From NCBI GenBank assembly GCA_030429235.1, contig JAUIDB010000013.1, forward strand, positions 1-64,000: a stretch of 64,000 nt of DNA, given 5' to 3'. A program made the translations under genes and the position numbers. Source of the DNA: Thermoanaerobaculia bacterium (lineage in GTDB: Bacteria; Acidobacteriota; Thermoanaerobaculia; Multivoradales; JAIOJS01). This document shows positions 1 to 64,000 of this stretch, piece after piece. The first letter of the stretch is position 1. The number at the start of each line of letters is the position of its first letter. The notes beneath the pieces are model-generated. The model did not search any database, had not been told where the DNA came from, and was given only the letters and a program-made list of their open reading frames with translations.

Positions 1-927
1 CACGGCATAGTCGAAGACCGTCGAGTAAGCTCCTCCCGAGGCCCGAAAGTAGCTGATTTCCTGTCCCTCGCCGGGATGCCAGTACCGGTGGTGCGCCTGG
101 TCGTCCACGTCCCAGTAGTGGGTGCTGTTCATGCGCGGACGCCAAGCGAGGCGGGGGTCGTAGACAGTGTAGGTGTCGCGCAGACCCAACGGCTCGAAAA
201 CCTCCTGGACCAGCACCGACTCCAGGGGCTTGCCGCTGACCACTTCGACGATGGCACCCAGGGTGGCACTTCCAGCATCACTGTAGACGAACTCCCCCAC
301 CGGTCCCGAGGGCTCTATCGCCGGTAGATCCTCGACAGACTCCCGCAGACTGTTGTACTTGGAGCGATCCCGGGGAAAGGGACTGAAGGAGAGACCCGTG
401 GTGTGCTCCAGGAGTCGGCGCACTGTAACCTCTCGCCAACGCTCGGCGTCGAGGACCGGCAGAAAGTCCGAGGCGGGCGCGTCCAAGCTCAGCTCACCGC
501 GCTCGACGAGGCGAAGCGCTGCCGTGCCCAGCAACGGCTTCGTCATCGAACGGATCCGAAAGATGCCCGCCGGTTCCAAGGCCGCTCGTGTCTCGAGATC
601 GCGAACTCCGAAGACCTCGTGCCAGGCGATCTGGCCGCTCTTCACGACCAGGACCTCGGCGCCGACGACGGTCCCCTCCCCTACCCAGGTCTCCACCTGA
701 TCCCCCAGGCGTCTGAAGGTCTCCTCGGAGAAGCCCAGCGACACCGGTGGTCGGTACGGAAAGGGCGCCTGTGGATGGGACGTCACCTGCTGCCGGTGGA
801 CGGGTTCGGCGTGGGTTGGAAGAGCGGTCCCCAGGCCGAGGCCGAGGCTCAGAACCAGGGCCCGGAGCGCCACGCGTCGCCAAGTGGCACCGGGGCCCGG
901 TGGATCGACAGCTTCTGGGTGGAGCAT
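1..927 (-). CDS. serine hydrolase, beta-lactamase / class C family (C-terminus cut by window edge)
   Basis: Reading the minus strand from ATG at 927 gives 309 codons open to the window edge. An N-terminal hydrophobic stretch (about residues 15-35) ending in a THA-like cleavage site predicts export. The SxxK catalytic motif is visible as SMTK, followed by an HTTGL segment and a YSD triad in the position of YxN, as in class C beta-lactamase / esterase EstB / DD-peptidase relatives (PF00144). These are periplasmic serine hydrolases, most often esterases or peptidases rather than true beta-lactamases. The substrate cannot be inferred. The last catalytic box (HxG/KTG) lies outside the window. A strong promoter sits directly before the start. 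Confidence 0.85.
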   Translation of the reverse strand, partial: MLHPEAVDPPGPGATWRRVALRALVLSLGLGLGTALPTHAEPVHRQQVTSHPQAPFPYRPPVSLGFSEETFRRLGDQVETWVGEGTVVGAEVLVVKSGQIAWHEVFGVRDLETRAALEPAGIFRIRSMTKPLLGTAALRLVERGELSLDAPASDFLPVLDAERWREVTVRRLLEHTTGLSFSPFPRDRSKYNSLRESVEDLPAIEPSGPVGEFVYSDAGSATLGAIVEVVSGKPLESVLVQEVFEPLGLRDTYTVYDPRLAWRPRMNSTHYWDVDDQAHHRYWHPGEGQEISYFRASGGAYSTVFDYAV

Positions 928-933
928 TCGAGA

Positions 934-961
934 ATGCTACTCGTGGGCCGATCTCTGTCAA
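934..961 (-). promoter_or_regulatory. sigma70-type promoter of the serine hydrolase, leaderless arrangement
   Basis: On the minus strand TTGACA (956-961) is followed after 16 bp by TAGCAT (934-939), and the ATG begins only 6 nt later. Transcription should therefore start at or next to the A of the start codon, and no Shine-Dalgarno site is present between them. Confidence 0.6.
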
Positions 962-982
962 TCGGGTTCAATTGAGGTTCTG

Positions 983-1247
983 TTAGGCGACGTAGCGGAC
1001 GTCGAGCCAGTAGGGATCGTCGACCCCCATAGCCATCGCTAAGGCGACCGCGCAACCGATCCCGGTACACGGCGACCAAGAGATCAGGCTCTTCTAGCGG
1101 GAGCCGACACCTGGAAGTGAGGGGCTTCTCCGCCGGCTGGGCATGACCTTCGACTCCACACGCGATGAGGAACCTGGCCACGGCTTCGCGAACGTAGAAG
1201 CTGTCCGAGGAAGCCAGCGTTTCGAGCGCGGAGATTCGCGGTATCAA
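983..1247 (-). pseudogene. possible remnant of a HEAT-like repeat gene
   Basis: This stretch lies between two real genes and has no long open frame, but reads like protein in pieces. From 1247 one frame encodes a helical, HEAT-like segment (ALETLASSDSF, then YVREAVARFL). A second frame, offset by one, gives VALAMAMGVDDPYWLDVRYV and ends in TAA at 983-985. The change of frame near 1055-1090 suggests a decayed gene or an assembly indel. Nothing else coding is visible between 928 and 1301. Confidence is low because each piece is short. Confidence 0.25.
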
Positions 1248-1301
1248 TCAGAACCAGGGACGCCCAGGAGACACCAGGGGTGGTATAAGCTTCGCGGTGA
1301 A

Positions 1302-2579
1302 ATGCGGACCTCGCAAGTGCTCCCGGCATGGGGTTTGGTTTGCCTGTTGGCCGTGCTGACCACTTCGGGCTGTCAAGTGTCCCCCTCAGAGATCGAGGCT
1401 TGCTGTCCCGCCGGTCCCGACGACTGGCCGCAGTTTCGTGGACTCGCTCGGGATGGGATCGCGAGTAGCTCTGAGCTGGCAGGTACTTGGGAGGAAGCCG
1501 GACTCGAGGAACTCTGGCGCCTCTCGATTGGCCCTGGGTTCTCCGGCATTTCTGTCAAGGGTAACGGTCTCTACAGCCAGTGGACAGAAAACGACAAGGA
1601 GGTCCTCTATCGTCTCGACTCGGCGACGGGCCAAGAAATCTGGCGCCGACCAATCGACGAGGCGTTCGAGGAAGAGTTCGGCGATGGCCCCAGGTCGACC
1701 CCGACCGTTGATGACCGAGAGGTCCTGTTCGCCCTGAGTTCCAAGGGCAAGCTGTGGGCCGTGAAGAGTATTGACGGGGAGGTTCTTTGGTCCAAGGATC
1801 TCCACCGCCGATACGGCGGCGACGGGTACGGTCGCGGCTACGCATCCTCGCCTCTGATCTTCGGCGAACTGGTGATCCTGCACGTTGGGCCAACTCGTTC
1901 GGTGGTGGCGCTGAATCGACAGAACGGCGAAGAGATCTGGGCAGTTGGAGAGGGACGGTCGGCCTCGTCATCCGCGATCGTGGCTGCGATCGATGGTAAG
2001 GCCCATGTGGTCAGCACCCTTGGGGAAGGCCTGGTCGGCCTGGACCCGGCCACCGGTCGAGAACTGTGGTCCTTTCCCTGGCCGACCAAGTTCGGCCTGA
2101 ACATAGCGATGCCGGTAGCCGTCGGGGCGAACCGCTTCATGATCTCTTCGGGCTACGACCAAGGAGCGGCGCTCGTCGAAGTCACACGCAATGCACCAGG
2201 ACATCGCGTCGAAGTGGTTTGGGAGAATCGGCTATTCAGAAACCACTTCTCAACTTCCGTGGTTGTGGGAGATGCGATCTACGGCTTCGACAACGGAATC
2301 CTAAAGTGCCTGAATGCGAGTTCGGGAGAGGTCCACTGGATGGCCCGGGGCTACGGCAAGGGGTCGGTGGTGGTAAGCCAGGACCAGTTGATCGTCCTAA
2401 GCGACGACGGAGACCTCGCTCTGCTCCGAGCCACACCAGAGCGGCATGTGGAGCTAGCGCGGGTGGAGGGAGTCCTCGCCGGCAAGAGCTGGACGTCACC
2501 AACCCTTGCGGAGGGTCGCCTCTACGTCCGCAACCACTCCGAACTGGTGGCGCTAGGCCCGCGGGGTGCGACTCCGTGA
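1302..2579 (+). CDS. PQQ-binding-like beta-propeller repeat lipoprotein
   Basis: A 425-residue protein. I chose ATG 1302 because it opens directly on a lipoprotein signal (hydrophobic residues about 9-22, lipobox TSGC). An upstream in-frame start at 1143 would add 53 residues of low-complexity, non-signal sequence. The mature part carries repeated beta-propeller blades of the PQQ/quinoprotein-like type (WPQFRGLARDG at the front, then several LDxxTGxExW-type blades). Such proteins act in the periplasm or on the outer membrane as scaffolds or redox partners; PQQ binding itself is not shown. It is followed with a small overlap by a GMC oxidoreductase and a small Tat-like protein, which suggests one operon and a periplasmic oxidation complex. 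A TATAAG box at 1284-1289 could be its -10. Confidence 0.85.
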   Translation: MRTSQVLPAWGLVCLLAVLTTSGCQVSPSEIEACCPAGPDDWPQFRGLARDGIASSSELAGTWEEAGLEELWRLSIGPGFSGISVKGNGLYSQWTENDKEVLYRLDSATGQEIWRRPIDEAFEEEFGDGPRSTPTVDDREVLFALSSKGKLWAVKSIDGEVLWSKDLHRRYGGDGYGRGYASSPLIFGELVILHVGPTRSVVALNRQNGEEIWAVGEGRSASSSAIVAAIDGKAHVVSTLGEGLVGLDPATGRELWSFPWPTKFGLNIAMPVAVGANRFMISSGYDQGAALVEVTRNAPGHRVEVVWENRLFRNHFSTSVVVGDAIYGFDNGILKCLNASSGEVHWMARGYGKGSVVVSQDQLIVLSDDGDLALLRATPERHVELARVEGVLAGKSWTSPTLAEGRLYVRNHSELVALGPRGATP

Positions 2580-4167
2580 GTTTGGCGCCTGCGAGTCAGC
2601 GGTGCTGATCGATTCGAGGGAACTCCCCCACAACTGCACCCGAGAGGCGGACCTCTGTATCATCGGCGCCGGAGCGGCAGGGATCACCCTCGCCCGCCAG
2701 TTCACCGGCTTCGGCTTGCGGGTCGCTCTTCTCGAAAGCGGTGGTTTGGAGAGAGAGCCCGATCGACACGACCTCCTACGAGGTCAGTTCGAGGGTCCGT
2801 TCCGAGGCCCAAACGACCTGACCAATTCGCGGTGTCGCTACTTCGGGGGCACCACCAACCGGTGGTGGGGAACCTGTCGACCGTTGGATGCCATCGACTT
2901 CGAAGAGAGGCCGTGGATAGCTGACAGTGGCTGGCCCATCGGGTCGGCCGAGCTGGAGCCCTTCTACCGGCGCTCGGCCGAGATCGTCAACATACCGGAG
3001 TTCGAAGAGTACGAGGGCGATGGGCAACTGCTTGCATTCAACCTGGCGAACCGCCAAGGCAGGCCTCGGGTCGTGCCCAAGAGGTTGTACCGAAGCAACC
3101 CACCCACCCGTTTCGGCGAGGCTTACCGCCGTGAACTCGAAGACGCGCCAGACGTGGACGTATACCTCTGGGCCAACGTTCTCGATCTCGGACGTAAGGT
3201 AGATGGGGAACGGATCGAGTCTGCCCGAGTGGCATCTCATCCGACCCGAACGTTCTCGCTGAGAGCCAAGCGGTTCGTCCTCTCGGCCGGCGGCTTCGAC
3301 ATACCGAGGATACTCCTCAACTCAGACCTCGACCGGGGCGGCCTGGGCAACCACAACGACCTCGTAGGCCGCTACTACATGGACCACACCCGCCTCCTCG
3401 TCGTCGGCAACTGGTTCTCGACGGATACATCCTTCGGAACCCGACGGGCCAGGCATCGGGCCGAGGCGGAGCCCCCTGGCCAAAGAGGCCAGGGCTACCA
3501 AGTGTTCACGCCCACCGCCAGAGTTCAACGAGAGGAGCATCTGCTGAACTGCGGCCTGGTGCTCCATCAGCGGCCGGCGAGGCATACCAAGATCAGCGGC
3601 TCGGAGCCCTATGTCGAGAGCTACGGACTCGCGAGTGCATTGGACGGAACACGGCTTGGCCACGGCCGGCTGCAAGTACCCCAGGTGTCAGTCTCCGCCT
3701 CCGGCATGGTGCTCGACAATGTCGTCAAGTTCTACAACGAACACATCCCGCTGCGGCACAGTCGGGTTCAGCTGCTCCCCGAGAGGGACCCATTCGGACA
3801 ACGAAGAATCAAGGTCGACTGGCGTACCTCCGATCAGATGGATCGATCGGTACGCACCAACCTAGAACTCTTCGCGAGGGAGTTCGGCCGCGCGAACCGT
3901 GGTCGGCTACGGATCGGCTTTCGCGGCTGGAGTCCACCCTACTCCGAGCAGGGACGGCTCGCATCCCATCACATGGGGACGACTCGGATGAGCCGGGACC
4001 CCCGCCAAGGCGTCGTCGATGCAAACTGCAAGGTCCATGGCCTGGAGAATCTGTTCGTAGCCAGCAGCTCCGTCTTCCCGACCGGCGGATTCGCCAATCC
4101 AACCCTCACCATTCTCGCTCTCACACTGCGTTTGGCCGATCACCTCCAGAAGACCGGAGAGTCATGA
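2566..4167 (+). CDS. GMC family FAD-dependent oxidoreductase
   Basis: 533 residues from GTG 2566, overlapping the preceding gene by 14 bp; GTG 2602 (residue 13) is an equally possible start. The N-terminal ADP-binding fold shows GAGAAG (residues 34-39) with an acidic residue at the end of strand 2. The C-terminal GMC domain has HHMGTTRM (about residue 470) and a FPTGG-ANPT segment carrying the usual His/Asn catalytic pair. The family oxidises alcohols, sugars or sugar acids, passing electrons to O2 or to a membrane acceptor. No signal peptide is visible, so export would need the Tat-like partner encoded next (4-bp ATGA overlap). The membrane-bound gluconate/fructose dehydrogenase layout (large GMC plus small Tat subunit) is the closest model; here a beta-propeller lipoprotein replaces the cytochrome. 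Confidence 0.9.
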   Translation: MRLREFGACESAVLIDSRELPHNCTREADLCIIGAGAAGITLARQFTGFGLRVALLESGGLEREPDRHDLLRGQFEGPFRGPNDLTNSRCRYFGGTTNRWWGTCRPLDAIDFEERPWIADSGWPIGSAELEPFYRRSAEIVNIPEFEEYEGDGQLLAFNLANRQGRPRVVPKRLYRSNPPTRFGEAYRRELEDAPDVDVYLWANVLDLGRKVDGERIESARVASHPTRTFSLRAKRFVLSAGGFDIPRILLNSDLDRGGLGNHNDLVGRYYMDHTRLLVVGNWFSTDTSFGTRRARHRAEAEPPGQRGQGYQVFTPTARVQREEHLLNCGLVLHQRPARHTKISGSEPYVESYGLASALDGTRLGHGRLQVPQVSVSASGMVLDNVVKFYNEHIPLRHSRVQLLPERDPFGQRRIKVDWRTSDQMDRSVRTNLELFAREFGRANRGRLRIGFRGWSPPYSEQGRLASHHMGTTRMSRDPRQGVVDANCKVHGLENLFVASSSVFPTGGFANPTLTILALTLRLADHLQKTGES

Positions 4168-4547
4168 AGAAGCGTCTGAGTCGAAGAGAACTCTTGATCT
4201 CTCTCGCCACCGTCGGCACTGCGACTGGGTTGGGGCTCAGCTGCCGCTGGCTCGAAGGCACCGTCCCAACCCTCGACCTGCACTCGATGGGCCCCTGGCT
4301 CGGGCACATGAAGCACCTGGGAGAGGCCTACCTCGAGACCTCCCCGAACGAGAGACAAGAAGCGGTCCTTCTCTATCTGCTTTCTGAACGATTCGCCGCC
4401 CTGCCCGGGGGCACCCTGGCCGAGAGAGCTCGCCAATCGGTCCGCTTCGACTTCGAAGCCGGCGATACGTTCGAAGCCCATGGTTGGGTCCTCTCCCGCA
4501 CCGAAGGTCGATTGGCCGCTCTCACCCTCAACCACCCGGTCCCCTAG
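4164..4547 (+). CDS. small Tat-signal-like protein, probable partner of the GMC oxidoreductase
   Basis: 127 residues, starting in a 4-bp ATGA overlap with the GMC gene and therefore probably translationally coupled. The N-terminus has SRRELLI followed by a hydrophobic stretch (residues about 12-25), a twin-arginine-type export signal; a Cys follows (GLSC), but the lipobox is poor. The rest is short, helical and without recognisable catalytic residues. By analogy with the small subunits of gluconate 2-dehydrogenase-type enzymes it may escort the folded flavoprotein across the membrane. That role is inferred from position and signal only; I do not recognise the family. Confidence 0.75.
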   Translation: MKKRLSRRELLISLATVGTATGLGLSCRWLEGTVPTLDLHSMGPWLGHMKHLGEAYLETSPNERQEAVLLYLLSERFAALPGGTLAERARQSVRFDFEAGDTFEAHGWVLSRTEGRLAALTLNHPVP

Positions 4548-4688
4548 ACCTCCGAGGAATCAAACCGTCCGGCTCGGCACGGCGGCGTCGGCGCAAAGTG
4601 GACGCTCTGAGGGTTCTCGCGAGTTGGCCTGGGAGATAGGAACTCCAGCCACCGAGTCCAGCACTCCGCCCCAGAGTGGTTCCCCCGC

Positions 4689-5468
4689 CTAGGGTTCATC
4701 CGGAGGAACAGCTGTCGTCGCCAGTTCCACCTGTTCCAGCACCCACTTCGCGATCCAGTCATCCGGGTCGAGCTGTAGGGCCTTGCGGGCGAACTTCTCG
4801 GCTGCGTCGAGATTCCCACTCTGGAGTTCGAGTCGGCCCACCATCGCATGACCCGTGGCGAGGTCGGGGTCTATTTGGAGAACGTGTGTGAGTAGTTCTC
4901 GCGCCTTCTCTGGCTCCTTCCAGTCCAGGAAGTTGCTGCTGAGTTTGACCAGGACATCGAGGCGCAGATCGTAGCGACCCGCGTTGGCGTGGGAAGCGAC
5001 CAGTTCCTCGTAGCGATCGATTGCGGCCGCGACTCCCCCTGCCGCCGTCGCGGACCGGAGCTCGCTCCTGATGTCTCGGGGCGGCGTCGTGAGGCCGCGG
5101 TGACAGGTGTAGCACGAAACCACCTGCGCCTTCTCTCGGCCTTCCGCTTGGACGCTGGCAAGATCCACCAAGTGCTCACGATTGAGCTTCCGAGTCATCG
5201 CCAGCATCTGCCGCGCCGTGCGCTTGGTCGGCTTCTCGTCGGTAGCGAAGTCCATTCCCTCCAGGTTGTCGGGTCCCACGTGGCAGTGGGTACAGCGCAC
5301 ACCGAGGCCGCCGGCCCAGCTCTTCATGATCGACACCAACTCGCCACGTTCGATCTCTGGATCGAGCAGCTGGAGGTTGGTGAACTCTCTCGGAATCTGG
5401 GCGAACCCTGGACTCGCGAGGACTAGGAAGAGGGCGAAGACGAAGAAACCAGAGACAAATCGCGGCAT
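4689..5468 (-). CDS. reaction-centre-type cytochrome c (two CxxCH) fused to TPRs
   Basis: 259 residues with a signal peptide (residues 1-23). Two haem-c motifs are present, CTHCH (59-63) and CYTCH (119-123), in the spacing and surroundings of the CytoC_RC family (PF02276). The family is named for photosynthetic reaction-centre cytochrome subunits but is common as small two-haem proteins in non-phototrophic Acidobacteriota. The C-terminal third (about 180-250) is helical with TPR-like periodicity (LATGHAMVGRLELQSGNLDA). It probably carries electrons in the periplasm while docking a partner. A GAGG Shine-Dalgarno sequence precedes ATG 5468. No photosynthesis gene is nearby, so phototrophy should not be inferred. 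Confidence 0.85.
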   Translation of the reverse strand: MPRFVSGFFVFALFLVLASPGFAQIPREFTNLQLLDPEIERGELVSIMKSWAGGLGVRCTHCHVGPDNLEGMDFATDEKPTKRTARQMLAMTRKLNREHLVDLASVQAEGREKAQVVSCYTCHRGLTTPPRDIRSELRSATAAGGVAAAIDRYEELVASHANAGRYDLRLDVLVKLSSNFLDWKEPEKARELLTHVLQIDPDLATGHAMVGRLELQSGNLDAAEKFARKALQLDPDDWIAKWVLEQVELATTAVPPDEP

Positions 5469-5587
5469 GTGCAGGGCCTCCTCAGCGCTAGGGATCGCGT
5501 CGTACCTGACGGGTACCTCTACCTACGTTGCCAGTTCCCGGGGGTTTGTGCCCCAGCCGCCGCACACCCTGGCGCGACGGGAGAAAC

Positions 5588-6664
5588 CTACTCCGTCCGG
5601 CTGGTGACGGGCTCCCGAGTGACCCCGATCGACCCGAGCCAATCCTCCATGGCCTGGTAGTAGCCATCGACAGGTTCCCATGTCTGCCCGTTGGCCCGGG
5701 ACTCCCTGAACCCGCCGGTCGTGCTCTTCTCGAGGTTGTGGTCTCCGTCCGGAAAGCGTCGGATCGTGAGCAGATCCTCACGAATCGTCTCGCGGTAGAG
5801 GCGGAGGGTACTCCGCCAATCCACCTGCGTGTCCTTCTCGCCGAAGATGGCGAGGACAGGAGCCCGAACCGCCGAAAGGATGGCGGGGAAATCGTCGACG
5901 ACGATCTGCAGGCCGGTCTCGTCGTCGTAACGAAGGGACTTCCGGCGCCACTCTCGTTGGTTGGCCAGATACTCGGCCTCGCCGCCGGTTCCGATGCCGA
6001 AGAACTCCCGGAGGAAGGGGTCGGTCCGCAGGTTCTGGGTCGACTGTTCGTAGACTTCCCACGAGCCACCTTCACGGAAGATCTTGTCGCCGGCCAGCCA
6101 TTCGGAGTAGATGGTCGCGACCTCGGCGTCGGTGCGTCCCTCGATCTTCAGATTCGAACGCAACATGTACCCGAAGGTCTCCTTGTCGTCGGTGCCGCTG
6201 ACCGAGATCCAGAACGCGACCTTCGGGAATCGAACCGTGACGAGCGGTGCGATCCAGCCTCCCCGGCTGATCCCCCAGAGCCCGATCCGCTCGCTTCCGG
6301 GTAGAGCGTGGTCCTGGATCGCCTCGATCGCCGCGAACACTTCGTCGGCGGAGCTGTCCACGGTCTGCTGGTGGTCGTAGTCGCCGTCGCTGTCGCCACA
6401 GCCTGCCTTGTCCCAGACGACCACGCTGATTCCCAGCCGCGGGAAGAGCGATCGCAAGTCACCCCACTGGCCTCCTGCCACGTTGGTTCGGCCGTGGCCC
6501 GGGATCAGAATGACCAACGCCGAGGCTCGCCGGTCCTTCGGTGTTTCGACGACACCACGCAGCGTGTTGCCGTCGAAGTCGAACGAGAAGCCCTCGGTAT
6601 CGGCCCAGGCAGCCTGGGAAACGAGGACGAGGAAGAGGACGAGTCTCGAGATCGCGGTGTGCAT
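5588..6664 (-). CDS. secreted alpha/beta hydrolase
   Basis: 358 residues with an N-terminal signal peptide (1-21). The fold motifs are clear: an oxyanion-loop PGHG, the nucleophile elbow GISRGG with Ser133, an acidic residue in the FGEKDTQVDW region and the catalytic His in DGDHNL near the C-terminus. It resembles periplasmic acyl-peptidase / dienelactone-hydrolase-type enzymes with a helical lid of about 100 residues between strands 6 and 7. The substrate is unknown. It is transcribed alone or with the downstream cytochrome gene (about 119 bp gap). A TAGGGT box lies 5 nt before the ATG, a possible but weak leaderless promoter. Confidence 0.85.
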   Translation of the reverse strand: MHTAISRLVLFLVLVSQAAWADTEGFSFDFDGNTLRGVVETPKDRRASALVILIPGHGRTNVAGGQWGDLRSLFPRLGISVVVWDKAGCGDSDGDYDHQQTVDSSADEVFAAIEAIQDHALPGSERIGLWGISRGGWIAPLVTVRFPKVAFWISVSGTDDKETFGYMLRSNLKIEGRTDAEVATIYSEWLAGDKIFREGGSWEVYEQSTQNLRTDPFLREFFGIGTGGEAEYLANQREWRRKSLRYDDETGLQIVVDDFPAILSAVRAPVLAIFGEKDTQVDWRSTLRLYRETIREDLLTIRRFPDGDHNLEKSTTGGFRESRANGQTWEPVDGYYQAMEDWLGSIGVTREPVTSRTE

Positions 6665-6793
6665 AGAGCACCCTACGAGAGGTCGGTAGCGGAAGTTCCC
6701 GGAACCCTTCGTTGTGAAGTCTCACACCTGGTCCGAACGCATGCGATTCGAGAACCTCCCGAGCTCGCTTAAGACCTCGAGCCTCGAACCCGT

Positions 6794-7714
6794 TCAGGGC
6801 GAAGCCGGACAACCGCCGCAGCTGGAGGACCCGATCGTGCTGCCGCTGCAATATCCCTCGGCCGAGCCCTGACAGTGGAGTGATCGGACTTCCGCGTTCG
6901 TCACTTCGATTCTGGACAAACGCCTGAGGTAGATAGGTTCTAGTGACGAGCCCTCGCCGATCAGCACTCTGGAGCTGCTCACAGCGTTCACCTCCGAGAC
7001 CTGAAGCACCCGCCACAGGTAAACGAAGGAATCGTCGTACGCCTGAAGACCTCCGTCCAGGACTATCTGGGCACCCGGAATCCCTCCACCCAGCGAGAAA
7101 CTCGACCCTCGGATCTTTACCCCGCCCACGGTCGTCGAGTTCCTGATCGAGATCTCGGAGCGATCGTGGACATCGTAGCTATAGGAACCTTCGACATAGC
7201 TGTTCTCGACCTTGATCGAGCTGCGGTCCGACCCGATCGCAATTCCGGTGCTTTCGATCGAACCATCGGTGAACTTGAGCGAGGCTCGGTCGGCGATGAG
7301 CGCGAAGGAGGAGTCCGCGCGGATATCGACGGTGTCGAATCTGACCGACGCGTCTTCGACTGAGACAGGACCATCGATCGTAACTTCCGATACGGTGGCC
7401 TGGATCGAGCTGAAGACGCTCAACCTCGAGAGCCAGAGGCTGTCCACGGTGAGGTAGTTGGTACGAACAACGCGCAAGAAGTCGATCCCGGCCCCGCTTC
7501 CAACCCCTTGCAGGTAGGCCCAATCGCTCTCGAGCGTGACGGTCTCCGAGCAGAAGCCGATCACTTGGATGAAGATCGGCTCGCCGGTGGGGGCACTCTC
7601 GATCGCTTGCTGCAGACTCTGGCCCTTCGCGCAGTTGACGGTGATCTGGGACACCGAGCTGGTGGCCCCGAAGAGGCCGAAGACGGCAAGGAACACAATT
7701 ACGTTCTGTTTCAT
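6794..7714 (-). CDS. secreted beta-helix-like repeat protein with Cys-rich tail
   Basis: 306 residues with a signal peptide (1-22). The body is built of short, Ser/Val/Ile-rich strands repeated about every 20-22 residues (for example VTIDGPVSVEDASVRFDTVD, then similar units), typical of right-handed parallel beta-helix or pentapeptide-like folds found in adhesins and polysaccharide-binding proteins. No polysaccharide lyase or hydrolase catalytic set is seen. The tail has a run of Cys, Gly and Ser (CGGC near the end) that could form disulphides. A GAGGGAG Shine-Dalgarno sequence precedes ATG 7714. I do not recognise a named family; surface exposure is inferred from the signal and fold. Confidence 0.7.
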   Translation of the reverse strand: MKQNVIVFLAVFGLFGATSSVSQITVNCAKGQSLQQAIESAPTGEPIFIQVIGFCSETVTLESDWAYLQGVGSGAGIDFLRVVRTNYLTVDSLWLSRLSVFSSIQATVSEVTIDGPVSVEDASVRFDTVDIRADSSFALIADRASLKFTDGSIESTGIAIGSDRSSIKVENSYVEGSYSYDVHDRSEISIRNSTTVGGVKIRGSSFSLGGGIPGAQIVLDGGLQAYDDSFVYLWRVLQVSEVNAVSSSRVLIGEGSSLEPIYLRRLSRIEVTNAEVRSLHCQGSAEGYCSGSTIGSSSCGGCPASP

Positions 7715-7890
7715 GGATATCGACTCCCTCGCGTTTGGATGGGCGTTCGGGACGAAGCCCTTCTATGGAGTCCACGGAAAGACCACGGCGGTCGGGACAT
7801 AGCCAGAGGCGTTGAGGCTCCGGCTTCTTCTCTACCCCAGTGGCCCACGTAGGTCGACCGAACCCTCTTCTTGGTGGCTCGAGACACCTC

Positions 7891-8304
7891 TCATGGTCGC
7901 GACTCGTCCAGCGACCAGATATCCCTGCCACCTTGCCAGTCGCGGCGGACTCCAAAATCGGCGAGCCAGAGCTGCCCCCCTCCGACCCGGAGTTGGAGGG
8001 TATCGTGAGCCGGCAGGGCCTAGCCGAGTCCCGTGAGAACCCCGGCCGGAACTCGGGCCTGGCCGGGCCAACGGCCATCGGCCGGAACCCGGACCTGCAG
8101 CCCGTCCACGTCCAGGGTGAGGCCACGCCCGTCGAAGGTCAGGATCGCGACCTCCCAGGATTCGTGGTGCAGGAACCTGGCCAGGGTGCCGAGGGCATCC
8201 GCGATCTCCGATCGTTCCACTTCGAGCTGTGCTTGCGTCTGAGTCTGCCCTTTCCGTTCCTGTGCACTGGCCGCCAAATCGAGAAGTCCCGGAATCCGGA
8301 GCCG
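7891..8304 (-). pseudogene. possible decayed gene interrupted by an in-frame TAG
   Basis: One minus-strand frame reads protein-like through 8304-8023 (for example VAILTFDGRGLTLDVDGLQ), meets TAG at 8020-8022, then continues in the same frame for 42 more protein-like residues (HDTLQLRVGGGQLWLADFGV) to TGA at 7891-7893. A TTG at 8277 could start the first part (85 residues). The upstream segment 8309-8563, in another frame, encodes a membrane-anchor-like peptide. The simplest reading is one broken gene. The interval 7715-7890 shows nothing coding. Confidence 0.3.
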
Positions 8305-8308
8305 TCAC

Positions 8309-8563
8309 CTAGAGAAACGTCAACGCTGCAGACCGGGTGCCATGGGTGGCGACACCGCCGACTCCGATCAAGCCACCCTGGTCGATTCGGTCTCCCTTAG
8401 CTGCCTTCGAGATCGCTAGGTGCGAACCGCGAGGCCGAGTGTGCAGCCACCGCACTCCGGCAGCCGCCAGCACAAGACTCAGCAGCAGAGGTCCGAGTTC
8501 GTTGTACGTAGGGAGGATCCGGCGCCAAAGGAATAGCCAACCAACCCTGAACGTATCCTCCAC
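8309..8563 (-). CDS. small hypothetical membrane-anchored peptide, perhaps the 5' part of a broken gene
   Basis: 84 residues from GTG 8563. Residues about 22-40 (ELGPLLLSLVLAAAGVRW) form one good transmembrane helix followed by a basic stretch. The peptide stops just before the interrupted frame at 7891-8304, one reading frame away, so it may be the original N-terminus of that gene. There is no clear Shine-Dalgarno site. Confidence 0.25.
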   Translation of the reverse strand: MEDTFRVGWLFLWRRILPTYNELGPLLLSLVLAAAGVRWLHTRPRGSHLAISKAAKGDRIDQGGLIGVGGVATHGTRSAALTFL

Positions 8564-8598
8564 GATTCCCGCCCACCGATTGCACCCAGGAGGAGCCC

Positions 8599-9207
8599 AT
8601 GCAGGTGACCAGTGCCGTCGTTTCTGCCCTCGTGAACGTGTTCATCCTGGCTGGTCTGCCGCTGCTCGGCTACTGGCTCTACCAGCGGCTACGCCACCGT
8701 CGGACCTGGTCCGAAATCCGAGACCGGGTCGGTCTCAAGGTAGGTGAAACTCGGTTTCTCTTTCACAGCGGAGCCATCTCGCTCGCCCTGGCTCTGGCTT
8801 TGGTCGTCTGGCCCCCTTCGCTGGAACCGCTGACGCGGCCGGGATCGGCTCAACACCAGTTCGTCGGCCTCGGCATGTCCGCGACCTCGGTGGTGCTGGC
8901 CCTGCTCTACGGAGTGGTAAAGACCGGGTTCGCGGAGGAGTTGCTCTTTCGCGGCATGATCGCAGGTAGCCTGGGGCGACGGCTGCCGCTGCGCTGGGCC
9001 AACCTCCTGCAGGCCTTGATCTTCCTCGCTCCGCACCTGCTGGTCCTGAAGTTCATGCCGGAAGCCTGGGTCGTGCTGCCCCTGGTGTTCGCCGGCGGGC
9101 TCGTCGCCGGATGGATCCGGATTCGCTCCGGCTCGATTCTCGGACCGTGGCTGATCCACGCTACAGCCAACGTCGTCACTTGCCTGAGCGTGGTCGCGCG
9201 GACCTGA
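8599..9207 (+). CDS. CPBP family intramembrane metalloprotease
   Basis: 202 residues with about six hydrophobic helices. The CPBP (Rce1/Abi, PF02517) motifs are complete: EELLFR (residues 113-118), a His in the second motif (FLAPH, residue 146) and HATAN (187-191). Bacterial members cleave membrane or prenylated proteins or process peptides, but most substrates are unknown. A GGAGGAG Shine-Dalgarno sequence precedes ATG 8599. The gene appears to stand alone. Confidence 0.85.
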   Translation: MQVTSAVVSALVNVFILAGLPLLGYWLYQRLRHRRTWSEIRDRVGLKVGETRFLFHSGAISLALALALVVWPPSLEPLTRPGSAQHQFVGLGMSATSVVLALLYGVVKTGFAEELLFRGMIAGSLGRRLPLRWANLLQALIFLAPHLLVLKFMPEAWVVLPLVFAGGLVAGWIRIRSGSILGPWLIHATANVVTCLSVVART

Positions 9208-9351
9208 GGGATCCAGCCGCACGAGACAGAGTGGCGAACCGAAGGGATCCACGGGGACCTGGTCGACGCCGAGTCGGCTAGTTCTGGAGAGACGATCCCC
9301 CGAGGCACCCAGGATCCTTTCAGGGCTCGGCAAGAGCGTTAGGATCCGCAG

Positions 9352-10449
9352 GTGCCGTCTTTCACCACCGTTCTAGGGCTCGTCGGGGCCCTCCAAGGCC
9401 TCATCCTGGCCCTGGCCATCGCCTCGGTCCCCGGCTCGACCCGACGACCGAACCGCGCCCTGGCCCTGGTGGTGTTCACCCTGGCACTGGCGGTGGCGGC
9501 GATCACGATCGATCACTCCGGATTTCTAGGCCCACCGGGCTCCTCCCGCTGGGCTGTACTGCCGATTCTCCTAGAGCACAGCGCCACCTTCCTCTTTGCT
9601 CCGGCCTTCTGGCGCTACACGCTACTGGTACTAGGGGAGCGGCCTCGGATCCCGATGTGGGTCCACTGGTTCCCGTTCCTGCTCTGGTCTGCCTACCTGG
9701 CTGGATTCACTCTGGGCTGGACGACATGGCGATGGCTCCCCCCGATTCTGGGCGTCTTGACGTATCTGATGGGCTACACCATCGCGGTCGCACTACGGGT
9801 CTGGCGGCGAGGACGAGAGGCCAAGACCCTCGTGCATCACGTTCAGGTGCTACGCCTGGTGGTGTATTCCCTGGTACTGCTCCATCTAGCGCAAGCAACA
9901 CGGTACGTCGGTAGGGACGTCGCGGCGCTGACCGATGTCGTGCCGCTGACCGCGACGCTCGGGATCTGCCTGATCGCTGTCTTCTCGTTCCGACAGTCCA
10001 GACTCTTCGCTGGTTTCGAAGCGAGCCCCGTGGGCCGCAAATACGCGAGTTCGACGCTCACCGAAGAGGGAGCTGCCGAACTCGCCAACCGGCTGCAAGA
10101 GCTTCTCCGCGAGGGCAAGCCTCACCTGAACGAGAGCCTGACTCTCGCCGATCTCGCGCAGCGCCTCAAAGTCCCTCGCGCTCACCTCTCCCAGGCGATC
10201 AACGACAACCTGGGAACCACCTTCGCCGAACTGATCCGTCGCCACCGCGTCGAGGATGCCGAACGACTGCTCGCAGACCCAGCGTTCGACCACCTCACCG
10301 TCGAGTCGATCGGCTACGAGGTCGGCTTCGGGTCTCGATCGGGTTTCCACTCGGCGTTCAAGGGGCTAAGAGGCATAACGCCCGCCCAGGCGAGGGCGCA
10401 ACTGTCTCCAAACGCGTCGAGCGACACCCGCGAGACCCACGACCGCTAG
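9352..10449 (+). CDS. AraC-family transcriptional regulator with N-terminal multi-helix membrane domain
   Basis: 365 residues from GTG 9352. The first about 220 residues contain seven hydrophobic segments, and the last about 105 form a double helix-turn-helix AraC domain (MTLADLAQRL-type first helix, then the conserved GFGSRSGFHSAFK second motif). This layout is a membrane-embedded sensor joined to a DNA-binding domain, so regulation would occur at the membrane. The amidohydrolase gene 49 bp downstream on the same strand is the likely target or partner. A TAGGAT box at 9340-9345 ends 6 nt before the GTG, suggesting a leaderless mRNA. Confidence 0.85.
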   Translation: MPSFTTVLGLVGALQGLILALAIASVPGSTRRPNRALALVVFTLALAVAAITIDHSGFLGPPGSSRWAVLPILLEHSATFLFAPAFWRYTLLVLGERPRIPMWVHWFPFLLWSAYLAGFTLGWTTWRWLPPILGVLTYLMGYTIAVALRVWRRGREAKTLVHHVQVLRLVVYSLVLLHLAQATRYVGRDVAALTDVVPLTATLGICLIAVFSFRQSRLFAGFEASPVGRKYASSTLTEEGAAELANRLQELLREGKPHLNESLTLADLAQRLKVPRAHLSQAINDNLGTTFAELIRRHRVEDAERLLADPAFDHLTVESIGYEVGFGSRSGFHSAFKGLRGITPAQARAQLSPNASSDTRETHDR

Positions 10450-10498
10450 TTTCCGCAGCACCCGACGGAACGAACCCCGGGGACTTCGGAGAACTACG

Positions 10499-11761
10499 AT
10501 GACACGACGACTGCAAGGTGCCCTTTCCCTCTGTCTCACCCTCTCGACGGGACTGGCGGCAGCACCCGCCACCGGCAAACCACCCCACTCGATCCCGCCG
10601 CCGGCGACCGAAGACCGGGTGCTAGCGATCGTCGATGTGACGGTCGTGCCCATGGATCGCGAGATCGCCCTGCCCCACCAAACCGTAGTGGTGGTCGGTC
10701 GAACCATCACCCAACTCGGACCGGTCGACGAGGTCACCCTCGATCCGAGCGCAGAACGGATCGACGGTCGAGGGCTGTACCTGCTGCCAGGCCTGGCCGA
10801 CATGCACGCTCATGTCAGAAGGAAAAAGGGACAGCGCCCCGAAGACTACCTGGAACAGGGGATCACCACGGTCCGCAACATGGCCGGCGAGCCTGATCAT
10901 CTGGAGTTTCGGGATCGCGTGCGCGCGGGCGAGTTGGCGGGTCCCATCGTCTTCACCGCCGGCCAGCCACTGACCAGCAGCGATCAGTTTCGGCGCCATC
11001 GCCAGGTCTCGACCGCAGAAGAAGGGCGCGCCGCGGTACGGAAACAGGTCGCCGATGGCTATGATTTCATCAAGATCTACAGTCTGCTCTCGAGGGAGGC
11101 CTACGACGGCATTCTGGCCGAGGCGAACGAACGGAACATCCCCGTCGGCGGCCATGTTACCGACTCGGTACCGATCACCGAGGCTCTCGGTTCCGGGCTC
11201 TCGTCGATAGAGCACCTCTTCGGCTACTTCTGGTACCTAGAGTCCGCCGACTCGGAACTGCAGGGTCGGTGGGCGCCGCGCCGGCTCTTCCACGCCGTCG
11301 ACCTGGATCCGAAGAAGCTCGCTCCCATCGCCGAGGCCACGGCCCGAGCCGGGGTCTGGAACTGTCCGACCCTGTGGCGCAAGGACAACTACCTGACGGC
11401 GCCGATGGCCAAAGAGGCTTGGGAGACCCCTGAACTCCGCCGGCTGGCTGAAACCAATCGGCGCTTGCTGGTCAAGGCCCTGCACGACGCTGGCGCCGGT
11501 TTGCTCGCAGGTACCGACGACGAACCGAAGGTAATCCACGACGAACTCGCGCTCTTCGTGGAGGCCGGCCTGACCCCGTTCGAAGCCCTGAGGACGGCCA
11601 CCGTCGCTCCCGGCAACTATCTAGCAGTTCCGGGACTGGGGACGATCGCTGTCGGCTCGCCGGCCCATTTCCTGCTCCTCGAGGCCAATCCCCTAGAGGC
11701 GATCGAGAACACGCGAAGCATCCACGCGGTGGTGGTCAACGGGACGCGGATCCCACGTTGA
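10499..11761 (+). CDS. secreted amidohydrolase family protein (imidazolonepropionase/prolidase-like)
   Basis: 420 residues with a signal peptide (1-21). Metal ligands of the amidohydrolase superfamily can be assigned: HAH at 103-105, Lys192 (FIKIYS, the position that is carbamylated in binuclear members), His219 (GGHVT), His239 (IEHLFG) and Asp340 (AGTDD). This set matches the imidazolonepropionase-like / Xaa-Pro dipeptidase-like periplasmic group abundant in Acidobacteriota. It presumably hydrolyses a cyclic amide or a peptide; the substrate is unknown. It is preceded by a membrane-bound AraC regulator and by a weak SD (CGGAG). Confidence 0.85.
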   Translation: MTRRLQGALSLCLTLSTGLAAAPATGKPPHSIPPPATEDRVLAIVDVTVVPMDREIALPHQTVVVVGRTITQLGPVDEVTLDPSAERIDGRGLYLLPGLADMHAHVRRKKGQRPEDYLEQGITTVRNMAGEPDHLEFRDRVRAGELAGPIVFTAGQPLTSSDQFRRHRQVSTAEEGRAAVRKQVADGYDFIKIYSLLSREAYDGILAEANERNIPVGGHVTDSVPITEALGSGLSSIEHLFGYFWYLESADSELQGRWAPRRLFHAVDLDPKKLAPIAEATARAGVWNCPTLWRKDNYLTAPMAKEAWETPELRRLAETNRRLLVKALHDAGAGLLAGTDDEPKVIHDELALFVEAGLTPFEALRTATVAPGNYLAVPGLGTIAVGSPAHFLLLEANPLEAIENTRSIHAVVVNGTRIPR

Positions 11762-11915
11762 GACGGACCGAAGAGCAGCCCGAGTGAGGTATGCCGCTAG
11801 GACAGCGAACGCGCCGTTTCTGGTCGAGGGGAACCCCGTCAGAGATCAGCTCGCCGATCCGACCGGCTCGGCTTGTGCGAGCGCTCCGGTCCCGAACCAG
11901 CTCTTGTCTCGGGCT

Positions 11916-13022
11916 TCAAGATTCAGCGAGATGGGCCGAGGCCGAGTCCCGGCCGGGCACCACGCCTTCGAGTGCCAGAAGCTGCCGCTTCCGATCCTCG
12001 CCCCAGCGATAGCCACCCAGGCCTCCGCTGGCCCGAATCACCCGGTGGCAGGGAATGAGAACCGCCAGTCGATTCGCGGCACAGGCCTGCGCTACCGCCC
12101 GCGCGGCCCGGGGGTTGCCAACGGCCTCCGCCACCTCGCGGTAGGTTCGTGTCTCCCCGCGGGGGATCGACATCAGGTAGCGCCAGACCTTGATGCGAAA
12201 CGCCGACCCGCGGAGATCGAGGGGAAGCTCCGGATGGCCGCCACCGTGCGCCAGCAGGCGCTCTAGAGCGGCGATCCAGGCACGCAGGGGCTCCTCCCAC
12301 GGACCGAGTCGGCAGGCTTCGAGGTGGGCCCGCGGAAACTCTCGCTGCAACCGCTGGAGGAGGACCTCCCGGCTCTCCCCGAACTCGACGGAGCAGACGC
12401 CCCGATCGGTGGCCGCCACCAGGATCAATCCGAACCGACCCTCCAACCAGGCGTACGAGATCTCCAGCTGGGCACCACCGGCCTGATACTCCGTGGGCGT
12501 CATGCCAAATCGTGCGTCGATCCTCTCGTAGAGCCGACTACTCGAACCGAAACCCGCGGCGTAGACCGCATCGGTCACCGACTCCCCGTCTCGCAATTCC
12601 TCGCGGAATCGTTCGAGGCGACAGGCTTCCAAGAACTGAAGTGGGGTCACGCCGACGACGTCGCGGAACTGGCGCCGCAGGGTCGCGGGGCGCAAGCCGA
12701 AGTGCCGGGACAGGTCGGTCATGGTGACCCGATCTCCTTGCTGACTGCGCTCCCGGAGCCAGTCACCGACCTCGGCTGCCCAGGAGACGGCGGCGCTGTC
12801 ACTCTGCTGGGGACGACAGCGAAGACAAGCTCGTAGACCAGCCCCCTCCGCCAACCGGGGTGTAGCGAAGAACCGCACGTTGCGGCGCCGCGGTCTCCGC
12901 GAACGACAGGAGGGGCGACAGAACACGCCGGTGGTAACGACTCCGAAGACGAACTCTCCGTCGAAGGCCGGATCCCGCTCCAGTACTGCCTGCCAGCAGC
13001 GTCCTTCGTCCAACCCCTTCAC
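11916..13022 (-). CDS. ada: bifunctional Ada: methyl-DNA/methylphosphotriester transferase and transcription regulator
   Basis: 368 residues from GTG 13022. The N-terminal Ada zinc domain has the four ligands Cys35, Cys39, Cys66 and Cys69 (FCRPSC, CLRC); Cys35 corresponds to the methyl-accepting Cys38 of E. coli. An AraC-type HTH follows (about 90-190). The C-terminal O6-methylguanine-DNA methyltransferase domain contains the active-site PCHRV and a GGYRWG tail. It repairs alkylation damage and, once methylated, activates its regulon. Its GTG overlaps the TGA of the upstream flavin reductase gene (GTGA, 13019-13022), so the two are translationally coupled. A longer upstream frame exists but only reads antisense through the flavin reductase. 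Confidence 0.93.
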   Translation of the reverse strand: MKGLDEGRCWQAVLERDPAFDGEFVFGVVTTGVFCRPSCRSRRPRRRNVRFFATPRLAEGAGLRACLRCRPQQSDSAAVSWAAEVGDWLRERSQQGDRVTMTDLSRHFGLRPATLRRQFRDVVGVTPLQFLEACRLERFREELRDGESVTDAVYAAGFGSSSRLYERIDARFGMTPTEYQAGGAQLEISYAWLEGRFGLILVAATDRGVCSVEFGESREVLLQRLQREFPRAHLEACRLGPWEEPLRAWIAALERLLAHGGGHPELPLDLRGSAFRIKVWRYLMSIPRGETRTYREVAEAVGNPRAARAVAQACAANRLAVLIPCHRVIRASGGLGGYRWGEDRKRQLLALEGVVPGRDSASAHLAES

Positions 13023-13687
13023 GACGCCACCTCGGCGACCCGCGCCGACGGCGGCCGATAGGCGGACTCGGGAATCTCGGCCAGGCGCGACGGGTGCAGC
13101 TTGGGACCGAGGCCGAAGAACTCGCAGAAGCTCATGATCAGCGGTCGCCAGAGGGTGGGATCGATTCGATCGTGGTGATCTGCCAAGAGAATCTCCTCGC
13201 CGACGTGGACCTCGAGAATCTGTACCTCGAGTGCCGTCAAGTGGCCGCGACGTACCGGATCGTTGGCCGCGACCGGATGGCTGTCGACTAGCCGGGCCTC
13301 GAGCTGCACCGGACACTCTGCCACCCGAGGCGGCTCGACCCGGGAAGAGTCGATCGGCGTCAGTCCAGCGACACCAAACTTGTCCTTCTCGTAACGATAC
13401 CCCATGGCTCGTTTGTGGGGTGGCAACGGGTTCGAGCCGGAGAGCCGAGCCAATCGATCCACCGCCGCGACCTGATCTACCGATGGCAGATTGAGCACGC
13501 ACTCCCCGGTTCTCAGGATGTTCTGCGGCGTCTTGGATCGACTCCCAAAACCGAGAAGACAGCTCCGTCCCAGCCACCAGGCCGAGGAGATCGGTGCCAG
13601 ATTGGGGGATCCGTCTTCGTTCTGCGAGCTCACCAAGACGACGGGGGTGCCAAAGTAGAGAATTGCGGGATCGATGGTCTGATGCAT
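13019..13687 (-). CDS. flavin reductase family protein (FMN-binding split barrel)
   Basis: 222 residues. ATG 13687 is chosen because CCTCCT on the plus strand (13692-13697) gives a perfect AGGAGG Shine-Dalgarno sequence five bases upstream; a start 30 nt earlier lacks this. The sequence has the split-barrel pattern of flavin-reductase-like proteins (PVVLVSSQNEDGSPNLAPIS, then GFGSRSKTPQNIL and ECVLNLP). Members reduce free FMN/FAD or serve as flavin-bound oxidoreductases. It is coupled to ada by a 4-bp overlap, so it may be made together with the alkylation-damage response; a functional link is inference. Confidence 0.88.
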   Translation of the reverse strand: MHQTIDPAILYFGTPVVLVSSQNEDGSPNLAPISSAWWLGRSCLLGFGSRSKTPQNILRTGECVLNLPSVDQVAAVDRLARLSGSNPLPPHKRAMGYRYEKDKFGVAGLTPIDSSRVEPPRVAECPVQLEARLVDSHPVAANDPVRRGHLTALEVQILEVHVGEEILLADHHDRIDPTLWRPLIMSFCEFFGLGPKLHPSRLAEIPESAYRPPSARVAEVAS

Positions 13688-13839
13688 GGTGCCTCCTGGC
13701 GACCGGGAACGCTCCATCGCGTCGCCGGTAGCCGCAGATTAGGGCGAGGTAGCGGCCGAGACACTCCGGTTTGGACCCGGCAATTCGAAGGCCTGCCGAG
13801 TCGCCGCACGGGGACACCAAACTGGTTCGCCGGAAGTCG

Positions 13840-14721
13840 CTAGGTCCGCGGCTCGAGGGGAGGCGGTGCCGCCACACGACCGAGGAGGATGCCGGAGAAG
13901 ATGAGAACTGCTCCCGCGACCAGGCGGCCTAGCTCGGCTCCATCCAGACTCTGGGCCTCCCCGAATCCGAAGAGCGAAACGACGACGGCCAGGGGGATGA
14001 CCGCGTTGTTGAAGGCTGCCAGAGTCCCGGCGCTGACCAGGGTCGCTCCCCGGTTCCAGAGCCAGAAGCCCACTCCGGAGGCGACCAATCCCAAGTAGCC
14101 GAGGGTGGCCCACTGCTCGGCCGAGAGGCTCGTGAAGAAACCGGCCGGTGTTCCCAGAGCGAAGAAAGCCCCGGCCACCAGCGCCCCTCCGAAGTACGGC
14201 AAAACCATCCAACGGTGGTCTCGTCCGGTGGGCCAGAGTCGACGCCAACGACGGTAGCCGACCTGTCCCAGGCCGAAGGAGAGATTGGCGAGTTGTACCA
14301 GAGCGAATCCGCGCCAGAAGGAACCCTCGGGCACGGTCCCGCGGAGGACCAAGGCTCCGGCGACGGCCAGCCCCGCACAGAGCCAGAAGCGGGAGCGAAC
14401 GGTGCGGTCCAGCAGGTCTTCGGCCAGGGTGATGTAGACCGGAGTGAAGACGGTGAACAGGGCCACGAGATGGGACGGAAGGTAGGCGTAGGCTCGGATG
14501 TAGGCCACGTACATGACCCCGAACTGCAGCCCGCCCAGGGCGACCAGTTCGAGTGACCGACGCCGCGGCAGCGCGCCGATCCGCAACCAGGGCAGGAAGC
14601 AGAGAGCCGCGAGGCCCAGTCGTACAAAGGCGACACCGTTGGGATCGATCCCAGCCAACCGGTTGCCGATCAACCCAAAGGAGAAGGCCCAGATCAGCGA
14701 GACCAGAAAGAGGTAGCTCAA
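13840..14721 (-). CDS. EamA/DMT family transporter
   Basis: 293 residues with about ten hydrophobic helices arranged as two EamA repeats (PF00892), the usual size for drug/metabolite transporters. An early FIWAFSFGLIGN-type helix and a second repeat near 150-285 are visible. These carriers export amino acids or other metabolites; the substrate is not predictable. The start overlaps the stop of the upstream methyltransferase by 4 bp (ATGA, 14718-14721). Confidence 0.88.
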   Translation of the reverse strand: MSYLFLVSLIWAFSFGLIGNRLAGIDPNGVAFVRLGLAALCFLPWLRIGALPRRRSLELVALGGLQFGVMYVAYIRAYAYLPSHLVALFTVFTPVYITLAEDLLDRTVRSRFWLCAGLAVAGALVLRGTVPEGSFWRGFALVQLANLSFGLGQVGYRRWRRLWPTGRDHRWMVLPYFGGALVAGAFFALGTPAGFFTSLSAEQWATLGYLGLVASGVGFWLWNRGATLVSAGTLAAFNNAVIPLAVVVSLFGFGEAQSLDGAELGRLVAGAVLIFSGILLGRVAAPPPLEPRT

Positions 14722-15488
14722 CGGGGGGCGGTCCGGGCGAGCGGCGGAAGCTCACCGTCGGAGACGATCTGCACCAACCAGGCGATCTCGTTCAGTTCGA
14801 CGAACTCGACCGCCTCCTCCCCGACCCCGGCCGCCTGCAGGTTGGAGAGCATGCTCCGACGGGTCCAACGAGCCGACCAGAAGCCCTCGCGGGTGGCCAC
14901 GAAACGACGACCGCGCGGCGTCACCGGGTGCTGGTCGGTGTTGAGGTAGAAGTCACACTGCGCCTCCTCCGCGGCCGGCACGTCCCGGTAGACGGTGAGA
15001 AACATCTGCCCCCCGGGAAGCAGAGCGCGCAGAAAAGTACCGATGACCCGGATGAAGACCGGGTTGGCGTCGAGATAGGCATCGTCGTACCGGGAAAGAT
15101 CGTCGAAGGTCTCGCGCAGGTTGCCTGGCGTGAAGTAGAGACACCAGCAGAGGTCGTAGCTGTGCCGCGACGGAGACGCATCTTCGAGGTTGCCTTCGAT
15201 CAGTTCGGCCTGGGTGAGTCCCTCCGACCGCCAGCGTTCGCGGGCCAGCTCGGCCAGCGCCGGAGCCCGTTCGTAGCCGTGGTAGACCCCGCCCCCGGGG
15301 GCGAAGATCGAGCCGTGGTAGCCGTCGCCGCAGCCGAGATCGGCGATAGCCAGCGACTGGCCCTCGAAGCGCTCCCGGAGCAGCGCGTCCTGGCGCTCCC
15401 GAGCCTGGCGAATCAGGGGATGGCTGTAGGTCGAGAGCAGGGTCCCCTGCACCGCAGCGTTTTCGGATCTCCGGTCAGCAGGGGCCAT
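14718..15488 (-). CDS. class I SAM-dependent methyltransferase
   Basis: 256 residues. Motif I ADLGCGDGYHGS (about residues 49-60) identifies the SAM-binding Rossmann fold, with an acidic residue at the end of strand 2 (YERA). The remainder shows the alternating strand/helix pattern of class I enzymes. The substrate is unknown. It lies 11 bp after a thioesterase gene and overlaps an EamA transporter, so the three are likely co-transcribed. Confidence 0.8.
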   Translation of the reverse strand: MAPADRRSENAAVQGTLLSTYSHPLIRQARERQDALLRERFEGQSLAIADLGCGDGYHGSIFAPGGGVYHGYERAPALAELARERWRSEGLTQAELIEGNLEDASPSRHSYDLCWCLYFTPGNLRETFDDLSRYDDAYLDANPVFIRVIGTFLRALLPGGQMFLTVYRDVPAAEEAQCDFYLNTDQHPVTPRGRRFVATREGFWSARWTRRSMLSNLQAAGVGEEAVEFVELNEIAWLVQIVSDGELPPLARTAPR

Positions 15489-15499
15489 ACCGTTCTCGG

Positions 15500-15952
15500 T
15501 CAGCCTGCGGGAGCGGCCGTCGTGGCGAGGGCGCGGTAGGGTCCCAACGCGTCGACGAGCGGCTCCGGGAGCGGCCGGGGCGACAGGGAGCTGCGATCGA
15601 CCGCCACCAGGACCACGTGACCCACCGCCGTGACCCGGTCGTCGTCGGTCCGCGCCATCTCACACTGGAGTCGCATCGAACTGGTACCGATCTGTTGGAC
15701 CCACAGCCGTACCTCGAGTTCATCGTCGAGCCGGGCCGGAGACTTGAACTCGAAGTGCATCGCCGCGCGTGGCAACCAAAAATCGAAGCGCTCGAAGACC
15801 TCACCGTAGGGCATGCCAATTCGGCGAAAGAGCTCGGTTTCGGCGATCTCGAAGAAGCGGATGTAGGCGCCGTAGCAGATGATGCTGGCGGCATCGACGT
15901 CCGACCACCGGACGTGTTCGGTAACGGTGAAAGCGTGGGCGGGAGCAGTCAT
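15500..15952 (-). CDS. acyl-CoA thioesterase, hot-dog fold (YbgC/4HBT type)
   Basis: 150 residues. The N-terminal VRWSDVDAAS segment carries the catalytic Asp of the 4-hydroxybenzoyl-CoA thioesterase-like family, followed by YGAYIRFFEIAET on the central hot-dog helix. These cytoplasmic enzymes hydrolyse acyl-CoA or aryl-CoA thioesters. It heads the group with the methyltransferase and transporter. The C-terminal 15 residues (Ala/Thr/Pro rich) are outside the family core. Confidence 0.85.
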   Translation of the reverse strand: MTAPAHAFTVTEHVRWSDVDAASIICYGAYIRFFEIAETELFRRIGMPYGEVFERFDFWLPRAAMHFEFKSPARLDDELEVRLWVQQIGTSSMRLQCEMARTDDDRVTAVGHVVLVAVDRSSLSPRPLPEPLVDALGPYRALATTAAPAG

Positions 15953-16056
15953 CGAGCTTGGAATGCGCGTTCGAGAAGCCGGGATCGTCGCGGCGTCAGA
16001 GGTCGATTCGGACCGACCGGTGGCGCCCCATCATAGCGCCGTCGCGTGAGGTGCAG

Positions 16057-16824
16057 CTATCGAGCCTCCACCTGGGCCGCGCCGTGGACCGAGCCGTCGG
16101 AGGGGTCCTGCAGAAACACCACGACGTCGACACTCTCACGGCCCCAACTCGGGTCGCGCTCCAGCGAGTGGCGGAAACGCCCCGACGATTGGCCGGCCTC
16201 GGTCTGACCCAGGACCACGATACGGCGCACCACGAAATCGTTGTGTAGCGTGCGCCGCGCATTCTCGCCGCGGGTCACTCGGGTTTCGAGACCGCGCTGG
16301 CGCAGGAGCCCCCAGACCAGGAGGCGCTCGGTGGACTCGACCCCATGCACGGCGACCTCCACCTCGATCCCGTCGGAGGACTGCTCCGCCGTGAGAGCGA
16401 TCCGTGGTGTCGGCTCGGAGGCGAGACCGGCCACGCTGCGCTCTATGCACTCGAGATCCGAGCCCACGCAGTGCTCTCGCCCGGCGAGGACGAGCTGCGG
16501 GGTGTAGACCCGGTCCTCCTCGAACCAGGCGGCGTACTGCCGTTGCCGCACCGAGAACGCTTCGTCCGAGAAGGGGTCTCGCCAGCCGAGACGGTTCCAG
16601 TAGTCGACGTGGAACGACAGCGGTACGAGTTCGACTCCAGCCGCATCACCGACCGAAGCCTGCAGCTCGGGCAGCAGGCGATCGGCCGGAGGACAGCTGG
16701 AACAGCCCTGCGACGTGAAGAGTTCGACCAGAAGGCCTGGGCGCGCCGGCGTAGGCTCGGCCGCACCCGGCGCAGCCAGCCAACCGAGGCCCAGGAGCAG
16801 GGAAAGACAGCGCCGGTGATTCAT
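16057..16824 (-). CDS. DUF1223 family secreted thioredoxin-like protein
   Basis: 255 residues with a signal peptide (1-22). The mature N-terminus reads VELFTSQGCSSCPPAD, the hallmark of DUF1223, with a CxxC pair in a thioredoxin-like context, then a LPLSFHVDYWN-type second block (here LVPLSFHVDYW). The family is widespread in Proteobacteria and Acidobacteriota without an assigned reaction; a periplasmic thiol role is inferred from the motif. The last 20 residues and the region before the stop are less conserved. Confidence 0.88.
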   Translation of the reverse strand: MNHRRCLSLLLGLGWLAAPGAAEPTPARPGLLVELFTSQGCSSCPPADRLLPELQASVGDAAGVELVPLSFHVDYWNRLGWRDPFSDEAFSVRQRQYAAWFEEDRVYTPQLVLAGREHCVGSDLECIERSVAGLASEPTPRIALTAEQSSDGIEVEVAVHGVESTERLLVWGLLRQRGLETRVTRGENARRTLHNDFVVRRIVVLGQTEAGQSSGRFRHSLERDPSWGRESVDVVVFLQDPSDGSVHGAAQVEAR

Positions 16825-16905
16825 GCCGTACCTACGAACCCCAGGGGCCGTTGGACTGCCTGGGCAGAAATGGGATTGCCTGGGCAGACCGATGGCTTCC
16901 GAAGC

Positions 16906-17823
16906 CTACTCGCGGGAGAGGGCGTTGAACACCTGAGTGATCATCCGCTCGGTGCTGATGAAACCCCAACTCCACTGCTCGTACTCCTTCAACGGCCGAG
17001 CCGCGATCACCTCTTCCAGGCTCTTTCCCGCTGCGACCAGGGCGCCGATCCGCTGTTGGGCCTTCTCCAGCATCGCCACCGAGGCTTCGAGATCCTGCCG
17101 AGTTGCCAGTCGTCCGTGGCCCGGAATGATCCTGGTTTCGGGCCCAGCCAGTTCGAGGATCAGCTTCTGGGCGGCAATGTAGCCGTCGAGGGACCCACCA
17201 CCGTCGGTGTCGATGAAGGGGAACAGCTCATGGAAGAAGATGTCTCCCATGTGGATGACGTTGGCTTCCTCGAAGTGGATCGCCGCATCGCCGTCGGTGT
17301 GGGCCTCGGGGATGTGAAAGGCCCGTACCGTCTGACCGTTGAGATGGACCGTCGCTTCGTCGCTGAATGTGATGACCTGTAGGGCCTCCTTCGGCGTCGG
17401 CATCGTCTCTTCGGGACCGACCGGGATCCCCTCTTCGGCCATGCGCTGACGCACGTTGTGGTGCGCCATCAGCAGCGCTCCCGCCGGGCCCAGAATCGTG
17501 TTCCCAGCCGCGTGGTCACCGTGGTAGTGCGTATTGATCACGTAGTCGATCGGCTGGTCGGTGACCTCCGAGACCGTCTCCAGCATGGTCTCGGTGAAGG
17601 GCGGAAAGGTGTCGTCGATCAGGATCGTGCCGTCCTCCCCGACCAGGAGTCCGATGTTGCCGCCACCGAATCCACCGACGGCCTCGAGCATGTAGAGGCC
17701 CGCTGCCAGCTCGGTGGTTTCGAAGGTGATCTCGGGAGCCGTTTGCGGTTCCTGATGGAGGGCGAGAGCGGCGCTCCCCAGAAGCAGTCCGACGGCGACA
17801 ACGATGGTACGTGCTGCGTGCAT
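16906..17823 (-). CDS. secreted MBL-fold metallo-hydrolase
   Basis: 305 residues with a signal peptide (1-22). The metallo-beta-lactamase motif THYHGDH spans residues 98-104, with further His/Asp ligands in EAHTDGDA and PGHG. Together they form the usual binuclear zinc site. It resembles periplasmic quinoprotein-relay / SoxH-type MBL hydrolases rather than true beta-lactamases. A GAGGAA Shine-Dalgarno sequence precedes ATG 17823. The substrate is unknown. Confidence 0.88.
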   Translation of the reverse strand: MHAARTIVVAVGLLLGSAALALHQEPQTAPEITFETTELAAGLYMLEAVGGFGGGNIGLLVGEDGTILIDDTFPPFTETMLETVSEVTDQPIDYVINTHYHGDHAAGNTILGPAGALLMAHHNVRQRMAEEGIPVGPEETMPTPKEALQVITFSDEATVHLNGQTVRAFHIPEAHTDGDAAIHFEEANVIHMGDIFFHELFPFIDTDGGGSLDGYIAAQKLILELAGPETRIIPGHGRLATRQDLEASVAMLEKAQQRIGALVAAGKSLEEVIAARPLKEYEQWSWGFISTERMITQVFNALSRE

Positions 17824-17863
17824 TGCAGTTCCTCGTGGAGTGGAGGTTCTTGATTGAGGTCAG

Positions 17864-19024
17864 CTACTTGGTCGCGACGATGGCGTAGTCCTGGTAGCCG
17901 AAGAGGAGATCGTCGATTCGGTCTCGCAACCGGTTGACCGCATCGGCCAGCGGCTGCGCGGCGGGATCCAGTTCCGAAGCTGCGACTTCGGGGAGCCGCT
18001 CGGCCGCGGGGAACGGACGCAGGTCGAGCCGCTCCACCGACTGGAAACCGATCCCCCGCGCCAGGCTGGTCAGGTATTCGGGATGTACCGGCCGAACGTG
18101 GGTCGGATCGAGCCAGAAGCTGCGGGCGGCGACGAGCAGCGACAGCGGGTTCGGGGTCTCGAGGACCAGCACGCCGCCGGGGCGCAGCGCCCCCCAGGCC
18201 AATCGCACAAGGCGTTCGATCGCGGCCGGGGGCAGGTGTTCGACCACGTGAAAACTCACGATGCCCCCGAGCGATCCGGGGGACCGGGTGGCGAGGTGTT
18301 CGAGTAGATCACCCTCGGTGGCCACCAGCCCTCGGCCCTGGCAGTGGGCCACCATCTCGGCGCTCGAGTCGACGCCCTCCGCGTCGAGGCCAGCCTCGCC
18401 CAGGACCCGCAGCGCCTCGCCGCGGCCACAGCCGAGATCGAGGATCGGGCTCGCTCCCGCCAATCGCGACCGGTAGACGGCCAGCCGCTCGCCGATCTCC
18501 TCCTCGGAGCCGCGATAGCGCGCCTCGAACTCGAGGTAAGCACTCTCGTCGTAGGCTCGCCGGATCGCTTCGGCACCTCCACCCTCCTCGACCCGCGCCA
18601 GGGCGGAACCGAGTCGACCAGAGAGCTCTCGGCTCTCCCGACGGTAGCGGTCGAGTTTCTGATCGACCCGGGTGAACAGCGCGTCGTTGTGGGCCATCAC
18701 CTCGTCCAGCCCCTCTTTCATGAAGGTCTCGAGGTGAGCGATGCGGTGCGAGAGGGCTTCGAGCTGCGCCGGCAGAGGATCCTGGAGATGCTCGAGCAGA
18801 ATCAGGTTGAACGCCCGCTGGCGTTCCCAGAGGTCGTTCTGCGGTACTTTGACCAGGGGCCGAAGGAGCCGTTTGAACCCGACGACCAGGCGACCGAGGA
18901 CGCCCCGGTGGCTCTGCACCGGGAACGACTCGTCACGCGACCAGAGCCAGGCCCAGTCAGAGAGACTGCGGGTGGGCTGGTCGAGAAAATCTTCGAGGCG
19001 GGGCTCCGCCGGGGGCTCGGTCAT
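17864..19024 (-). CDS. class I SAM methyltransferase with N-terminal helical region
   Basis: 386 residues. The C-terminal half is a methyltransferase domain (motif I ILDLGCGRGEAL, about residue 200, and the HVVEHLPP motif). The N-terminal about 170 residues are helical and charged, with coiled-coil character, and carry the basic VVGFKRLLRPLVKVP and WERQRAFN segments seen in methyltransferases of polysaccharide and glycosylation loci. A role in modifying a surface glycan is therefore possible, but no glycosyltransferase is adjacent here. A TAGGTT box 9 nt before the ATG could be a -10. Confidence 0.8.
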   Translation of the reverse strand: MTEPPAEPRLEDFLDQPTRSLSDWAWLWSRDESFPVQSHRGVLGRLVVGFKRLLRPLVKVPQNDLWERQRAFNLILLEHLQDPLPAQLEALSHRIAHLETFMKEGLDEVMAHNDALFTRVDQKLDRYRRESRELSGRLGSALARVEEGGGAEAIRRAYDESAYLEFEARYRGSEEEIGERLAVYRSRLAGASPILDLGCGRGEALRVLGEAGLDAEGVDSSAEMVAHCQGRGLVATEGDLLEHLATRSPGSLGGIVSFHVVEHLPPAAIERLVRLAWGALRPGGVLVLETPNPLSLLVAARSFWLDPTHVRPVHPEYLTSLARGIGFQSVERLDLRPFPAAERLPEVAASELDPAAQPLADAVNRLRDRIDDLLFGYQDYAIVATK

Positions 19025-19065
19025 CGTGCGATGAACCTACCACCGACGGAGAGATCCACGAAGCC

Positions 19066-19509
19066 TTACTCCTCGGGGAGGACGGTCACCGTCAGTTCGG
19101 CAACCACCTCCGGGTGGAGGTTGATGTTGACGCGATGGTCGCCGAGCGCCTTGATGCCACCGTCGAGGACGATCTTGCGTCGATCGACCACGATCCCCTT
19201 TTCGGCCAGCATATCGGCGATGTCGCTGGCGGTCACGGAGCCGTAGAGGGTGTCGTTCTCGCCCACCTTCATCTGCTTCTCGACCCGGGTGCCGGCGATC
19301 GCGGCGGCGACCTCGGCGGCCGCCTCACGGTCGCGAGCGGCCGCGGCTTCGATGCGCTTCCGCTGGGACTCGAACCACTTGCGGTTACCGTCGGTGGCCA
19401 CCACGGCCAACCCCTGCGGAATGAGGAAGTTCCGGGCGTAGCCGGGCTTGACGTCGATCTCCTGACCGGGACGCCCCTGCTCTACTTCGTTGAGTAGTAT
19501 CACTCGCAT
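19066..19509 (-). CDS. rplI: 50S ribosomal protein L9
   Basis: 147 residues, standard length. The N-terminal domain shows the L9 signature (GDEVEV-like start, then VKPGYARNFLIPQGLAV), a long connecting helix (about 40-75) rich in Glu, Ala and Arg, and the C-terminal domain. L9 binds 23S rRNA near the L1 stalk. It is the last gene of rpsF-rpsR-rplI. Confidence 0.97.
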   Translation of the reverse strand: MRVILLNEVEQGRPGQEIDVKPGYARNFLIPQGLAVVATDGNRKWFESQRKRIEAAAARDREAAAEVAAAIAGTRVEKQMKVGENDTLYGSVTASDIADMLAEKGIVVDRRKIVLDGGIKALGDHRVNINLHPEVVAELTVTVLPEE

Positions 19510-19519
19510 GATCGCCTCC

Positions 19520-19747
19520 TCAGTCCTGGGTGTAGGGCAACAGCGCCAGGTGGCGCGACCGCTTGATCGCCTCGGTCAGCTTGCGCTGATGGCGGGCACA
19601 GGTTCCCGAGATTCGCCGGGGCAGAATCTTGGCCTGCTCGAGGATGTACTGCTGCAGGAGCCGCGTGTCCTTGTAGTCGACGTACTCGATGCCATCGACA
19701 CAGAACTTGCAGACCTTGCGGCGGCGGAAAAAGACTCTCTTCGCCAT
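19520..19747 (-). CDS. rpsR: 30S ribosomal protein S18
   Basis: 75 residues, standard length. The [10 protein letters not shown] block, [17 protein letters not shown] and the C-terminal [12 protein letters not shown] are typical S18. The N-terminus keeps four-cysteine-type residues (KVCKFC), so a zinc-binding form is possible. S18 forms a heterodimer with S6, whose gene lies 2 bp upstream. Confidence 0.97.
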
Positions 19748-19749
19748 GA

Positions 19750-20145
19750 TCAGGCCTCCACCGGGGTTGCTGCGGGCTTGGCGGGGGCGAGACCGACCGG
19801 CTCGGCCGCCGGAATGTGGGCCTTGCCACGCCGCAAAGCGCGCCGAATCATCTCGTCGGTACGGATCACCAGATAGCGCATCACGTGTTCGTTCTGGTTG
19901 AGACGCGTCTCCAACTCGGAGAACGAGGGAGCGTCGCCCTCGGCCACCAGGTAGAGGATGACGTAGCGTCCTTCGGTCGCCTTGTTGATCTCGTAGGCGA
20001 GCTTGCGCTTGCCCCAGCTCTCCTCCTTGGCGATTTCACAACCGGCCGCGGAGATCAGTTTTTTGGCGTCGTCGACCAGGGCGACCTGAGCCTCGTCGGT
20101 GAGGTTCGGGTCGAGCACTAGCCCGAGCTCGTAAGTTCTCTTCAT
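19750..20145 (-). CDS. rpsF: 30S ribosomal protein S6
   Basis: 131 residues. The S6 core ([14 protein letters not shown], then GKRKLAYEI and [11 protein letters not shown]) covers residues 1-100. A C-terminal extension of about 30 residues, rich in Ala and Pro, is beyond the E. coli core and varies between species. The gene leads the S6-S18-L9 operon and has its own promoter and a structured leader. Confidence 0.97.
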
Positions 20146-20248
20146 TCTGTAGCCTCCCTATGGCTTGAACAGTCCCCCCGGTCATTCGGAGGAACAGAGA
20201 GGGGAGGGCGCGGATCCGCCCTCGTCCGTCGCAGGCGACGGGCCCCGT

Positions 20249-20276
20249 ATTGTATTGATCCAGCGAGAAAGCGCAA
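20249..20276 (-). promoter_or_regulatory. probable promoter of rpsF-rpsR-rplI
   Basis: On the minus strand TTGCGC (20271-20276) is followed after 16 bp by TACAAT (20249-20254), about 105 nt before the rpsF ATG. The leader downstream contains a perfect CCGTCGC/GCGACGG hairpin and a CCTCCG/CGGGGG hairpin close to the start codon. Confidence 0.55.
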
Positions 20277-20318
20277 GGCCTCCGGACCCAGCCGAGGCCT
20301 CCCCCGCCCTGACGAACG

Positions 20319-20352
20319 AAACCCCGTGCCCCTCGTCGAGGCAGCACGGGGT
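20319..20352 (-). terminator. probable intrinsic terminator after hppA
   Basis: A perfect 9-bp stem, ACCCCGTGC (20321-20329) with GCACGGGGT (20344-20352), encloses a smaller CCTCG/CGAGG stem. On the minus strand it lies 27 bp after the hppA stop and is followed by a modest T-containing tract (TTTCGTT). It separates hppA from the rpsF promoter. Confidence 0.6.
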
Positions 20353-20379
20353 CGCGATCGAACGGGGTCCGAGCGACTC

Positions 20380-22455
<2,076 letters not shown>

Positions 22456-22515
22456 GTTCCTATCCCTCCCTCGGGGTTCTCTCGGTTTGCGACGAGGCTC
22501 TCCCTCGAGACTGCC

Positions 22516-23085
22516 TCATCCATTGAATCGATTCATCGTCTCTTCGGCGCCGGCACTCAGCCAGCTCTCGCAGGCGTCGGCGCCCCGCTGCACCATCTCC
22601 TCGGCCACCGACACCTCATCGTCCTCGAAGTCACCGAGCACGAAGTCGATCAGTTCCTGACCGACCGGTGGCTCCTCGGCCACTCCGACGCCGAGGCGCA
22701 GCCTCGGCACGCCTTCGGTCCGTAGGGTCTCGACCACCGAACTCAGCCCGCGATGCCCCCCGGGTCCTCCACCCTTCCTCAGCCGCAGGCGACCCAGGGG
22801 CAGGTGGATGTCATCGAAGACGATCAGGGTGTCGGCGACCTCGATCTGTCGGTGTTCGATCAAGCCGCGGGCCGCGAGGCCGCTGCGGTTCATGAAGGTC
22901 TGCGGCTTGCCCAGGACCAGGCCCGATCCTTCGTCGAGCGCCAGCAAGGTCCGGCACTGTTCGGTTGCCCAGGACAGACCACGCCGCCGCGCCAGCTCCT
23001 CCACGACGGAGAAGCCGACGTTGTGACGGGTCTTCAGATACTCTGGCCCGGGGTTCCCGAGGCCGAGGATCAGGCGCGAAGTCAT
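22516..23085 (-). CDS. pth: peptidyl-tRNA hydrolase
   Basis: 189 residues from ATG 23085. A longer in-frame opening upstream reads antisense-like Arg-rich sequence and is not part of the protein. Family motifs include GLGNPGPEY, the catalytic His in TRHNVGF, and FDDIHLPLGRLRLRKGG with the conserved Asp, followed by GHRGLSSV. It releases tRNA from stalled peptidyl-tRNA. It lies 29 bp after rplY, as in many bacteria. Confidence 0.96.
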   Translation of the reverse strand: MTSRLILGLGNPGPEYLKTRHNVGFSVVEELARRRGLSWATEQCRTLLALDEGSGLVLGKPQTFMNRSGLAARGLIEHRQIEVADTLIVFDDIHLPLGRLRLRKGGGPGGHRGLSSVVETLRTEGVPRLRLGVGVAEEPPVGQELIDFVLGDFEDDEVSVAEEMVQRGADACESWLSAGAEETMNRFNG

Positions 23086-23114
23086 GCCAGGGTGCGGTCG
23101 GTAGCTGCGGCAGC

Positions 23115-23783
23115 CTACTCGTCCGCGTCTTCCTCCTCGCCCTTGCCGCGCGCAATGACCTCGGGTTCGGCGACCTCGGCCGCCAGCATCTCCTCCTCTT
23201 CGCCCTCCTCTTCGGTCTCGATGCGACCGTGGGAGATCGACACCACGACCTTCTCGGGGTCGTCGTGCAGGCTGACGCCTTCCGGCAGCTCGATGTGCTG
23301 CAGTTCGAGGTGGTCTCCGATACTCAGGGCGCTGACGTCGAGTTCGAGGGCAGCGGGAATCCGGTCGGGGAGACACTCGACTTCGGCTTCACGGGTAACG
23401 AAATCGAGCACGCCGCCCTCGGTCTTGACACCGACGGCCTCGCCGAGCAGCTCGATATGGACCGCGGTGGTGAGCTTCTCGTCCATCAGCACGCGGAGGA
23501 AGTCGACGTGGATGACCCGACGCGAGACCGGGTCGACCTGGAGGTCGCGGATCATCGCGTGCCGGCTCTTGTCGGTTCCCGCCAGCTTCAGCAGGAAGAC
23601 GGGGTTGTGTCCTTCGGTGGCCCGCATCAGCTCGATCAGCGTCTTGCGATCGAGTTGGATCGCCACCGTCTCGCGGCCGGCGCCGTATACGACGGCCGGC
23701 ACCAGGCCCTCGTCACGCAGTCGGCGGTTGACGTTCTTTCCGGTCGCCTCGCGGCGGTGGACTTCGATGGTCATGTCACTCAT
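23115..23783 (-). CDS. rplY: 50S ribosomal protein L25, CTC family (long form)
   Basis: 222 residues, the long L25/CTC form: an N-terminal 5S rRNA-binding domain (residues 1-95; REATGKNVNRRLR, VVYGAG) and a C-terminal TL5-type beta domain. The last about 35 residues are highly acidic (EEEGEEEEMLA). ATG 23783 (MSDM) or the second Met three codons on may be used. It stands between prs and pth, the classic order. Confidence 0.94.
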   Translation of the reverse strand: MSDMTIEVHRREATGKNVNRRLRDEGLVPAVVYGAGRETVAIQLDRKTLIELMRATEGHNPVFLLKLAGTDKSRHAMIRDLQVDPVSRRVIHVDFLRVLMDEKLTTAVHIELLGEAVGVKTEGGVLDFVTREAEVECLPDRIPAALELDVSALSIGDHLELQHIELPEGVSLHDDPEKVVVSISHGRIETEEEGEEEEMLAAEVAEPEVIARGKGEEEDADE

Positions 23784-23800
23784 GATGTTGTTCTACCTCG

Positions 23801-24742
23801 TCATACAAACAGCGAACTCACGGAACTGTTCTCGTGAATGCGCCGGATAGCCTCTCCGAGGATCGGAGCCACGGAGAGCGGTTTCAGCTTCGAGCAGCGA
23901 CTGAGCTTTTCGTCCAGTGGCGTCGTGTCGGAGATCAGGACCTCCTCGATTGGGGAGGCGTCGATACGGTCGAGTGCGGGTCCAGAGAGGACTCCGTGCA
24001 CCCCCGCCGCGAGAATGCGGCGAGCCCCACGGCGCTGCAGCTCGGTTGCGGTATTGGTCAGGGTCCCGGCGGTGTCGATGATGTCGTCGATGATGAGGGC
24101 GGTCTTGCCTTCGACCTCACCGATGACGTTCATCACTTCGGCCTTGTTGGCCGCAAACCGGCGTTTGTCGACGATCGCCAGGCCCGCGTTCAGGCGCTTA
24201 CCGATGGCGCGAGCGCGCTCCACCCCACCGGCGTCCGGGGAGACGATCACGAGATCGGGAATCTCCATCTTCCGAATGGCCTCGAGGAGTACCGGGGCCG
24301 CGAAGAGATGGTCCACCGGGATATCGAAGAAGCCCTGAATCTGCGAAGCGTGGAGGTCCATGGTCAGGATGCGGTCCGCCCCGGCCGCCGAGATCAGGTC
24401 GGCGACCAGCTTGGCGGTGATGGGAACCCGAGGAGCGTCCTTTTTATCCTGCCGGGCGTAGCCGTAGTAGGGCAGCACCGCCGATACCCGCGACGCCGAG
24501 GAGCGCTTGAAGGTATCGAGCAGGATCAACAGCTCCATCAGATTCTCGTTGCCCGGTTGGCAGGTCGGCTGCACGACGAAGATGTCCGACCCGCGGACGT
24601 TCTCGTCCACCTGGCAGAAGATCTCCCCATCGGAGAAGTTGTAGGCGGTGACCTTGCCCGGTTCGAGGCCCAGGTAGTCGCAGATCTCCTGGGTCAGTTT
24701 GGGATGGGCTCGGCCACCGAAGACTCTCATCTCTCCAGACAT
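23801..24742 (-). CDS. prs: ribose-phosphate pyrophosphokinase (PRPP synthetase)
   Basis: 313 residues from ATG 24742, close to the family's usual 315. The start was chosen on length and on the FGGRAHPKLTQ opening; ATG 24796 would add 18 charged residues, and a still longer frame would run into the tRNA gene. Signature segments are NFSDGEIFCQV, DLHASQIQGFFDIPVDHL and the PRPP loop IIDDIIDTAGTL. It makes PRPP from ribose-5-phosphate and ATP for nucleotide, His and Trp synthesis. No promoter is evident between tRNA-Gln and prs, so read-through from upstream is likely. Confidence 0.95.
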   Translation of the reverse strand: MSGEMRVFGGRAHPKLTQEICDYLGLEPGKVTAYNFSDGEIFCQVDENVRGSDIFVVQPTCQPGNENLMELLILLDTFKRSSASRVSAVLPYYGYARQDKKDAPRVPITAKLVADLISAAGADRILTMDLHASQIQGFFDIPVDHLFAAPVLLEAIRKMEIPDLVIVSPDAGGVERARAIGKRLNAGLAIVDKRRFAANKAEVMNVIGEVEGKTALIIDDIIDTAGTLTNTATELQRRGARRILAAGVHGVLSGPALDRIDASPIEEVLISDTTPLDEKLSRCSKLKPLSVAPILGEAIRRIHENSSVSSLFV

Positions 24743-24840
24743 CGCAACTCGATCCCGAAGCCCGTCGGGCTCCCTTCTGACTCCCTTGTTCTTCATGATG
24801 CTCTTGTCGGTAGGTCGGTGACGGTGGGCGGTTCCACCTT

Positions 24841-24915
24841 TGGCTGGGGCGGGAGGATTCGAACCTCCGGTAGCTGGATCCAAAATCCAGTGCCTTACCA
24901 CTTGGCGACGCCCCA
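24841..24915 (-). tRNA. tRNA-Gln (anticodon TTG)
   Basis: On the minus strand a 75-nt cloverleaf runs from TGGGGCG to its complement CGCCCCA, followed by G and an encoded CCA. The anticodon arm is CTGGA-TTTTGGA-TCCAG, giving anticodon TTG. The T arm has GGTTCGAATCC. It lies in the ispE-prs interval, 98 bp before the prs start. Confidence 0.95.
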
Positions 24916-25065
24916 CCAGAACCTGGTTGTCGTCCGACGCTCGGCACTCGTTGCCTGGTCTCGGACGTCTACTCTAGGCGCACCACTCTCGCGGTGTGCC
25001 TCGGGCAGTGGCCGACCCTAGCACAAACCACCGGCTTTGGACAGGTCCGAACGGCTCTTCGGTCG

Positions 25066-25941
25066 CTACCCTGGAGTCGTCTCGACCACCAGGTACCGAC
25101 AGTCGTCCGGCAGGCCATCGAGCCGATCTGGAGGCTCCCCTTCGAACAGCCCGAAGAGGGCGCTGCCACTCCCCGACAACTGGACCCGAGAAGCCCCCGC
25201 TGCCGCCAACCGGCGAGCCAACGTCTCGAGCCGAGGTTCGAGGGCAAAGACGGGGTCCTGCAGGTCGTTCCAGGCCGTATCCAGGGCCGACCAGCGCCAC
25301 GCTGCCTCGTTCGCCGTCGGAAGCAGTGCTGGGGCAATCGCCGACACGTTCGGCGCGGCCAACGAACGGAACACCGCCGCACTCGAGATCTCGATCGCCG
25401 GCAACAACAAGCCGAGTCGACGGGGCGGCAACGGCGGCAGGGGCACGACTTCGTCGCCCCGCCCCACTCCGAGGGCCGTGCCGCCGACGAGAAAGAAGCC
25501 GACATCGGCTCCCAACTCCCGCGCGACACGCCAACACTCGGCGGTGGTCTGCGGCGAGTCCTTGGCCAGCAGTCGACGCAGAGTGTTCAGGGTGGCCGCG
25601 GCATCGCTACTGCCACCGCCCAGGCCGGCGCCGAAGGGAATCTGCTTGACGAGGCGACAGCGCACCCCCTGGCCGCGACCCCAGAGATCCAGCCCCCGCC
25701 GCGCCGCCCGAACCACGAGATTGTCCGGGCCGGAACTCAGACCGACACCACACGGCCCGCCGACCTCGAGCTCGACTCGGCCGTCGTCGGTGAGCTCGAT
25801 CTCGAGCTGATCCGCCAAGTCGATCGTCTGGAAGATCGTCCGCAGCTCGTGGTAGCCATCGGCCCGCCGCCCCACCACCTGGAGGTGCAGGTTCAGCTTG
25901 GCGGGACAGGCTACGCTGACCACTCCGTCCGCACCGCTCAA
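25066..25941 (-). CDS. ispE: 4-diphosphocytidyl-2-C-methyl-D-erythritol kinase
   Basis: 291 residues. The GHMP kinase motifs are clear: PAKLNLHLQVVGRRADGYHE near the N-terminus and the ATP loop IPFGAGLGGGSSDAAA (about residues 105-120). It phosphorylates CDP-methylerythritol in the MEP isoprenoid pathway. The start is TTG 25941, whose TTGA overlaps the stop of the upstream lipoprotein gene, implying coupled translation. About 150 bp separate its stop from tRNA-Gln. Confidence 0.94.
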   Translation of the reverse strand: MSGADGVVSVACPAKLNLHLQVVGRRADGYHELRTIFQTIDLADQLEIELTDDGRVELEVGGPCGVGLSSGPDNLVVRAARRGLDLWGRGQGVRCRLVKQIPFGAGLGGGSSDAAATLNTLRRLLAKDSPQTTAECWRVARELGADVGFFLVGGTALGVGRGDEVVPLPPLPPRRLGLLLPAIEISSAAVFRSLAAPNVSAIAPALLPTANEAAWRWSALDTAWNDLQDPVFALEPRLETLARRLAAAGASRVQLSGSGSALFGLFEGEPPDRLDGLPDDCRYLVVETTPG

Positions 25942-26726
25942 GGAGAAACCCCCGTCTCGGGACAGTTCGCTCGGTAACCGGCCGGCTCCTCGTGGGCGGC
26001 GAGTTCGCCGCGCAGGGGCTCCTCGACCACCAACTCCCAGGCCAACTGCCGTCCCCCGTCGCGCTGGGACAAGCGCCCACCCTTGGCCTCACGCCGCCAC
26101 CACCAGGTAGGTCGCCCCCCCTGAAACAGGGTCCAGCTGCGCAACACCTCACGACCGTCCAGGAGGGCGGTCCAGCGGCGACCGATCGCGTCCTCGAACT
26201 CGAGTCGGGTTCCGCCGCCCTCCACCGGCAGTCGGCGTTCGGAGGATCGAGCTCCAGCGCCGCCGGGAAGAGCCCCCAACAGAATAGCCGGTAGAGCGTC
26301 CAATCGGATCGGCCCGTCGCTCCACCCCGGTAGTTCCACCGCCGCGGATCCACGACAGAAGCTGGCGGCATCGTCGTCGATCCACAGGGCACGACCGCGA
26401 TCGACGTCGAGAGCCCAGTGCCTCTTCCCTCCCCGATCGAGGGCGCTGAGTTGGAAGCGGTAGGCCGACTCGAGCTTGAGCGTCAGGCGCAGACCGATCT
26501 CCCCCTCGGGCCCGTCGTAGCGCAGGCGGTAGAGCTGCTGCTGGCCGAGTGCCGCGCTCGGAAGCTCCCACGCGGCAACCCGAAGCGGCCCTTGATCGAC
26601 TACCGCTGCGGCGCCGGCGCGGGGTGGTGCCTGGGCCGTACACCCCCCGAGGAGTCCCAGGATTCCGAGGGCAACCAGCGCGACTCCGCCGTGGTGACCC
26701 CATGGCTGACGCCTGTCCAGCCTCAG
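25938..26726 (-). CDS. LolB-like outer-membrane lipoprotein with apparent CTG start
   Basis: The frame encodes a lipoprotein signal (hydrophobic run then lipobox LLGGC at about residues 26-30) followed by about 230 residues of beta-rich sequence (YRLRYDGPEGEIGLRLTLKL, YRFQLSALDRGGKRHWALDV). This resembles LolB or DUF-type outer-membrane lipoproteins; the ispE neighbour is lolB in many Proteobacteria, which supports the call. No ATG, GTG or TTG exists upstream of the signal in this frame. CTG at 26724-26726 forms a CTGA overlap with the stop of the upstream TPR gene and gives a complete signal peptide, so I place the start there (262 residues). A GTG at 26339 would delete the signal and half the domain. 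Confidence 0.65.
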   Translation of the reverse strand: MRLDRRQPWGHHGGVALVALGILGLLGGCTAQAPPRAGAAAVVDQGPLRVAAWELPSAALGQQQLYRLRYDGPEGEIGLRLTLKLESAYRFQLSALDRGGKRHWALDVDRGRALWIDDDAASFCRGSAAVELPGWSDGPIRLDALPAILLGALPGGAGARSSERRLPVEGGGTRLEFEDAIGRRWTALLDGREVLRSWTLFQGGRPTWWWRREAKGGRLSQRDGGRQLAWELVVEEPLRGELAAHEEPAGYRANCPETGVSP

Positions 26727-28630
26727 CGATCGACCCTCGAAACCGCCTTCTCGACCTGGTCGAGCTTGTCCTCGACCTGGCCACGATCGTCGAGACCGTC
26801 CAAGGCCAGCGCCTTGCGGTAGGCCTCGACCGCTCGATCGTGATCCCCCAGGGCGAGGTAGGCATCGCCCAGATGATCGAATACGGTGCCGTCGTCGGGC
26901 TCGAGCACCGAGGCTCGCTTCAGGTGCGCCAGCGCCACGTCGTAGTCACCGAGCTTGTAGTACACCCAGCCCAGGGAGTCGATGTAGGCCCCGTTGCTCG
27001 GCGACAGGCCCACCGCCCGTTGCACGAGTTCCAGCGCCTCGTCCAGGTTCTCTCCCTGCTGGGCGTACATGTAGCCGAGGTAGTTCAAACCGAGATGGAA
27101 GTCCGGGTACCGCCGCACGAGTTCCTTGAACTGACTCTCGGCCTCGACCACCCTACCGGTCCGTTCGTAGGCCGCACCGAGCCAGAACCGAGCCTGCAGA
27201 GACTGCGGATTCTCGTCGACCATCTGGACGAGCAGCGGGATGGAGTCTTCGAAGCGACCGAGTCGTTGGTACAACTCGACCACGTGGTCGGGCGGCTCGA
27301 GCCCCTCGAGCTTGGCTCGCGCCTCGGCATCCCGCCCCAGCCGGAAGAGGATCTCGGCGTGCTTCGCCACCAGCTCGGGGCCCGCCACGATGCCCCCGTC
27401 GAGCAACGCCTGGAAGGCCGACTCGGCTTCCTCGGGACGATCGAGGCCGAGCAGAGCGTCGACCCGGATGAGCGACGCGACCCGTCGCATCCCCTCGTCG
27501 GATGCCTGCTGCAGGGCGTCGGCCTGCGCGAGAGCCAACTCCCAGCTGTCGTCGGCGGCGAGAATCTGGGCCAGCTCCATCCGCACCCGGTCGGCTCCCT
27601 CGCCGTCGCCGAGCGCGGTCAGAGTCTGATCGAGGGCGCGGCTGGCGTCGTCGAAGCGGCCGGCCTCGGAGAACATCCGCGACAGACTCAGCGCTACCTC
27701 AGGGTCCTCGGGCAACTCGGCGTGAAGACCCTGCAGACTGGCCAGGGCATCCTCGCTGCGCCCGATCTCTGAGAGCAAGAGGGCGTGGAAGAGCCGCAAC
27801 CTGGGACTCGAGTCTCGCGACAGAACCTCCTCCAGGGCCGAAAGCGCGGCGTCGGGCTCGCCCGAGCGATACAACTCGACCGCTACCCGGCGTGCCAGTT
27901 CCTCGTTCTCGGCGGCTCCTCCTGGCGCCTCCATCAACACCCGGGCCGCCTCGGCGTGGTTCCCCGCCTCGGCCAAAAGATCGGCCAGCGTCAGCCGCAT
28001 CTCGAGCTCCTCCGGAGCCACCACCAGAACCTCGGTCAGCAGTTCGATCGCCTCGTCGCTCTTGCCTTGGTCGAGATACAGCTGCAACAGCACGCTGGCC
28101 GTCCTCGGGCCGGGTTGCAGGGTGGCGATGCGCTGGAAGTAGAGCTCGGCCCCGGCGAGATCGCCGCGGCGCTGGTGCAGACTTCCCAGAATGTGCAGGG
28201 TCTCCAGGTCCTCGGGCTGCAACTCGAGCAGTGCCTCGAAGTGCTCCTCTCCGCGCTGCCCTACCTCGGCGTCGCGCTCTCCGAACGCCACCAGGACCCG
28301 AGCGGCACCGTCGAGAACGTCGGGATCTCGAGGCGCCAGGGCGACCGAACGGTCGGCATGGGCTACGGCGGGTTGCATGCGGCCGATCCGCAGATTGGTC
28401 TCGGCCAGGACCAGATGGACGTAGGCCTCGTCGGGCTCGGCCCGTACGGCCCGCTCCAGGGCTTCCAGTGCCTTGGCGTAGTTGCCCTCCGCCAGCAGCA
28501 GCTTCCCCAAGGCGAAATCGTAGGGAGCCGTCGGAGGCTCCACCGGTTCGGGAACCGCGACCTGAGCCGGGGCGGCGACAGAACTCAGCCAGAGCAGACC
28601 AGAAAGTGCGGCGATCAGGCGCTTCTCCAT
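26723..28630 (-). CDS. exported tetratricopeptide repeat protein
   Basis: 635 residues from ATG 28630, which begins with a signal peptide (residues 1-22, ending PAQA-like). An upstream extension of 37 residues lacks this. The rest is almost entirely TPR/TPR-like helices, about 15 units, including canonical ones near the C-terminus (YIDSLGWVYYKLGDYDVAL, VFDHLGDAYLALGDHDRAV). No enzymatic domain is seen. It is probably a periplasmic scaffold; co-transcription with the LolB-like lipoprotein suggests a role in outer-membrane biogenesis. A leaderless-type promoter precedes it. Confidence 0.9.
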   Translation of the reverse strand: MEKRLIAALSGLLWLSSVAAPAQVAVPEPVEPPTAPYDFALGKLLLAEGNYAKALEALERAVRAEPDEAYVHLVLAETNLRIGRMQPAVAHADRSVALAPRDPDVLDGAARVLVAFGERDAEVGQRGEEHFEALLELQPEDLETLHILGSLHQRRGDLAGAELYFQRIATLQPGPRTASVLLQLYLDQGKSDEAIELLTEVLVVAPEELEMRLTLADLLAEAGNHAEAARVLMEAPGGAAENEELARRVAVELYRSGEPDAALSALEEVLSRDSSPRLRLFHALLLSEIGRSEDALASLQGLHAELPEDPEVALSLSRMFSEAGRFDDASRALDQTLTALGDGEGADRVRMELAQILAADDSWELALAQADALQQASDEGMRRVASLIRVDALLGLDRPEEAESAFQALLDGGIVAGPELVAKHAEILFRLGRDAEARAKLEGLEPPDHVVELYQRLGRFEDSIPLLVQMVDENPQSLQARFWLGAAYERTGRVVEAESQFKELVRRYPDFHLGLNYLGYMYAQQGENLDEALELVQRAVGLSPSNGAYIDSLGWVYYKLGDYDVALAHLKRASVLEPDDGTVFDHLGDAYLALGDHDRAVEAYRKALALDGLDDRGQVEDKLDQVEKAVSRVDR

Positions 28631-28636
28631 GGCGGC

Positions 28637-28665
28637 AGAATAGCAGCGCCCGCAGTCAGTGACAA
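28637..28665 (-). promoter_or_regulatory. strong sigma70-type promoter of the TPR-lipoprotein-ispE operon, leaderless
   Basis: On the minus strand TTGTCA (28660-28665), an exact 17-bp spacer and TATTCT (28637-28642) are followed by GCCGCC and the ATG. The predicted transcription start coincides with the start codon. Confidence 0.6.
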
Positions 28666-28726
28666 CCAGCTCCGGGCTCCCAATGCGGCGAGGATTGCCG
28701 ACCAGCACACCCATTTTTCGAGGCCA

Positions 28727-28732
28727 TAGAAT
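28727..28732 (+). promoter_or_regulatory. -10 box of the CatA-like gene
   Basis: TAGAAT ends 7 nt before ATG 28740, with no Shine-Dalgarno sequence between. No good -35 hexamer is present at 16-18 bp. It faces the divergent promoter of the TPR operon. Confidence 0.4.
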
Positions 28733-28739
28733 CGTCGAC

Positions 28740-29363
28740 ATGACCCGAACCGTCGACCTGGACCAGTGGCCCCGACGCGCCGCGTACGAGTTCTTTCGTG
28801 GCTACGAGCAGCCCTTCTTCTCGGTTACGGTGGAACTCGACGTGACGGCTCCCTACGCGGCCAGTCGCTCAAACGACGGCATCGGGTTCTTTCTACGAGC
28901 CGCGCACCGCACGCTGCGCGCTCTGCAGGAAGTTCCCGAGTTGCGATATCGGATGCGCGGCGACCGAGTCGTCGAACACCCAGTCATCCATCTCGGAGCC
29001 ACGGTCTTGCGTCCAGATGACACCTTCGCCTTCTGTTTTCTCGACTACTCCACCGACCTCGAGGACTTCGCCGAAGCCGCTCGCTACCGACTGGAGGATG
29101 CGAAACACCGCTCCGACTGGGCGGTCCAGGACGGCGAACGAGACGATGTCGCCTACCTGACCACCCTCCCCTGGATCTCGTTCACCAGCTTCGACCATGC
29201 CTACCGACAGCCGGGCGACTCGGTGCCTCGCTTGGTGTTCGGCCGACACCGAGCGTCGGGGGGCCGCCGCCTGATGCCGTTCTCGTTGTCGCTGCACCAC
29301 GCTCTGGCCGACGGCATCCACGCCGGTCGTTTCCTCGAGCACCTGGAAGAGTCGATGCGCTAG
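28740..29363 (+). CDS. chloramphenicol-acetyltransferase-like O-acetyltransferase
   Basis: 207 residues from ATG 28740, close to the family's 210-220. The CAT fold (PF00302) is recognisable: an N-terminal RRAAYEFFRGYEQPFFSVT, the central DTFAFCFLDYS and the catalytic loop HHALADGIHAGRF with the active-site His. These trimeric cytoplasmic enzymes transfer acetyl from acetyl-CoA to a hydroxyl group. Chloramphenicol as the natural substrate should not be assumed; many chromosomal homologues act on other substrates. The stop overlaps the convergent HExxH gene by 4 bp. Confidence 0.88.
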   Translation: MTRTVDLDQWPRRAAYEFFRGYEQPFFSVTVELDVTAPYAASRSNDGIGFFLRAAHRTLRALQEVPELRYRMRGDRVVEHPVIHLGATVLRPDDTFAFCFLDYSTDLEDFAEAARYRLEDAKHRSDWAVQDGERDDVAYLTTLPWISFTSFDHAYRQPGDSVPRLVFGRHRASGGRRLMPFSLSLHHALADGIHAGRFLEHLEESMR

Positions 29364-29887
29364 GGGAGGCCGAGCCCCTCCCCCCGTCGCACCGCCTCCT
29401 CGACCGAGAATCCACCCCGAGGATTTGCTCGATACTTCGCTTCGAGAGCGAAGGCCTGGCGTTCGAGCGGGATTTCTCGATACCGCCGACCCGCAGCGAG
29501 CCAACCGACGAGGTAACGTCGCACAAAACCACCGAGGCCGAACTCTCCGACCTGCACCACGTGGACCAGTTCGTGGAAGAGCAGGGCATCCGCCTCGACG
29601 ACGGGGCGGGCCAGGACCACGACCTCGCCGAAGACCATGCCGGCCGCCTGCGAGGGACTGAGATCGAACGGCCTCCCCAGGAAACTCGCCAGGCGCACGT
29701 ACCAGGGGTCATGGAGGCAGTCGACACAGCAAACTCGAACCCGTTGCAATGTGGCCACCGAGAAATAGGCTGACAGCTGCTGCCGAACCTCGCTCGTCAG
29801 AGGACACGCCGCGGGCCGATACCGAGCTCGTTGCCAGACCACCCAGACCCAGGCCGGTAGGCTGAGAAGGCGACCGGACCAGCGCAC
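29360..29887 (-). CDS. HExxH putative metallopeptidase-like protein
   Basis: About 175 residues if GTG 29887 is used. A longer open frame to 30172 only overlaps the upstream lipoprotein gene. The N-terminus has a hydrophobic, Trp-rich segment (LLSLPAWVWVVWQRARY) that could anchor the protein. The centre contains LLFHELVHVVQVGEFG, an HExxHxxQ motif as in DUF4157/eCIS-core metallopeptidase-like domains, with an ERQAFALEA segment downstream offering a third ligand. Zinc binding is probable; peptidase activity is not shown. It follows the coiled-coil lipoprotein gene. Confidence 0.7.
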   Translation of the reverse strand: MRWSGRLLSLPAWVWVVWQRARYRPAACPLTSEVRQQLSAYFSVATLQRVRVCCVDCLHDPWYVRLASFLGRPFDLSPSQAAGMVFGEVVVLARPVVEADALLFHELVHVVQVGEFGLGGFVRRYLVGWLAAGRRYREIPLERQAFALEAKYRANPRGGFSVEEAVRRGEGLGLP

Positions 29888-29946
29888 GGTCCAACCGAGC
29901 GGCGAGGTCGAACCCGGGAAGTGCTCGCAGTGCCCCGAAGCGTCAC

Positions 29947-30522
29947 CTAGCGCAGACGAAGCTCTGCCGCCAATCGATCGACGCGCAGCGGCTCGGGGAG
30001 ATGAATCCACGTCGAGCCCTCGAAGATCTCTTTGCCCGACTCCATCGACAAGCTGTAGATCGTGTCGACGTAGATGGTGTCCCCGGACCGATCGAGGAAC
30101 TGGATATCGACGTCGAACTCCCGCTTCTTGCTCGAGCGGTTGCGCACCTCCAGGGTCCACTCCCACTGCCACTCGTCGTCACGCCGCGTGACCGACCGCC
30201 CGCCGATTGCCACGACCTCCAGCGCCCGGCGGTCGTCGTCGACCCCGCGACGTCGGGTGCGCCGTTTCGCCGGCGTCTCCTCGTCTTCGTCCGATTCCGC
30301 CGAGGCCCCCTGGGCCTGGCGCGACTGCCGGCGCAAGCGTGCGTTCTCGCTCTCCAGCTCCGAAATCTGCTTGGACAGATGCTCGATCGTGGCCTCCAGG
30401 TCCTCGACGCTGCCGGCTTCCGGAATCCTCACTTCGGGCTCGCCGCAGGCCAAGAGACCGAGAACCAGGACGAGGCCAGCCAGGGTGGGAATCAGGGTTC
30501 GGAGGAGTGGTGTCTGCGGCAT
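29947..30522 (-). CDS. coiled-coil lipoprotein of unknown function
   Basis: 191 residues from ATG 30522, which opens with a lipoprotein signal (LLAC lipobox at about residues 22-25). A short coiled coil follows (LEATIEHLSKQISELESENA), then a basic/acidic linker rich in Arg and Glu and a C-terminal beta domain of about 85 residues (EWTLEVRNRSSKKREFDVDI). The last part resembles small Ig-like domains that read out conserved hydrophobic and charged pairs. I do not recognise the family. TAGAAT at about 30545-30550 could be its -10. Confidence 0.75.
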   Translation of the reverse strand: MPQTPLLRTLIPTLAGLVLVLGLLACGEPEVRIPEAGSVEDLEATIEHLSKQISELESENARLRRQSRQAQGASAESDEDEETPAKRRTRRRGVDDDRRALEVVAIGGRSVTRRDDEWQWEWTLEVRNRSSKKREFDVDIQFLDRSGDTIYVDTIYSLSMESGKEIFEGSTWIHLPEPLRVDRLAAELRLR

Positions 30523-30611
30523 GGGTCGGGTACCTCGTTCGCCGATTCTAGCGCTACCGGCCCTGGTGGACGGCTGGCGGCGGCCACGAAGGGCGCCGAC
30601 CAAAGCGAGAG

Positions 30612-33077
30612 TCAACGACTCGCGATCAACTCCTCGAGCTCCGCCACCGCGCGGCGGTTGCGGCGGATCACTTCGCTCTCGGCGGGCAGTCTGGACTGGC
30701 GGATCTCCAGGGCTCGACGAAACAACGCGAGGGCTGCCGTCAAGTCCCCGCGCTCCCGCTGCACCTGGCCGAGGCTATCGAGAGTCGCCGCCAGGGTCGG
30801 ATGATCGAGTCCCAGGGCCGACGCGAAGATCGTCTGGGCCCGCCGCAGCGAGTCGTCTGCCTGATCCAGGTCGCCCCGACGAAGGGCCAGCTCGCCGAGA
30901 TTGTGTACTACGACCCCCACGCGGCGGTGCTCGAGACCCAGCGCTGCCTCCCAGATGGCCAAAGCCTCCCGCATCGGCGGCTCCGCCAGCTCGAGCCGAC
31001 CGGCGAGGAGATAGGCTTCGCCGAGGTTGCTGAGACTCTGTCCCAGATCGGGATGGCCGGCCGGCAGAACCTGTCGGCGGATCCTCAGGGCCTCTTCCGC
31101 CAACGCGATACCCTCGTCCCAGCGATCCAGCAGGAAGTAGTTGATCGCCGTGGTGTTGGAGCTGACGGCAACCTCGGGGTGGTTCGCTCCCAGCTGATGC
31201 CGCCGAATCTCCAGTGCTCGCACCGAGTATTCGAGGGCCTCTTGCGGGCGGCCGGCGTCGACGTACAGCACTGCGAAGTCATCGAGACTCGCCGCCGTCG
31301 CCAGGGAGTCGGCCCCGGTCGTGCTCTCACGAAGTTGCAAGGCTTCCCGCAGGACGAACTCGGCCCGGTCGAAGTCGGCCCGAGCACCATACACCGACCC
31401 GAGATCGTCGAGGATCGACGCCAGCCGTGCGGGGTCGGGAGCCTCTTCGCTGCGGATCAAAGCTAGCGCCCGCTCCAGGAGGTGCTCGGCCGCTTCGTAG
31501 TCGCCCGCCAGCCAATGGTGGTGGCCGAGCCGTTGTACGCTGGCGGCCACCAGCGGGTGGTCTGGCGGCAGGTGAGCTTCACGCAGCTGGAGCGCCTCCT
31601 CGAGCAGCGGCCGTCCTTCCGCCACCAGGCCGAGTTGCTCGTAGACGCGGCCCATCGTATCGAGCAGTCGGGCCCGAGGCAGCGGTTGCCCCTCGAGCCG
31701 ATCCTGAATCTCGGCCGTCCCCCGATCGAGCATCTCCCGCGCCGTGATCGAAGCTCCTAGCGACTGGTGGGGATCGGACTGACGGAAGAGGTCGACCAGG
31801 AAGTCGACCACCTCCTCGGCCTCGATGGCAGCTCGTTGGGCGGCGGCAGCGGCGGCATTGGCCCGCCGGGCCTCGGCGGTGCGAGCGACGACGCCGGCGG
31901 CCAACGAGAGCAGGAGTAGGCTGGCCGCGACCACAGTGCCGCGCCGACGCCGCACGAACTTCGTCAGGCGGTACCAACGCCCGGGGGGACCGGCCTCGAC
32001 CGGTTCGTGGTTCAGATGGCGTTCGAGATCCGCGGCCAGGGCCGCGGCCGAGTCGTAGCGACGCTCGCGATCGCGGTCCATGGCGCGAGCCACGATCCAG
32101 TCGAGATCGCCCCGCAGTCGCCGAAGGTGCACGGCCGCCGTAGTTCCTCCCCGCAGCGCGGCCCGCTCTCCCTGCGCCTCCGGCTGTAGTCCTCGCCAGA
32201 GTGCGCTGGGAGTTGGCGCCTCTTTCTCGCTGATCTCCCGAAAGATCGCGAGGGCGCTCGAACCGCGCCGACCGAAGGGTCGGGAACCGACCAACAGTTC
32301 GAAGAGCAGAACCCCGAGGGCGTAGACATCGGTTCGCGTGTCGATCTCTTCGCGATTGGCCAGAGCCTCGGGGCTGACGTACGAAGGGGTGCCCACGACC
32401 ACTCCGAGTTCCGTCATCGGCGCATCGCCGTCGTCGAGGAGCTTGGCGACGCCGAAGTCGATCAGCTTGGGCAGCGGGACCCCCTCGGGTTCTGCAATCA
32501 GAATATTGGCGGGTTTGATGTCTCGATGCAGCACACCCTTCTGGTGTGCGTGCTGAACCCCCTGACACACCGCTACCACCAGACGCAGTCGATCCTCCAC
32601 CGAAAGGCCGCGAGCGTCGCAGTAGCGATCGATCGGCTCTCCCTGCACCAGTTCCATGGCGATGTAGGGCTGGCCGTCCGGGGTGTCTCCGGCCTCGTAG
32701 ACCTGTGCGATCGCTGGATGGGTCATACGGGCCAGCGCCTGCCGCTCGGCCTCGAAACGGTGGCGCGCCGCGGCGCTCGATACCGTGGTCCGAATGACCT
32801 TGATCGCTACCTCGCGTCGGATCGGTGTTTGCTGCTGGGCCTGGTACACCGTGCCCATACCCCCCTGTCCCAGGCGCTTCAGGATGCGGTAGGGACCGAG
32901 CCGAATCGGTGTCGCGAACGCTTCGACCGCGGCCTCGTCGGGGCCACTGCGGACGTAGTCGCCGAAATCGGTGACGTCGCGACTGGTGGGATCGTCCTCG
33001 GCCTCGGCGCTACGGCGGGGGCGAGAGACCAGCGTCTCGTCCGGCTCGTCCTTGCCTTGCTGATCCCGTTTCGACAT
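30612..33077 (-). CDS. Ser/Thr protein kinase with transmembrane helix and C-terminal TPRs
   Basis: 821 residues. The kinase domain (about 62-350) is complete: glycine loop GQGGMG (70-75), Lys93, HRD 184-186 with IKPAN, DFG 207-209, then GTPSYVSPE. A transmembrane helix lies at about 381-399. The remaining 400 residues form TPRs of the kinesin-light-chain type (repeated LRxxxLGxxHPxVA units). The architecture is typical of bacterial PknB-like kinases in Acidobacteriota and Myxococcota: cytoplasmic kinase, one membrane pass, then TPRs outside, probably for ligand or partner sensing. The targets are unknown. Confidence 0.94.
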   Translation of the reverse strand: MSKRDQQGKDEPDETLVSRPRRSAEAEDDPTSRDVTDFGDYVRSGPDEAAVEAFATPIRLGPYRILKRLGQGGMGTVYQAQQQTPIRREVAIKVIRTTVSSAAARHRFEAERQALARMTHPAIAQVYEAGDTPDGQPYIAMELVQGEPIDRYCDARGLSVEDRLRLVVAVCQGVQHAHQKGVLHRDIKPANILIAEPEGVPLPKLIDFGVAKLLDDGDAPMTELGVVVGTPSYVSPEALANREEIDTRTDVYALGVLLFELLVGSRPFGRRGSSALAIFREISEKEAPTPSALWRGLQPEAQGERAALRGGTTAAVHLRRLRGDLDWIVARAMDRDRERRYDSAAALAADLERHLNHEPVEAGPPGRWYRLTKFVRRRRGTVVAASLLLLSLAAGVVARTAEARRANAAAAAAQRAAIEAEEVVDFLVDLFRQSDPHQSLGASITAREMLDRGTAEIQDRLEGQPLPRARLLDTMGRVYEQLGLVAEGRPLLEEALQLREAHLPPDHPLVAASVQRLGHHHWLAGDYEAAEHLLERALALIRSEEAPDPARLASILDDLGSVYGARADFDRAEFVLREALQLRESTTGADSLATAASLDDFAVLYVDAGRPQEALEYSVRALEIRRHQLGANHPEVAVSSNTTAINYFLLDRWDEGIALAEEALRIRRQVLPAGHPDLGQSLSNLGEAYLLAGRLELAEPPMREALAIWEAALGLEHRRVGVVVHNLGELALRRGDLDQADDSLRRAQTIFASALGLDHPTLAATLDSLGQVQRERGDLTAALALFRRALEIRQSRLPAESEVIRRNRRAVAELEELIASR

Positions 33078-33250
33078 TCTCCACTATGGTACGCCACCGC
33101 CGCGTTCTCGGTTGCGGATTCGCCGACTGGAGTCCACCGATCCGACCGGCCGAACCACCTCCTCATCCCGCCGCCCGGCGATCTGGTGTATGGTCTGTCG
33201 ATACCCGAGCCAGCCCAACGAAGCTCGCTTTTCCAACCACTCGGCAACGT

Positions 33251-33280
33251 TTGACACTCGTCCAGAACGGCCGCTACACT
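33251..33280 (+). promoter_or_regulatory. sigma70-type promoter of the HU gene
   Basis: TTGACA (33251-33256), an 18-bp spacer and TACACT (33275-33280) lie 23 nt upstream of ATG 33304. Confidence 0.65.
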
Positions 33281-33303
33281 CTTGCGCTCTGGGGGCACAT
33301 TAG

Positions 33304-33570
33304 ATGATCAAATCGGACATCGTGAATCGGGTCGCCGAGACCTCGGACCTGTCCCGAGTGAAGGCTGCCGAGGCGGTCGATTCACTCCTCGGGGCTCTGA
33401 AGCAGGCGCTCACTGAGGGCAAGCGCATCGAACTGCGCGGTTTCGGTGTGTTCCAGGTTCGGGATCGCAAGCAGGGCATCGGGCGTAACCCGAAGACCGG
33501 AGTAGAAGTCGCGATCGCCCCCGGCAAGACGGTGCGCTTCAAGCCGGGCAAAGAGCTAAAGAATCTCTGA
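33304..33570 (+). CDS. HU family DNA-binding protein
   Basis: 88 residues, standard length. The conserved GFGVFQVRDR, GRNPKTG and FKPGKELK blocks define the HU/IHF fold; the beta-arm tip Pro is in NPKTG. It bends and compacts DNA as a dimer. Sequence alone does not separate HU from the IHF subunits. Confidence 0.95.
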   Translation: MIKSDIVNRVAETSDLSRVKAAEAVDSLLGALKQALTEGKRIELRGFGVFQVRDRKQGIGRNPKTGVEVAIAPGKTVRFKPGKELKNL

Positions 33571-33691
33571 ACCGCCTCCCTCCTTCCCGCCCCTGAGCCG
33601 CCTCGCGGACCGGTCGACCGGAGCTCCCAGCCGACTCCAGTGGCTGCTGGCCAGTCTGCTGCTCGCCGCCACCGGCTTCACGGCAACCACG

Positions 33692-34549
33692 ATGGGGGCC
33701 TTCTGGTCGCTGGCCACCAGTACGACGGTCTTCGCCGATCTGCCGCCCTGGACCAGCCCCGAGATCGTGGCCGCGGTCTGGAAAAACCCCGATCTGCTGG
33801 CGCAGGGACTGGCCTTCTCGATTCCCCTTCTCATCATCCTCGGCGCGCACGAGCTGGGCCACTACTGGGTGGCACGCCACTACGGGCTGCGGGTCTCTCC
33901 TCCTTACTTTCTGCCCCTACCAGCGGCCCTCGGCACGCTGGGTGCCTTCATCCGCCTACGGTCCCCGGTCCGCAACCGACGAGAGCTCTTCGATGTCGGG
34001 ATCTCGGGACCGTTGGCCGGTTTCCTCGCGCTGATTCCGTTTCTGGTTCTCGGGGTCGCTCTCTCGCAGCCCGTAGAGCTCTCCAACCCTCCGGCGCCAG
34101 CCTCGACCGGGCTCTGGGAGATCTACCAACCAGGTGAGAGCCTGGCCCTGCTGGCGACGGTCTCGTTCCTCCACGAGCCGCTACCCGCCGGCTGGATCCT
34201 CGAACTCCACCCAATGGCTCTGGCCGCTTGGGTCGGCCTGCTCGCCACCGCCCTGAACCTGCTGCCGCTGGCGCAGCTCGACGGCGGGCACATCCTCTAC
34301 GCGGTGGTCGGGCGGCGACAGCGGCAGCTCGCTTTGCCGACCTGGTGTCTGCTGTTGTTGGCCGGTTGGTGGTGGCCTGGTTGGTACTTCTGGGCCTTCG
34401 TCGTCCTCGTCCTCGGCCTCGTCCACCCTCCCGTGCGCAACGAGTCGATCCGGCTCGACGCCAAGAGGTACCTGATGGCTCTCGTCGCCCTCCTCCTGCT
34501 CGTCGTGTGCTTCATGCCGGTGCCGCTGAAAGTCGCTACCGTCGGCTAG
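33692..34549 (+). CDS. site-2 protease family membrane metalloprotease (M50)
   Basis: 285 residues from ATG 33692. Catalytic motifs are ILGAHELGHYW (HExxH, about residues 53-57) and NLLPLAQLDGGH (the NxxxxxxxDG motif). The family-typical FFIP...GTLGAFIRLRSP and FDVGISGPLAGF are also clear. At least six membrane helices are present. The frame stays open upstream to a TAA at 33557, and CTG 33593 onward encodes a hydrophobic LLASLLLAATGFTATT helix that homologues normally have. The true start is therefore probably upstream of 33692, yet no ATG, GTG or TTG is present there. The family cleaves membrane-bound regulatory proteins; the substrate is unknown. Confidence 0.85.
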   Translation: MGAFWSLATSTTVFADLPPWTSPEIVAAVWKNPDLLAQGLAFSIPLLIILGAHELGHYWVARHYGLRVSPPYFLPLPAALGTLGAFIRLRSPVRNRRELFDVGISGPLAGFLALIPFLVLGVALSQPVELSNPPAPASTGLWEIYQPGESLALLATVSFLHEPLPAGWILELHPMALAAWVGLLATALNLLPLAQLDGGHILYAVVGRRQRQLALPTWCLLLLAGWWWPGWYFWAFVVLVLGLVHPPVRNESIRLDAKRYLMALVALLLLVVCFMPVPLKVATVG

Positions 34550-34588
34550 GCGCGGGAGCGCTGCTCCCTCAGACTTCGAAACCTCGGT

Positions 34589-35026
34589 TCAGAGCTCGAG
34601 CACGAAGGTCACGGGACCGTCGTTGATCAGTTCCACCGCCATTTCAGCCCCGAACTGCCCCATCTCCACCCGCAGCCCTGCGCCGCGGAGTCCATCGGCC
34701 AGCGAAGCGACGAGAGGCTCGGCCTCGGCTGGTGGGGCGGCGGGCTCGAAGGAAGGGCGTCGACCGCGATCCAACCGGGCGGCGAGCGTGAACTGCGAAA
34801 CCACCAGGACCGAGCCATCCACCGCGCCGAGAGCCAGGTTCATCTGGCCGTTCGCATCCGCGAAGACCCTCAGTCCGGAGATCTTGTGAACCGCTTTGGC
34901 GACCTGGTCTTCGGAGTCGCCTCGTTCGATTCCGACCAGGGCCAGAAAGCCCCGTTCGATGGCACCCACCAGCTGGCCTTCGACCCGCACACTGGCTCGG
35001 GTCACACGCTGTAAGACAATTCGCAT
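34589..35026 (-). CDS. dtd: D-aminoacyl-tRNA deacylase
   Basis: 145 residues, standard length. It has the DTD core: N-terminal [17 protein letters not shown], the [17 protein letters not shown] active-site segment and the C-terminal GPVTFVLEL cross-subunit motif. It removes D-amino acids (and mischarged Gly) from tRNA. It is convergent with the M50 protease gene. Confidence 0.95.
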
Positions 35027-35063
35027 CGCTTCCGTATCTGGCTACACCGAGCCGCGGCGCCGG

Positions 35064-35069
35064 TATGAT
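35064..35069 (+). promoter_or_regulatory. possible -10 box of ssb
   Basis: TATGAT lies 39 nt upstream of the ssb start, before a GAAGGAGAAG Shine-Dalgarno site. The -35 region is poor. Confidence 0.35.
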
Positions 35070-35108
35070 AACTTGCCCCGCTCACCACCGAAGGAGAAGT
35101 ACCCAACC

Positions 35109-35540
35109 ATGATCAACAAAGTCATCCTCGTCGGCAACCTCGGAAGGGATCCCGAGGTCCGTTCCACCGCCAGCGGCATGCCTGTCGCCAACTTCAGCCT
35201 CGCCACGACCCGCAAGTGGACCAAGGATGGCCAACGCCAGGAACAGACGGAATGGCACAACATCGTCTGCTTCGGTCGCCAGGCCGAGGTCGCTGGGCAG
35301 TACCTTGCCAAGGGACGGCAGGTCTACGTCGAGGGCCGCCTGCAGACCAGTAGCTGGGACGACAAGAACACCGGCGAGAAGAAGTATCGGACCGAGATCA
35401 TCGTCGAGAACTTCCAGATGCTGGGAAGCCGTGGTGGTGGCGGTGGTGGTGGCGGCTACGGCGGAGGTGGCGGCGGCTACTCTGGCCCCTCGGGACCGTC
35501 CCGCGGTCCCGAGCCCGAGGACGACGACATCCCCTTCTGA
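35109..35540 (+). CDS. ssb: single-stranded DNA-binding protein
   Basis: 143 residues from ATG 35109; a Shine-Dalgarno GAAGGAG precedes it, and the longer upstream frame is antisense to dtd. The OB fold covers residues 1-105 ([40 protein letters not shown]). A Gly/Ser/Tyr-rich linker follows, then the acidic tip DDDIPF, which recruits repair and replication partners. The protein acts in replication and repair. Confidence 0.97.
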
Positions 35541-35563
35541 ATGTCCCAACGGTCCCGGCCCCT

Positions 35564-36589
35564 ATGACCGTCCCTAGCGCAGGATCCCTGCTGGTGGTCG
35601 GCGTGGCGGGATTGGAGCTGACGACGGAGGAGAGCGACCTCCTGCACCAGCTCCAACCCGGGGGCGTCATCCTGTTCGGGCGCAACGTCAAATCGGCGGA
35701 GCAGCTGCGTGATCTGACAGCACGCCTCCGTGCGACTCTCCCCGAAGCGCTGCTCTGCGTCGATGCCGAAGGCGGACGGGTGGACCGACTGCGAGCCGTG
35801 GTCGGACCGGCGCCCGCAGCCGCCCGGCTCGCGGACCTGCCTCCCCGTCGGTCCGAGCAGGCTGGTCGCTGGATCGGTCATTCGCTCCGAGCCTTCGACT
35901 GCGACGTCGACTTCGCACCGGTCCTCGACCTGGACCACGGCGCGGAGCGCAATGCTCTGGACGGGCGCTACCTCGGTTCTCATCCGACAAGGATCGTGTC
36001 TCGGGGGCGAGCGTTTCTACGGGGACTCCACGGCAGCGGCGTCCTCGGTTGCGTCAAGCACTTCCCAGGCCTCGGTGCGGCCCGCCACGACACGCACCAC
36101 GAACCAGCGGTCGTGGACCTCGACGCGGACGGACTCGCGGCGGATCTCACCCCGTTTCGCCAGCTCGCCGACGACGCGGGAGCCGTGATGGTCGCGCACG
36201 CAGCCTATCCGCGAATGACCGGTGACGACACGCCGGCGACCTTGAGCAGCACCTTGATGGACCAGCTCCTCCGTCGAGACCTCCGGTTCGAGGGTCTCGT
36301 GGTCAGCGATGACCTCGAGATGAAGGCACTCGACCGCTGGGGCGACCTTCCCCACCGCACGCTGCGAGCGCTGGAGGCGGGCTGTGACGCCCTGCCGATC
36401 TGTTCGCAGCTTTCGGAGGCACTCCAGGTCGCTCTCCACCTCGAACGCCACGCCGAACCGGGGCGGATCCGCGAGGCCCAGGGGCGGTGGCGCGCCTACC
36501 GACAGCGCCGGGGCACACTGCGGGCTTCGCGACGCCGCTACCAGCTCGCCACCGTCCGATCGCACCTCGAGCGCCTCACCGGCCTCTGA
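35564..36589 (+). CDS. nagZ: glycoside hydrolase family 3, NagZ-like beta-N-acetylhexosaminidase
   Basis: 341 residues, the single-domain GH3 size of NagZ. The KHFPGLGAARHDTHHEP segment holds the NagZ-type catalytic Asp/His loop, and the nucleophile Asp lies in VVSDDLEMKAL. NagZ removes GlcNAc from anhydromuropeptides during peptidoglycan recycling. The gene follows ssb by 23 bp on the same strand and is convergent with mutS. The C-terminal about 50 residues are Arg-rich. Confidence 0.88.
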   Translation: MTVPSAGSLLVVGVAGLELTTEESDLLHQLQPGGVILFGRNVKSAEQLRDLTARLRATLPEALLCVDAEGGRVDRLRAVVGPAPAAARLADLPPRRSEQAGRWIGHSLRAFDCDVDFAPVLDLDHGAERNALDGRYLGSHPTRIVSRGRAFLRGLHGSGVLGCVKHFPGLGAARHDTHHEPAVVDLDADGLAADLTPFRQLADDAGAVMVAHAAYPRMTGDDTPATLSSTLMDQLLRRDLRFEGLVVSDDLEMKALDRWGDLPHRTLRALEAGCDALPICSQLSEALQVALHLERHAEPGRIREAQGRWRAYRQRRGTLRASRRRYQLATVRSHLERLTGL

Positions 36590-36611
36590 CCAGGACCAGC
36601 TCGCGCTCGAT

Positions 36612-39230
36612 TCAACCGAGGCGCTTCTGAAGGCTGTGTAGGAGGTTGAGGGCAGCGAGAGGCGTCAACTCTTCGATATCGAGTTGGCGGATGACCTCGG
36701 CCACGACCTCGTCTTGCGGCGCGAAGAGTTGCAGCTGCGGCGCCGCGGCGGTGGGTGGGGCCTCACTGCCCTGAGCCAGCCGAGGACGTCCCTTCGGGTC
36801 GTACTCCTGCGCCTCGAGGTTGGCCAGAATCTCTCGGGCGCGTCGAACCAGACTGTCCGGCAGACCGGCCAGCCGCGCGACGTGGATGCCGTACGACTTG
36901 TCGGCCGATCCCGGCACGACCCGACGCAGAAAGACGATCTGGTCCTGCCATTCCTTGACCGCCAGCGTACGGTTGACCACCCCGGGAAGCATGGACGCGA
37001 GTTCGGTGAGCTCGTGGTAGTGGGTGGCGAAGAGGGTCTTGGGCCGCCGGTGCTGCTGGAGGTGCTCGACGATGGCCCAGGCCAACGAGAGGCCGTCGAA
37101 GGTCGCGGTACCCCGCCCCACTTCGTCGAGGATAACCAGGGAATCCTCGGTCGCGTAGTTTAGGATCCGGGCCGTCTCGATCATTTCGACCATGAAGGTC
37201 GACTCGCCGCGCGCCAGGTCGTCGCTGGCTCCTACCCGCGTAAAGATACGATCGACCAGGCCGATTTCGGCCTCTTCGGCGGGGACGAAAGAACCGGCCT
37301 GGGCCATCAACACCAGGAGGGCCGTCTGCCGCAGGTAGGTCGACTTACCTCCCATGTTGGGCCCGGTCAGGACGATGATCTGCTGACCCTCGGCGTCGAG
37401 CTCGAGATCATTCGGGACGAAGGCCTCATCGGTGAGCGCCTCGACCACCGGATGTCGGCCCTCGGAGACCGCAATCGCGCCTCCCGCGGGACCGAGCCGG
37501 GGTCGGGTGTACCGTCTTCGCGCCGCCACTTCGGCGAAGGAGGCCAGGACGTCGATCTGCGCAACGGTGGCCGCCAGTGCGAGGAGGCCGGTCGACTGCA
37601 CCGAGATCCTGGCGAGCAGTGCGGCGTAGTGTTCGTCTTCGAGGGCGAGTTGGCGCTCTTCGGCCCCCAGGACCTGTTCTTCGAGTTCCTTGACTTCCGG
37701 AGTGATGTAGCGTTCGGCGTTGACCAGCGTCTGCTTGCGGATGTAGTGCTCCGGCACCAAGTGCTGATTGGCCTTGGTGACCTCGAGGTAGTACCCGAAG
37801 ACCTTGTTGTAGCGAATCTTCAACGACCCGATGCCGGTCGCCTCGCGCTCCCGCGCTTCGAGGGCGAGGATGTGCTGCTTGCTATCGCGCGCCAACGACC
37901 GGTTGTGGTCGAGTTCGTCGTCCACGCCAGCGGCGATGACCCCGCCCTGCTTGCGGCTCGCCGGTGGTTCTTCGACCAGCGTCTTCTCGAGGTCCGCGAG
38001 CAGCGCCGGCAGGGGATCCCGAGAGGCGAGGGCGCCGAGCAGTGGCGCCGGGGTCGACTCCAACTCGGCCAGGAGGCGAGGAGCCCGGCGCAGACAGTCA
38101 CGCAACGAATCGGCCTCTCGGGGCCCCAGTGAACCCAACACGGCGCGGCTGGCCAGGCGTTCCAGGTCGGCGAAGCCATCGAGCAGTTCGCGAACCCGAT
38201 TCCTCAGCCCCGTGCCCGTGAGTAGGGCCTCGACCGCGTCGTAACGTTCGATGATCCGCTCGCGGTGGCGCAGTGGCCGACGCAACCAATCGCGGAGCAG
38301 ACGCCCCCCCGCCGCCGTTCGCGTCCGGTCGAGTACGGCCAGCAGGCTGCCACGGCGCTTGCCCTCACGCAGGGTCTTCAAGACTTCGAGGTTGGCTAGA
38401 GTCGTGGGATCGAGGACCAGGTTCTCGGCGCTATCGCGGACTTCGAGAGTCCTGACGTGGGAGAGATCGGAGCGCTGGGCCTCCTGGGCGTAGAGCAGCG
38501 CCATCGCCGCCGCCCGCAGCACCGGTTCGGTCGTCTCCAATCCGAAGCCCTTCAGGGTTCCCACCTCCAGCTGCCGCTCCAACAGCTGGGCCGCCGCACG
38601 GGGATCCGGCTGCACCTCGGGATCCAGGACCGTGTGACTGACGCCACGGCGGTGCAACCACTCCTTCACCGTCTCCGGCAGGGAGCCGGCCGGCGCGATG
38701 ACCTCACGGGGACGAAGCACCTCGAGTTCCTCCTCGGCCTCCGCCGCCGAGGTCCAGCGCCGCAAGAAAAAGCGGCCCGTCGAGAGATCGAGGAAAGCAC
38801 CGGCCACTCTCTCCTCTTCGGTCACCAGGGCCGCCAGGAAGTTGTCCTCCTCGCCATCGAGGAGCGCTGGTTCGCTCAAGGTACCCGGCGTCATCACCCG
38901 GGTCACCTCCCGTTTGACCAGACCCTTGGCCTCCTTGGGGTCCTCGACCTGGTCGCAGATCGCGACCTTGAAGCCGCGCTGGAGCAGCTTGCCCACGTAC
39001 CCCTCGAGCGCGTGGTGAGGCACGCCGCACATCGGAGCCTCCGACGGCGTTCCCTTCTGGCGCGCGGTGAGAGTCACCTCGAGAATCGGGGCGGCCGTCT
39101 GGGCATCTTCGTAGAAAAGCTCGAAGAAGTCGCCCATACGGTAGAAGACGATGGCATCCGGATGGTCCGCCTTGACCTCGAGGTAGTGCCGCAACATCGG
39201 CGTCAGTTTGGCGGGCGCGGCGGGAGACAT
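36612..39230 (-). CDS. mutS: DNA mismatch repair protein MutS
   Basis: 872 residues from ATG 39230. A 105-residue upstream extension reads Arg/Pro-rich antisense sequence and is not part of MutS. The mismatch-binding N-terminal domain has FYRMGDFFELFYEDA with the Phe-x-Glu reading pair, and the ATPase has GPNMGGKSTYLRQ, a DEVGRGTATFDGL Walker B and ATHYHEL. It recognises mismatches with MutL; mutL is not in the window. A perfect TATAAT lies 9 nt before the ATG. Confidence 0.97.
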   Translation of the reverse strand: MSPAAPAKLTPMLRHYLEVKADHPDAIVFYRMGDFFELFYEDAQTAAPILEVTLTARQKGTPSEAPMCGVPHHALEGYVGKLLQRGFKVAICDQVEDPKEAKGLVKREVTRVMTPGTLSEPALLDGEEDNFLAALVTEEERVAGAFLDLSTGRFFLRRWTSAAEAEEELEVLRPREVIAPAGSLPETVKEWLHRRGVSHTVLDPEVQPDPRAAAQLLERQLEVGTLKGFGLETTEPVLRAAAMALLYAQEAQRSDLSHVRTLEVRDSAENLVLDPTTLANLEVLKTLREGKRRGSLLAVLDRTRTAAGGRLLRDWLRRPLRHRERIIERYDAVEALLTGTGLRNRVRELLDGFADLERLASRAVLGSLGPREADSLRDCLRRAPRLLAELESTPAPLLGALASRDPLPALLADLEKTLVEEPPASRKQGGVIAAGVDDELDHNRSLARDSKQHILALEAREREATGIGSLKIRYNKVFGYYLEVTKANQHLVPEHYIRKQTLVNAERYITPEVKELEEQVLGAEERQLALEDEHYAALLARISVQSTGLLALAATVAQIDVLASFAEVAARRRYTRPRLGPAGGAIAVSEGRHPVVEALTDEAFVPNDLELDAEGQQIIVLTGPNMGGKSTYLRQTALLVLMAQAGSFVPAEEAEIGLVDRIFTRVGASDDLARGESTFMVEMIETARILNYATEDSLVILDEVGRGTATFDGLSLAWAIVEHLQQHRRPKTLFATHYHELTELASMLPGVVNRTLAVKEWQDQIVFLRRVVPGSADKSYGIHVARLAGLPDSLVRRAREILANLEAQEYDPKGRPRLAQGSEAPPTAAAPQLQLFAPQDEVVAEVIRQLDIEELTPLAALNLLHSLQKRLG

Positions 39231-39239
39231 CGGGGCAGG

Positions 39240-39245
39240 ATTATA
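39240..39245 (-). promoter_or_regulatory. -10 box of mutS, near-leaderless
   Basis: On the minus strand TATAAT is followed by 9 nt and ATG 39230; no Shine-Dalgarno sequence lies between. The -35 hexamer is weak. Confidence 0.45.
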
Positions 39246-39346
39246 GCCATCCCACCGGTGAGCCGACTCGGTCGTGGAGGCCCGACGGCCCCTCGCGGCG
39301 CCGCGATGAAGCGAGTCGTCGACCGCCCGGCCGGGCGGACGCTCTC

Positions 39347-39352
39347 TATAAT
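39347..39352 (+). promoter_or_regulatory. -10 box of tsaB-rimI, leaderless
   Basis: A consensus TATAAT ends 6 nt before ATG 39359, predicting transcription from the start codon itself. No good -35 hexamer was found. Confidence 0.5.
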
Positions 39353-39358
39353 CCCGGC

Positions 39359-40033
39359 ATGGCTCTGGTTCTCGCCTTCGATACGACTGCCCCGGACCTG
39401 AGCGTGGCCCTGGCTCGAGACGGAGAGTTGTTGGCCGAGGCCGGCGCCCCCCAGAAGGCTGCCAGCAGCCGGTTGCTGGGGCTGATCGACGAGGTTCTGG
39501 AACGCGGTGGCGTCGACCGTACCGACCTCTCGGGTTTGTTGGCACTTCGGGGACCGGGCAGCTTCACCGGCATCCGCATCGGCTTGGCCACGGCTCTGGG
39601 TATCCACCAGGCGGCACAGATTCCCGCCACCGCGGCTACGACCCTAGAAGTTCTAGCCACGGATCGGGGGCTTCCCGCCAGCGATGCCGAAACCAGGGTT
39701 CTCACCCTGATCCACGCCCTCCGCGAGGACTGGTACAGCCAACTCTTCGCCGTCACCGCAGGAGCGGCGGTGCCGCTCGAACCGCCGGTCCGGCGGTCGG
39801 CTCCAGAGCTGTCCGCTCTGGCTTTCGATCGGGCCATCGCGCTAACCGGTCCTCGACCCGGATCACCGCCGATCCCTGCGATCGAACCGGCGCCGCCGGC
39901 CCGAAGCGCCGCGCTGGAGTCCAGCCTGAGACCCCCGTCCTGGGACCCGGGGCTGCTTTCACGCCCGCTCTACCTCGCCCCTCCGCCGGCCACTCTTCCC
40001 GGTCCGCCCAAGGCGGTTCGCCCCCTGTCTTGA
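39359..40033 (+). CDS. tsaB: tRNA threonylcarbamoyladenosine biosynthesis protein TsaB
   Basis: 224 residues. N-terminal ASKHA-fold motif LAFDTTAPDLSVAL and the TsaB signature GPGSFTGIRIGLATA. TsaB partners TsaD and TsaE to make t6A37 in ANN-decoding tRNAs; those partners are not in the window. The last about 50 residues are Pro-rich and diverged. It is coupled to rimI by a TTGA overlap (40030-40033), a common tsaB-rimI pairing. Confidence 0.92.
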   Translation: MALVLAFDTTAPDLSVALARDGELLAEAGAPQKAASSRLLGLIDEVLERGGVDRTDLSGLLALRGPGSFTGIRIGLATALGIHQAAQIPATAATTLEVLATDRGLPASDAETRVLTLIHALREDWYSQLFAVTAGAAVPLEPPVRRSAPELSALAFDRAIALTGPRPGSPPIPAIEPAPPARSAALESSLRPPSWDPGLLSRPLYLAPPPATLPGPPKAVRPLS

Positions 40034-40470
40034 ACCAGGTGCGACCAGCTCGGGCCGCGGACCTCGGCGCGTTGGCCGAGATCGAACGTCGCGTCCTCCC
40101 GCCGGGCTGGTCGGAGGAGGAGCTTCGAGAGTTCCTGCGAGCGGAGTCTTCGTTGTGCCTGGTCGCAGTGCGTCAGGGCCGAATCGTCGGGTCCGTCCTC
40201 TATCGATCCGTCCTCGACGAGGCCGAACTGCTGCGACTGGCCGTGCTGAGGCACCATCGCCGCCGGGGCGTGGCCGGCGAGCTGCTGCAGGCCGCGGAGG
40301 GTGGCCTCCGCGAGCGCGGCGTCGCCCACTGCCATCTCGAAGTACGAGCCGACAATCTCGCCGCCCGCTCCTTCTACGAGCGCTCTGGTTGGAGCGAGTC
40401 AGGACGCCGCCCAGGCTACTACCCGGACGGCGTCGACGCGGTACTAATGGACCGCCGGCTCGAGTCCTAG
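40030..40470 (+). CDS. rimI: ribosomal-protein-alanine N-acetyltransferase (GNAT)
   Basis: 146 residues from TTG 40030 (alternative GTG 40039). The GNAT acetyl-CoA loop RRRGVAGELLQ (about 78-88) and the C-terminal NLAARSFYERSGW segment are typical of RimI, which acetylates the N-terminal Ala of S18. The gene is coupled to tsaB. Other GNAT substrates cannot be excluded. Confidence 0.88.
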   Translation: MNQVRPARAADLGALAEIERRVLPPGWSEEELREFLRAESSLCLVAVRQGRIVGSVLYRSVLDEAELLRLAVLRHHRRRGVAGELLQAAEGGLRERGVAHCHLEVRADNLAARSFYERSGWSESGRRPGYYPDGVDAVLMDRRLES

Positions 40471-40489
40471 GCTCGATCCCCGGCTAGAT

Positions 40490-40729
40490 TCAGGCCGTTG
40501 CCGCGGTCGGTGCGTGCGACCGAGCGATGTACGACATCTGGTCCTTCAGGCGGAGCTTCTCGTGCTTGATCCGCTTGACTTCGAGTTCATCCTCTTCCGA
40601 GAGAATCGACTTCTGATAGAGCCCTTGCAACTGCCGCTTGAGTTCCTGGTGCTTTTCGTACAGATCACGGTACTCGGCGTCGTTCTGTACCAACTCCTGC
40701 TGCAGTGCTTCCTGGCTTCCCATGGTCAT
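40490..40729 (-). CDS. DUF465 (YdcH-like) small coiled-coil protein
   Basis: 79 residues (77 from the second Met). Two helices form a hairpin coiled coil; the DUF465 pattern is visible in FRDLYEKHQEL-like (YRDLYEKHQELKRQ) and DELEVKRIKHEKLRLKDQM. The family is common in Proteobacteria and has no known function. It is convergent with rimI. Confidence 0.85.
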   Translation of the reverse strand: MTMGSQEALQQELVQNDAEYRDLYEKHQELKRQLQGLYQKSILSEEDELEVKRIKHEKLRLKDQMSYIARSHAPTAATA

Positions 40730-41090
40730 AGGCCTCCTAGCTTGACTCGGACGTCATCATTGCAACCCCCCACGCTGGGCGGTTCGGGCTGAGAATCACA
40801 GAGGACGGGTGGAATGGAGGACGGGTGCAGGGAGAACGGAGCGCGTCGGACGGAAACACCACGCAGAGCGGTAATCTCGCTACTCCTCGCCTCGCTGGAC
40901 AGCTCCCCGGTGCGCCGAACGCACCCTTCCGCCGGCAACGTCGGATCGGTTTCTGGGAGGTGTCGTCCACATGTCTGTTCTGTGACCCTACTCTAGCACA
41001 GCCGACCGAGGTCCTGCCGAACGGCGCGAGCTGACAACCCGGAGCCGAGGGAGCGTTCCGATCGGGCAGTCCCGCTGCTAGAATCAGCGG
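40730..41090. other. 361-bp intergenic region between DUF465 gene and psd
   Basis: No convincing gene. It contains an 11-bp direct repeat GAGGACGGGTG at 40801-40811 and 40817-40827, and the psd promoter at its right end. A long open frame on the minus strand through psd (40737-41822) is antisense shadow. Confidence 0.5.
41056..41084 (+). promoter_or_regulatory. promoter of psd-pssA, extended -10, leaderless
   Basis: TTCCGA (41056-41061), a 17-bp spacer ending TGC, and TAGAAT (41079-41084) are followed by 6 nt and ATG 41091. The TGn before the -10 would compensate for the weak -35. Confidence 0.5.
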
Positions 41091-41732
41091 ATGCGTTTCG
41101 CCAAAGAGGCCTGGCCTTTCGTCGCTCCGTTCTCCCTCCTCGCCCTGGCTCAGCTGCTGCGTGGCAAACCGAAGTCCGCACTGGCGGCCGCCACCGCCGG
41201 AACCGGCGTATTGCTCTTCTTCCGCGATCCCGATCGCTCGTTCCATGGCGACTCGGAAACCGTGATCGCACCGGCAGACGGTCTGGTCACGGCGATCGAC
41301 CGGATCGAGGATGCCGCCCTGGGACCGGGCGAGCACCAGAGAATCGTGACCTTCCTCTCGGTGTTCGACGTCCACGTGCAGCGCTGTCCGGTGGCGGGGC
41401 GGGTCGTGACCTCCGACTATCGTCCCGGCCGCAAGGTTGCCGCGTTCGTCGAAGATATCGACCAGTACAACGAGGCGCACCTCACAGTCATCGAGCAGGC
41501 CGATGGCAGCCGGGTCGGAATCCGTCAGATCGCCGGACTGCTGGCCCGCCGCGTGGTGAACTACCTGGCCTTCGGCGACGAGGTGCACCGCGGCCAGCCC
41601 CTCGGATTGATCAAGTTCAGCTCTCGCGTCGATCTCCTGTTCCCGGCCGACTGGGAAGTCCTGGTGCGCAAGGGAGACCGCCTGCAAAACGGCGCAACTC
41701 CGGTGGCCCGCCCCCCAGAGGACGGGAGCTGA
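41091..41732 (+). CDS. psd: phosphatidylserine decarboxylase, short type
   Basis: 213 residues, matching the short Psd form found beside pssA. FFRDPDRSF, APADGLVTAID and the FLSVFDVHVQRCP block with the active-site His are present. The pyruvoyl-forming site, usually GS in IKFGSRVD, reads IKFSSRVD (Ser177-Ser178), keeping the reactive Ser but replacing the preceding Gly. It converts phosphatidylserine to phosphatidylethanolamine at the inner membrane. It is followed 22 bp later by pssA. Confidence 0.93.
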   Translation: MRFAKEAWPFVAPFSLLALAQLLRGKPKSALAAATAGTGVLLFFRDPDRSFHGDSETVIAPADGLVTAIDRIEDAALGPGEHQRIVTFLSVFDVHVQRCPVAGRVVTSDYRPGRKVAAFVEDIDQYNEAHLTVIEQADGSRVGIRQIAGLLARRVVNYLAFGDEVHRGQPLGLIKFSSRVDLLFPADWEVLVRKGDRLQNGATPVARPPEDGS

Positions 41733-41754
41733 GGTCCGACTTCGGGCGTCCCCC

Positions 41755-42552
41755 ATGCACGACGGAACCCCTACCCCATCCCGCCGGAGCGCGCGACCTC
41801 GGCGTGGCCTGCGTCGGGGCATCTATCTGCTGCCATCGCTGTTTACGATGTTCAACATCTTCCTCGGCTTCTTCGCCGTGGTGCAGGGGCTGCGCGGCAA
41901 CTTCGCATCGGCCGCCCTGGCGATCCTCGCGGCCGGCATCATGGACGCTCTCGACGGGCGCATCGCCCGGCTCACCCACACCGAGAGCGAGTTCGGCAAG
42001 GAGTTCGATTCTCTGGCCGACATCCTGACCTTCGGATTCGTCCCCGCCCTGCTGGCCTATCTCTGGGGACTCGAACCGTTCGGCCGAATCGGCTGGCTGA
42101 TCCCCCTCTTCTTCGTGGTCTGCGGCGCCACGCGCCTGGCCCGCTTCAACGTACAGGCCGCCACCGCGCCCTCGCGGGATTTCGTCGGTCTACCGATTCC
42201 GGCGGCTGCGGGCACCGTGGCTACCCTGCTCTACTTTGCTCCCGACCCAGAGTGGAAGACCTGGCTCGCAGTCGGCCTGCTGATGACCCTGGTCATCCTC
42301 GGCCTCTTGATGGTCTCGACCTTCCGCTATCCGAGCTTCAAGAAGCTCGATCTGGGGCGGCGCCAAAGCTACCGCCTGGCCATACCGCTGGCCGCCGTCC
42401 TCATCCTGATCGCCTACCAGCCACCGACCGTACTGATGTCGATGGCCATCCTCTACACCCTGTACGGACCGATCGCCTTCCTGGTCCGCGGCCTCGGTCG
42501 CGAAGCTCGCGACCCTGAGGCGGCCCCCGAACCCCCGAAAGAGGCTCGATGA
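41755..42552 (+). CDS. pssA: CDP-diacylglycerol-serine O-phosphatidyltransferase
   Basis: 265 residues with seven to eight membrane helices. The CDP-alcohol phosphotransferase signature is complete: DALDGRIAR, then a Gly (EFGKEFDSLAD) with the final Asp residues. It makes phosphatidylserine, the substrate of the adjacent Psd. It overlaps the next gene by ATGA (42549-42552). Confidence 0.94.
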   Translation: MHDGTPTPSRRSARPRRGLRRGIYLLPSLFTMFNIFLGFFAVVQGLRGNFASAALAILAAGIMDALDGRIARLTHTESEFGKEFDSLADILTFGFVPALLAYLWGLEPFGRIGWLIPLFFVVCGATRLARFNVQAATAPSRDFVGLPIPAAAGTVATLLYFAPDPEWKTWLAVGLLMTLVILGLLMVSTFRYPSFKKLDLGRRQSYRLAIPLAAVLILIAYQPPTVLMSMAILYTLYGPIAFLVRGLGREARDPEAAPEPPKEAR

Positions 42553-43514
42553 AGAACACCGTGTTGATTAACCCTTCCGACCTCGTCGGCCAGGAGATCA
42601 AGGACCAGATCGGACAGTTGGGAGGAGCGGCGCAGCGGCTCACGCTCTTGACGACGGTCGCCGATCAGGTGGGGACCCTCACCGACATCGGCGGCGCAGC
42701 CGCCATGGTCGGAGCCTATCGGCCCGAAGAGCTCGAAGGCGCTGAGATTCTCTTCCTGTGCGGTCCGTTCGAGCAATGCCAAGGGGTCCTCGACCAGGCT
42801 CCCCCCGATGCCCAGATCGTGCTGGTGTCTCCGGATACTCCCACCGGAGCCGCGGCGCCCGGGCCCTGGGCGGTCGCCGGCCTCCCGGACGAGCCAAGCC
42901 GAGTCCTGGTCAGCCCGCACCCGGCTACGGTCCATCTCGTCCAGCTGCTGCACCCGCTGGCCGATCTCGGACTGGCGCGGGCTAGCGCGACGGTCGTGCA
43001 ACCCGCCTCGCTCTTCGGCGCCGACGCGCTCGACGAACTGATGGAACAGACGCGGCAGATCCTGGCCTTCCATACCCCGGCCGGTGGCGAGCACTTCGAG
43101 CGGCAGATCGTCTTCAATCTACTGCCGACCGTCGACGACGGTACCGTCGGGCACCAGGTTCGAACGCTGTTGAGTGGGAGCATCAGCTCCCCCCTCGACC
43201 TCTCGGCGCAGGTCATCCAGGGTGGGATCTTCCACGGAACTTCGGTCAGCCTGCACGTCTCCCTGGCCCCTGCGATCACCCTCGACGAGCTGGAGTCAGC
43301 TCTGTTCGCGGGATCGCTCCTCCAACGGGTCGACGATCTGCCTCCCGGTCCCGTCGACGCTGCCTCGACCGACCGCATTCTGGTGGCACCGCCTCGTCTC
43401 GAAGGGCACCAGCCCGGCACCTTCTGGCTGTGGAGCGTGATGGACAACCTGACCCGCGGCGCTGCCCTCAACGCAATCGCCCTGGGCGGAATCGAGCTGC
43501 CCCTGGCCAACTAG
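42549..43514 (+). CDS. Usg-like aspartate-semialdehyde-dehydrogenase homologue without the catalytic Cys
   Basis: 321 residues. The fold and several blocks align with ASADH (VQPASLFGADALDELMEQT, FNLLPTVDDGTVGHQVRTLL), but the catalytic NPNCST-type segment reads SPHPAT (residues 122-127), so the Cys position is Pro125. The N-terminal NADP loop (GATGxVG) is also degraded to INPSDLVG. It should be unable to catalyse the ASADH reaction and resembles the Usg family of inactive paralogues. It is translationally coupled to pssA, so a role tied to phospholipid synthesis is possible but unproven. Confidence 0.85.
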   Translation: MKNTVLINPSDLVGQEIKDQIGQLGGAAQRLTLLTTVADQVGTLTDIGGAAAMVGAYRPEELEGAEILFLCGPFEQCQGVLDQAPPDAQIVLVSPDTPTGAAAPGPWAVAGLPDEPSRVLVSPHPATVHLVQLLHPLADLGLARASATVVQPASLFGADALDELMEQTRQILAFHTPAGGEHFERQIVFNLLPTVDDGTVGHQVRTLLSGSISSPLDLSAQVIQGGIFHGTSVSLHVSLAPAITLDELESALFAGSLLQRVDDLPPGPVDAASTDRILVAPPRLEGHQPGTFWLWSVMDNLTRGAALNAIALGGIELPLAN

Positions 43515-43669
43515 CCGTGAGCCCACGAGGTACGGCACCGTCGGGGCACGGCACCGACCACGGTGTCTTGACAGCGCCCGCTCCCCGGGGGACGATCTCG
43601 GGCTCGTAGCCCATGGACTCGCTCAAAGTGCCGCCGATCCCCGGTTCGGGGTCCGTGCCCCCCATTGCC

Positions 43670-46498
43670 ATGCCCGACACCTCCAACCTCGTGCGCACCC
43701 TCCGTCTGCTCCTACTGCTCGTCCTGGTCTCGACGCAGGCCGAGGCACTCTGCACTCCCACCGCCGAGCGGCTGTGCCTGCTCGACGGACGATTCTCGGT
43801 TTCGGTCGAGGCCACTTCGCACCTCGGACACCATCGGGGCCGCGCCATCGCGACGAGTGACCGCTGGGGTGCGTTCCACTTCTTCCAGGCTGGGAACTAC
43901 GAACTGATCGTCAAGATGATCGACGGTCGCCAGCACAACGGGACCTTCTGGGTCTTCTACGGCCCCCTCACGACGCTCGACTTCGACCTCAGAGTCGAGG
44001 ACCACGTGCTGGGCCAGGAGAAGATCTACCGACAGCGCGGCGGCCAGCCCGAGAGTCGCTTCGACACCTCAGCCTTCTTCGATCCCCTACCGGCCTCCGG
44101 CGAGCGAGCCTCCTCGGTTCTGGAGATGGAGACTCCACCCGACAGGGTGGCGTCTTCCAGTACGGCCGGACCCTGCCTGCCGTCGCCCACCACGCTCTGC
44201 CTGCTCGAGGGCCGAGTCGAGGTTCGGTTGATCTGGCGGGGCATCGACGGAGTGGCCCCTGAGGCACCAGTAGCCGCTCGGGCACTCTCCGATAGTTCGG
44301 GGCTCTTCTGGTTCTTCCATCCCGCCAACCCAGAGGTCGTGATCAAGATGGTTGACGGCCGCGCCGCGAACCGCGCTCTCTGGACCTTCTCCACCGCACT
44401 GACTTCGTTGCCTTACGATCTTGTACTTCGGGACACGCTGTCGGGTCAGACGCGCCGCTATCGCCACGCGAGCTTCGCCGCCGACACCCTCGTCGACACG
44501 CTGACGTTCGTCGAATCGGTCCCGGTGCCTCCGGCTCCAGAGATCCTGGAGCCCGCCGCCGACGGCGTCGTCCTGAGCGCGTTCGACCTTCGTTTCGAGG
44601 TGGGTCCGATGGCGCTCTCCGATCCGAGCCACCCCCACTACTGCACCGACTTCGAGATCTGGACGGCACCGTCGCCACCAGCCCCGCCGCGACAGGTCTG
44701 GAGCGCTCCCTGTCAGACCGACCAGGGTCGGTACCTCGCAACGCTTCAGGACGGTACTTGGCAGGGTGTCTTCGCCGGCTACCGTTCGCTCCGATTCGAC
44801 ACTACGTACCGAGTCCGAGCCCGCTACCGAGACGCCACCGGCCACGCTGGCGACTGGGCCGACCGCCACTTCACAGTGGACGATCAACTGCACCGTCGTC
44901 CCTTCAAGCTGGCGCGATCTGGTCCGGCCGCCGACTGGCTCGACGAATCGGGTCGTCCGCTGCGCCACCCGGCAGGCGGTGGCGTGGTGCTGCGACTCGA
45001 AACCGAAGGGACGCTCCTCGGGCACTGGGACCTCCTCGGTGCCGAGGGCAGTCGTTTCTCGCCAGGCCTCGAGCTGGCGCACCCAGCCCCCCTGCGTCTG
45101 GTTCTCCACAACGACGGTTCCCAGCCGGTCGAGCTTCCCGCTTCGGTCGTCGTCTTCGACCACGTTCCCCTGGGCATGGAAACTGACCGGCTGTTCTTGC
45201 CAGCTCTTACGCTCGCCGCGGACGAGAGCCGGTTTCTCTGGCCCGCCCACAACGGCAGCACGTTCTACGGGTCCGCCGGCTCTTCGACTCCTCAGCTGGA
45301 GGTCCTGGCGCAGTATCTACCGAATCCCTGGCGACCCCGAGTCGCGGGGTACGAGACCGAACGGGTCGCCGACGGGCTGCTCCTCCCAGTACAACTGGCC
45401 TTCCCCCGGGATCCGGACCCGACCGACGATCGGCTCCTCTACGTCGCCGAACTGCAGGGGACGATCTGGATCATCCGACGCGACGGGTCCCGAGAACTGT
45501 TTGCCGAAGAACTCCTCAATTTCGACCCGAGGAGCGATTTCCCCGGCGGCGGTGAGGTAGGGATGGCGGGGATGGCACTGGACCCGGTCTCGGGGGACCT
45601 GTTCGTGGCGATGGCCCACGCGGTCGACCTCTCGTCCGGGATCTTCTCGGCTCGCATCGTGCGCCTCGGCGTCGATCCCAGCGGTCGCCACGACGGAACG
45701 AAGACCACGGTGTTCGACAGCAGTCCTGAGACCCTGGGCACGGTGCACCAGATCGGCGATCTCAACTTCGGTCCCGAGGGACACCTCTTCGCCCATCTCG
45801 GAGATGGCGGCTACTCCGCCACCAGCTACGACCTCGGTTCCTACCTCGGCAAGATCCTACGGATGGACCCGACGGGAGCTCCGGACCCCGACAATCCGTT
45901 CTACGACCCTGCAGATGGCATCGACGCGCGAGACTTCGTCTACGCCTATGGTTTCCGCAACCCCTTCGCCGGAGACTGGAGCGAGCGACTCGGCAAGCTG
46001 GTCATAGCCGAGAACGGCCCCTCGGTCGACCGGCTGGCGGTCGTCGACGAAGCTGCCGCCTACGGCTGGGACGCCGACCAGGATGGGGTCGGAACCGACC
46101 AGGACATAGCCGAGCGAGCCGTGCACCTGTGGGGCCCGCCGCCGCACGCGCCAGCCGGACTCGCCTTCGTTCAGCCTTCGGCTTTCGGGGGGTCCGGCTT
46201 CCCCGAAGCTGCGTGGCACCAGGGTTTCGTCACCGAGTACGGAAGAGGACTGGTGCCGGGGGGCAACGTCAACGGCAAGCGGATCTCGTCCTTTCGGTTC
46301 ACCGAGGAGGGCTCGCTGGTCGCGGCTCCGGAACCGTGGGTCGAGTACGTCGGAGACGGCCGTGCGACGCTCGTGGCGCTCGCCGCCGGCCCCGACGGTC
46401 TCTACTTCGCGGAGTTCTTCGTCGACGATCCGACGGAACCGAACCCGGTCGCCCGGGCGTCGCGCCTCTGGCGTCTGGTCGCCGAGACGACGCCGTAA
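43670..46498 (+). CDS. large secreted protein: two repeated beta domains plus PQQ-dependent sugar dehydrogenase-like beta-propeller
   Basis: 942 residues from ATG 43670, which begins with a signal peptide (1-24); ATG 43613 would add 19 residues before it. Residues about 25-125 and 170-280 are two copies of a domain starting with a Cys-Pro-x-LCL-x-GR pattern and including (V/I)IKM(I/V)DGR and a W(V/T)F core. It is common in secreted acidobacterial proteins but unnamed to my knowledge. An Fn3-like region follows. The C-terminal about 350 residues form a glucose/sorbosone-dehydrogenase-like propeller (HQIGDLNFGPEGHLFAHLGD, YAYGFRNPFAGDW). A soluble PQQ sugar oxidase is the best model; the substrate is unknown. 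Confidence 0.85.
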   Translation: MPDTSNLVRTLRLLLLLVLVSTQAEALCTPTAERLCLLDGRFSVSVEATSHLGHHRGRAIATSDRWGAFHFFQAGNYELIVKMIDGRQHNGTFWVFYGPLTTLDFDLRVEDHVLGQEKIYRQRGGQPESRFDTSAFFDPLPASGERASSVLEMETPPDRVASSSTAGPCLPSPTTLCLLEGRVEVRLIWRGIDGVAPEAPVAARALSDSSGLFWFFHPANPEVVIKMVDGRAANRALWTFSTALTSLPYDLVLRDTLSGQTRRYRHASFAADTLVDTLTFVESVPVPPAPEILEPAADGVVLSAFDLRFEVGPMALSDPSHPHYCTDFEIWTAPSPPAPPRQVWSAPCQTDQGRYLATLQDGTWQGVFAGYRSLRFDTTYRVRARYRDATGHAGDWADRHFTVDDQLHRRPFKLARSGPAADWLDESGRPLRHPAGGGVVLRLETEGTLLGHWDLLGAEGSRFSPGLELAHPAPLRLVLHNDGSQPVELPASVVVFDHVPLGMETDRLFLPALTLAADESRFLWPAHNGSTFYGSAGSSTPQLEVLAQYLPNPWRPRVAGYETERVADGLLLPVQLAFPRDPDPTDDRLLYVAELQGTIWIIRRDGSRELFAEELLNFDPRSDFPGGGEVGMAGMALDPVSGDLFVAMAHAVDLSSGIFSARIVRLGVDPSGRHDGTKTTVFDSSPETLGTVHQIGDLNFGPEGHLFAHLGDGGYSATSYDLGSYLGKILRMDPTGAPDPDNPFYDPADGIDARDFVYAYGFRNPFAGDWSERLGKLVIAENGPSVDRLAVVDEAAAYGWDADQDGVGTDQDIAERAVHLWGPPPHAPAGLAFVQPSAFGGSGFPEAAWHQGFVTEYGRGLVPGGNVNGKRISSFRFTEEGSLVAAPEPWVEYVGDGRATLVALAAGPDGLYFAEFFVDDPTEPNPVARASRLWRLVAETTP

Positions 46499-46512
46499 AT
46501 CGACTCCCTACG

Positions 46513-47016
46513 CTACTCGGCCTCTTCGACCAGCGGCTCACGGGCGAGGTACTCCTCCACCCAGAGCAGTCGGTCTTCGCCGGCACGCTCGATCACACTG
46601 ACCAGGCTGTTCATCGTCGACACCTCTTCCAGCTGTTCGGTGACGAACCAGTCGAGGAAGCGCAGGGCGATGTAGTTGTTGTCCTCTTTCGCCAGGTCGA
46701 CCAGCCCGTAGATCTGCTGGGTCACCTCCTTCTCCCAGGTCAACGAGAGTTCGGCGCACTCCTTGGCGGTGGCGAACTGACTCTGCGGCGCTTCGATTTG
46801 CGGTAGCTCGACGCGACCGCCGGCTTCGAGGATGAAGTGGAAGAACTTCATCGCGTGCTCGCGTTCCTCGTCGGCCTGACGGTAGAAGAACTGCGCCAGC
46901 TGCTTGAGGTCCTCGGAATCGAAGTGGGCCGCGATGGCTAGGTATTGCATCGACGCACCCATTTCGCGACCGACCTGGGCGTTGAGGGCGTCGATGAGTC
47001 GTTGGCTAGCGAGCAT
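46513..47016 (-). CDS. ferritin
   Basis: 167 residues from ATG 47016, with a strong AAGGAGAGATCC Shine-Dalgarno site. The four-helix bundle contains the ferroxidase residues (ADEEREHAMKFF, WEKEVTQQI) of prokaryotic ferritins (FtnA type). No bacterioferritin-type haem Met is evident. It stores iron as ferric oxide. It is divergent from trxB. Confidence 0.93.
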   Translation of the reverse strand: MLASQRLIDALNAQVGREMGASMQYLAIAAHFDSEDLKQLAQFFYRQADEEREHAMKFFHFILEAGGRVELPQIEAPQSQFATAKECAELSLTWEKEVTQQIYGLVDLAKEDNNYIALRFLDWFVTEQLEEVSTMNSLVSVIERAGEDRLLWVEEYLAREPLVEEAE

Positions 47017-47108
47017 ATGGATCTCTCCTTCTAAGGTTCGTTCAGGGAGGTGAAGTCTAGCAGCCGCCGGGAGCCGTACCACCCGCGAGGCGGCTCCGAG
47101 ACCACGGC

Positions 47109-47114
47109 TATACT
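47109..47114 (+). promoter_or_regulatory. -10 box of trxB
   Basis: TATACT lies 45 nt upstream of ATG 47160. The -35 region at 16-18 bp is poor. Confidence 0.35.
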
Positions 47115-47159
47115 GTGCGCCCTCGCAACTGTTCCTTAGGCTTTGGAGATCTCGACCCC

Positions 47160-48104
47160 ATGACCGATAGCACCCCCCAACACCACCGACTGATCATCCT
47201 CGGTTCGGGCCCGGCGGGCTTGACCGCTGCACTCTATTCGGCCCGCGCCAACCTGGAGCCCCTGGTCCTGGAGGGCGCTCAGCCAGGTGGTCAGCTGACC
47301 ATCACCACCGATGTCGAGAACTACCCCGGCTTTCCCGAAGGGATCATGGGGCCGGAGCTCGTCGACATCATGCGCCAGCAGTCGCAGCGGTTCGGCTCGA
47401 TCCATCGGTACGAGGTCGCCGAAGAGGTGGTGCTCGAGACACGACCGTACCGCATCCGGACCGACACCGCCGAGTACAGCTGTGACGCGTTGATCATCGC
47501 CACCGGCGCCACCGCGAAGCAGATCGGACTCGAGAGCGAAGCCGAGCTGATGGGCTACGGAGTCTCGGCCTGTGCCACCTGCGACGGGTTCTTCTTCCGT
47601 GACAAGGAGGTCGCAATCGTCGGCGGCGGCGACACGGCGATGGAAGAGGCGATCTTCTTGACCCGATTCGCCTCGAAAGTCACGGTCGTACACCGACGCG
47701 ACGAACTCCGAGCCTCCAAGATCCTGCAGGATCGAGCCCTGGCCAACGACAAAATCGAGTTCGCCTGGAACCGGCAAGTGGTCGAGATCCTCGGCAACAA
47801 GAAGGACGGCGTTTCGGGGGCTCGCCTCGAGAGCACCGTAGGCGAAGAGGAGGTCACACTTCCCTGCGAGGGGGTGTTCATCGCGATCGGTCACCGACCC
47901 AACACCGAGCTGTTCGCCGAAGTCCTCACCACCAACGAGGTCGGCTACCTCGTGGTCGACGAACCGACCACTCGTACTGCCCGGGAGGGGGTGTTCGCCG
48001 CGGGCGACGTGATGGACCCCAGCTATCGGCAAGCCGTCACCGCGGCCGGATCGGGCTGCAAGGCCGCTCTCGACGCCGAGCGTTGGCTGGAGTTGCAGGA
48101 GTGA
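47160..48104 (+). CDS. trxB: thioredoxin reductase
   Basis: 314 residues from ATG 47160. FAD motif GSGPAG (15-20), redox-active CATC (138-141), NADPH motif GGGDTA (154-159) and C-terminal AAGDVMDPSYRQAV. It reduces thioredoxin with NADPH. Its stop overlaps the start of the AAA+ gene (GTGA, 48101-48104), so the two are co-translated. Confidence 0.96.
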   Translation: MTDSTPQHHRLIILGSGPAGLTAALYSARANLEPLVLEGAQPGGQLTITTDVENYPGFPEGIMGPELVDIMRQQSQRFGSIHRYEVAEEVVLETRPYRIRTDTAEYSCDALIIATGATAKQIGLESEAELMGYGVSACATCDGFFFRDKEVAIVGGGDTAMEEAIFLTRFASKVTVVHRRDELRASKILQDRALANDKIEFAWNRQVVEILGNKKDGVSGARLESTVGEEEVTLPCEGVFIAIGHRPNTELFAEVLTTNEVGYLVVDEPTTRTAREGVFAAGDVMDPSYRQAVTAAGSGCKAALDAERWLELQE

Positions 48105-49603
48105 CCGAGACGACCGCCAGGCCCACCACGCTGGGAGCGCTTCGCGCCGCCGGCTATAGGTCGCGCACGGTCAAGGAGGAGATCCGCGACAATCTGAAGC
48201 GCCTTCTACGCGATGGCTCGCCCCTCTTTCCCGGCATCCTCGGCTACGAGCGAACCGTGATCCCCGGCGTCGTCAATGCGCTCCTCGCGCACCACGACTT
48301 CATCCTGCTCGGGCTGCGGGGACAAGCGAAGACCAGGATCCTGCGCTCGTTGACCGAGCTGCTCGACCCGGAGATCCCGGTGTTGCGGGGGGCTCCCTTG
48401 AACGATGATCCGTTCGACCCGATCTCGCCAGCCGGGCGGCAGTTGGTGACCGATGCGGGCGACGACGCTCCCATCGAATGGATGGAGCGGGAGGCCCGCT
48501 ACCAGGAGAAACTCGCGACTCCGGACGTTTCGATCTCGGATCTTCTCGGCGACATCGATCCGATCAAGGCGGCGACCCAGCGACTGACCTACGCCGACCC
48601 CGAGGTCATCCACTACGGCATCATTCCGCGGACCAATCGCGGGATCTTCGCGATCAACGAACTTCCCGATCTCGCACCCCGCATCCAGGTCGGCCTGCTC
48701 AACATTCTGGAGGAACGCGACCTGCAAATCCGTGGGTTCCCGATCCGCATCCCGCTCGACCTCCTCCTCGTGTTTTCGGCCAATCCCGAGGACTATACGC
48801 ACCGCGGAAGCATCATCACGCCCCTCAAGGACCGGATCTCGTCGCAGATCCTCACCCACTACCCCACCGAGGTAGAGACCGCGATGCTGATCACGCAGCA
48901 GGAGGCCTGGCGTCAGCGAGACGGAGACGACCGGATCGTGGTGCCCGAGATCTCCCGCCGGCTGGTCGAGGAGATTTCGGTCGCAGCCAGAAGTAGCGAC
49001 CTCGTCGACTCGGCGTCAGGAGTCAGTGCTCGCGTTGCGATCTCGGCCCTCGAACTCCTGGTCTCCAACCTCGAGCGGCGGGCGCTGACCACGGCCGACG
49101 ATCCGGTCTACCCGAGGATCGCCGACCTCCACATGGTGCTACCGGCCCTCACCGGCAAGCTCGAGATGGTCTACGAGGGAGAGCAACAGGGGGTCGAGAT
49201 GGTAGCCAATCGCATCATCGGCCAGGCGCTCCTCACTCTGTTTCGTCGCAACTTCCCGGCCGTCGACCGGGCGGCGGGATCGGGCGGCGAGGACGACGTC
49301 GGTCCCTACTCCCAGATCCTCGCCTGGTTCGCCGACGGCCACGACCTCACTCTCTCGGACGAGCAGAGCTTCGCCGAGTACGAAGCCGAACTGCGCCGCG
49401 TCCCGGGGCTGCTGGAGCTGGTCGAAGATCGGGCTGGCTCGGCCGAAGGTCGAGCCCTGTTGGCGGAGTTGGTCCTCGAGGGACTCCACCAACACAGCAA
49501 GCTGGGGCGCAACGACCTCGACCGCACGATCTCGTACAAGGAGATGGTCAAGTTCCAACTCGTGCGCTCGACTCTGAATCGGAACTACAGCGACGAGAAC
49601 TAG
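48101..49603 (+). CDS. MoxR/ChlI-type AAA+ ATPase
   Basis: 500 residues from GTG 48101. Walker A is GLRGQAKT (71-78). The Walker-B position reads IFAINELPDL, with Asn186-Glu187 where ChlI/MoxR proteins have Asp-Glu. Then LLNILEERDLQIRGF (the pre-sensor insert), FSANPEDYTHRG and PLKDRISSQI (sensor and Arg finger). Proteins of this kind are often called Mg-chelatase subunit I-like but no chlorophyll genes are present. It is followed by a VWA gene, the standard MoxR-VWA chaperone pairing for assembling or inserting metal or cofactor into client proteins. Confidence 0.9.
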   Translation: MTETTARPTTLGALRAAGYRSRTVKEEIRDNLKRLLRDGSPLFPGILGYERTVIPGVVNALLAHHDFILLGLRGQAKTRILRSLTELLDPEIPVLRGAPLNDDPFDPISPAGRQLVTDAGDDAPIEWMEREARYQEKLATPDVSISDLLGDIDPIKAATQRLTYADPEVIHYGIIPRTNRGIFAINELPDLAPRIQVGLLNILEERDLQIRGFPIRIPLDLLLVFSANPEDYTHRGSIITPLKDRISSQILTHYPTEVETAMLITQQEAWRQRDGDDRIVVPEISRRLVEEISVAARSSDLVDSASGVSARVAISALELLVSNLERRALTTADDPVYPRIADLHMVLPALTGKLEMVYEGEQQGVEMVANRIIGQALLTLFRRNFPAVDRAAGSGGEDDVGPYSQILAWFADGHDLTLSDEQSFAEYEAELRRVPGLLELVEDRAGSAEGRALLAELVLEGLHQHSKLGRNDLDRTISYKEMVKFQLVRSTLNRNYSDEN

Positions 49604-49648
49604 TCAGCACGAACGACCGCTACGGAAGACCCCCACCCCCACGCCACC

Positions 49649-50737
49649 ATGCGTCACCGCTTCCTCCACCTCGACCCCGAGTTGTTGCGGGGTCTACAGA
49701 CCCTCGAGGAACTCAAGCGGCTGTTCCAACAGCTCCTGCTGGCGACGGGGGGTGATGCGGAGGAGGCCATGCAGTGGATGCGCGCCCTGCAGGCTCACGG
49801 CCGCATCTCGGACGAGGTCGACCTCGACGCCTTCTTCGCCCAGCTGGAACGCGAGGGCGTGGTGCAGCCGGGAGCCGATGGAGCCCCCCAACTGACGGGC
49901 AGTGGAGAGCGCCACCTACGTCGTAGCGCCTTCGACGAGCTGTTCGGCAACCTGGTACGGGGCGGCGCCGGTGGCCATCCTGTCGCCGCCGCGGGCGAGG
50001 GAGTCGAGCGCCTCCCCGAGACCCGTCCCTACACCTTCGGTGACGACGTGCATCTGATCGACCCGCTGCGGTCGGTGCACAACGCGCTGCGCCGAACCCA
50101 GGGGTCGCTCGAACTGCGCGAGGAGGATCTCGAAGTTCACGAGACCGAGCACCTGACCTCCTGCGCCTCGGTGCTCGCCATCGATATCAGCCATTCGATG
50201 GTCCTGTACGGAGAAGACCGCATCACACCGGCACGCAAGGTTGCCCTCGCTCTTGCCGAGTTGGTACAGACACGCTTCGCCAAGGACGATCTGGAGGTGA
50301 TTCTCTTCGGCGACGAGGCACAGCGGGTTCCGCTCGACCGGCTGCCCTATATCGATGCTGGTCCGTACCACACGAACACGCGCGAGGCGCTCCAGATGGC
50401 GCGCAACCTGCTGTCGCGCAAACACCAACCGAACAAACAGATACTGCTCATCACCGATGGCAAACCTTCAGCCATCCGCAAGCAGGGCCAGTTGTACAAG
50501 AACCCGTACGGCCTCGACCTCGAGATCGTCAATCGGACCCTGGACGAGGCGGACCAATGCCGACGCCAACGGATCGTGATCACCACCTTCATGTTGGCCA
50601 CCGATCCCATGCTCACGGACTTCGTCGAAAAGCTGACCCGTACCAACCGAGGCCGCGCCTTTTTCGCGTCCCCCTACAATCTCGGGGAGTTCCTCCTCGC
50701 CGACTACATCAACAACCGTCGACGACACCTTCGCTAG
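49649..50737 (+). CDS. VWA-domain protein (CoxE/ChlD-like), partner of the AAA+ ATPase
   Basis: 362 residues. The C-terminal von Willebrand A domain begins around 170, with the MIDAS motif DISHS (179-183), a conserved TD in ITDGKPS and NRTLDEADQC downstream. The N-terminal part is helical (residues 1-110). MoxR ATPases and MIDAS proteins act together as a remodelling machine; here the two genes are 45 bp apart. No signal or membrane segment is seen, so it is cytoplasmic. The client protein is unknown. Confidence 0.9.
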   Translation: MRHRFLHLDPELLRGLQTLEELKRLFQQLLLATGGDAEEAMQWMRALQAHGRISDEVDLDAFFAQLEREGVVQPGADGAPQLTGSGERHLRRSAFDELFGNLVRGGAGGHPVAAAGEGVERLPETRPYTFGDDVHLIDPLRSVHNALRRTQGSLELREEDLEVHETEHLTSCASVLAIDISHSMVLYGEDRITPARKVALALAELVQTRFAKDDLEVILFGDEAQRVPLDRLPYIDAGPYHTNTREALQMARNLLSRKHQPNKQILLITDGKPSAIRKQGQLYKNPYGLDLEIVNRTLDEADQCRRQRIVITTFMLATDPMLTDFVEKLTRTNRGRAFFASPYNLGEFLLADYINNRRRHLR

Positions 50738-50839
50738 GCCCGGAAGCACTCGAATGCCTTGCGATCGCGGCTCTACCGAGACGGTAGCGACTGGACTCCG
50801 GACGACCCATCTGCCAGACTCAGGCCTCCAAAGACCAAC

Positions 50840-50858
50840 AACTCTCGTGCCGAGAGTT
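50840..50858. repeat. perfect 8-bp inverted repeat
   Basis: AACTCTCG, a 3-nt loop TGC, then CGAGAGTT. It lies in the 133-bp gap after the VWA gene, 12 nt before the next start codon. It is not followed by a T-run, so it is more likely an operator or mRNA hairpin than an intrinsic terminator. Confidence 0.4.
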
Positions 50859-50870
50859 CGCCAGGAATCG

Positions 50871-51524
50871 ATGCACCGCAGGATCCCTCGACCGCTTCTT
50901 CTCCTCCTTCTCTGCTGCTGCGCGCAGGCTGCGGCGGCGGATGGCATCCGCCTTCTCGAGGACCAACGGGCACTCGGCGAGCTCGAGATCGTCGATGTCA
51001 ACCTGCCCTTTGGAGACGTACTCGTCGAGGACGGTGAACCCGGCATCGTCCGAGCCACCCTCAGCATCGAATGCGATCGAGCCAGCGAAAAGTGTCCCCA
51101 GCGCGCCGAACGGATCGAGCTGGTGTTCGCCAGCAAGAAGAATCGACTGATCGTCGAGGTCAAGGGCGCGGCCCGGGCTTCGGCCACCGGTCTCGCCCTG
51201 CGCCTGCGGGTCGCGGCGCCGCCGATGCAGCGTCTCGGAATCGATCTCGGGGCCGGTGACGTCTCGGTCCGGGGATTGACCGGATCCGTCGAGGTCGACG
51301 TCGGCGTCGGTGACGTCGAGATCGTAGTTCCGCTGGCAGACCTCCGTATGGTCCAGATCGATACCGGAATCGGGGTGGCCCGCCTGACCACCGATCTCGG
51401 CGAGGTTCGCGGCTCTGGTGTGGTGCGCTCCGGCCTCACCTGGAGCCAGTCGGTCGGCACGGCCGAGATCGAAGTCGACACGGGGATCGGGGACATTCTG
51501 GTCGAAACGCAGCGCCTACCATGA
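50871..51524 (+). CDS. secreted beta-repeat protein (DUF4097-like)
   Basis: 217 residues from ATG 50871, with a signal peptide (1-22); a 39-residue upstream extension has no signal. The mature protein repeats short strands such as LGIDLGAGDVSVRGL, VEVDVGVGDVEIVVP and EIEVDTGIGDILVET, about every 22 residues, like the DUF4097/head-GIN beta-helix. No enzyme motif. It overlaps the FHA gene by ATGA (51521-51524), tying it to that protein. I infer a periplasmic or surface structural role. Confidence 0.8.
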   Translation: MHRRIPRPLLLLLLCCCAQAAAADGIRLLEDQRALGELEIVDVNLPFGDVLVEDGEPGIVRATLSIECDRASEKCPQRAERIELVFASKKNRLIVEVKGAARASATGLALRLRVAAPPMQRLGIDLGAGDVSVRGLTGSVEVDVGVGDVEIVVPLADLRMVQIDTGIGVARLTTDLGEVRGSGVVRSGLTWSQSVGTAEIEVDTGIGDILVETQRLP

Positions 51525-53605
51525 GTGAGCCGGCAGAGAACGACTCGGGTCTCGAGCCACGAGTGACCGTGCTCCGTAGTCAGGAGGTTCTGTCGACGGC
51601 GAGTCTTGGGCTGGGTAGCGAGCTGGTCGTCGGGCGGAGTCCCCAGAGCCACGTCGTCCTGTCGATCGGCACGGTTTCCCGAATGCACGCCCGGCTGTTC
51701 CACGACGACCGCGGCGTGTTCCTCGAAGACCTGGGATCAGCGAACGGCACCTTCGTCGACGGACAGAAGGTCGAAGGCGTGGTGGCCCTACGCTCGGGAC
51801 AGTTGATTCGACTCGGACAGAGCCATTCCGACGCTCCCACCATCCTCCGAATCGACCTGAGCCCTCGAGTCGCGGACGTGGGACGTACCCGACCGGTCGA
51901 CGCCCTACCCGATCCGCAGTCCTCGTCGCCCTCGCCGGGCCGAGGGTCGGGCGACGAAGACAACACCGACGACGACCTGACCCTTCCTGGACTCGAACCC
52001 CTGGCCGATCTTCCGCAGCCCAAGGCCCTCAGGACCCGCCCGGTGCGGCTCCCTGCAGCCCCCGCCGCTACCCGACGCTCCGCCACCTTCTGGATCGGTG
52101 TCGGCTGCCTGGCGCTGTTCCTCCTCCTCGCTCTCTGGCAGGGTCGCAATCGTGATCCCTGGCGACGAGTCACGGTCACCCCGGACCTCCTGGAAGCGGG
52201 ACGAGCGCTCGAGATCACCGAGATGGCTCCCGGCTTTCAGTTTGGCTTCGATCTCCTGGTCGGAGGCGTCGACCTCGAGGACCTCGAGGTGGAGGGTACG
52301 ACCGGCCGGGCCATCGTGCCGCACCTCCCGGACCTGCCTCCCGGCGACCACCAGGTCTCGGTAGTCGGCGTGGCCGACGGAGAGCCGGTCTTCGAGCTGA
52401 CCCTCCCCTATCGCAAAGCACCCCGAATCGACAACCTGACCCCGACCACCGCTCACCTCGGACAGGAGATCGTGATTTCGGGCGGTTCGCTCGGAGACGA
52501 GACGGATCCTCCCACGCTGTTCGTCGGCAGCTACTCGATCGAACCCGTAGTCTGGACCGCGAGCGAGATCCGCTTCCGCGTTCCGCGCGTGGCCGAATCC
52601 CCCCCGGTCGAGCTACCGATCCGCGTCACAGTGGGCGGACTCGACGCCCTCGCCCCTTCGCCACTCGAGATCTTGTCGCACCGTTTCGAAGCGATTCCCG
52701 TCACCTGGTCCGCCCGTCGGGTCGAGCCCGGAGTATGGGAGATCGCGTCACCGCTCGGACCGACGATCTACCGCAAGGTGGCCCCGTCTCCGCCCGGAGA
52801 AGCGGACGAAACCGCTCACCCTCCCGCCGTAACCGACACCATCGCGGCCCTACAACGGCTGCTGGAGCGGAGCGAAGCCGAGGTGGGCCAGATTCGGGTC
52901 GCAGCGGTGGGCAACGAGTACCGGTACACCCTGCACGCCGCTGGCCGCGCCCCCGAGGCGCTCTTCACCCTGACCAGCGACGAAGTCGACGAGCAGGTGC
53001 ACGGGCAAGAGACCGAGGCCTCTCTGGGAACCCGAGCCGCTTGGCTCGCCCATGTCCTGACGGACTTCGCCGGCGCGCTGGCTGCGGGGCGGCCGCCCGC
53101 GCCGTATCCCAGCGACTCCGAGTATCGGGAGGCTCTGCTGGGCCTGATCGACCGCAACCTCGACCGGGGTGGCTCCGGCCGACCGGGCCCACCCGACCTC
53201 GAGGCCCTCGCGGTCGCGCAGCGTCAGAGTCTCGAGAGAGCCTTCGTTGCGATCCCACCGAGTCTCGAACCCCTGGATGGTCGCTGGATCGGTCAACTGG
53301 ATAACGTGTTCGATCCCGGCGCCGGTCAGGTCGAGGTCGTCTTCGACCTCGAACAGCGGCACCGACGCATCACGGGAACCGCAGTCCTGGCCTTTCGCAG
53401 TTCCGCCGGCACCCAGGGCTTTCCGGAGGCCACGGTCCAGGGATCGGTGACGGAGGGGGTTCCGCCTGGAGTCGAACTTCGGTTCACGGTCAATCGGCCG
53501 ATCGGCACTCTCCGGCTCGAAGGCGAGGTCGGAGGCGAAGGGATCCTGGGCGAGTTCTCTTCGACCCTCGCTCCCGACGGCGCGTTCCGCGCCTCTCGGC
53601 ACTAG
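51521..53605 (+). CDS. FHA-transmembrane-IPT/TIG domain protein
   Basis: 694 residues. The FHA domain (about 30-112) has the phosphothreonine-binding GRSPQSHV, SRMHARL and NGTFVDG motifs. An acidic linker (145-165) is followed by one transmembrane helix (about 190-206). Outside are a beta domain, an IPT/TIG domain (about 300-385) and a C-terminal beta-rich region of 170 residues. The layout would carry a Thr-phosphorylation signal from the cytoplasm to the envelope. A Ser/Thr kinase is encoded at 30612-33077 in the same window. Coupling to the upstream gene is by ATGA overlap. Confidence 0.88.
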   Translation: MSEPAENDSGLEPRVTVLRSQEVLSTASLGLGSELVVGRSPQSHVVLSIGTVSRMHARLFHDDRGVFLEDLGSANGTFVDGQKVEGVVALRSGQLIRLGQSHSDAPTILRIDLSPRVADVGRTRPVDALPDPQSSSPSPGRGSGDEDNTDDDLTLPGLEPLADLPQPKALRTRPVRLPAAPAATRRSATFWIGVGCLALFLLLALWQGRNRDPWRRVTVTPDLLEAGRALEITEMAPGFQFGFDLLVGGVDLEDLEVEGTTGRAIVPHLPDLPPGDHQVSVVGVADGEPVFELTLPYRKAPRIDNLTPTTAHLGQEIVISGGSLGDETDPPTLFVGSYSIEPVVWTASEIRFRVPRVAESPPVELPIRVTVGGLDALAPSPLEILSHRFEAIPVTWSARRVEPGVWEIASPLGPTIYRKVAPSPPGEADETAHPPAVTDTIAALQRLLERSEAEVGQIRVAAVGNEYRYTLHAAGRAPEALFTLTSDEVDEQVHGQETEASLGTRAAWLAHVLTDFAGALAAGRPPAPYPSDSEYREALLGLIDRNLDRGGSGRPGPPDLEALAVAQRQSLERAFVAIPPSLEPLDGRWIGQLDNVFDPGAGQVEVVFDLEQRHRRITGTAVLAFRSSAGTQGFPEATVQGSVTEGVPPGVELRFTVNRPIGTLRLEGEVGGEGILGEFSSTLAPDGAFRASRH

Positions 53606-53631
53606 CGTCCCCGCGGACCCCGCAGGCCCGC

Positions 53632-54654
53632 CTACCCCAGCAGTCGCTCGAGAGCGCGTTCCAGAGCGCGACCATTTACGTCGCGATGGGTGACGCAGCG
53701 CACCAGGGAGGGTCCCAGAGAGATGGCGAGGATCCCGGCCCGGTGCAGAGCCTCGACGGTAGCCGACGGATCCTTACAATCGGCCACGACGATGTTGGTC
53801 GCTACCCGGGACGCCTCGCAGCGCACTCCGGGCAACTGATCCAAGGCCTCGGCCACCTTCCTGGCATGGTTGTGGTCCTCAGCCAGATGCTCCCAACCCC
53901 GACGCAGGGCCACCAATCCCGCTGCCGCCAGGATCCCGACCTGCCGCATGCCTCCTCCGAAGAGACGGCGGACTCTGCGCGCCTCCTCGATGAAGGCCTC
54001 GGATCCCGCCACCAGGGAACCCACCGGCGCGCCGAGACCCTTCGACAGGCAGACCATCGCCGAGTCGAACCCGACGACCAGCGACGAAGGAGCCACCCCG
54101 AGAGCGACCGCCGCATTGAACAGACGCGCACCGTCGAGATGGACCCGTAGTCCACCCCGCCGGGCCACTGCTTGGAGGGCGTCCAACTGGGACCGATCCA
54201 ACACGGTTCCGCCGGCCAGATTGTGGGTGTTCTCGATCACTAGCAGCGCGGTGCCGGAGATGTAGTCCCTTCGCGGACTGATCGAGCGTTCGAGATCGTC
54301 GGGGGCCAGGCGACCCTCGACCCCAGGAATCGGCCGCGCCTGAAGCCCGGACAGTGCAGCCATGGCTCCCATCTCGAAGCGAAAGATATGGCTCGAAGCC
54401 TCGGCGACGACCTCTGCCCCCGGAGTGCCGTGGACATGCAGGCAGACCTGGTTCCCCATCATGCCACTCGCCACGAAGAGGGCGGCTTCGGTGCCAAGAA
54501 TCTCTGCGGCGAGCGCCTCGAGTTCGCGGACCGTCGGATCTTCGCGATACACGTCGTCACCGACCACGGCGGAAGCCATGGCAGCTCGCATTTCGGTGTC
54601 GGGTTGCGTCACTGTGTCGGAACGCAGGTCCAAGACCTCGGTCAGATCAACCAT
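53632..54654 (-). CDS. low-specificity L-threonine aldolase
   Basis: 340 residues from ATG 54654. The PLP-binding Lys lies in CLSKGLGAPVGS, with VHLDGARLFNAAVAL and NTHNLAGGTVL upstream, the pattern of the LtaE/GLY1 family. It cleaves threonine and allo-threonine to glycine and acetaldehyde. It lies 4 bp after the unknown gene at 54659 and converges with the FHA gene. Confidence 0.92.
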   Translation of the reverse strand: MVDLTEVLDLRSDTVTQPDTEMRAAMASAVVGDDVYREDPTVRELEALAAEILGTEAALFVASGMMGNQVCLHVHGTPGAEVVAEASSHIFRFEMGAMAALSGLQARPIPGVEGRLAPDDLERSISPRRDYISGTALLVIENTHNLAGGTVLDRSQLDALQAVARRGGLRVHLDGARLFNAAVALGVAPSSLVVGFDSAMVCLSKGLGAPVGSLVAGSEAFIEEARRVRRLFGGGMRQVGILAAAGLVALRRGWEHLAEDHNHARKVAEALDQLPGVRCEASRVATNIVVADCKDPSATVEALHRAGILAISLGPSLVRCVTHRDVNGRALERALERLLG

Positions 54655-54658
54655 CGCT

Positions 54659-55645
54659 CTACTCCCTCTCCGTCTTTGCTGCAGCAGCTGCCACCCGCGT
54701 CGAGTCACCCGCTTCGAGGTTCGTGTAGAGCTGGCGCCGCAGGGAGCAGGGCTCAGCCCGCTCCCAGTCGGTCAGGACCCGCTCCACGTCAGGGGATGCC
54801 CAGGGCAAAACGCTGACGTTGCCCTCGCGCACCAGGGTCGCGAGATCTTGCTTGAGCTCCTCCGCGAAGCGTGCCGCTCGGAGCAGTTCGCCAGCCCGTC
54901 CCGCCGCTCCCACCAGGTGCAGTGCTTCGCCGACCAAAGCCAGTCGACCGGCCGCTTCGACGTTGCGCGACGGACGCAGGGGAGGCCTCGGCAGGGGGCG
55001 TTCCAGGGCCGGTTCGAACCCTGCCGCCAGGACCCACTGCGCCAACGCCAGCCCGTCCGGTGCTCCGCTGTGGAACAGTTCCAGACCCCTCTCGTCGGGC
55101 AGCTGGCTCGCCAGAACGCGAAGATCGCGCGGGTCGAAGTCGAGAACCAAGGGTTGCACCGTTCGGTAGCCTCGCGACCGTAGCACCCTCTTCGCTTGGG
55201 ACCACGAAGCAGCGGTGGAGCCACCCGGCAGCAGCGGCCAGACCGCGACGGTGCCTTCGACGAGCTGATTCCAGGACCGCAGGCCGAGAACATACGGCAG
55301 CAGATCCGTCACGACCGTCAAGCCGTCCAGCGTGAGTGGCGACTCGTCGGACAGACGTTGCACCAAGACGGGCACTCCGCGCTCCAGTTGGCCAGCCGTC
55401 TCGCTCCACAGGCGCTCGCTCCACCCCTCCGCGACCGGCGGCAGGTAAAGGACGTCGTCGAATTGGGCGGTGCTTAGGCGCTCGAGGGGAAGGGTATCGT
55501 CCGACCAACTCCCCAGTCGTCGTCGCGAGAGATCCACCCAGGGAGTCTGAGGCGTCGGCCAGCGACGTGGGGCATAGCGGATCCAGAGGTTCTGAGGCTC
55601 GGGACTCGAAACCCGAAGCCAGGCGGGGCGACGCGAGGGGCTCAA
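54659..55645 (-). CDS. hypothetical protein, unrecognised, coupled to ribE
   Basis: 328 residues from TTG 55645, whose TTGA overlaps the ribE stop. No signal, transmembrane helix or known motif is seen. The composition is Arg/Leu/Trp-rich with a mixed alpha/beta pattern (LPPVAEGWSERLWSET, VQPLVLDFDPRDLRVLASQL). The C-terminal 100 residues are helical (RAGELLRAARFAEELKQDL). Stretches such as LVQRLSDESPLTLDGLTVV and AVWPLLPGGSTAASW suggest a radical-SAM-free, nucleotide-unrelated fold I cannot name. Position suggests a link to the riboflavin operon. Confidence 0.7.
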   Translation of the reverse strand: MSPSRRPAWLRVSSPEPQNLWIRYAPRRWPTPQTPWVDLSRRRLGSWSDDTLPLERLSTAQFDDVLYLPPVAEGWSERLWSETAGQLERGVPVLVQRLSDESPLTLDGLTVVTDLLPYVLGLRSWNQLVEGTVAVWPLLPGGSTAASWSQAKRVLRSRGYRTVQPLVLDFDPRDLRVLASQLPDERGLELFHSGAPDGLALAQWVLAAGFEPALERPLPRPPLRPSRNVEAAGRLALVGEALHLVGAAGRAGELLRAARFAEELKQDLATLVREGNVSVLPWASPDVERVLTDWERAEPCSLRRQLYTNLEAGDSTRVAAAAAKTERE

Positions 55646-56262
55646 TCGCTGCTGTCCCCGGCAGATCGTCGATCGATCAGGCGCTGTAGGTACTTGGCGA
55701 GAATATCGACCTCGAGGTTCAAGACGTCACCGGGCGATCGATCGCCGAGCGTCGTGACTTCGAGGGTGTGGGGGATCAGGGCAACGTCGAAGGACGTTTC
55801 GGTCACGCCCGCGACCGTCAGGCTGACACCGTCCAGGGTTACCGACCCCTTCTCGGCCACCCATGCTGCCATCTCCGGCGGCAGGGAGAGCGTCAACTCT
55901 CGGTGCGCAGTGAGGTCCCGGCGGTCCACCACTTCCACCGTGCCGTCGACGTGCCCTTGAACCCAGTGTCCTCCCAGCGGATCCCCGACCCGAAGCGCCG
56001 CTTCGAGATTGACCGCATCGCCGGTCTCGAGGTCGCCGAGAGTCGTCCGTCGCAACGTCTCGGGAGCCAATTCGACGGTCGACCTTCCGGGCTCCAGGGC
56101 CACGAGCGTCAGGCAGACACCGGAAACCGCCAGACTCGCTCCGATCGACAGCCGTTCCGAAAGCTCGGTCGAGTGGCCGAGAACCAGTCGTCGTCCGCCC
56201 TGGCCCGATGCCGTTGGGGCCTCGACTAGCCGGCCACGCTCTTGCACAAGGCCTGTAAACAT
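55642..56262 (-). CDS. ribE: riboflavin synthase
   Basis: 206 residues from ATG 56262 (GGAGGAG Shine-Dalgarno site; ATG 56274 possible). Two lumazine-binding repeats start with MFTGLVQE and GHWVQGHVDG, and the dimerising TLDGVSLTVAGV segment is present. It converts two 6,7-dimethyl-8-ribityllumazine molecules into riboflavin. It overlaps ribD by about 37 bp. Confidence 0.95.
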   Translation of the reverse strand: MFTGLVQERGRLVEAPTASGQGGRRLVLGHSTELSERLSIGASLAVSGVCLTLVALEPGRSTVELAPETLRRTTLGDLETGDAVNLEAALRVGDPLGGHWVQGHVDGTVEVVDRRDLTAHRELTLSLPPEMAAWVAEKGSVTLDGVSLTVAGVTETSFDVALIPHTLEVTTLGDRSPGDVLNLEVDILAKYLQRLIDRRSAGDSSD

Positions 56263-57317
56263 CCACTCCTCCAACCTTCGATGATGAGGTCTCCGCCGAG
56301 ACTGCGGGCCTCGAGTTCCTCGAGTCGTCGCCCCTCGGCCAGGCGTTCGATGCCGTGTCCACCCACTGCGCCCGGCGCGGCTTTCCCGCCCAGGAGCAGG
56401 GGCGCACAGTCGACCAGCACCCGGTCGAAAGCGTTCGCGGCCACGAACGCTCCGAGAATCTCTCCTCCCCCTTCGACCACGACGCTCTGGATCCCCAACT
56501 CGTGTAGCGCAGTCAGGACGGCCCCCGGTTCGACCTCGGAGAGGTTGACGACCTCGGCTCCCGCTTGGGCGAGGGCATCGAGACGTCGTTGGTCGTCGCT
56601 CTCGGTCATGATGACCACCCGGCCGTCGATTCCGAACAGGCGCGCCGAGGTCGGCGTCCGCAAACGCCGGTCGAGAATGACCCGCGTATTGGGAGTCGGA
56701 GCCTCTCCGAGGCGACGATCGAGCCGAGGGTCGTCCGCCAGCAAGGTCCCGCTACCGACCAAGATCGCCTCGTGCGTTTCGCGCAGTTCGAGCGAAGCGG
56801 TCCGAGCCAGCGCCGAGGAGATCCACTGACTCTCGCCCGCCACCGTCGCGATCTTGCCGTCCAGGCTCATCGCCCATCGGATCGTGACCCCGGGGCGATG
56901 GTGGATCCGTGAGGTGAGGTAGCGCCAGTTGAGGGCTACGGCATCTTCGGATTGGGCCGCGACCTCGACTTCGATACCAGCGGCTCGCAGGCGTCGCACC
57001 CCTTGTCCGGCGACGCGTCGATCCGGGTCGAGATGGGCCACCATCACCTTGGCGACTCCCGCCTCGATCAGAGCGTCGGCACAAGGTGGAGTGCGGCCGT
57101 GGTGGCTGCAGGGCTCCAGAGTGACCCAGACCGTGGCCCCGCGGGCCGCCTCGCCGGCCGCACGCAGGGCGTGGACCTCCGCGTGGGGTCCCCCGACCTG
57201 CTGGTGGTACCCCTCGCCGACGATCTCACCGTCCCGTTCGACGACGGCCCCAACCATCGGGTTGGGAGCCGTTGCGTAGCGGCCTTCGTTGGCGAGTACC
57301 AGGGCTCGGTCGAACAT
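56226..57317 (-). CDS. ribD: bifunctional riboflavin biosynthesis protein RibD
   Basis: 363 residues. The deaminase domain has the zinc ligands HAE (45-47) and PCSHHGRTPPC (Cys70, Cys79), and the reductase domain follows (about 145-360; RWAMSLDGKIATVAG, VEGGGEILGAFV). It carries out the second and third steps of riboflavin synthesis. It lies 9 bp after ftsY. ribBA and ribH are not in the window. Confidence 0.95.
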   Translation of the reverse strand: MFDRALVLANEGRYATAPNPMVGAVVERDGEIVGEGYHQQVGGPHAEVHALRAAGEAARGATVWVTLEPCSHHGRTPPCADALIEAGVAKVMVAHLDPDRRVAGQGVRRLRAAGIEVEVAAQSEDAVALNWRYLTSRIHHRPGVTIRWAMSLDGKIATVAGESQWISSALARTASLELRETHEAILVGSGTLLADDPRLDRRLGEAPTPNTRVILDRRLRTPTSARLFGIDGRVVIMTESDDQRRLDALAQAGAEVVNLSEVEPGAVLTALHELGIQSVVVEGGGEILGAFVAANAFDRVLVDCAPLLLGGKAAPGAVGGHGIERLAEGRRLEELEARSLGGDLIIEGWRSGCLQALCKSVAG

Positions 57318-57326
57318 CGAGCCGAC

Positions 57327-58304
57327 CTAGCCACCGACCAGGGCTTCGGCAAACGCCCTGGGCTGGAACTCCACCAGGTCGTCGGGCGTCTCACCCACCC
57401 CCAGATAGGCAACGGGAAGCCGCAGGTCGCGAGCGACCGCGACCGCCATGCCCCCTTTGGCCGTGCCATCGAGTTTCGACAGCAGTACCAGATCGACTGG
57501 GACCGCTTCGAGGAACTTCTGGGCCTGACTCAGGGCGTTCTGACCGGTGGTCGCATCGAGTACCAACAGCGTCTGGCGCTCCCAGCCCTCGGCCTCCCGG
57601 TCGACCACACGACCGATCTTCTCGAGCTCTCGCATCAGGTGCTCCTTGTTGTGGAGGCGCCCAGCGGTATCGACCAGAACCTCGTCGACCCCTCGGGCGC
57701 GGGCCGCCTGGAGGGCGTCGAAAACCACCGCCGCCGGGTCGGCACCCTGTCCCTGCTTGACCACCTCGATGCCGAGGCGTTCGCCCCAGAGGCTGAGTTG
57801 CTCGACCGCGGCGGCCCGAAAAGTGTCTCCGGCCGCCAGCAGCACCCTCCGACCCCGGGACTGGTAGCGCCGGGCGAGCTTGGCGATCGAAGTCGTCTTG
57901 CCGACCCCGTTGACCCCGACCACCAGGGTCACCCGCGGCCGTCCCGTCTCCAGCGGAGGTTTGGGAGCGTCCATCAGGAGAATCGCAATCTCGTCGACGA
58001 GCCGCTTGCGCAGCATGACGATATCCCCGCCCTGTCCCTTCTGAACCTCCTTCTGGATGTTCTCGACCAGTTCCAGCGAGGTTTCGACTCCGAGATCGGC
58101 GCTGATCAGGCACTCCTCGAGGTATTCGAGGGTCTCCGGATCCAGGGTGTCCCGACCCTCGACGGCGGCGTCGATCTTTTCGATCAGCTCCGTATGGGTC
58201 ATCAACAACCCACGTTTCAGTTTCTTCCAGAAACCACCCTTCTTGGGCTCTTCTATCTGCGCTTCGGGAGCGATCTCCAGCGCCTGGTCGTCGCGATCGG
58301 TCAT
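57327..58304 (-). CDS. ftsY: signal recognition particle receptor FtsY
   Basis: 325 residues from ATG 58304; an extension to 58430 lacks FtsY character. The N domain is short with a basic/acidic lead, and the G domain has the SRP-GTPase motifs GVNGVGKTT, DTAGR and LSKLDGTAKGG. With Ffh it delivers nascent membrane proteins to the translocon. The acidic A domain found in E. coli is absent, as in many bacteria. Confidence 0.95.
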   Translation of the reverse strand: MTDRDDQALEIAPEAQIEEPKKGGFWKKLKRGLLMTHTELIEKIDAAVEGRDTLDPETLEYLEECLISADLGVETSLELVENIQKEVQKGQGGDIVMLRKRLVDEIAILLMDAPKPPLETGRPRVTLVVGVNGVGKTTSIAKLARRYQSRGRRVLLAAGDTFRAAAVEQLSLWGERLGIEVVKQGQGADPAAVVFDALQAARARGVDEVLVDTAGRLHNKEHLMRELEKIGRVVDREAEGWERQTLLVLDATTGQNALSQAQKFLEAVPVDLVLLSKLDGTAKGGMAVAVARDLRLPVAYLGVGETPDDLVEFQPRAFAEALVGG

Positions 58305-58395
58305 CTTCTTTCCTTGGAGTTCGGGGCGGCAGGCAGGACGACTGCCGGGGCCGCATGATACCAGCCCTCGGCTCTCGCGGTCGGCGACCGGGGGC

Positions 58396-58755
58396 TCAGA
58401 ATAGTTCGCGTTCGAGGGCCACAGCGGCACGCTCCAGAGCGATGCGCGCCTGTCCGACCAGGGCGGGGCGGCGCTGCACCAGCACCAGGTAGTAGTCGTC
58501 CGGCAGAACCCTCGAGTAGATGTGGAGTCGCTCCCGTTCCACGTGGATGAGATCGGGGCGGCCGAGGCCGGTCCGGGTCAAGAACTCGTCGAACTGGCGC
58601 AGGTAGATGCCGAGATAGGCACCGAGGATCTTCATGTCGTACGGCGAGTAGTCCGAACAGGAAACGTCGACCGTCTCCCCGAGTTCGTCGAGGAAGAGTA
58701 CTCCCGCTGCCCCCGTCTCAGCCAACAGGTTGGCGAGAATGTACTGAAAGGGCAC
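58396..58755 (-). CDS. Roadblock/LC7 domain protein
   Basis: 119 residues from GTG 58755 (GTG 58788 possible), seven nt after the HD-GYP stop. The N-terminal VPFQYILANLLAETGAAGVL opening and the mixed sheet (LFLDELGETVDVSC, YYLVLVQRRP) are the MglB/Roadblock pattern. Roadblock proteins usually regulate small GTPases such as MglA, but no MglA-like gene is in the window. Being directly downstream of an HD-GYP sensor and upstream of ftsY suggests a signalling accessory role, inferred from position. Confidence 0.8.
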   Translation of the reverse strand: MPFQYILANLLAETGAAGVLFLDELGETVDVSCSDYSPYDMKILGAYLGIYLRQFDEFLTRTGLGRPDLIHVERERLHIYSRVLPDDYYLVLVQRRPALVGQARIALERAAVALERELF

Positions 58756-58762
58756 CGGAGGC

Positions 58763-60553
58763 TCAGAGCTCCGCTCGCAGCACACCACCCCCAGCCTCGG
58801 GCTCCGGCTCCGGTACGGCCTGAGGTTCCTTGACCACGATCGCTCCCTGTTCGAAAGCCCGCAAGAACGCCGTGACGACCTTGGCGTCGAAGCGCGACCC
58901 GGTCAACTTGGTAATGGTCTCTACGGCGTAGTCCGGAGTGTAGGCGTTCTGGTAGGGCCGGTTGGTGGTGATCGCGTCGAAGGTGTCGGCGACCGCCACG
59001 ATGCGAGCGATCAGCGGGATCGCCTCCGCCTTCAGGCCATCGGGGTAGCCCTTGCCGTTCCAGGACTCGTGGTGCCAGCGGACCGCGGGGAGCATTTCGG
59101 CGAGCGGTTCGATCGGTTGCAGAATCTCGAAGCCGATGACCGGATGGAGCTTCATCTGGTCGAACTCTTCCGCCGTGAGCACCCCACCCTTCTTGAGCAC
59201 ACGGTCCTCGATTCCGATCTTCCCCACGTCGTGGAGCACCCCTGCGATCCAGATGCGGTGCAGGAACTCTTCGCTCTGGCCCAGATGCTCGGCGATGATC
59301 CGGCTGTAGCTCGCCACCCGTTCCGAGTGACCTCGGGTATAGGGGTCCTTGGCGTCGACCGCAGCCGCAAAGGCCCGGATCGAGCTGATGAACAGCTGCT
59401 CGTTCTCGACCGCGGCCCGCTGCAGATCTGCGACGTATCCTTCGACGTGCGCGCTCATCTGGTTGAAGTCGTTGGCGAGATCGGCGATCTCGCGACCCGG
59501 CCCCATGACCTCGACCCGACCTCCGAAGTTGCCGCCGGCGATGCGATGACTGCTCTCCGCCAGTCGTTGGAAGGGAGCCCCGAAACGACGAGCCGCCAGC
59601 GTTCCGAACGCCATGGCGAGAACGACCAGAACCAGGAAGGAAACGATTGCGGTCTGCACCACCTCCTCGGTGGCAGCGTACGACACCGCCAACGGCTTCT
59701 GAACGATCACTCCCCACCCCGTCTCAGAGACTGGGCTCACACGTCCCAACACGTTCAGCTTCTGGCCCTGCACGAACAGTTCGTACTCCTGCGTGAGGTT
59801 GAGGGGACGGACTTGGAACGAGCGCACCAGCGCCGACTCGCCGACGGCCCGGCTGGTGCGCTCATCGGCCCCTGCTGCCCACAAGACCCCGCCGTTGGCG
59901 TCGATCAGGAAGACCGAGACCTCGCCCTGGGCCTCTCGCTCGAACACGGACTCCAGCAGATCGAGACGAACCGCGGCCACCAGCACCAGCTGAGGCGCTC
60001 CACCGCTGCGCCCCTGAGCGTCGACCGCGACCGGCTGGGCCAGGACACCGAGGGGACGGTTATCGGCCGGGCTCCGCGCGAAACCGTACACCGGCTGGTT
60101 CTGACGGAGGGCGGAGTTGTACACCTGGTTGACGACGGCACGCAGCGTAGGAGCACGTCCGATCGCCCCCATCGACGGACCCTCTCCGTAGCGATCGAGA
60201 ACGCTCAGCGAATCGACCCAATGCCCGTTGTCTCGCATGAAGCTCGCAAAGTAGCGTTGGGTCTCGGGCTGCTGCAGCCGTTCGGAGAGCGTTTCGGGAC
60301 CAGGTAGGAGCAACAACCCCTTGCCGAGCTGTTCGATCTGGCGCTGCGCCGCCGCCATCGAGTTGCCGAGTTCCTCGGACAGGACGCGCGAGGACCGCGT
60401 CAAGTAGGACTGCTCCTGCCGCTCCAGAACCGCGGTGTTCTGACGCGTCAGCAGAAAAGAACCCACGGCTAGCGGAATCAGGCCCGACACCAGAATCAGC
60501 ACCAGAATCAGATGACGGAGGCTGATTCGGCTGGTCACACCCCGGACCGTCAT
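58763..60553 (-). CDS. membrane-anchored c-di-GMP phosphodiesterase (dCache-HAMP-HD-GYP)
   Basis: 596 residues. Transmembrane helix 1 (about 14-35), an extracytoplasmic Cache-like sensor (about 40-290), helix 2 (about 300-322) and a HAMP linker lead into HD-GYP. The catalytic set is complete: HSERVASYS, HDVGK (about residue 450), and HHESWNGKGYPDG with the GYP. It hydrolyses c-di-GMP in response to an extracellular signal. No GGDEF domain is attached. Confidence 0.93.
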   Translation of the reverse strand: MTVRGVTSRISLRHLILVLILVSGLIPLAVGSFLLTRQNTAVLERQEQSYLTRSSRVLSEELGNSMAAAQRQIEQLGKGLLLLPGPETLSERLQQPETQRYFASFMRDNGHWVDSLSVLDRYGEGPSMGAIGRAPTLRAVVNQVYNSALRQNQPVYGFARSPADNRPLGVLAQPVAVDAQGRSGGAPQLVLVAAVRLDLLESVFEREAQGEVSVFLIDANGGVLWAAGADERTSRAVGESALVRSFQVRPLNLTQEYELFVQGQKLNVLGRVSPVSETGWGVIVQKPLAVSYAATEEVVQTAIVSFLVLVVLAMAFGTLAARRFGAPFQRLAESSHRIAGGNFGGRVEVMGPGREIADLANDFNQMSAHVEGYVADLQRAAVENEQLFISSIRAFAAAVDAKDPYTRGHSERVASYSRIIAEHLGQSEEFLHRIWIAGVLHDVGKIGIEDRVLKKGGVLTAEEFDQMKLHPVIGFEILQPIEPLAEMLPAVRWHHESWNGKGYPDGLKAEAIPLIARIVAVADTFDAITTNRPYQNAYTPDYAVETITKLTGSRFDAKVVTAFLRAFEQGAIVVKEPQAVPEPEPEAGGGVLRAEL

Positions 60554-60716
60554 CGGCTAGTCATCCTGTGTGGGCAGAGTGGCGTGCATCGGGTGGAAGA
60601 GATTCGCGAAAAGACTGACGATCCCTGGCTACCAAGCGTTGTGCGTCCAGTATATCCCCTCACTCGGCTGAATGTGCTGTACGCCGCTGATCGTTGGCCG
60701 GGGGATCGGCGGTCCC

Positions 60717-61814
60717 TCAGGATGCCAGCAGGACCTCGAGTTCGCGTCGCACTTCCTCGCGGGGGACGGCTGTCGTGATCTGGCCCTTCCCCAAGGCGGC
60801 CGCGAGCACCCAGGCAATGCCATCCTCCCGAGCCTTCTTGTCACGCCCCATCCAGCGGATGAGGTCTTCGGACTGGGTCCTGAGCGATTCCGGCAGATCG
60901 GGCAGGCCGATGGCGTCGATCAGCCGTTCGAGACGGACGGCATCATCTTCCGGGAGCCCACGGGTCACGGAGAGTCGGAGGGCTAACCGCATTCCCCATC
61001 CCACGGCCTCACCGTGGCGCAAGTCTCGGTAGCCGAGGGCACCCTCGAGCGCATGTGCCAAGGTATGTCCGAAGTTCAGCAGCCGACGCTCGTCCGCCTC
61101 CTCGGGGTCTCGAGTGACGACCCCTACCTTGGCCGCCACGGCCCCCGCGACGACGGGTACCCAGGCCTCGGCGTCGCCGGCGAGCAGTCGGGAAAGCCGC
61201 TGCTCCACCCTATCGAGGAGGGGAGGATCGAGTAGAAAGGCCATCTTGATGACCTCGAACAGGCCCGACCGCAGTTCAGCCGCCGGCAGGGTCCCCAGCC
61301 ACCGTGTGTCGGCGACCACTCGCCAAGGATGGTGGAACAGCCCGACGCTGTTCTTGCCAGCGGGCAGATCGACGCCTGTCTTGCCGCCGATCGAAGCATC
61401 GACCTGCGCCAGAAGCGTCGTCGGAAGTTGCACGTACTCGATCCCGCGCAGAAAGCAGCCCGCCACGAAGCCACCCAGATCTCCCACCGATCCGCCGCCG
61501 AGGGTCACGAGTCGACTGTCTCGCTTGCCGCCCTCGGCGAGAAGTCGACGCCAGAGGTCTCCGGCGACCTCCAACGACTTGGCCTCCTCCCCTTCCGGCA
61601 CCGTCAACACGCGATGGTCCAAGGCAGCGGCCAGGAATGGCTCGAGTTCAGCCCCCCAGAGATCCGCCACCCGCTCGGTGGTGATCAGGAACAGGCGTCG
61701 TCCGTCGACCCACCGGGCCAGTGGCTCACGTTCCGCCTCGAGGGCCTCGATCCCCACCGTCAACCGACACACACCTCGAGGGTGCGGCAACTCGATCTGG
61801 TGGAGCTGGCTCAT
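60717..61814 (-). CDS. aroB: 3-dehydroquinate synthase
   Basis: 365 residues. NAD-binding GGGSVGDLGGFVAGCFLRG, the metal-ligand region (FGHTLAHALE, GEAVGWGM) and the conserved Lys/Arg residues (GKTGVDLPAGKNSVG) are intact. It makes 3-dehydroquinate in the shikimate pathway. ATGA overlaps the aspS stop (61811-61814). Confidence 0.95.
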   Translation of the reverse strand: MSQLHQIELPHPRGVCRLTVGIEALEAEREPLARWVDGRRLFLITTERVADLWGAELEPFLAAALDHRVLTVPEGEEAKSLEVAGDLWRRLLAEGGKRDSRLVTLGGGSVGDLGGFVAGCFLRGIEYVQLPTTLLAQVDASIGGKTGVDLPAGKNSVGLFHHPWRVVADTRWLGTLPAAELRSGLFEVIKMAFLLDPPLLDRVEQRLSRLLAGDAEAWVPVVAGAVAAKVGVVTRDPEEADERRLLNFGHTLAHALEGALGYRDLRHGEAVGWGMRLALRLSVTRGLPEDDAVRLERLIDAIGLPDLPESLRTQSEDLIRWMGRDKKAREDGIAWVLAAALGKGQITTAVPREEVRRELEVLLAS

Positions 61815-63568
61815 GCCTCAGAAGACCGGAGGCCCAGCTCCTCGAGTTGCCGGGGATCGACCTCGGCCGGCGCCTTGGTCATCAGGCAGCTGGCCGACGT
61901 GGTCTTGGGAAAAGCGATCACGTCACGGAGCGAGGATGCCCCGGCCATCAGCATCACGATCCGGTCCAGGCCCAGAGCGATGCCACCGTGGGGGGGCGCT
62001 CCGTAGCTCAGCGCGTCGAGGAGAAAACCGAAGCGCTCGCGGGCTTCCTCGGCACTGATTCCCAGGGCTCGGAACGCCTGCTCCTGCACCGCGCGGTCGT
62101 GAATCCGGATCGACCCGCCTCCCAGCTCGAAGCCGTCCATGACCACGTCGTAGCCCCGAGACTGGACGGCACCAGGATCGGACGCGAGGAGGTCTAGATC
62201 GGCCTCCTTCGGAGCGGTGAAGGGATGGTTCATCGAGTAGTAGCGGCCGTCCGCTTCGTCCCACTCCAGCAAGGGGAAGTCAGTGACCCACAGAAACGCA
62301 TGTCGATCGTCGGGAATGAGGTCGTACTCACGCGCCAGCTCGAGCCGCAGGGCGCCGAGGGCCTGGGCCGCCACCTTCTCGCGGCCCGCCACCAGCAGGG
62401 CGAGATCACCGTCCTCGAGCTGGAGAGCTCCGGCCAGCCCCTCGAGCTCGGACGGCTCGAGGACGTTCTTGACCTGAAACTGCAACTCGCCGTCGCGGTG
62501 CCGGAGGGTGAGAGCTCCGGCGGCGCCGTGGCGGCGAGCCAGTTCGGCCCAGCCGTCGACCAGCCGACGGCTGGCGCCCGCCGCTCCCGGCACCGTGAAA
62601 CCTCGCACGACACCACCGTCCGCAGCAGTCTGCCGAAAGGCGCGGAAGCCACTCGCGGCCACGATCGAAGTCAGATCTCGAATCTCGAGGCCAAACCGGA
62701 GGTCAGGCTTGTCGCTCCCGAACCGTCGCATCGCCTCGGCCCAGGGCATTCGCGGGAAGGGCGTAGGCACCTCGATTCCGGCCAGCGGGAAGATCCGCGC
62801 GAACATCCCTTCGATCAGGGCCAAGATATCCTCTTCGTCGACGAACGACATCTCCAGGTCGACCTGGGTGAACTCCGGCTGGCGGTCCGCCCGCAGATCC
62901 TCGTCCCGAAAACAGCGGGCGATCTGGACGTAGCGCTCGAACCCCGACACCATCAACAGCTGCTTGAACAGCTGTGGCGACTGCGGGAGGGCGTAGAAGG
63001 CGTTGGCGTGTACCCGGCTGGGAACGAGGTAGTCGCGAGCCCCCTCCGGCGTCGACCGGGTCAGGATCGGGGTCTCGATCTCGGCGAAACCCTGCTCGTC
63101 ACAGTACTTTCGAATCTCGAGGGCCACGCGATGGCGCAGTCGCAGGTTGCGTTGCAGGTTCGCCCGGCGCAGTTCGAGGTAGCGATACTCGAGCCGTGTC
63201 TCTTCGCTGGCGTCGACCACCCCGTCGACCGCGACCGGAACCGGTTCCGAAGCCGACAAGACCCGCCCCGAGGACGCGATCACCTCGACCTCCCCGGTGG
63301 CCATCTGCGGATTGACCGCCTCCGGTGCCCGTCGGCCGACGGTACCGCGCACTTCGATCACCCATTCGAGTCGCGCCGCGGCCAGGGCCTCGGCGACCTC
63401 GGGAGTCTCCTCGGGATAGATCACGATCTGCACCACCCCGGCCCGATCCCGAAGGTTGATGAACATCACCCCGCCGTGGTTTCGTTGGCTCGCCACCCAG
63501 CCTTGAAGGAGTACCGTTTCCCCCTCCCGGGCGGCGTCGAGCGATCCGGCCAGTGTTCTCTTGCTCAT
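61811..63568 (-). CDS. aspS: aspartate-tRNA ligase
   Basis: 585 residues. An N-terminal OB fold (anticodon), the class II motifs (for example YLVPSRVHANAFYALPQSPQ and FRDEDLRADRQPEFTQVDLE) and a bacterial-type GAD insertion are recognised. It charges tRNA-Asp; whether it is discriminating cannot be decided. It lies 3 bp after hisS and overlaps aroB. Confidence 0.94.
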   Translation of the reverse strand: MSKRTLAGSLDAAREGETVLLQGWVASQRNHGGVMFINLRDRAGVVQIVIYPEETPEVAEALAAARLEWVIEVRGTVGRRAPEAVNPQMATGEVEVIASSGRVLSASEPVPVAVDGVVDASEETRLEYRYLELRRANLQRNLRLRHRVALEIRKYCDEQGFAEIETPILTRSTPEGARDYLVPSRVHANAFYALPQSPQLFKQLLMVSGFERYVQIARCFRDEDLRADRQPEFTQVDLEMSFVDEEDILALIEGMFARIFPLAGIEVPTPFPRMPWAEAMRRFGSDKPDLRFGLEIRDLTSIVAASGFRAFRQTAADGGVVRGFTVPGAAGASRRLVDGWAELARRHGAAGALTLRHRDGELQFQVKNVLEPSELEGLAGALQLEDGDLALLVAGREKVAAQALGALRLELAREYDLIPDDRHAFLWVTDFPLLEWDEADGRYYSMNHPFTAPKEADLDLLASDPGAVQSRGYDVVMDGFELGGGSIRIHDRAVQEQAFRALGISAEEARERFGFLLDALSYGAPPHGGIALGLDRIVMLMAGASSLRDVIAFPKTTSASCLMTKAPAEVDPRQLEELGLRSSEA

Positions 63569-63571
63569 CGT

Positions 63572-64000
63572 CTAGGTCCTCGTTCCGCGATCGTGTGGTG
63601 GCTTCTGCAAGACTTGACCCAGATCGGCGCGTGCCACCTGGCGCTGCTCTCCGAGCTCGAGATCCCTCAGCGTGACATATCCCCCGGCGAGTTCATCGTC
63701 TCCGAGCAGAATCACTTGCCGCACTCCATGCCGGTCCGCTCGCTTCAACGACGACTTCAGCGACCTCGCAGCCAACTCGACGAGACACTCGACACCCGAG
63801 GAGCGCAGTTCTTCGGCCAGAGCCAACGCCTCCGCCGGCGCCACCGCGCCAACCGTGACGACGGTTGCCGGGACCGCAGTCGCTGCCTCCTGACGGAAGG
63901 CCTCGGGTAGGAGATCGATCAACCGGTCTTCGCCGATCGCAAACCCGATCCCGGGGACGGCGCCGCCTCCGAGAGCTGCGACTAGGCCATCGTACCGCCC
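63572..64000 (-). CDS. hisS: histidine-tRNA ligase, C-terminal part (N-terminus cut by window edge)
   Basis: The minus-strand frame is open to the window edge (142 codons). The start of the fragment shows the class II HisRS motif (GRYDGLVAALGG, then GIGFAIGEDRLI), followed by the alpha/beta anticodon-binding domain (about 90 residues; VECLVELAARSLKSSLKRAD and QVILLGDDELAGG). HisZ is a weaker alternative because the complete anticodon domain is present. Confidence 0.9.
   Translation of the reverse strand, partial: GRYDGLVAALGGGAVPGIGFAIGEDRLIDLLPEAFRQEAATAVPATVVTVGAVAPAEALALAEELRSSGVECLVELAARSLKSSLKRADRHGVRQVILLGDDELAGGYVTLRDLELGEQRQVARADLGQVLQKPPHDRGTRT

Follow-up and report, generated by a model that had tools for sequence, protein, structure and literature searches.

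Boxes next to the start codons

Does a -10 box placed immediately before a start codon mean that the gene is transcribed without a leader? The question is raised by a stretch of DNA, here called the window, which comprises bases 1-64000 of a 136-kb contig from an uncultured, Acidobacteria-like bacterium with a genome of 4.85 Mb in 92 contigs. According to the original prediction, seven genes in the window carry such a box 6-9 nt before the start codon, and none of them has a Shine-Dalgarno (SD) site. The elements and genes concerned are as follows.

1-927, minus strand: beta-lactamase-family serine hydrolase gene (PF00144), cut by the contig end
934-939, minus strand: -10 box of the serine hydrolase gene, TAGCAT, with a 6-nt gap to ATG 927 and a -35 element TTGACA at 956-961
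9340-9345, plus strand: box TAGGAT of the AraC-type gene, doubtful, 6 nt before GTG 9352, with AGGA at SD distance
9352-10449, plus strand: AraC-type regulator gene (PF12833), leaderless status doubtful
26723-28630, minus strand: TPR-repeat protein gene (Pfam TPR models), proposed leaderless, its start backed by the conserved box and the -35 element
28637-28642, minus strand: -10 box of the TPR gene, TATTCT, with a 6-nt gap to ATG 28630
28660-28665, minus strand: -35 element of the TPR gene, TTGTCA, spaced 17 bp from the -10 box
28727-28732, plus strand: -10 box of the CatA-like gene, TAGAAT, with a 7-nt gap to ATG 28740
28740-29363, plus strand: CatA-like O-acetyltransferase gene (chloramphenicol-acetyltransferase-like; PF00302, CatA-like models below their cut-offs), proposed leaderless
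36612-39230, minus strand: mutS (MutS equivalog models above the NCBIfam cut-off), proposed to have no leader or one of about 0-3 nt
39240-39245, minus strand: -10 box TATAAT of mutS, 9 nt before ATG 39230
39347-39352, plus strand: -10 box TATAAT of tsaB, 6 nt before ATG 39359
39359-40033, plus strand: tsaB (TsaB equivalog model above the NCBIfam cut-off), divergent partner of mutS, proposed leaderless
41079-41084, plus strand: -10 box of psd, TAGAAT, with a 6-nt gap to ATG 41091
41091-41732, plus strand: phosphatidylserine decarboxylase gene psd (PF02666), proposed leaderless in its own genus

When boxes, spacings and starts are read from the sequence, all seven boxes are found where they had been placed, 6-9 nt before the start codons. 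The gap is 6 nt for the serine hydrolase, TPR, tsaB, psd and AraC genes, 7 nt for the CatA-like gene and 9 nt for mutS. The hexamer TATAAT occurs only twice in the window, before tsaB and before mutS. The statement that SD sites are lacking throughout holds for five of the seven genes, which have no SD 4-mer within 20 nt, and fails at the AraC gene, where the box itself includes an AGGA that starts 11 nt before the GTG; the leaderless status of this site is doubtful. The CatA-like gene has a GAGG, which lies upstream of the box and would therefore be absent from a leaderless transcript.

It is very likely that the boxes belong to sigma-70-type promoters whose -10 element lies close to the coding sequence, giving leaderless transcripts that are read by the leaderless route. 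With a housekeeping -10 box adjoining the coding sequence, transcription would start on the start codon or at most about 3 nt before it, and the resulting mRNA would have no room for an SD sequence and would be translated by the leaderless route. Leaderless-type genes would mostly be the first in their transcription units and would coexist with SD-bearing genes. What we infer here is where the 5' ends actually lie, that the main sigma factor is used, and that translation takes the leaderless route.

Enrichment of the box across the genome

Boxes were counted in a genome sample of 784,321 bp, made up of the window and 40 further stretches, which together cover about 16% of this genome. Gene starts were predicted from codon usage and start-codon type with the upstream sequence ignored, which gave 658 genes at 88% coding; the 617 with a standard start codon and 60 nt of upstream sequence were counted. 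A box was scored as TANNNT with a spacer of 6-10 nt to the start codon, and dinucleotide shuffles, 200 for the genome sample and 500 for the window, served as controls. The called starts are imperfect, since the serine hydrolase gene was missed and the TPR start was called at 28714 rather than 28630.

In the window, 8 of the 61 called genes have a box (shuffles: mean 1.1, maximum 5). These are five of the seven proposed sites and three weaker boxes, the other two sites being lost from the count owing to the two errors of the gene caller. A weak TACCAT box lies next to a gene (30612-33077, minus strand) whose product, according to Pfam, combines a protein kinase domain with a long TPR array. 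The genome-wide scan against shuffled controls, which had been set beforehand as the test, gave the enrichment at the expected spacing: 91 of the 617 genes have a box, while the shuffles gave 10.7 ± 3.2 with a maximum of 22. After subtraction of the background, which amounts to about 11-16 boxes over both kinds of control, shuffles and control positions, some 12-13% of the genes, or about one in eight, appear to be of the leaderless type. TATAAT is found eight times in the 784,321 bp, five times 6-11 nt before an ATG; the remaining three (L114:18020, L116:2244 and L149:3321) are not closely followed by an ATG, and a search for tRNA genes behind them found none. A scan that used no gene calls, in which TANNNT had to be followed by an ATG opening at least 100 codons, showed peaks at spacers of 6, 7 and 9 nt (38, 24 and 23 cases, against about 8 elsewhere). 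The peak at 6 nt would place the transcription start on the start codon.

These figures bear on two other explanations. The boxes might have arisen by chance, as AT-rich words that catch the eye in a sequence of 66% G+C; the seven sites were indeed hand-picked, about 16 of the 91 boxes are expected from control positions, and single weak boxes such as that of the AraC gene may be accidental. However, the counts in both the window and the sample exceed the highest of the shuffles, the peak is specific for distance even when no genes are called, and boxes are conserved in relatives (see below). As an account of the whole set, chance is refuted, and it retains almost no credibility.

The boxes could also be ordinary -10 elements of leadered mRNAs whose true start codons lie further downstream. 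The starts are predictions, the N termini in relatives differ by several codons, and the gene caller itself picked another start for the TPR gene. Still, the gene-free profile and the starts called from codon usage agree on a peak at 6-7 nt, and the gap between box and ATG of mutS is 8-9 nt in most relatives that have the box, which makes downstream starts highly improbable as the general explanation.

Character of the signal

The consensus of the box is TA[G/T][A/G][A/C]T, with the G of an extended -10 element at 62 of the 91 genes and TG at 26. The -35 signal is weak genome-wide and clear at the TPR gene. Boxes are found at 42 of 156 divergent starts compared with 10 of 193 starts that lie within 30 nt of a co-directional gene. 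This distribution bears on a further reading, in which an upstream gene ends near the next start and its stop codon supplies the TAG or TAA seen in the box. Eight of the 91 box genes do have a co-directional neighbour that ends within 20 nt, but 42 of them are divergent, and it is the close co-directional genes that have the fewest boxes. For most sites the stop-codon account is thus refuted by the orientation of the genes, and its probability is negligible.

SD words occur at the usual distance before 270 of the 617 genes (44%), but they are largely confined to genes without a box (263 of 526, versus 7 of the 91 box genes), as expected from the original prediction; 263 of the 617 genes have neither SD word nor box. 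The calculated pairing to the 16S tail is also weaker at the box genes (medians -3.9 versus -6.9 kcal/mol, p = 3e-14). No 16S gene was found in the genome's own assembly, and the anti-SD sequence is intact in the three relatives from the order whose 16S 3' end was readable. With SD words at many genes and the anti-SD intact in relatives, the genome most likely uses both leadered and leaderless starts. The mixed expression that had been predicted is thus well supported on sequence grounds, by the box enrichment, the SD words at other genes and the intact anti-SD in relatives.

An AT-rich box need not be a promoter element; on a leadered mRNA it might instead mark the site for the ribosome, either as a binding signal other than SD or through low structure. 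An AT-rich ribosome-binding site has been described in the FCB group (PMC9581028), and the genes with neither SD word nor box make up more than a third of those counted here. A ribosome signal would, however, be needed equally at internal operon starts, where the box is rare, and at divergent starts, where it is enriched. The TANNNT hexamer, its fixed spacing and the extended -10 G also speak against such a signal, as does the -35 element that the TPR gene keeps at promoter spacing. We regard a ribosome signal as very unlikely, and favour promoters giving leaderless transcripts.

Conservation of the individual boxes

The comparison took, gene by gene, the 30 best-matching loci from a set of 59 genomes; it therefore covers about half of these genomes, and the own genome was excluded from the counts. 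The sets are smaller where the N terminus failed to align (28 relatives for the TPR gene, 25 for the CatA-like gene). Boxes at spacers of 6-11 nt were compared with four control ranges using identical starts; for the TPR gene several candidate starts were permitted per locus, in the controls as well. The box of mutS is kept in 25 of 29 relatives (control ranges 1, 3, 0 and 5), that of tsaB in 22 of 29 (2, 0, 0 and 0) and that of the TPR gene in 27 of 28 (1, 1, 3 and 3). This conservation across the order strongly backs the proposed leaderless starts of mutS, tsaB and the TPR gene.

The psd box is found in two of 29 relatives, one of them a genome of the same genus (control ranges all 0), and the CatA-like box in 7 of 25, which is near the control (1, 1, 2 and 4) and includes the same-genus relative. 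The support for a leaderless start is weaker for these two genes, where the box is present in the same-genus relative and not in the order at large. The AraC box is present in one of four relatives. The best matches of the serine hydrolase are 31-38% identical, and box conservation was assessed for the other six genes.

In the mutS/tsaB region (39228-39361) the two genes form a divergent pair with leaderless-type promoters back to back. A tsaB match was obtained in 56 genomes; as read from the match tables, 45 of these have mutS and tsaB on a single contig in divergent orientation, some with a separation of only about 60 nt. Judged by MutS, the nearest named relative is the Acidobacteriota MAG OFTM223, with 66% identity; other named Acidobacteriota among the matches listed are around 50%.

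The TPR gene also retains its -35 element. Of the 28 relatives, 19 have TTGT at a distance of 16-18 bp from the box, compared with 0-2 relatives for each of four other spacings, and the same-genus relative has the arrangement TTGTAC-17-TATTCT-6-ATG. In relatives (L213-L241, L272-L298), the -35 region of this gene is an eight-base word, TTGTAAAG, which, read from positions, occurs with a -10 behind it in one copy per genome in 18 genomes; the own genome has TTGTCACT in the corresponding region (28660-28665). As TTGTAAAG exceeds the length of a -35 hexamer, it could be bound by a regulator. Counted together with a following -10, the word gave 27 matches in 23 of the 59 genomes, 18 of them at the TPR gene (again read from positions), and none in the own genome. 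It was rejected as the mark of a regulon on this distribution, which looks like that of one promoter.

A more far-reaching proposal is that, in a fixed set of genes of the order, selection maintains the leaderless start for a role in regulation: the boxes of the divergent mutS/tsaB pair and of the TPR gene persist across many families, and those of other genes come and go. Mismatch repair and t6A tRNA modification might then be controlled together by conditions that favour leaderless translation. We consider this unlikely.

Occurrence in other genomes

With the same pipeline Escherichia coli K-12 was negative (5 of 135 genes; 12.2 at control positions), while Deinococcus radiodurans MP1 was positive with a similar signal (15 of 123; control 3.6). 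Among six relatives the signal is present in G163 (26 of 160; control 4.2), G023 (16 of 143; 4.0), G047 (13 of 154; 2.2) and G007 (11 of 150; 3.6), and there is little or none in G022 (5 of 118; 3.4) and G161 (12 of 119; 9.8); most, not all, of the sampled relatives thus have it. A count over 149 genomes of the phylum, made genome by genome, compared TAKAMT 6-9 nt before ATG with the reversed pattern, which is a rough control. The own genome gave 124 against 47 for the reversed pattern. The count was at least twice the control in 51 of the 149 genomes, above it at p < 0.001 in 69 and below it in 27. Families f43, f23 and f11 exceed the control four- to fivefold, and families f32, f42 and f40 are below it. 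Judged from these pattern counts, a box before the ATG is a widespread but patchy trait in the phylum.

The position and sequence of the boxes, their statistics, their conservation and the intact anti-SD in relatives are established directly. Set against the leaderless explanation are the generally weak -35 signal, the psd and CatA-like boxes that are not conserved in the order, the SD-like word at the AraC gene and the two relatives, G022 and G161, with little or no signal.

Comparison with known systems

The mode of expression is already known in other bacteria and in the organism's own phylum, and the understanding of how leaderless expression works is unchanged by this analysis. What is new here is modest, namely the conservation of the box at the level of the order at mutS, tsaB and the TPR gene, and the absence of such conservation at psd and the CatA-like gene. 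Leaderless architecture can apparently persist at particular genes, such as these three, across families and turn over at others, and gene-start annotation in this lineage should allow leaderless starts. Among the hits listed by a literature search on Acidobacteria, Acidobacteriota, Acidobacterium and Thermoanaerobaculia, with most subscription papers outside its scope, none appears to report mapped leaderless transcripts for the lineage. SD types are treated in a separate paper (PMC10783764).

In Deinococcus, TANNNT next to the open reading frame has been tested experimentally as a promoter -10 element; the -35 element was helpful but not required, and about one third of the D. radiodurans genes were reported to be involved (Zhong et al., 2025; PMC12340547). 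The present genome resembles Deinococcus-Thermus in that TANNNT adjoins the open reading frame and in that the same pipeline gives a similar share for D. radiodurans MP1. It differs in belonging to another phylum, and in that the conclusions there come from experiments and those here from sequence alone.

The closest counterpart is the class of TA-led genes described by Zheng et al. (2011; PMC3160421), defined by a TANNNT some 12 bp ahead of the start codon and by the lack of an SD sequence. The motif and its position, the missing SD, the SD-led genes alongside and the dinucleotide-shuffle test are the same. Here TANNNT is at that position at all seven sites, the excess over shuffles and the SD-led genes alongside are both present, and SD words are rare at the box genes overall, though one is present at the AraC site. 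The authors report TA-led genes in three of three acidobacterial genomes, on average 13.3% (9.7-19.4), a range within which the share of about 12-13% found here falls. The genes described here are thus of the same kind, with the difference that they come from an uncultured order and that the conservation of their boxes has been followed gene by gene.
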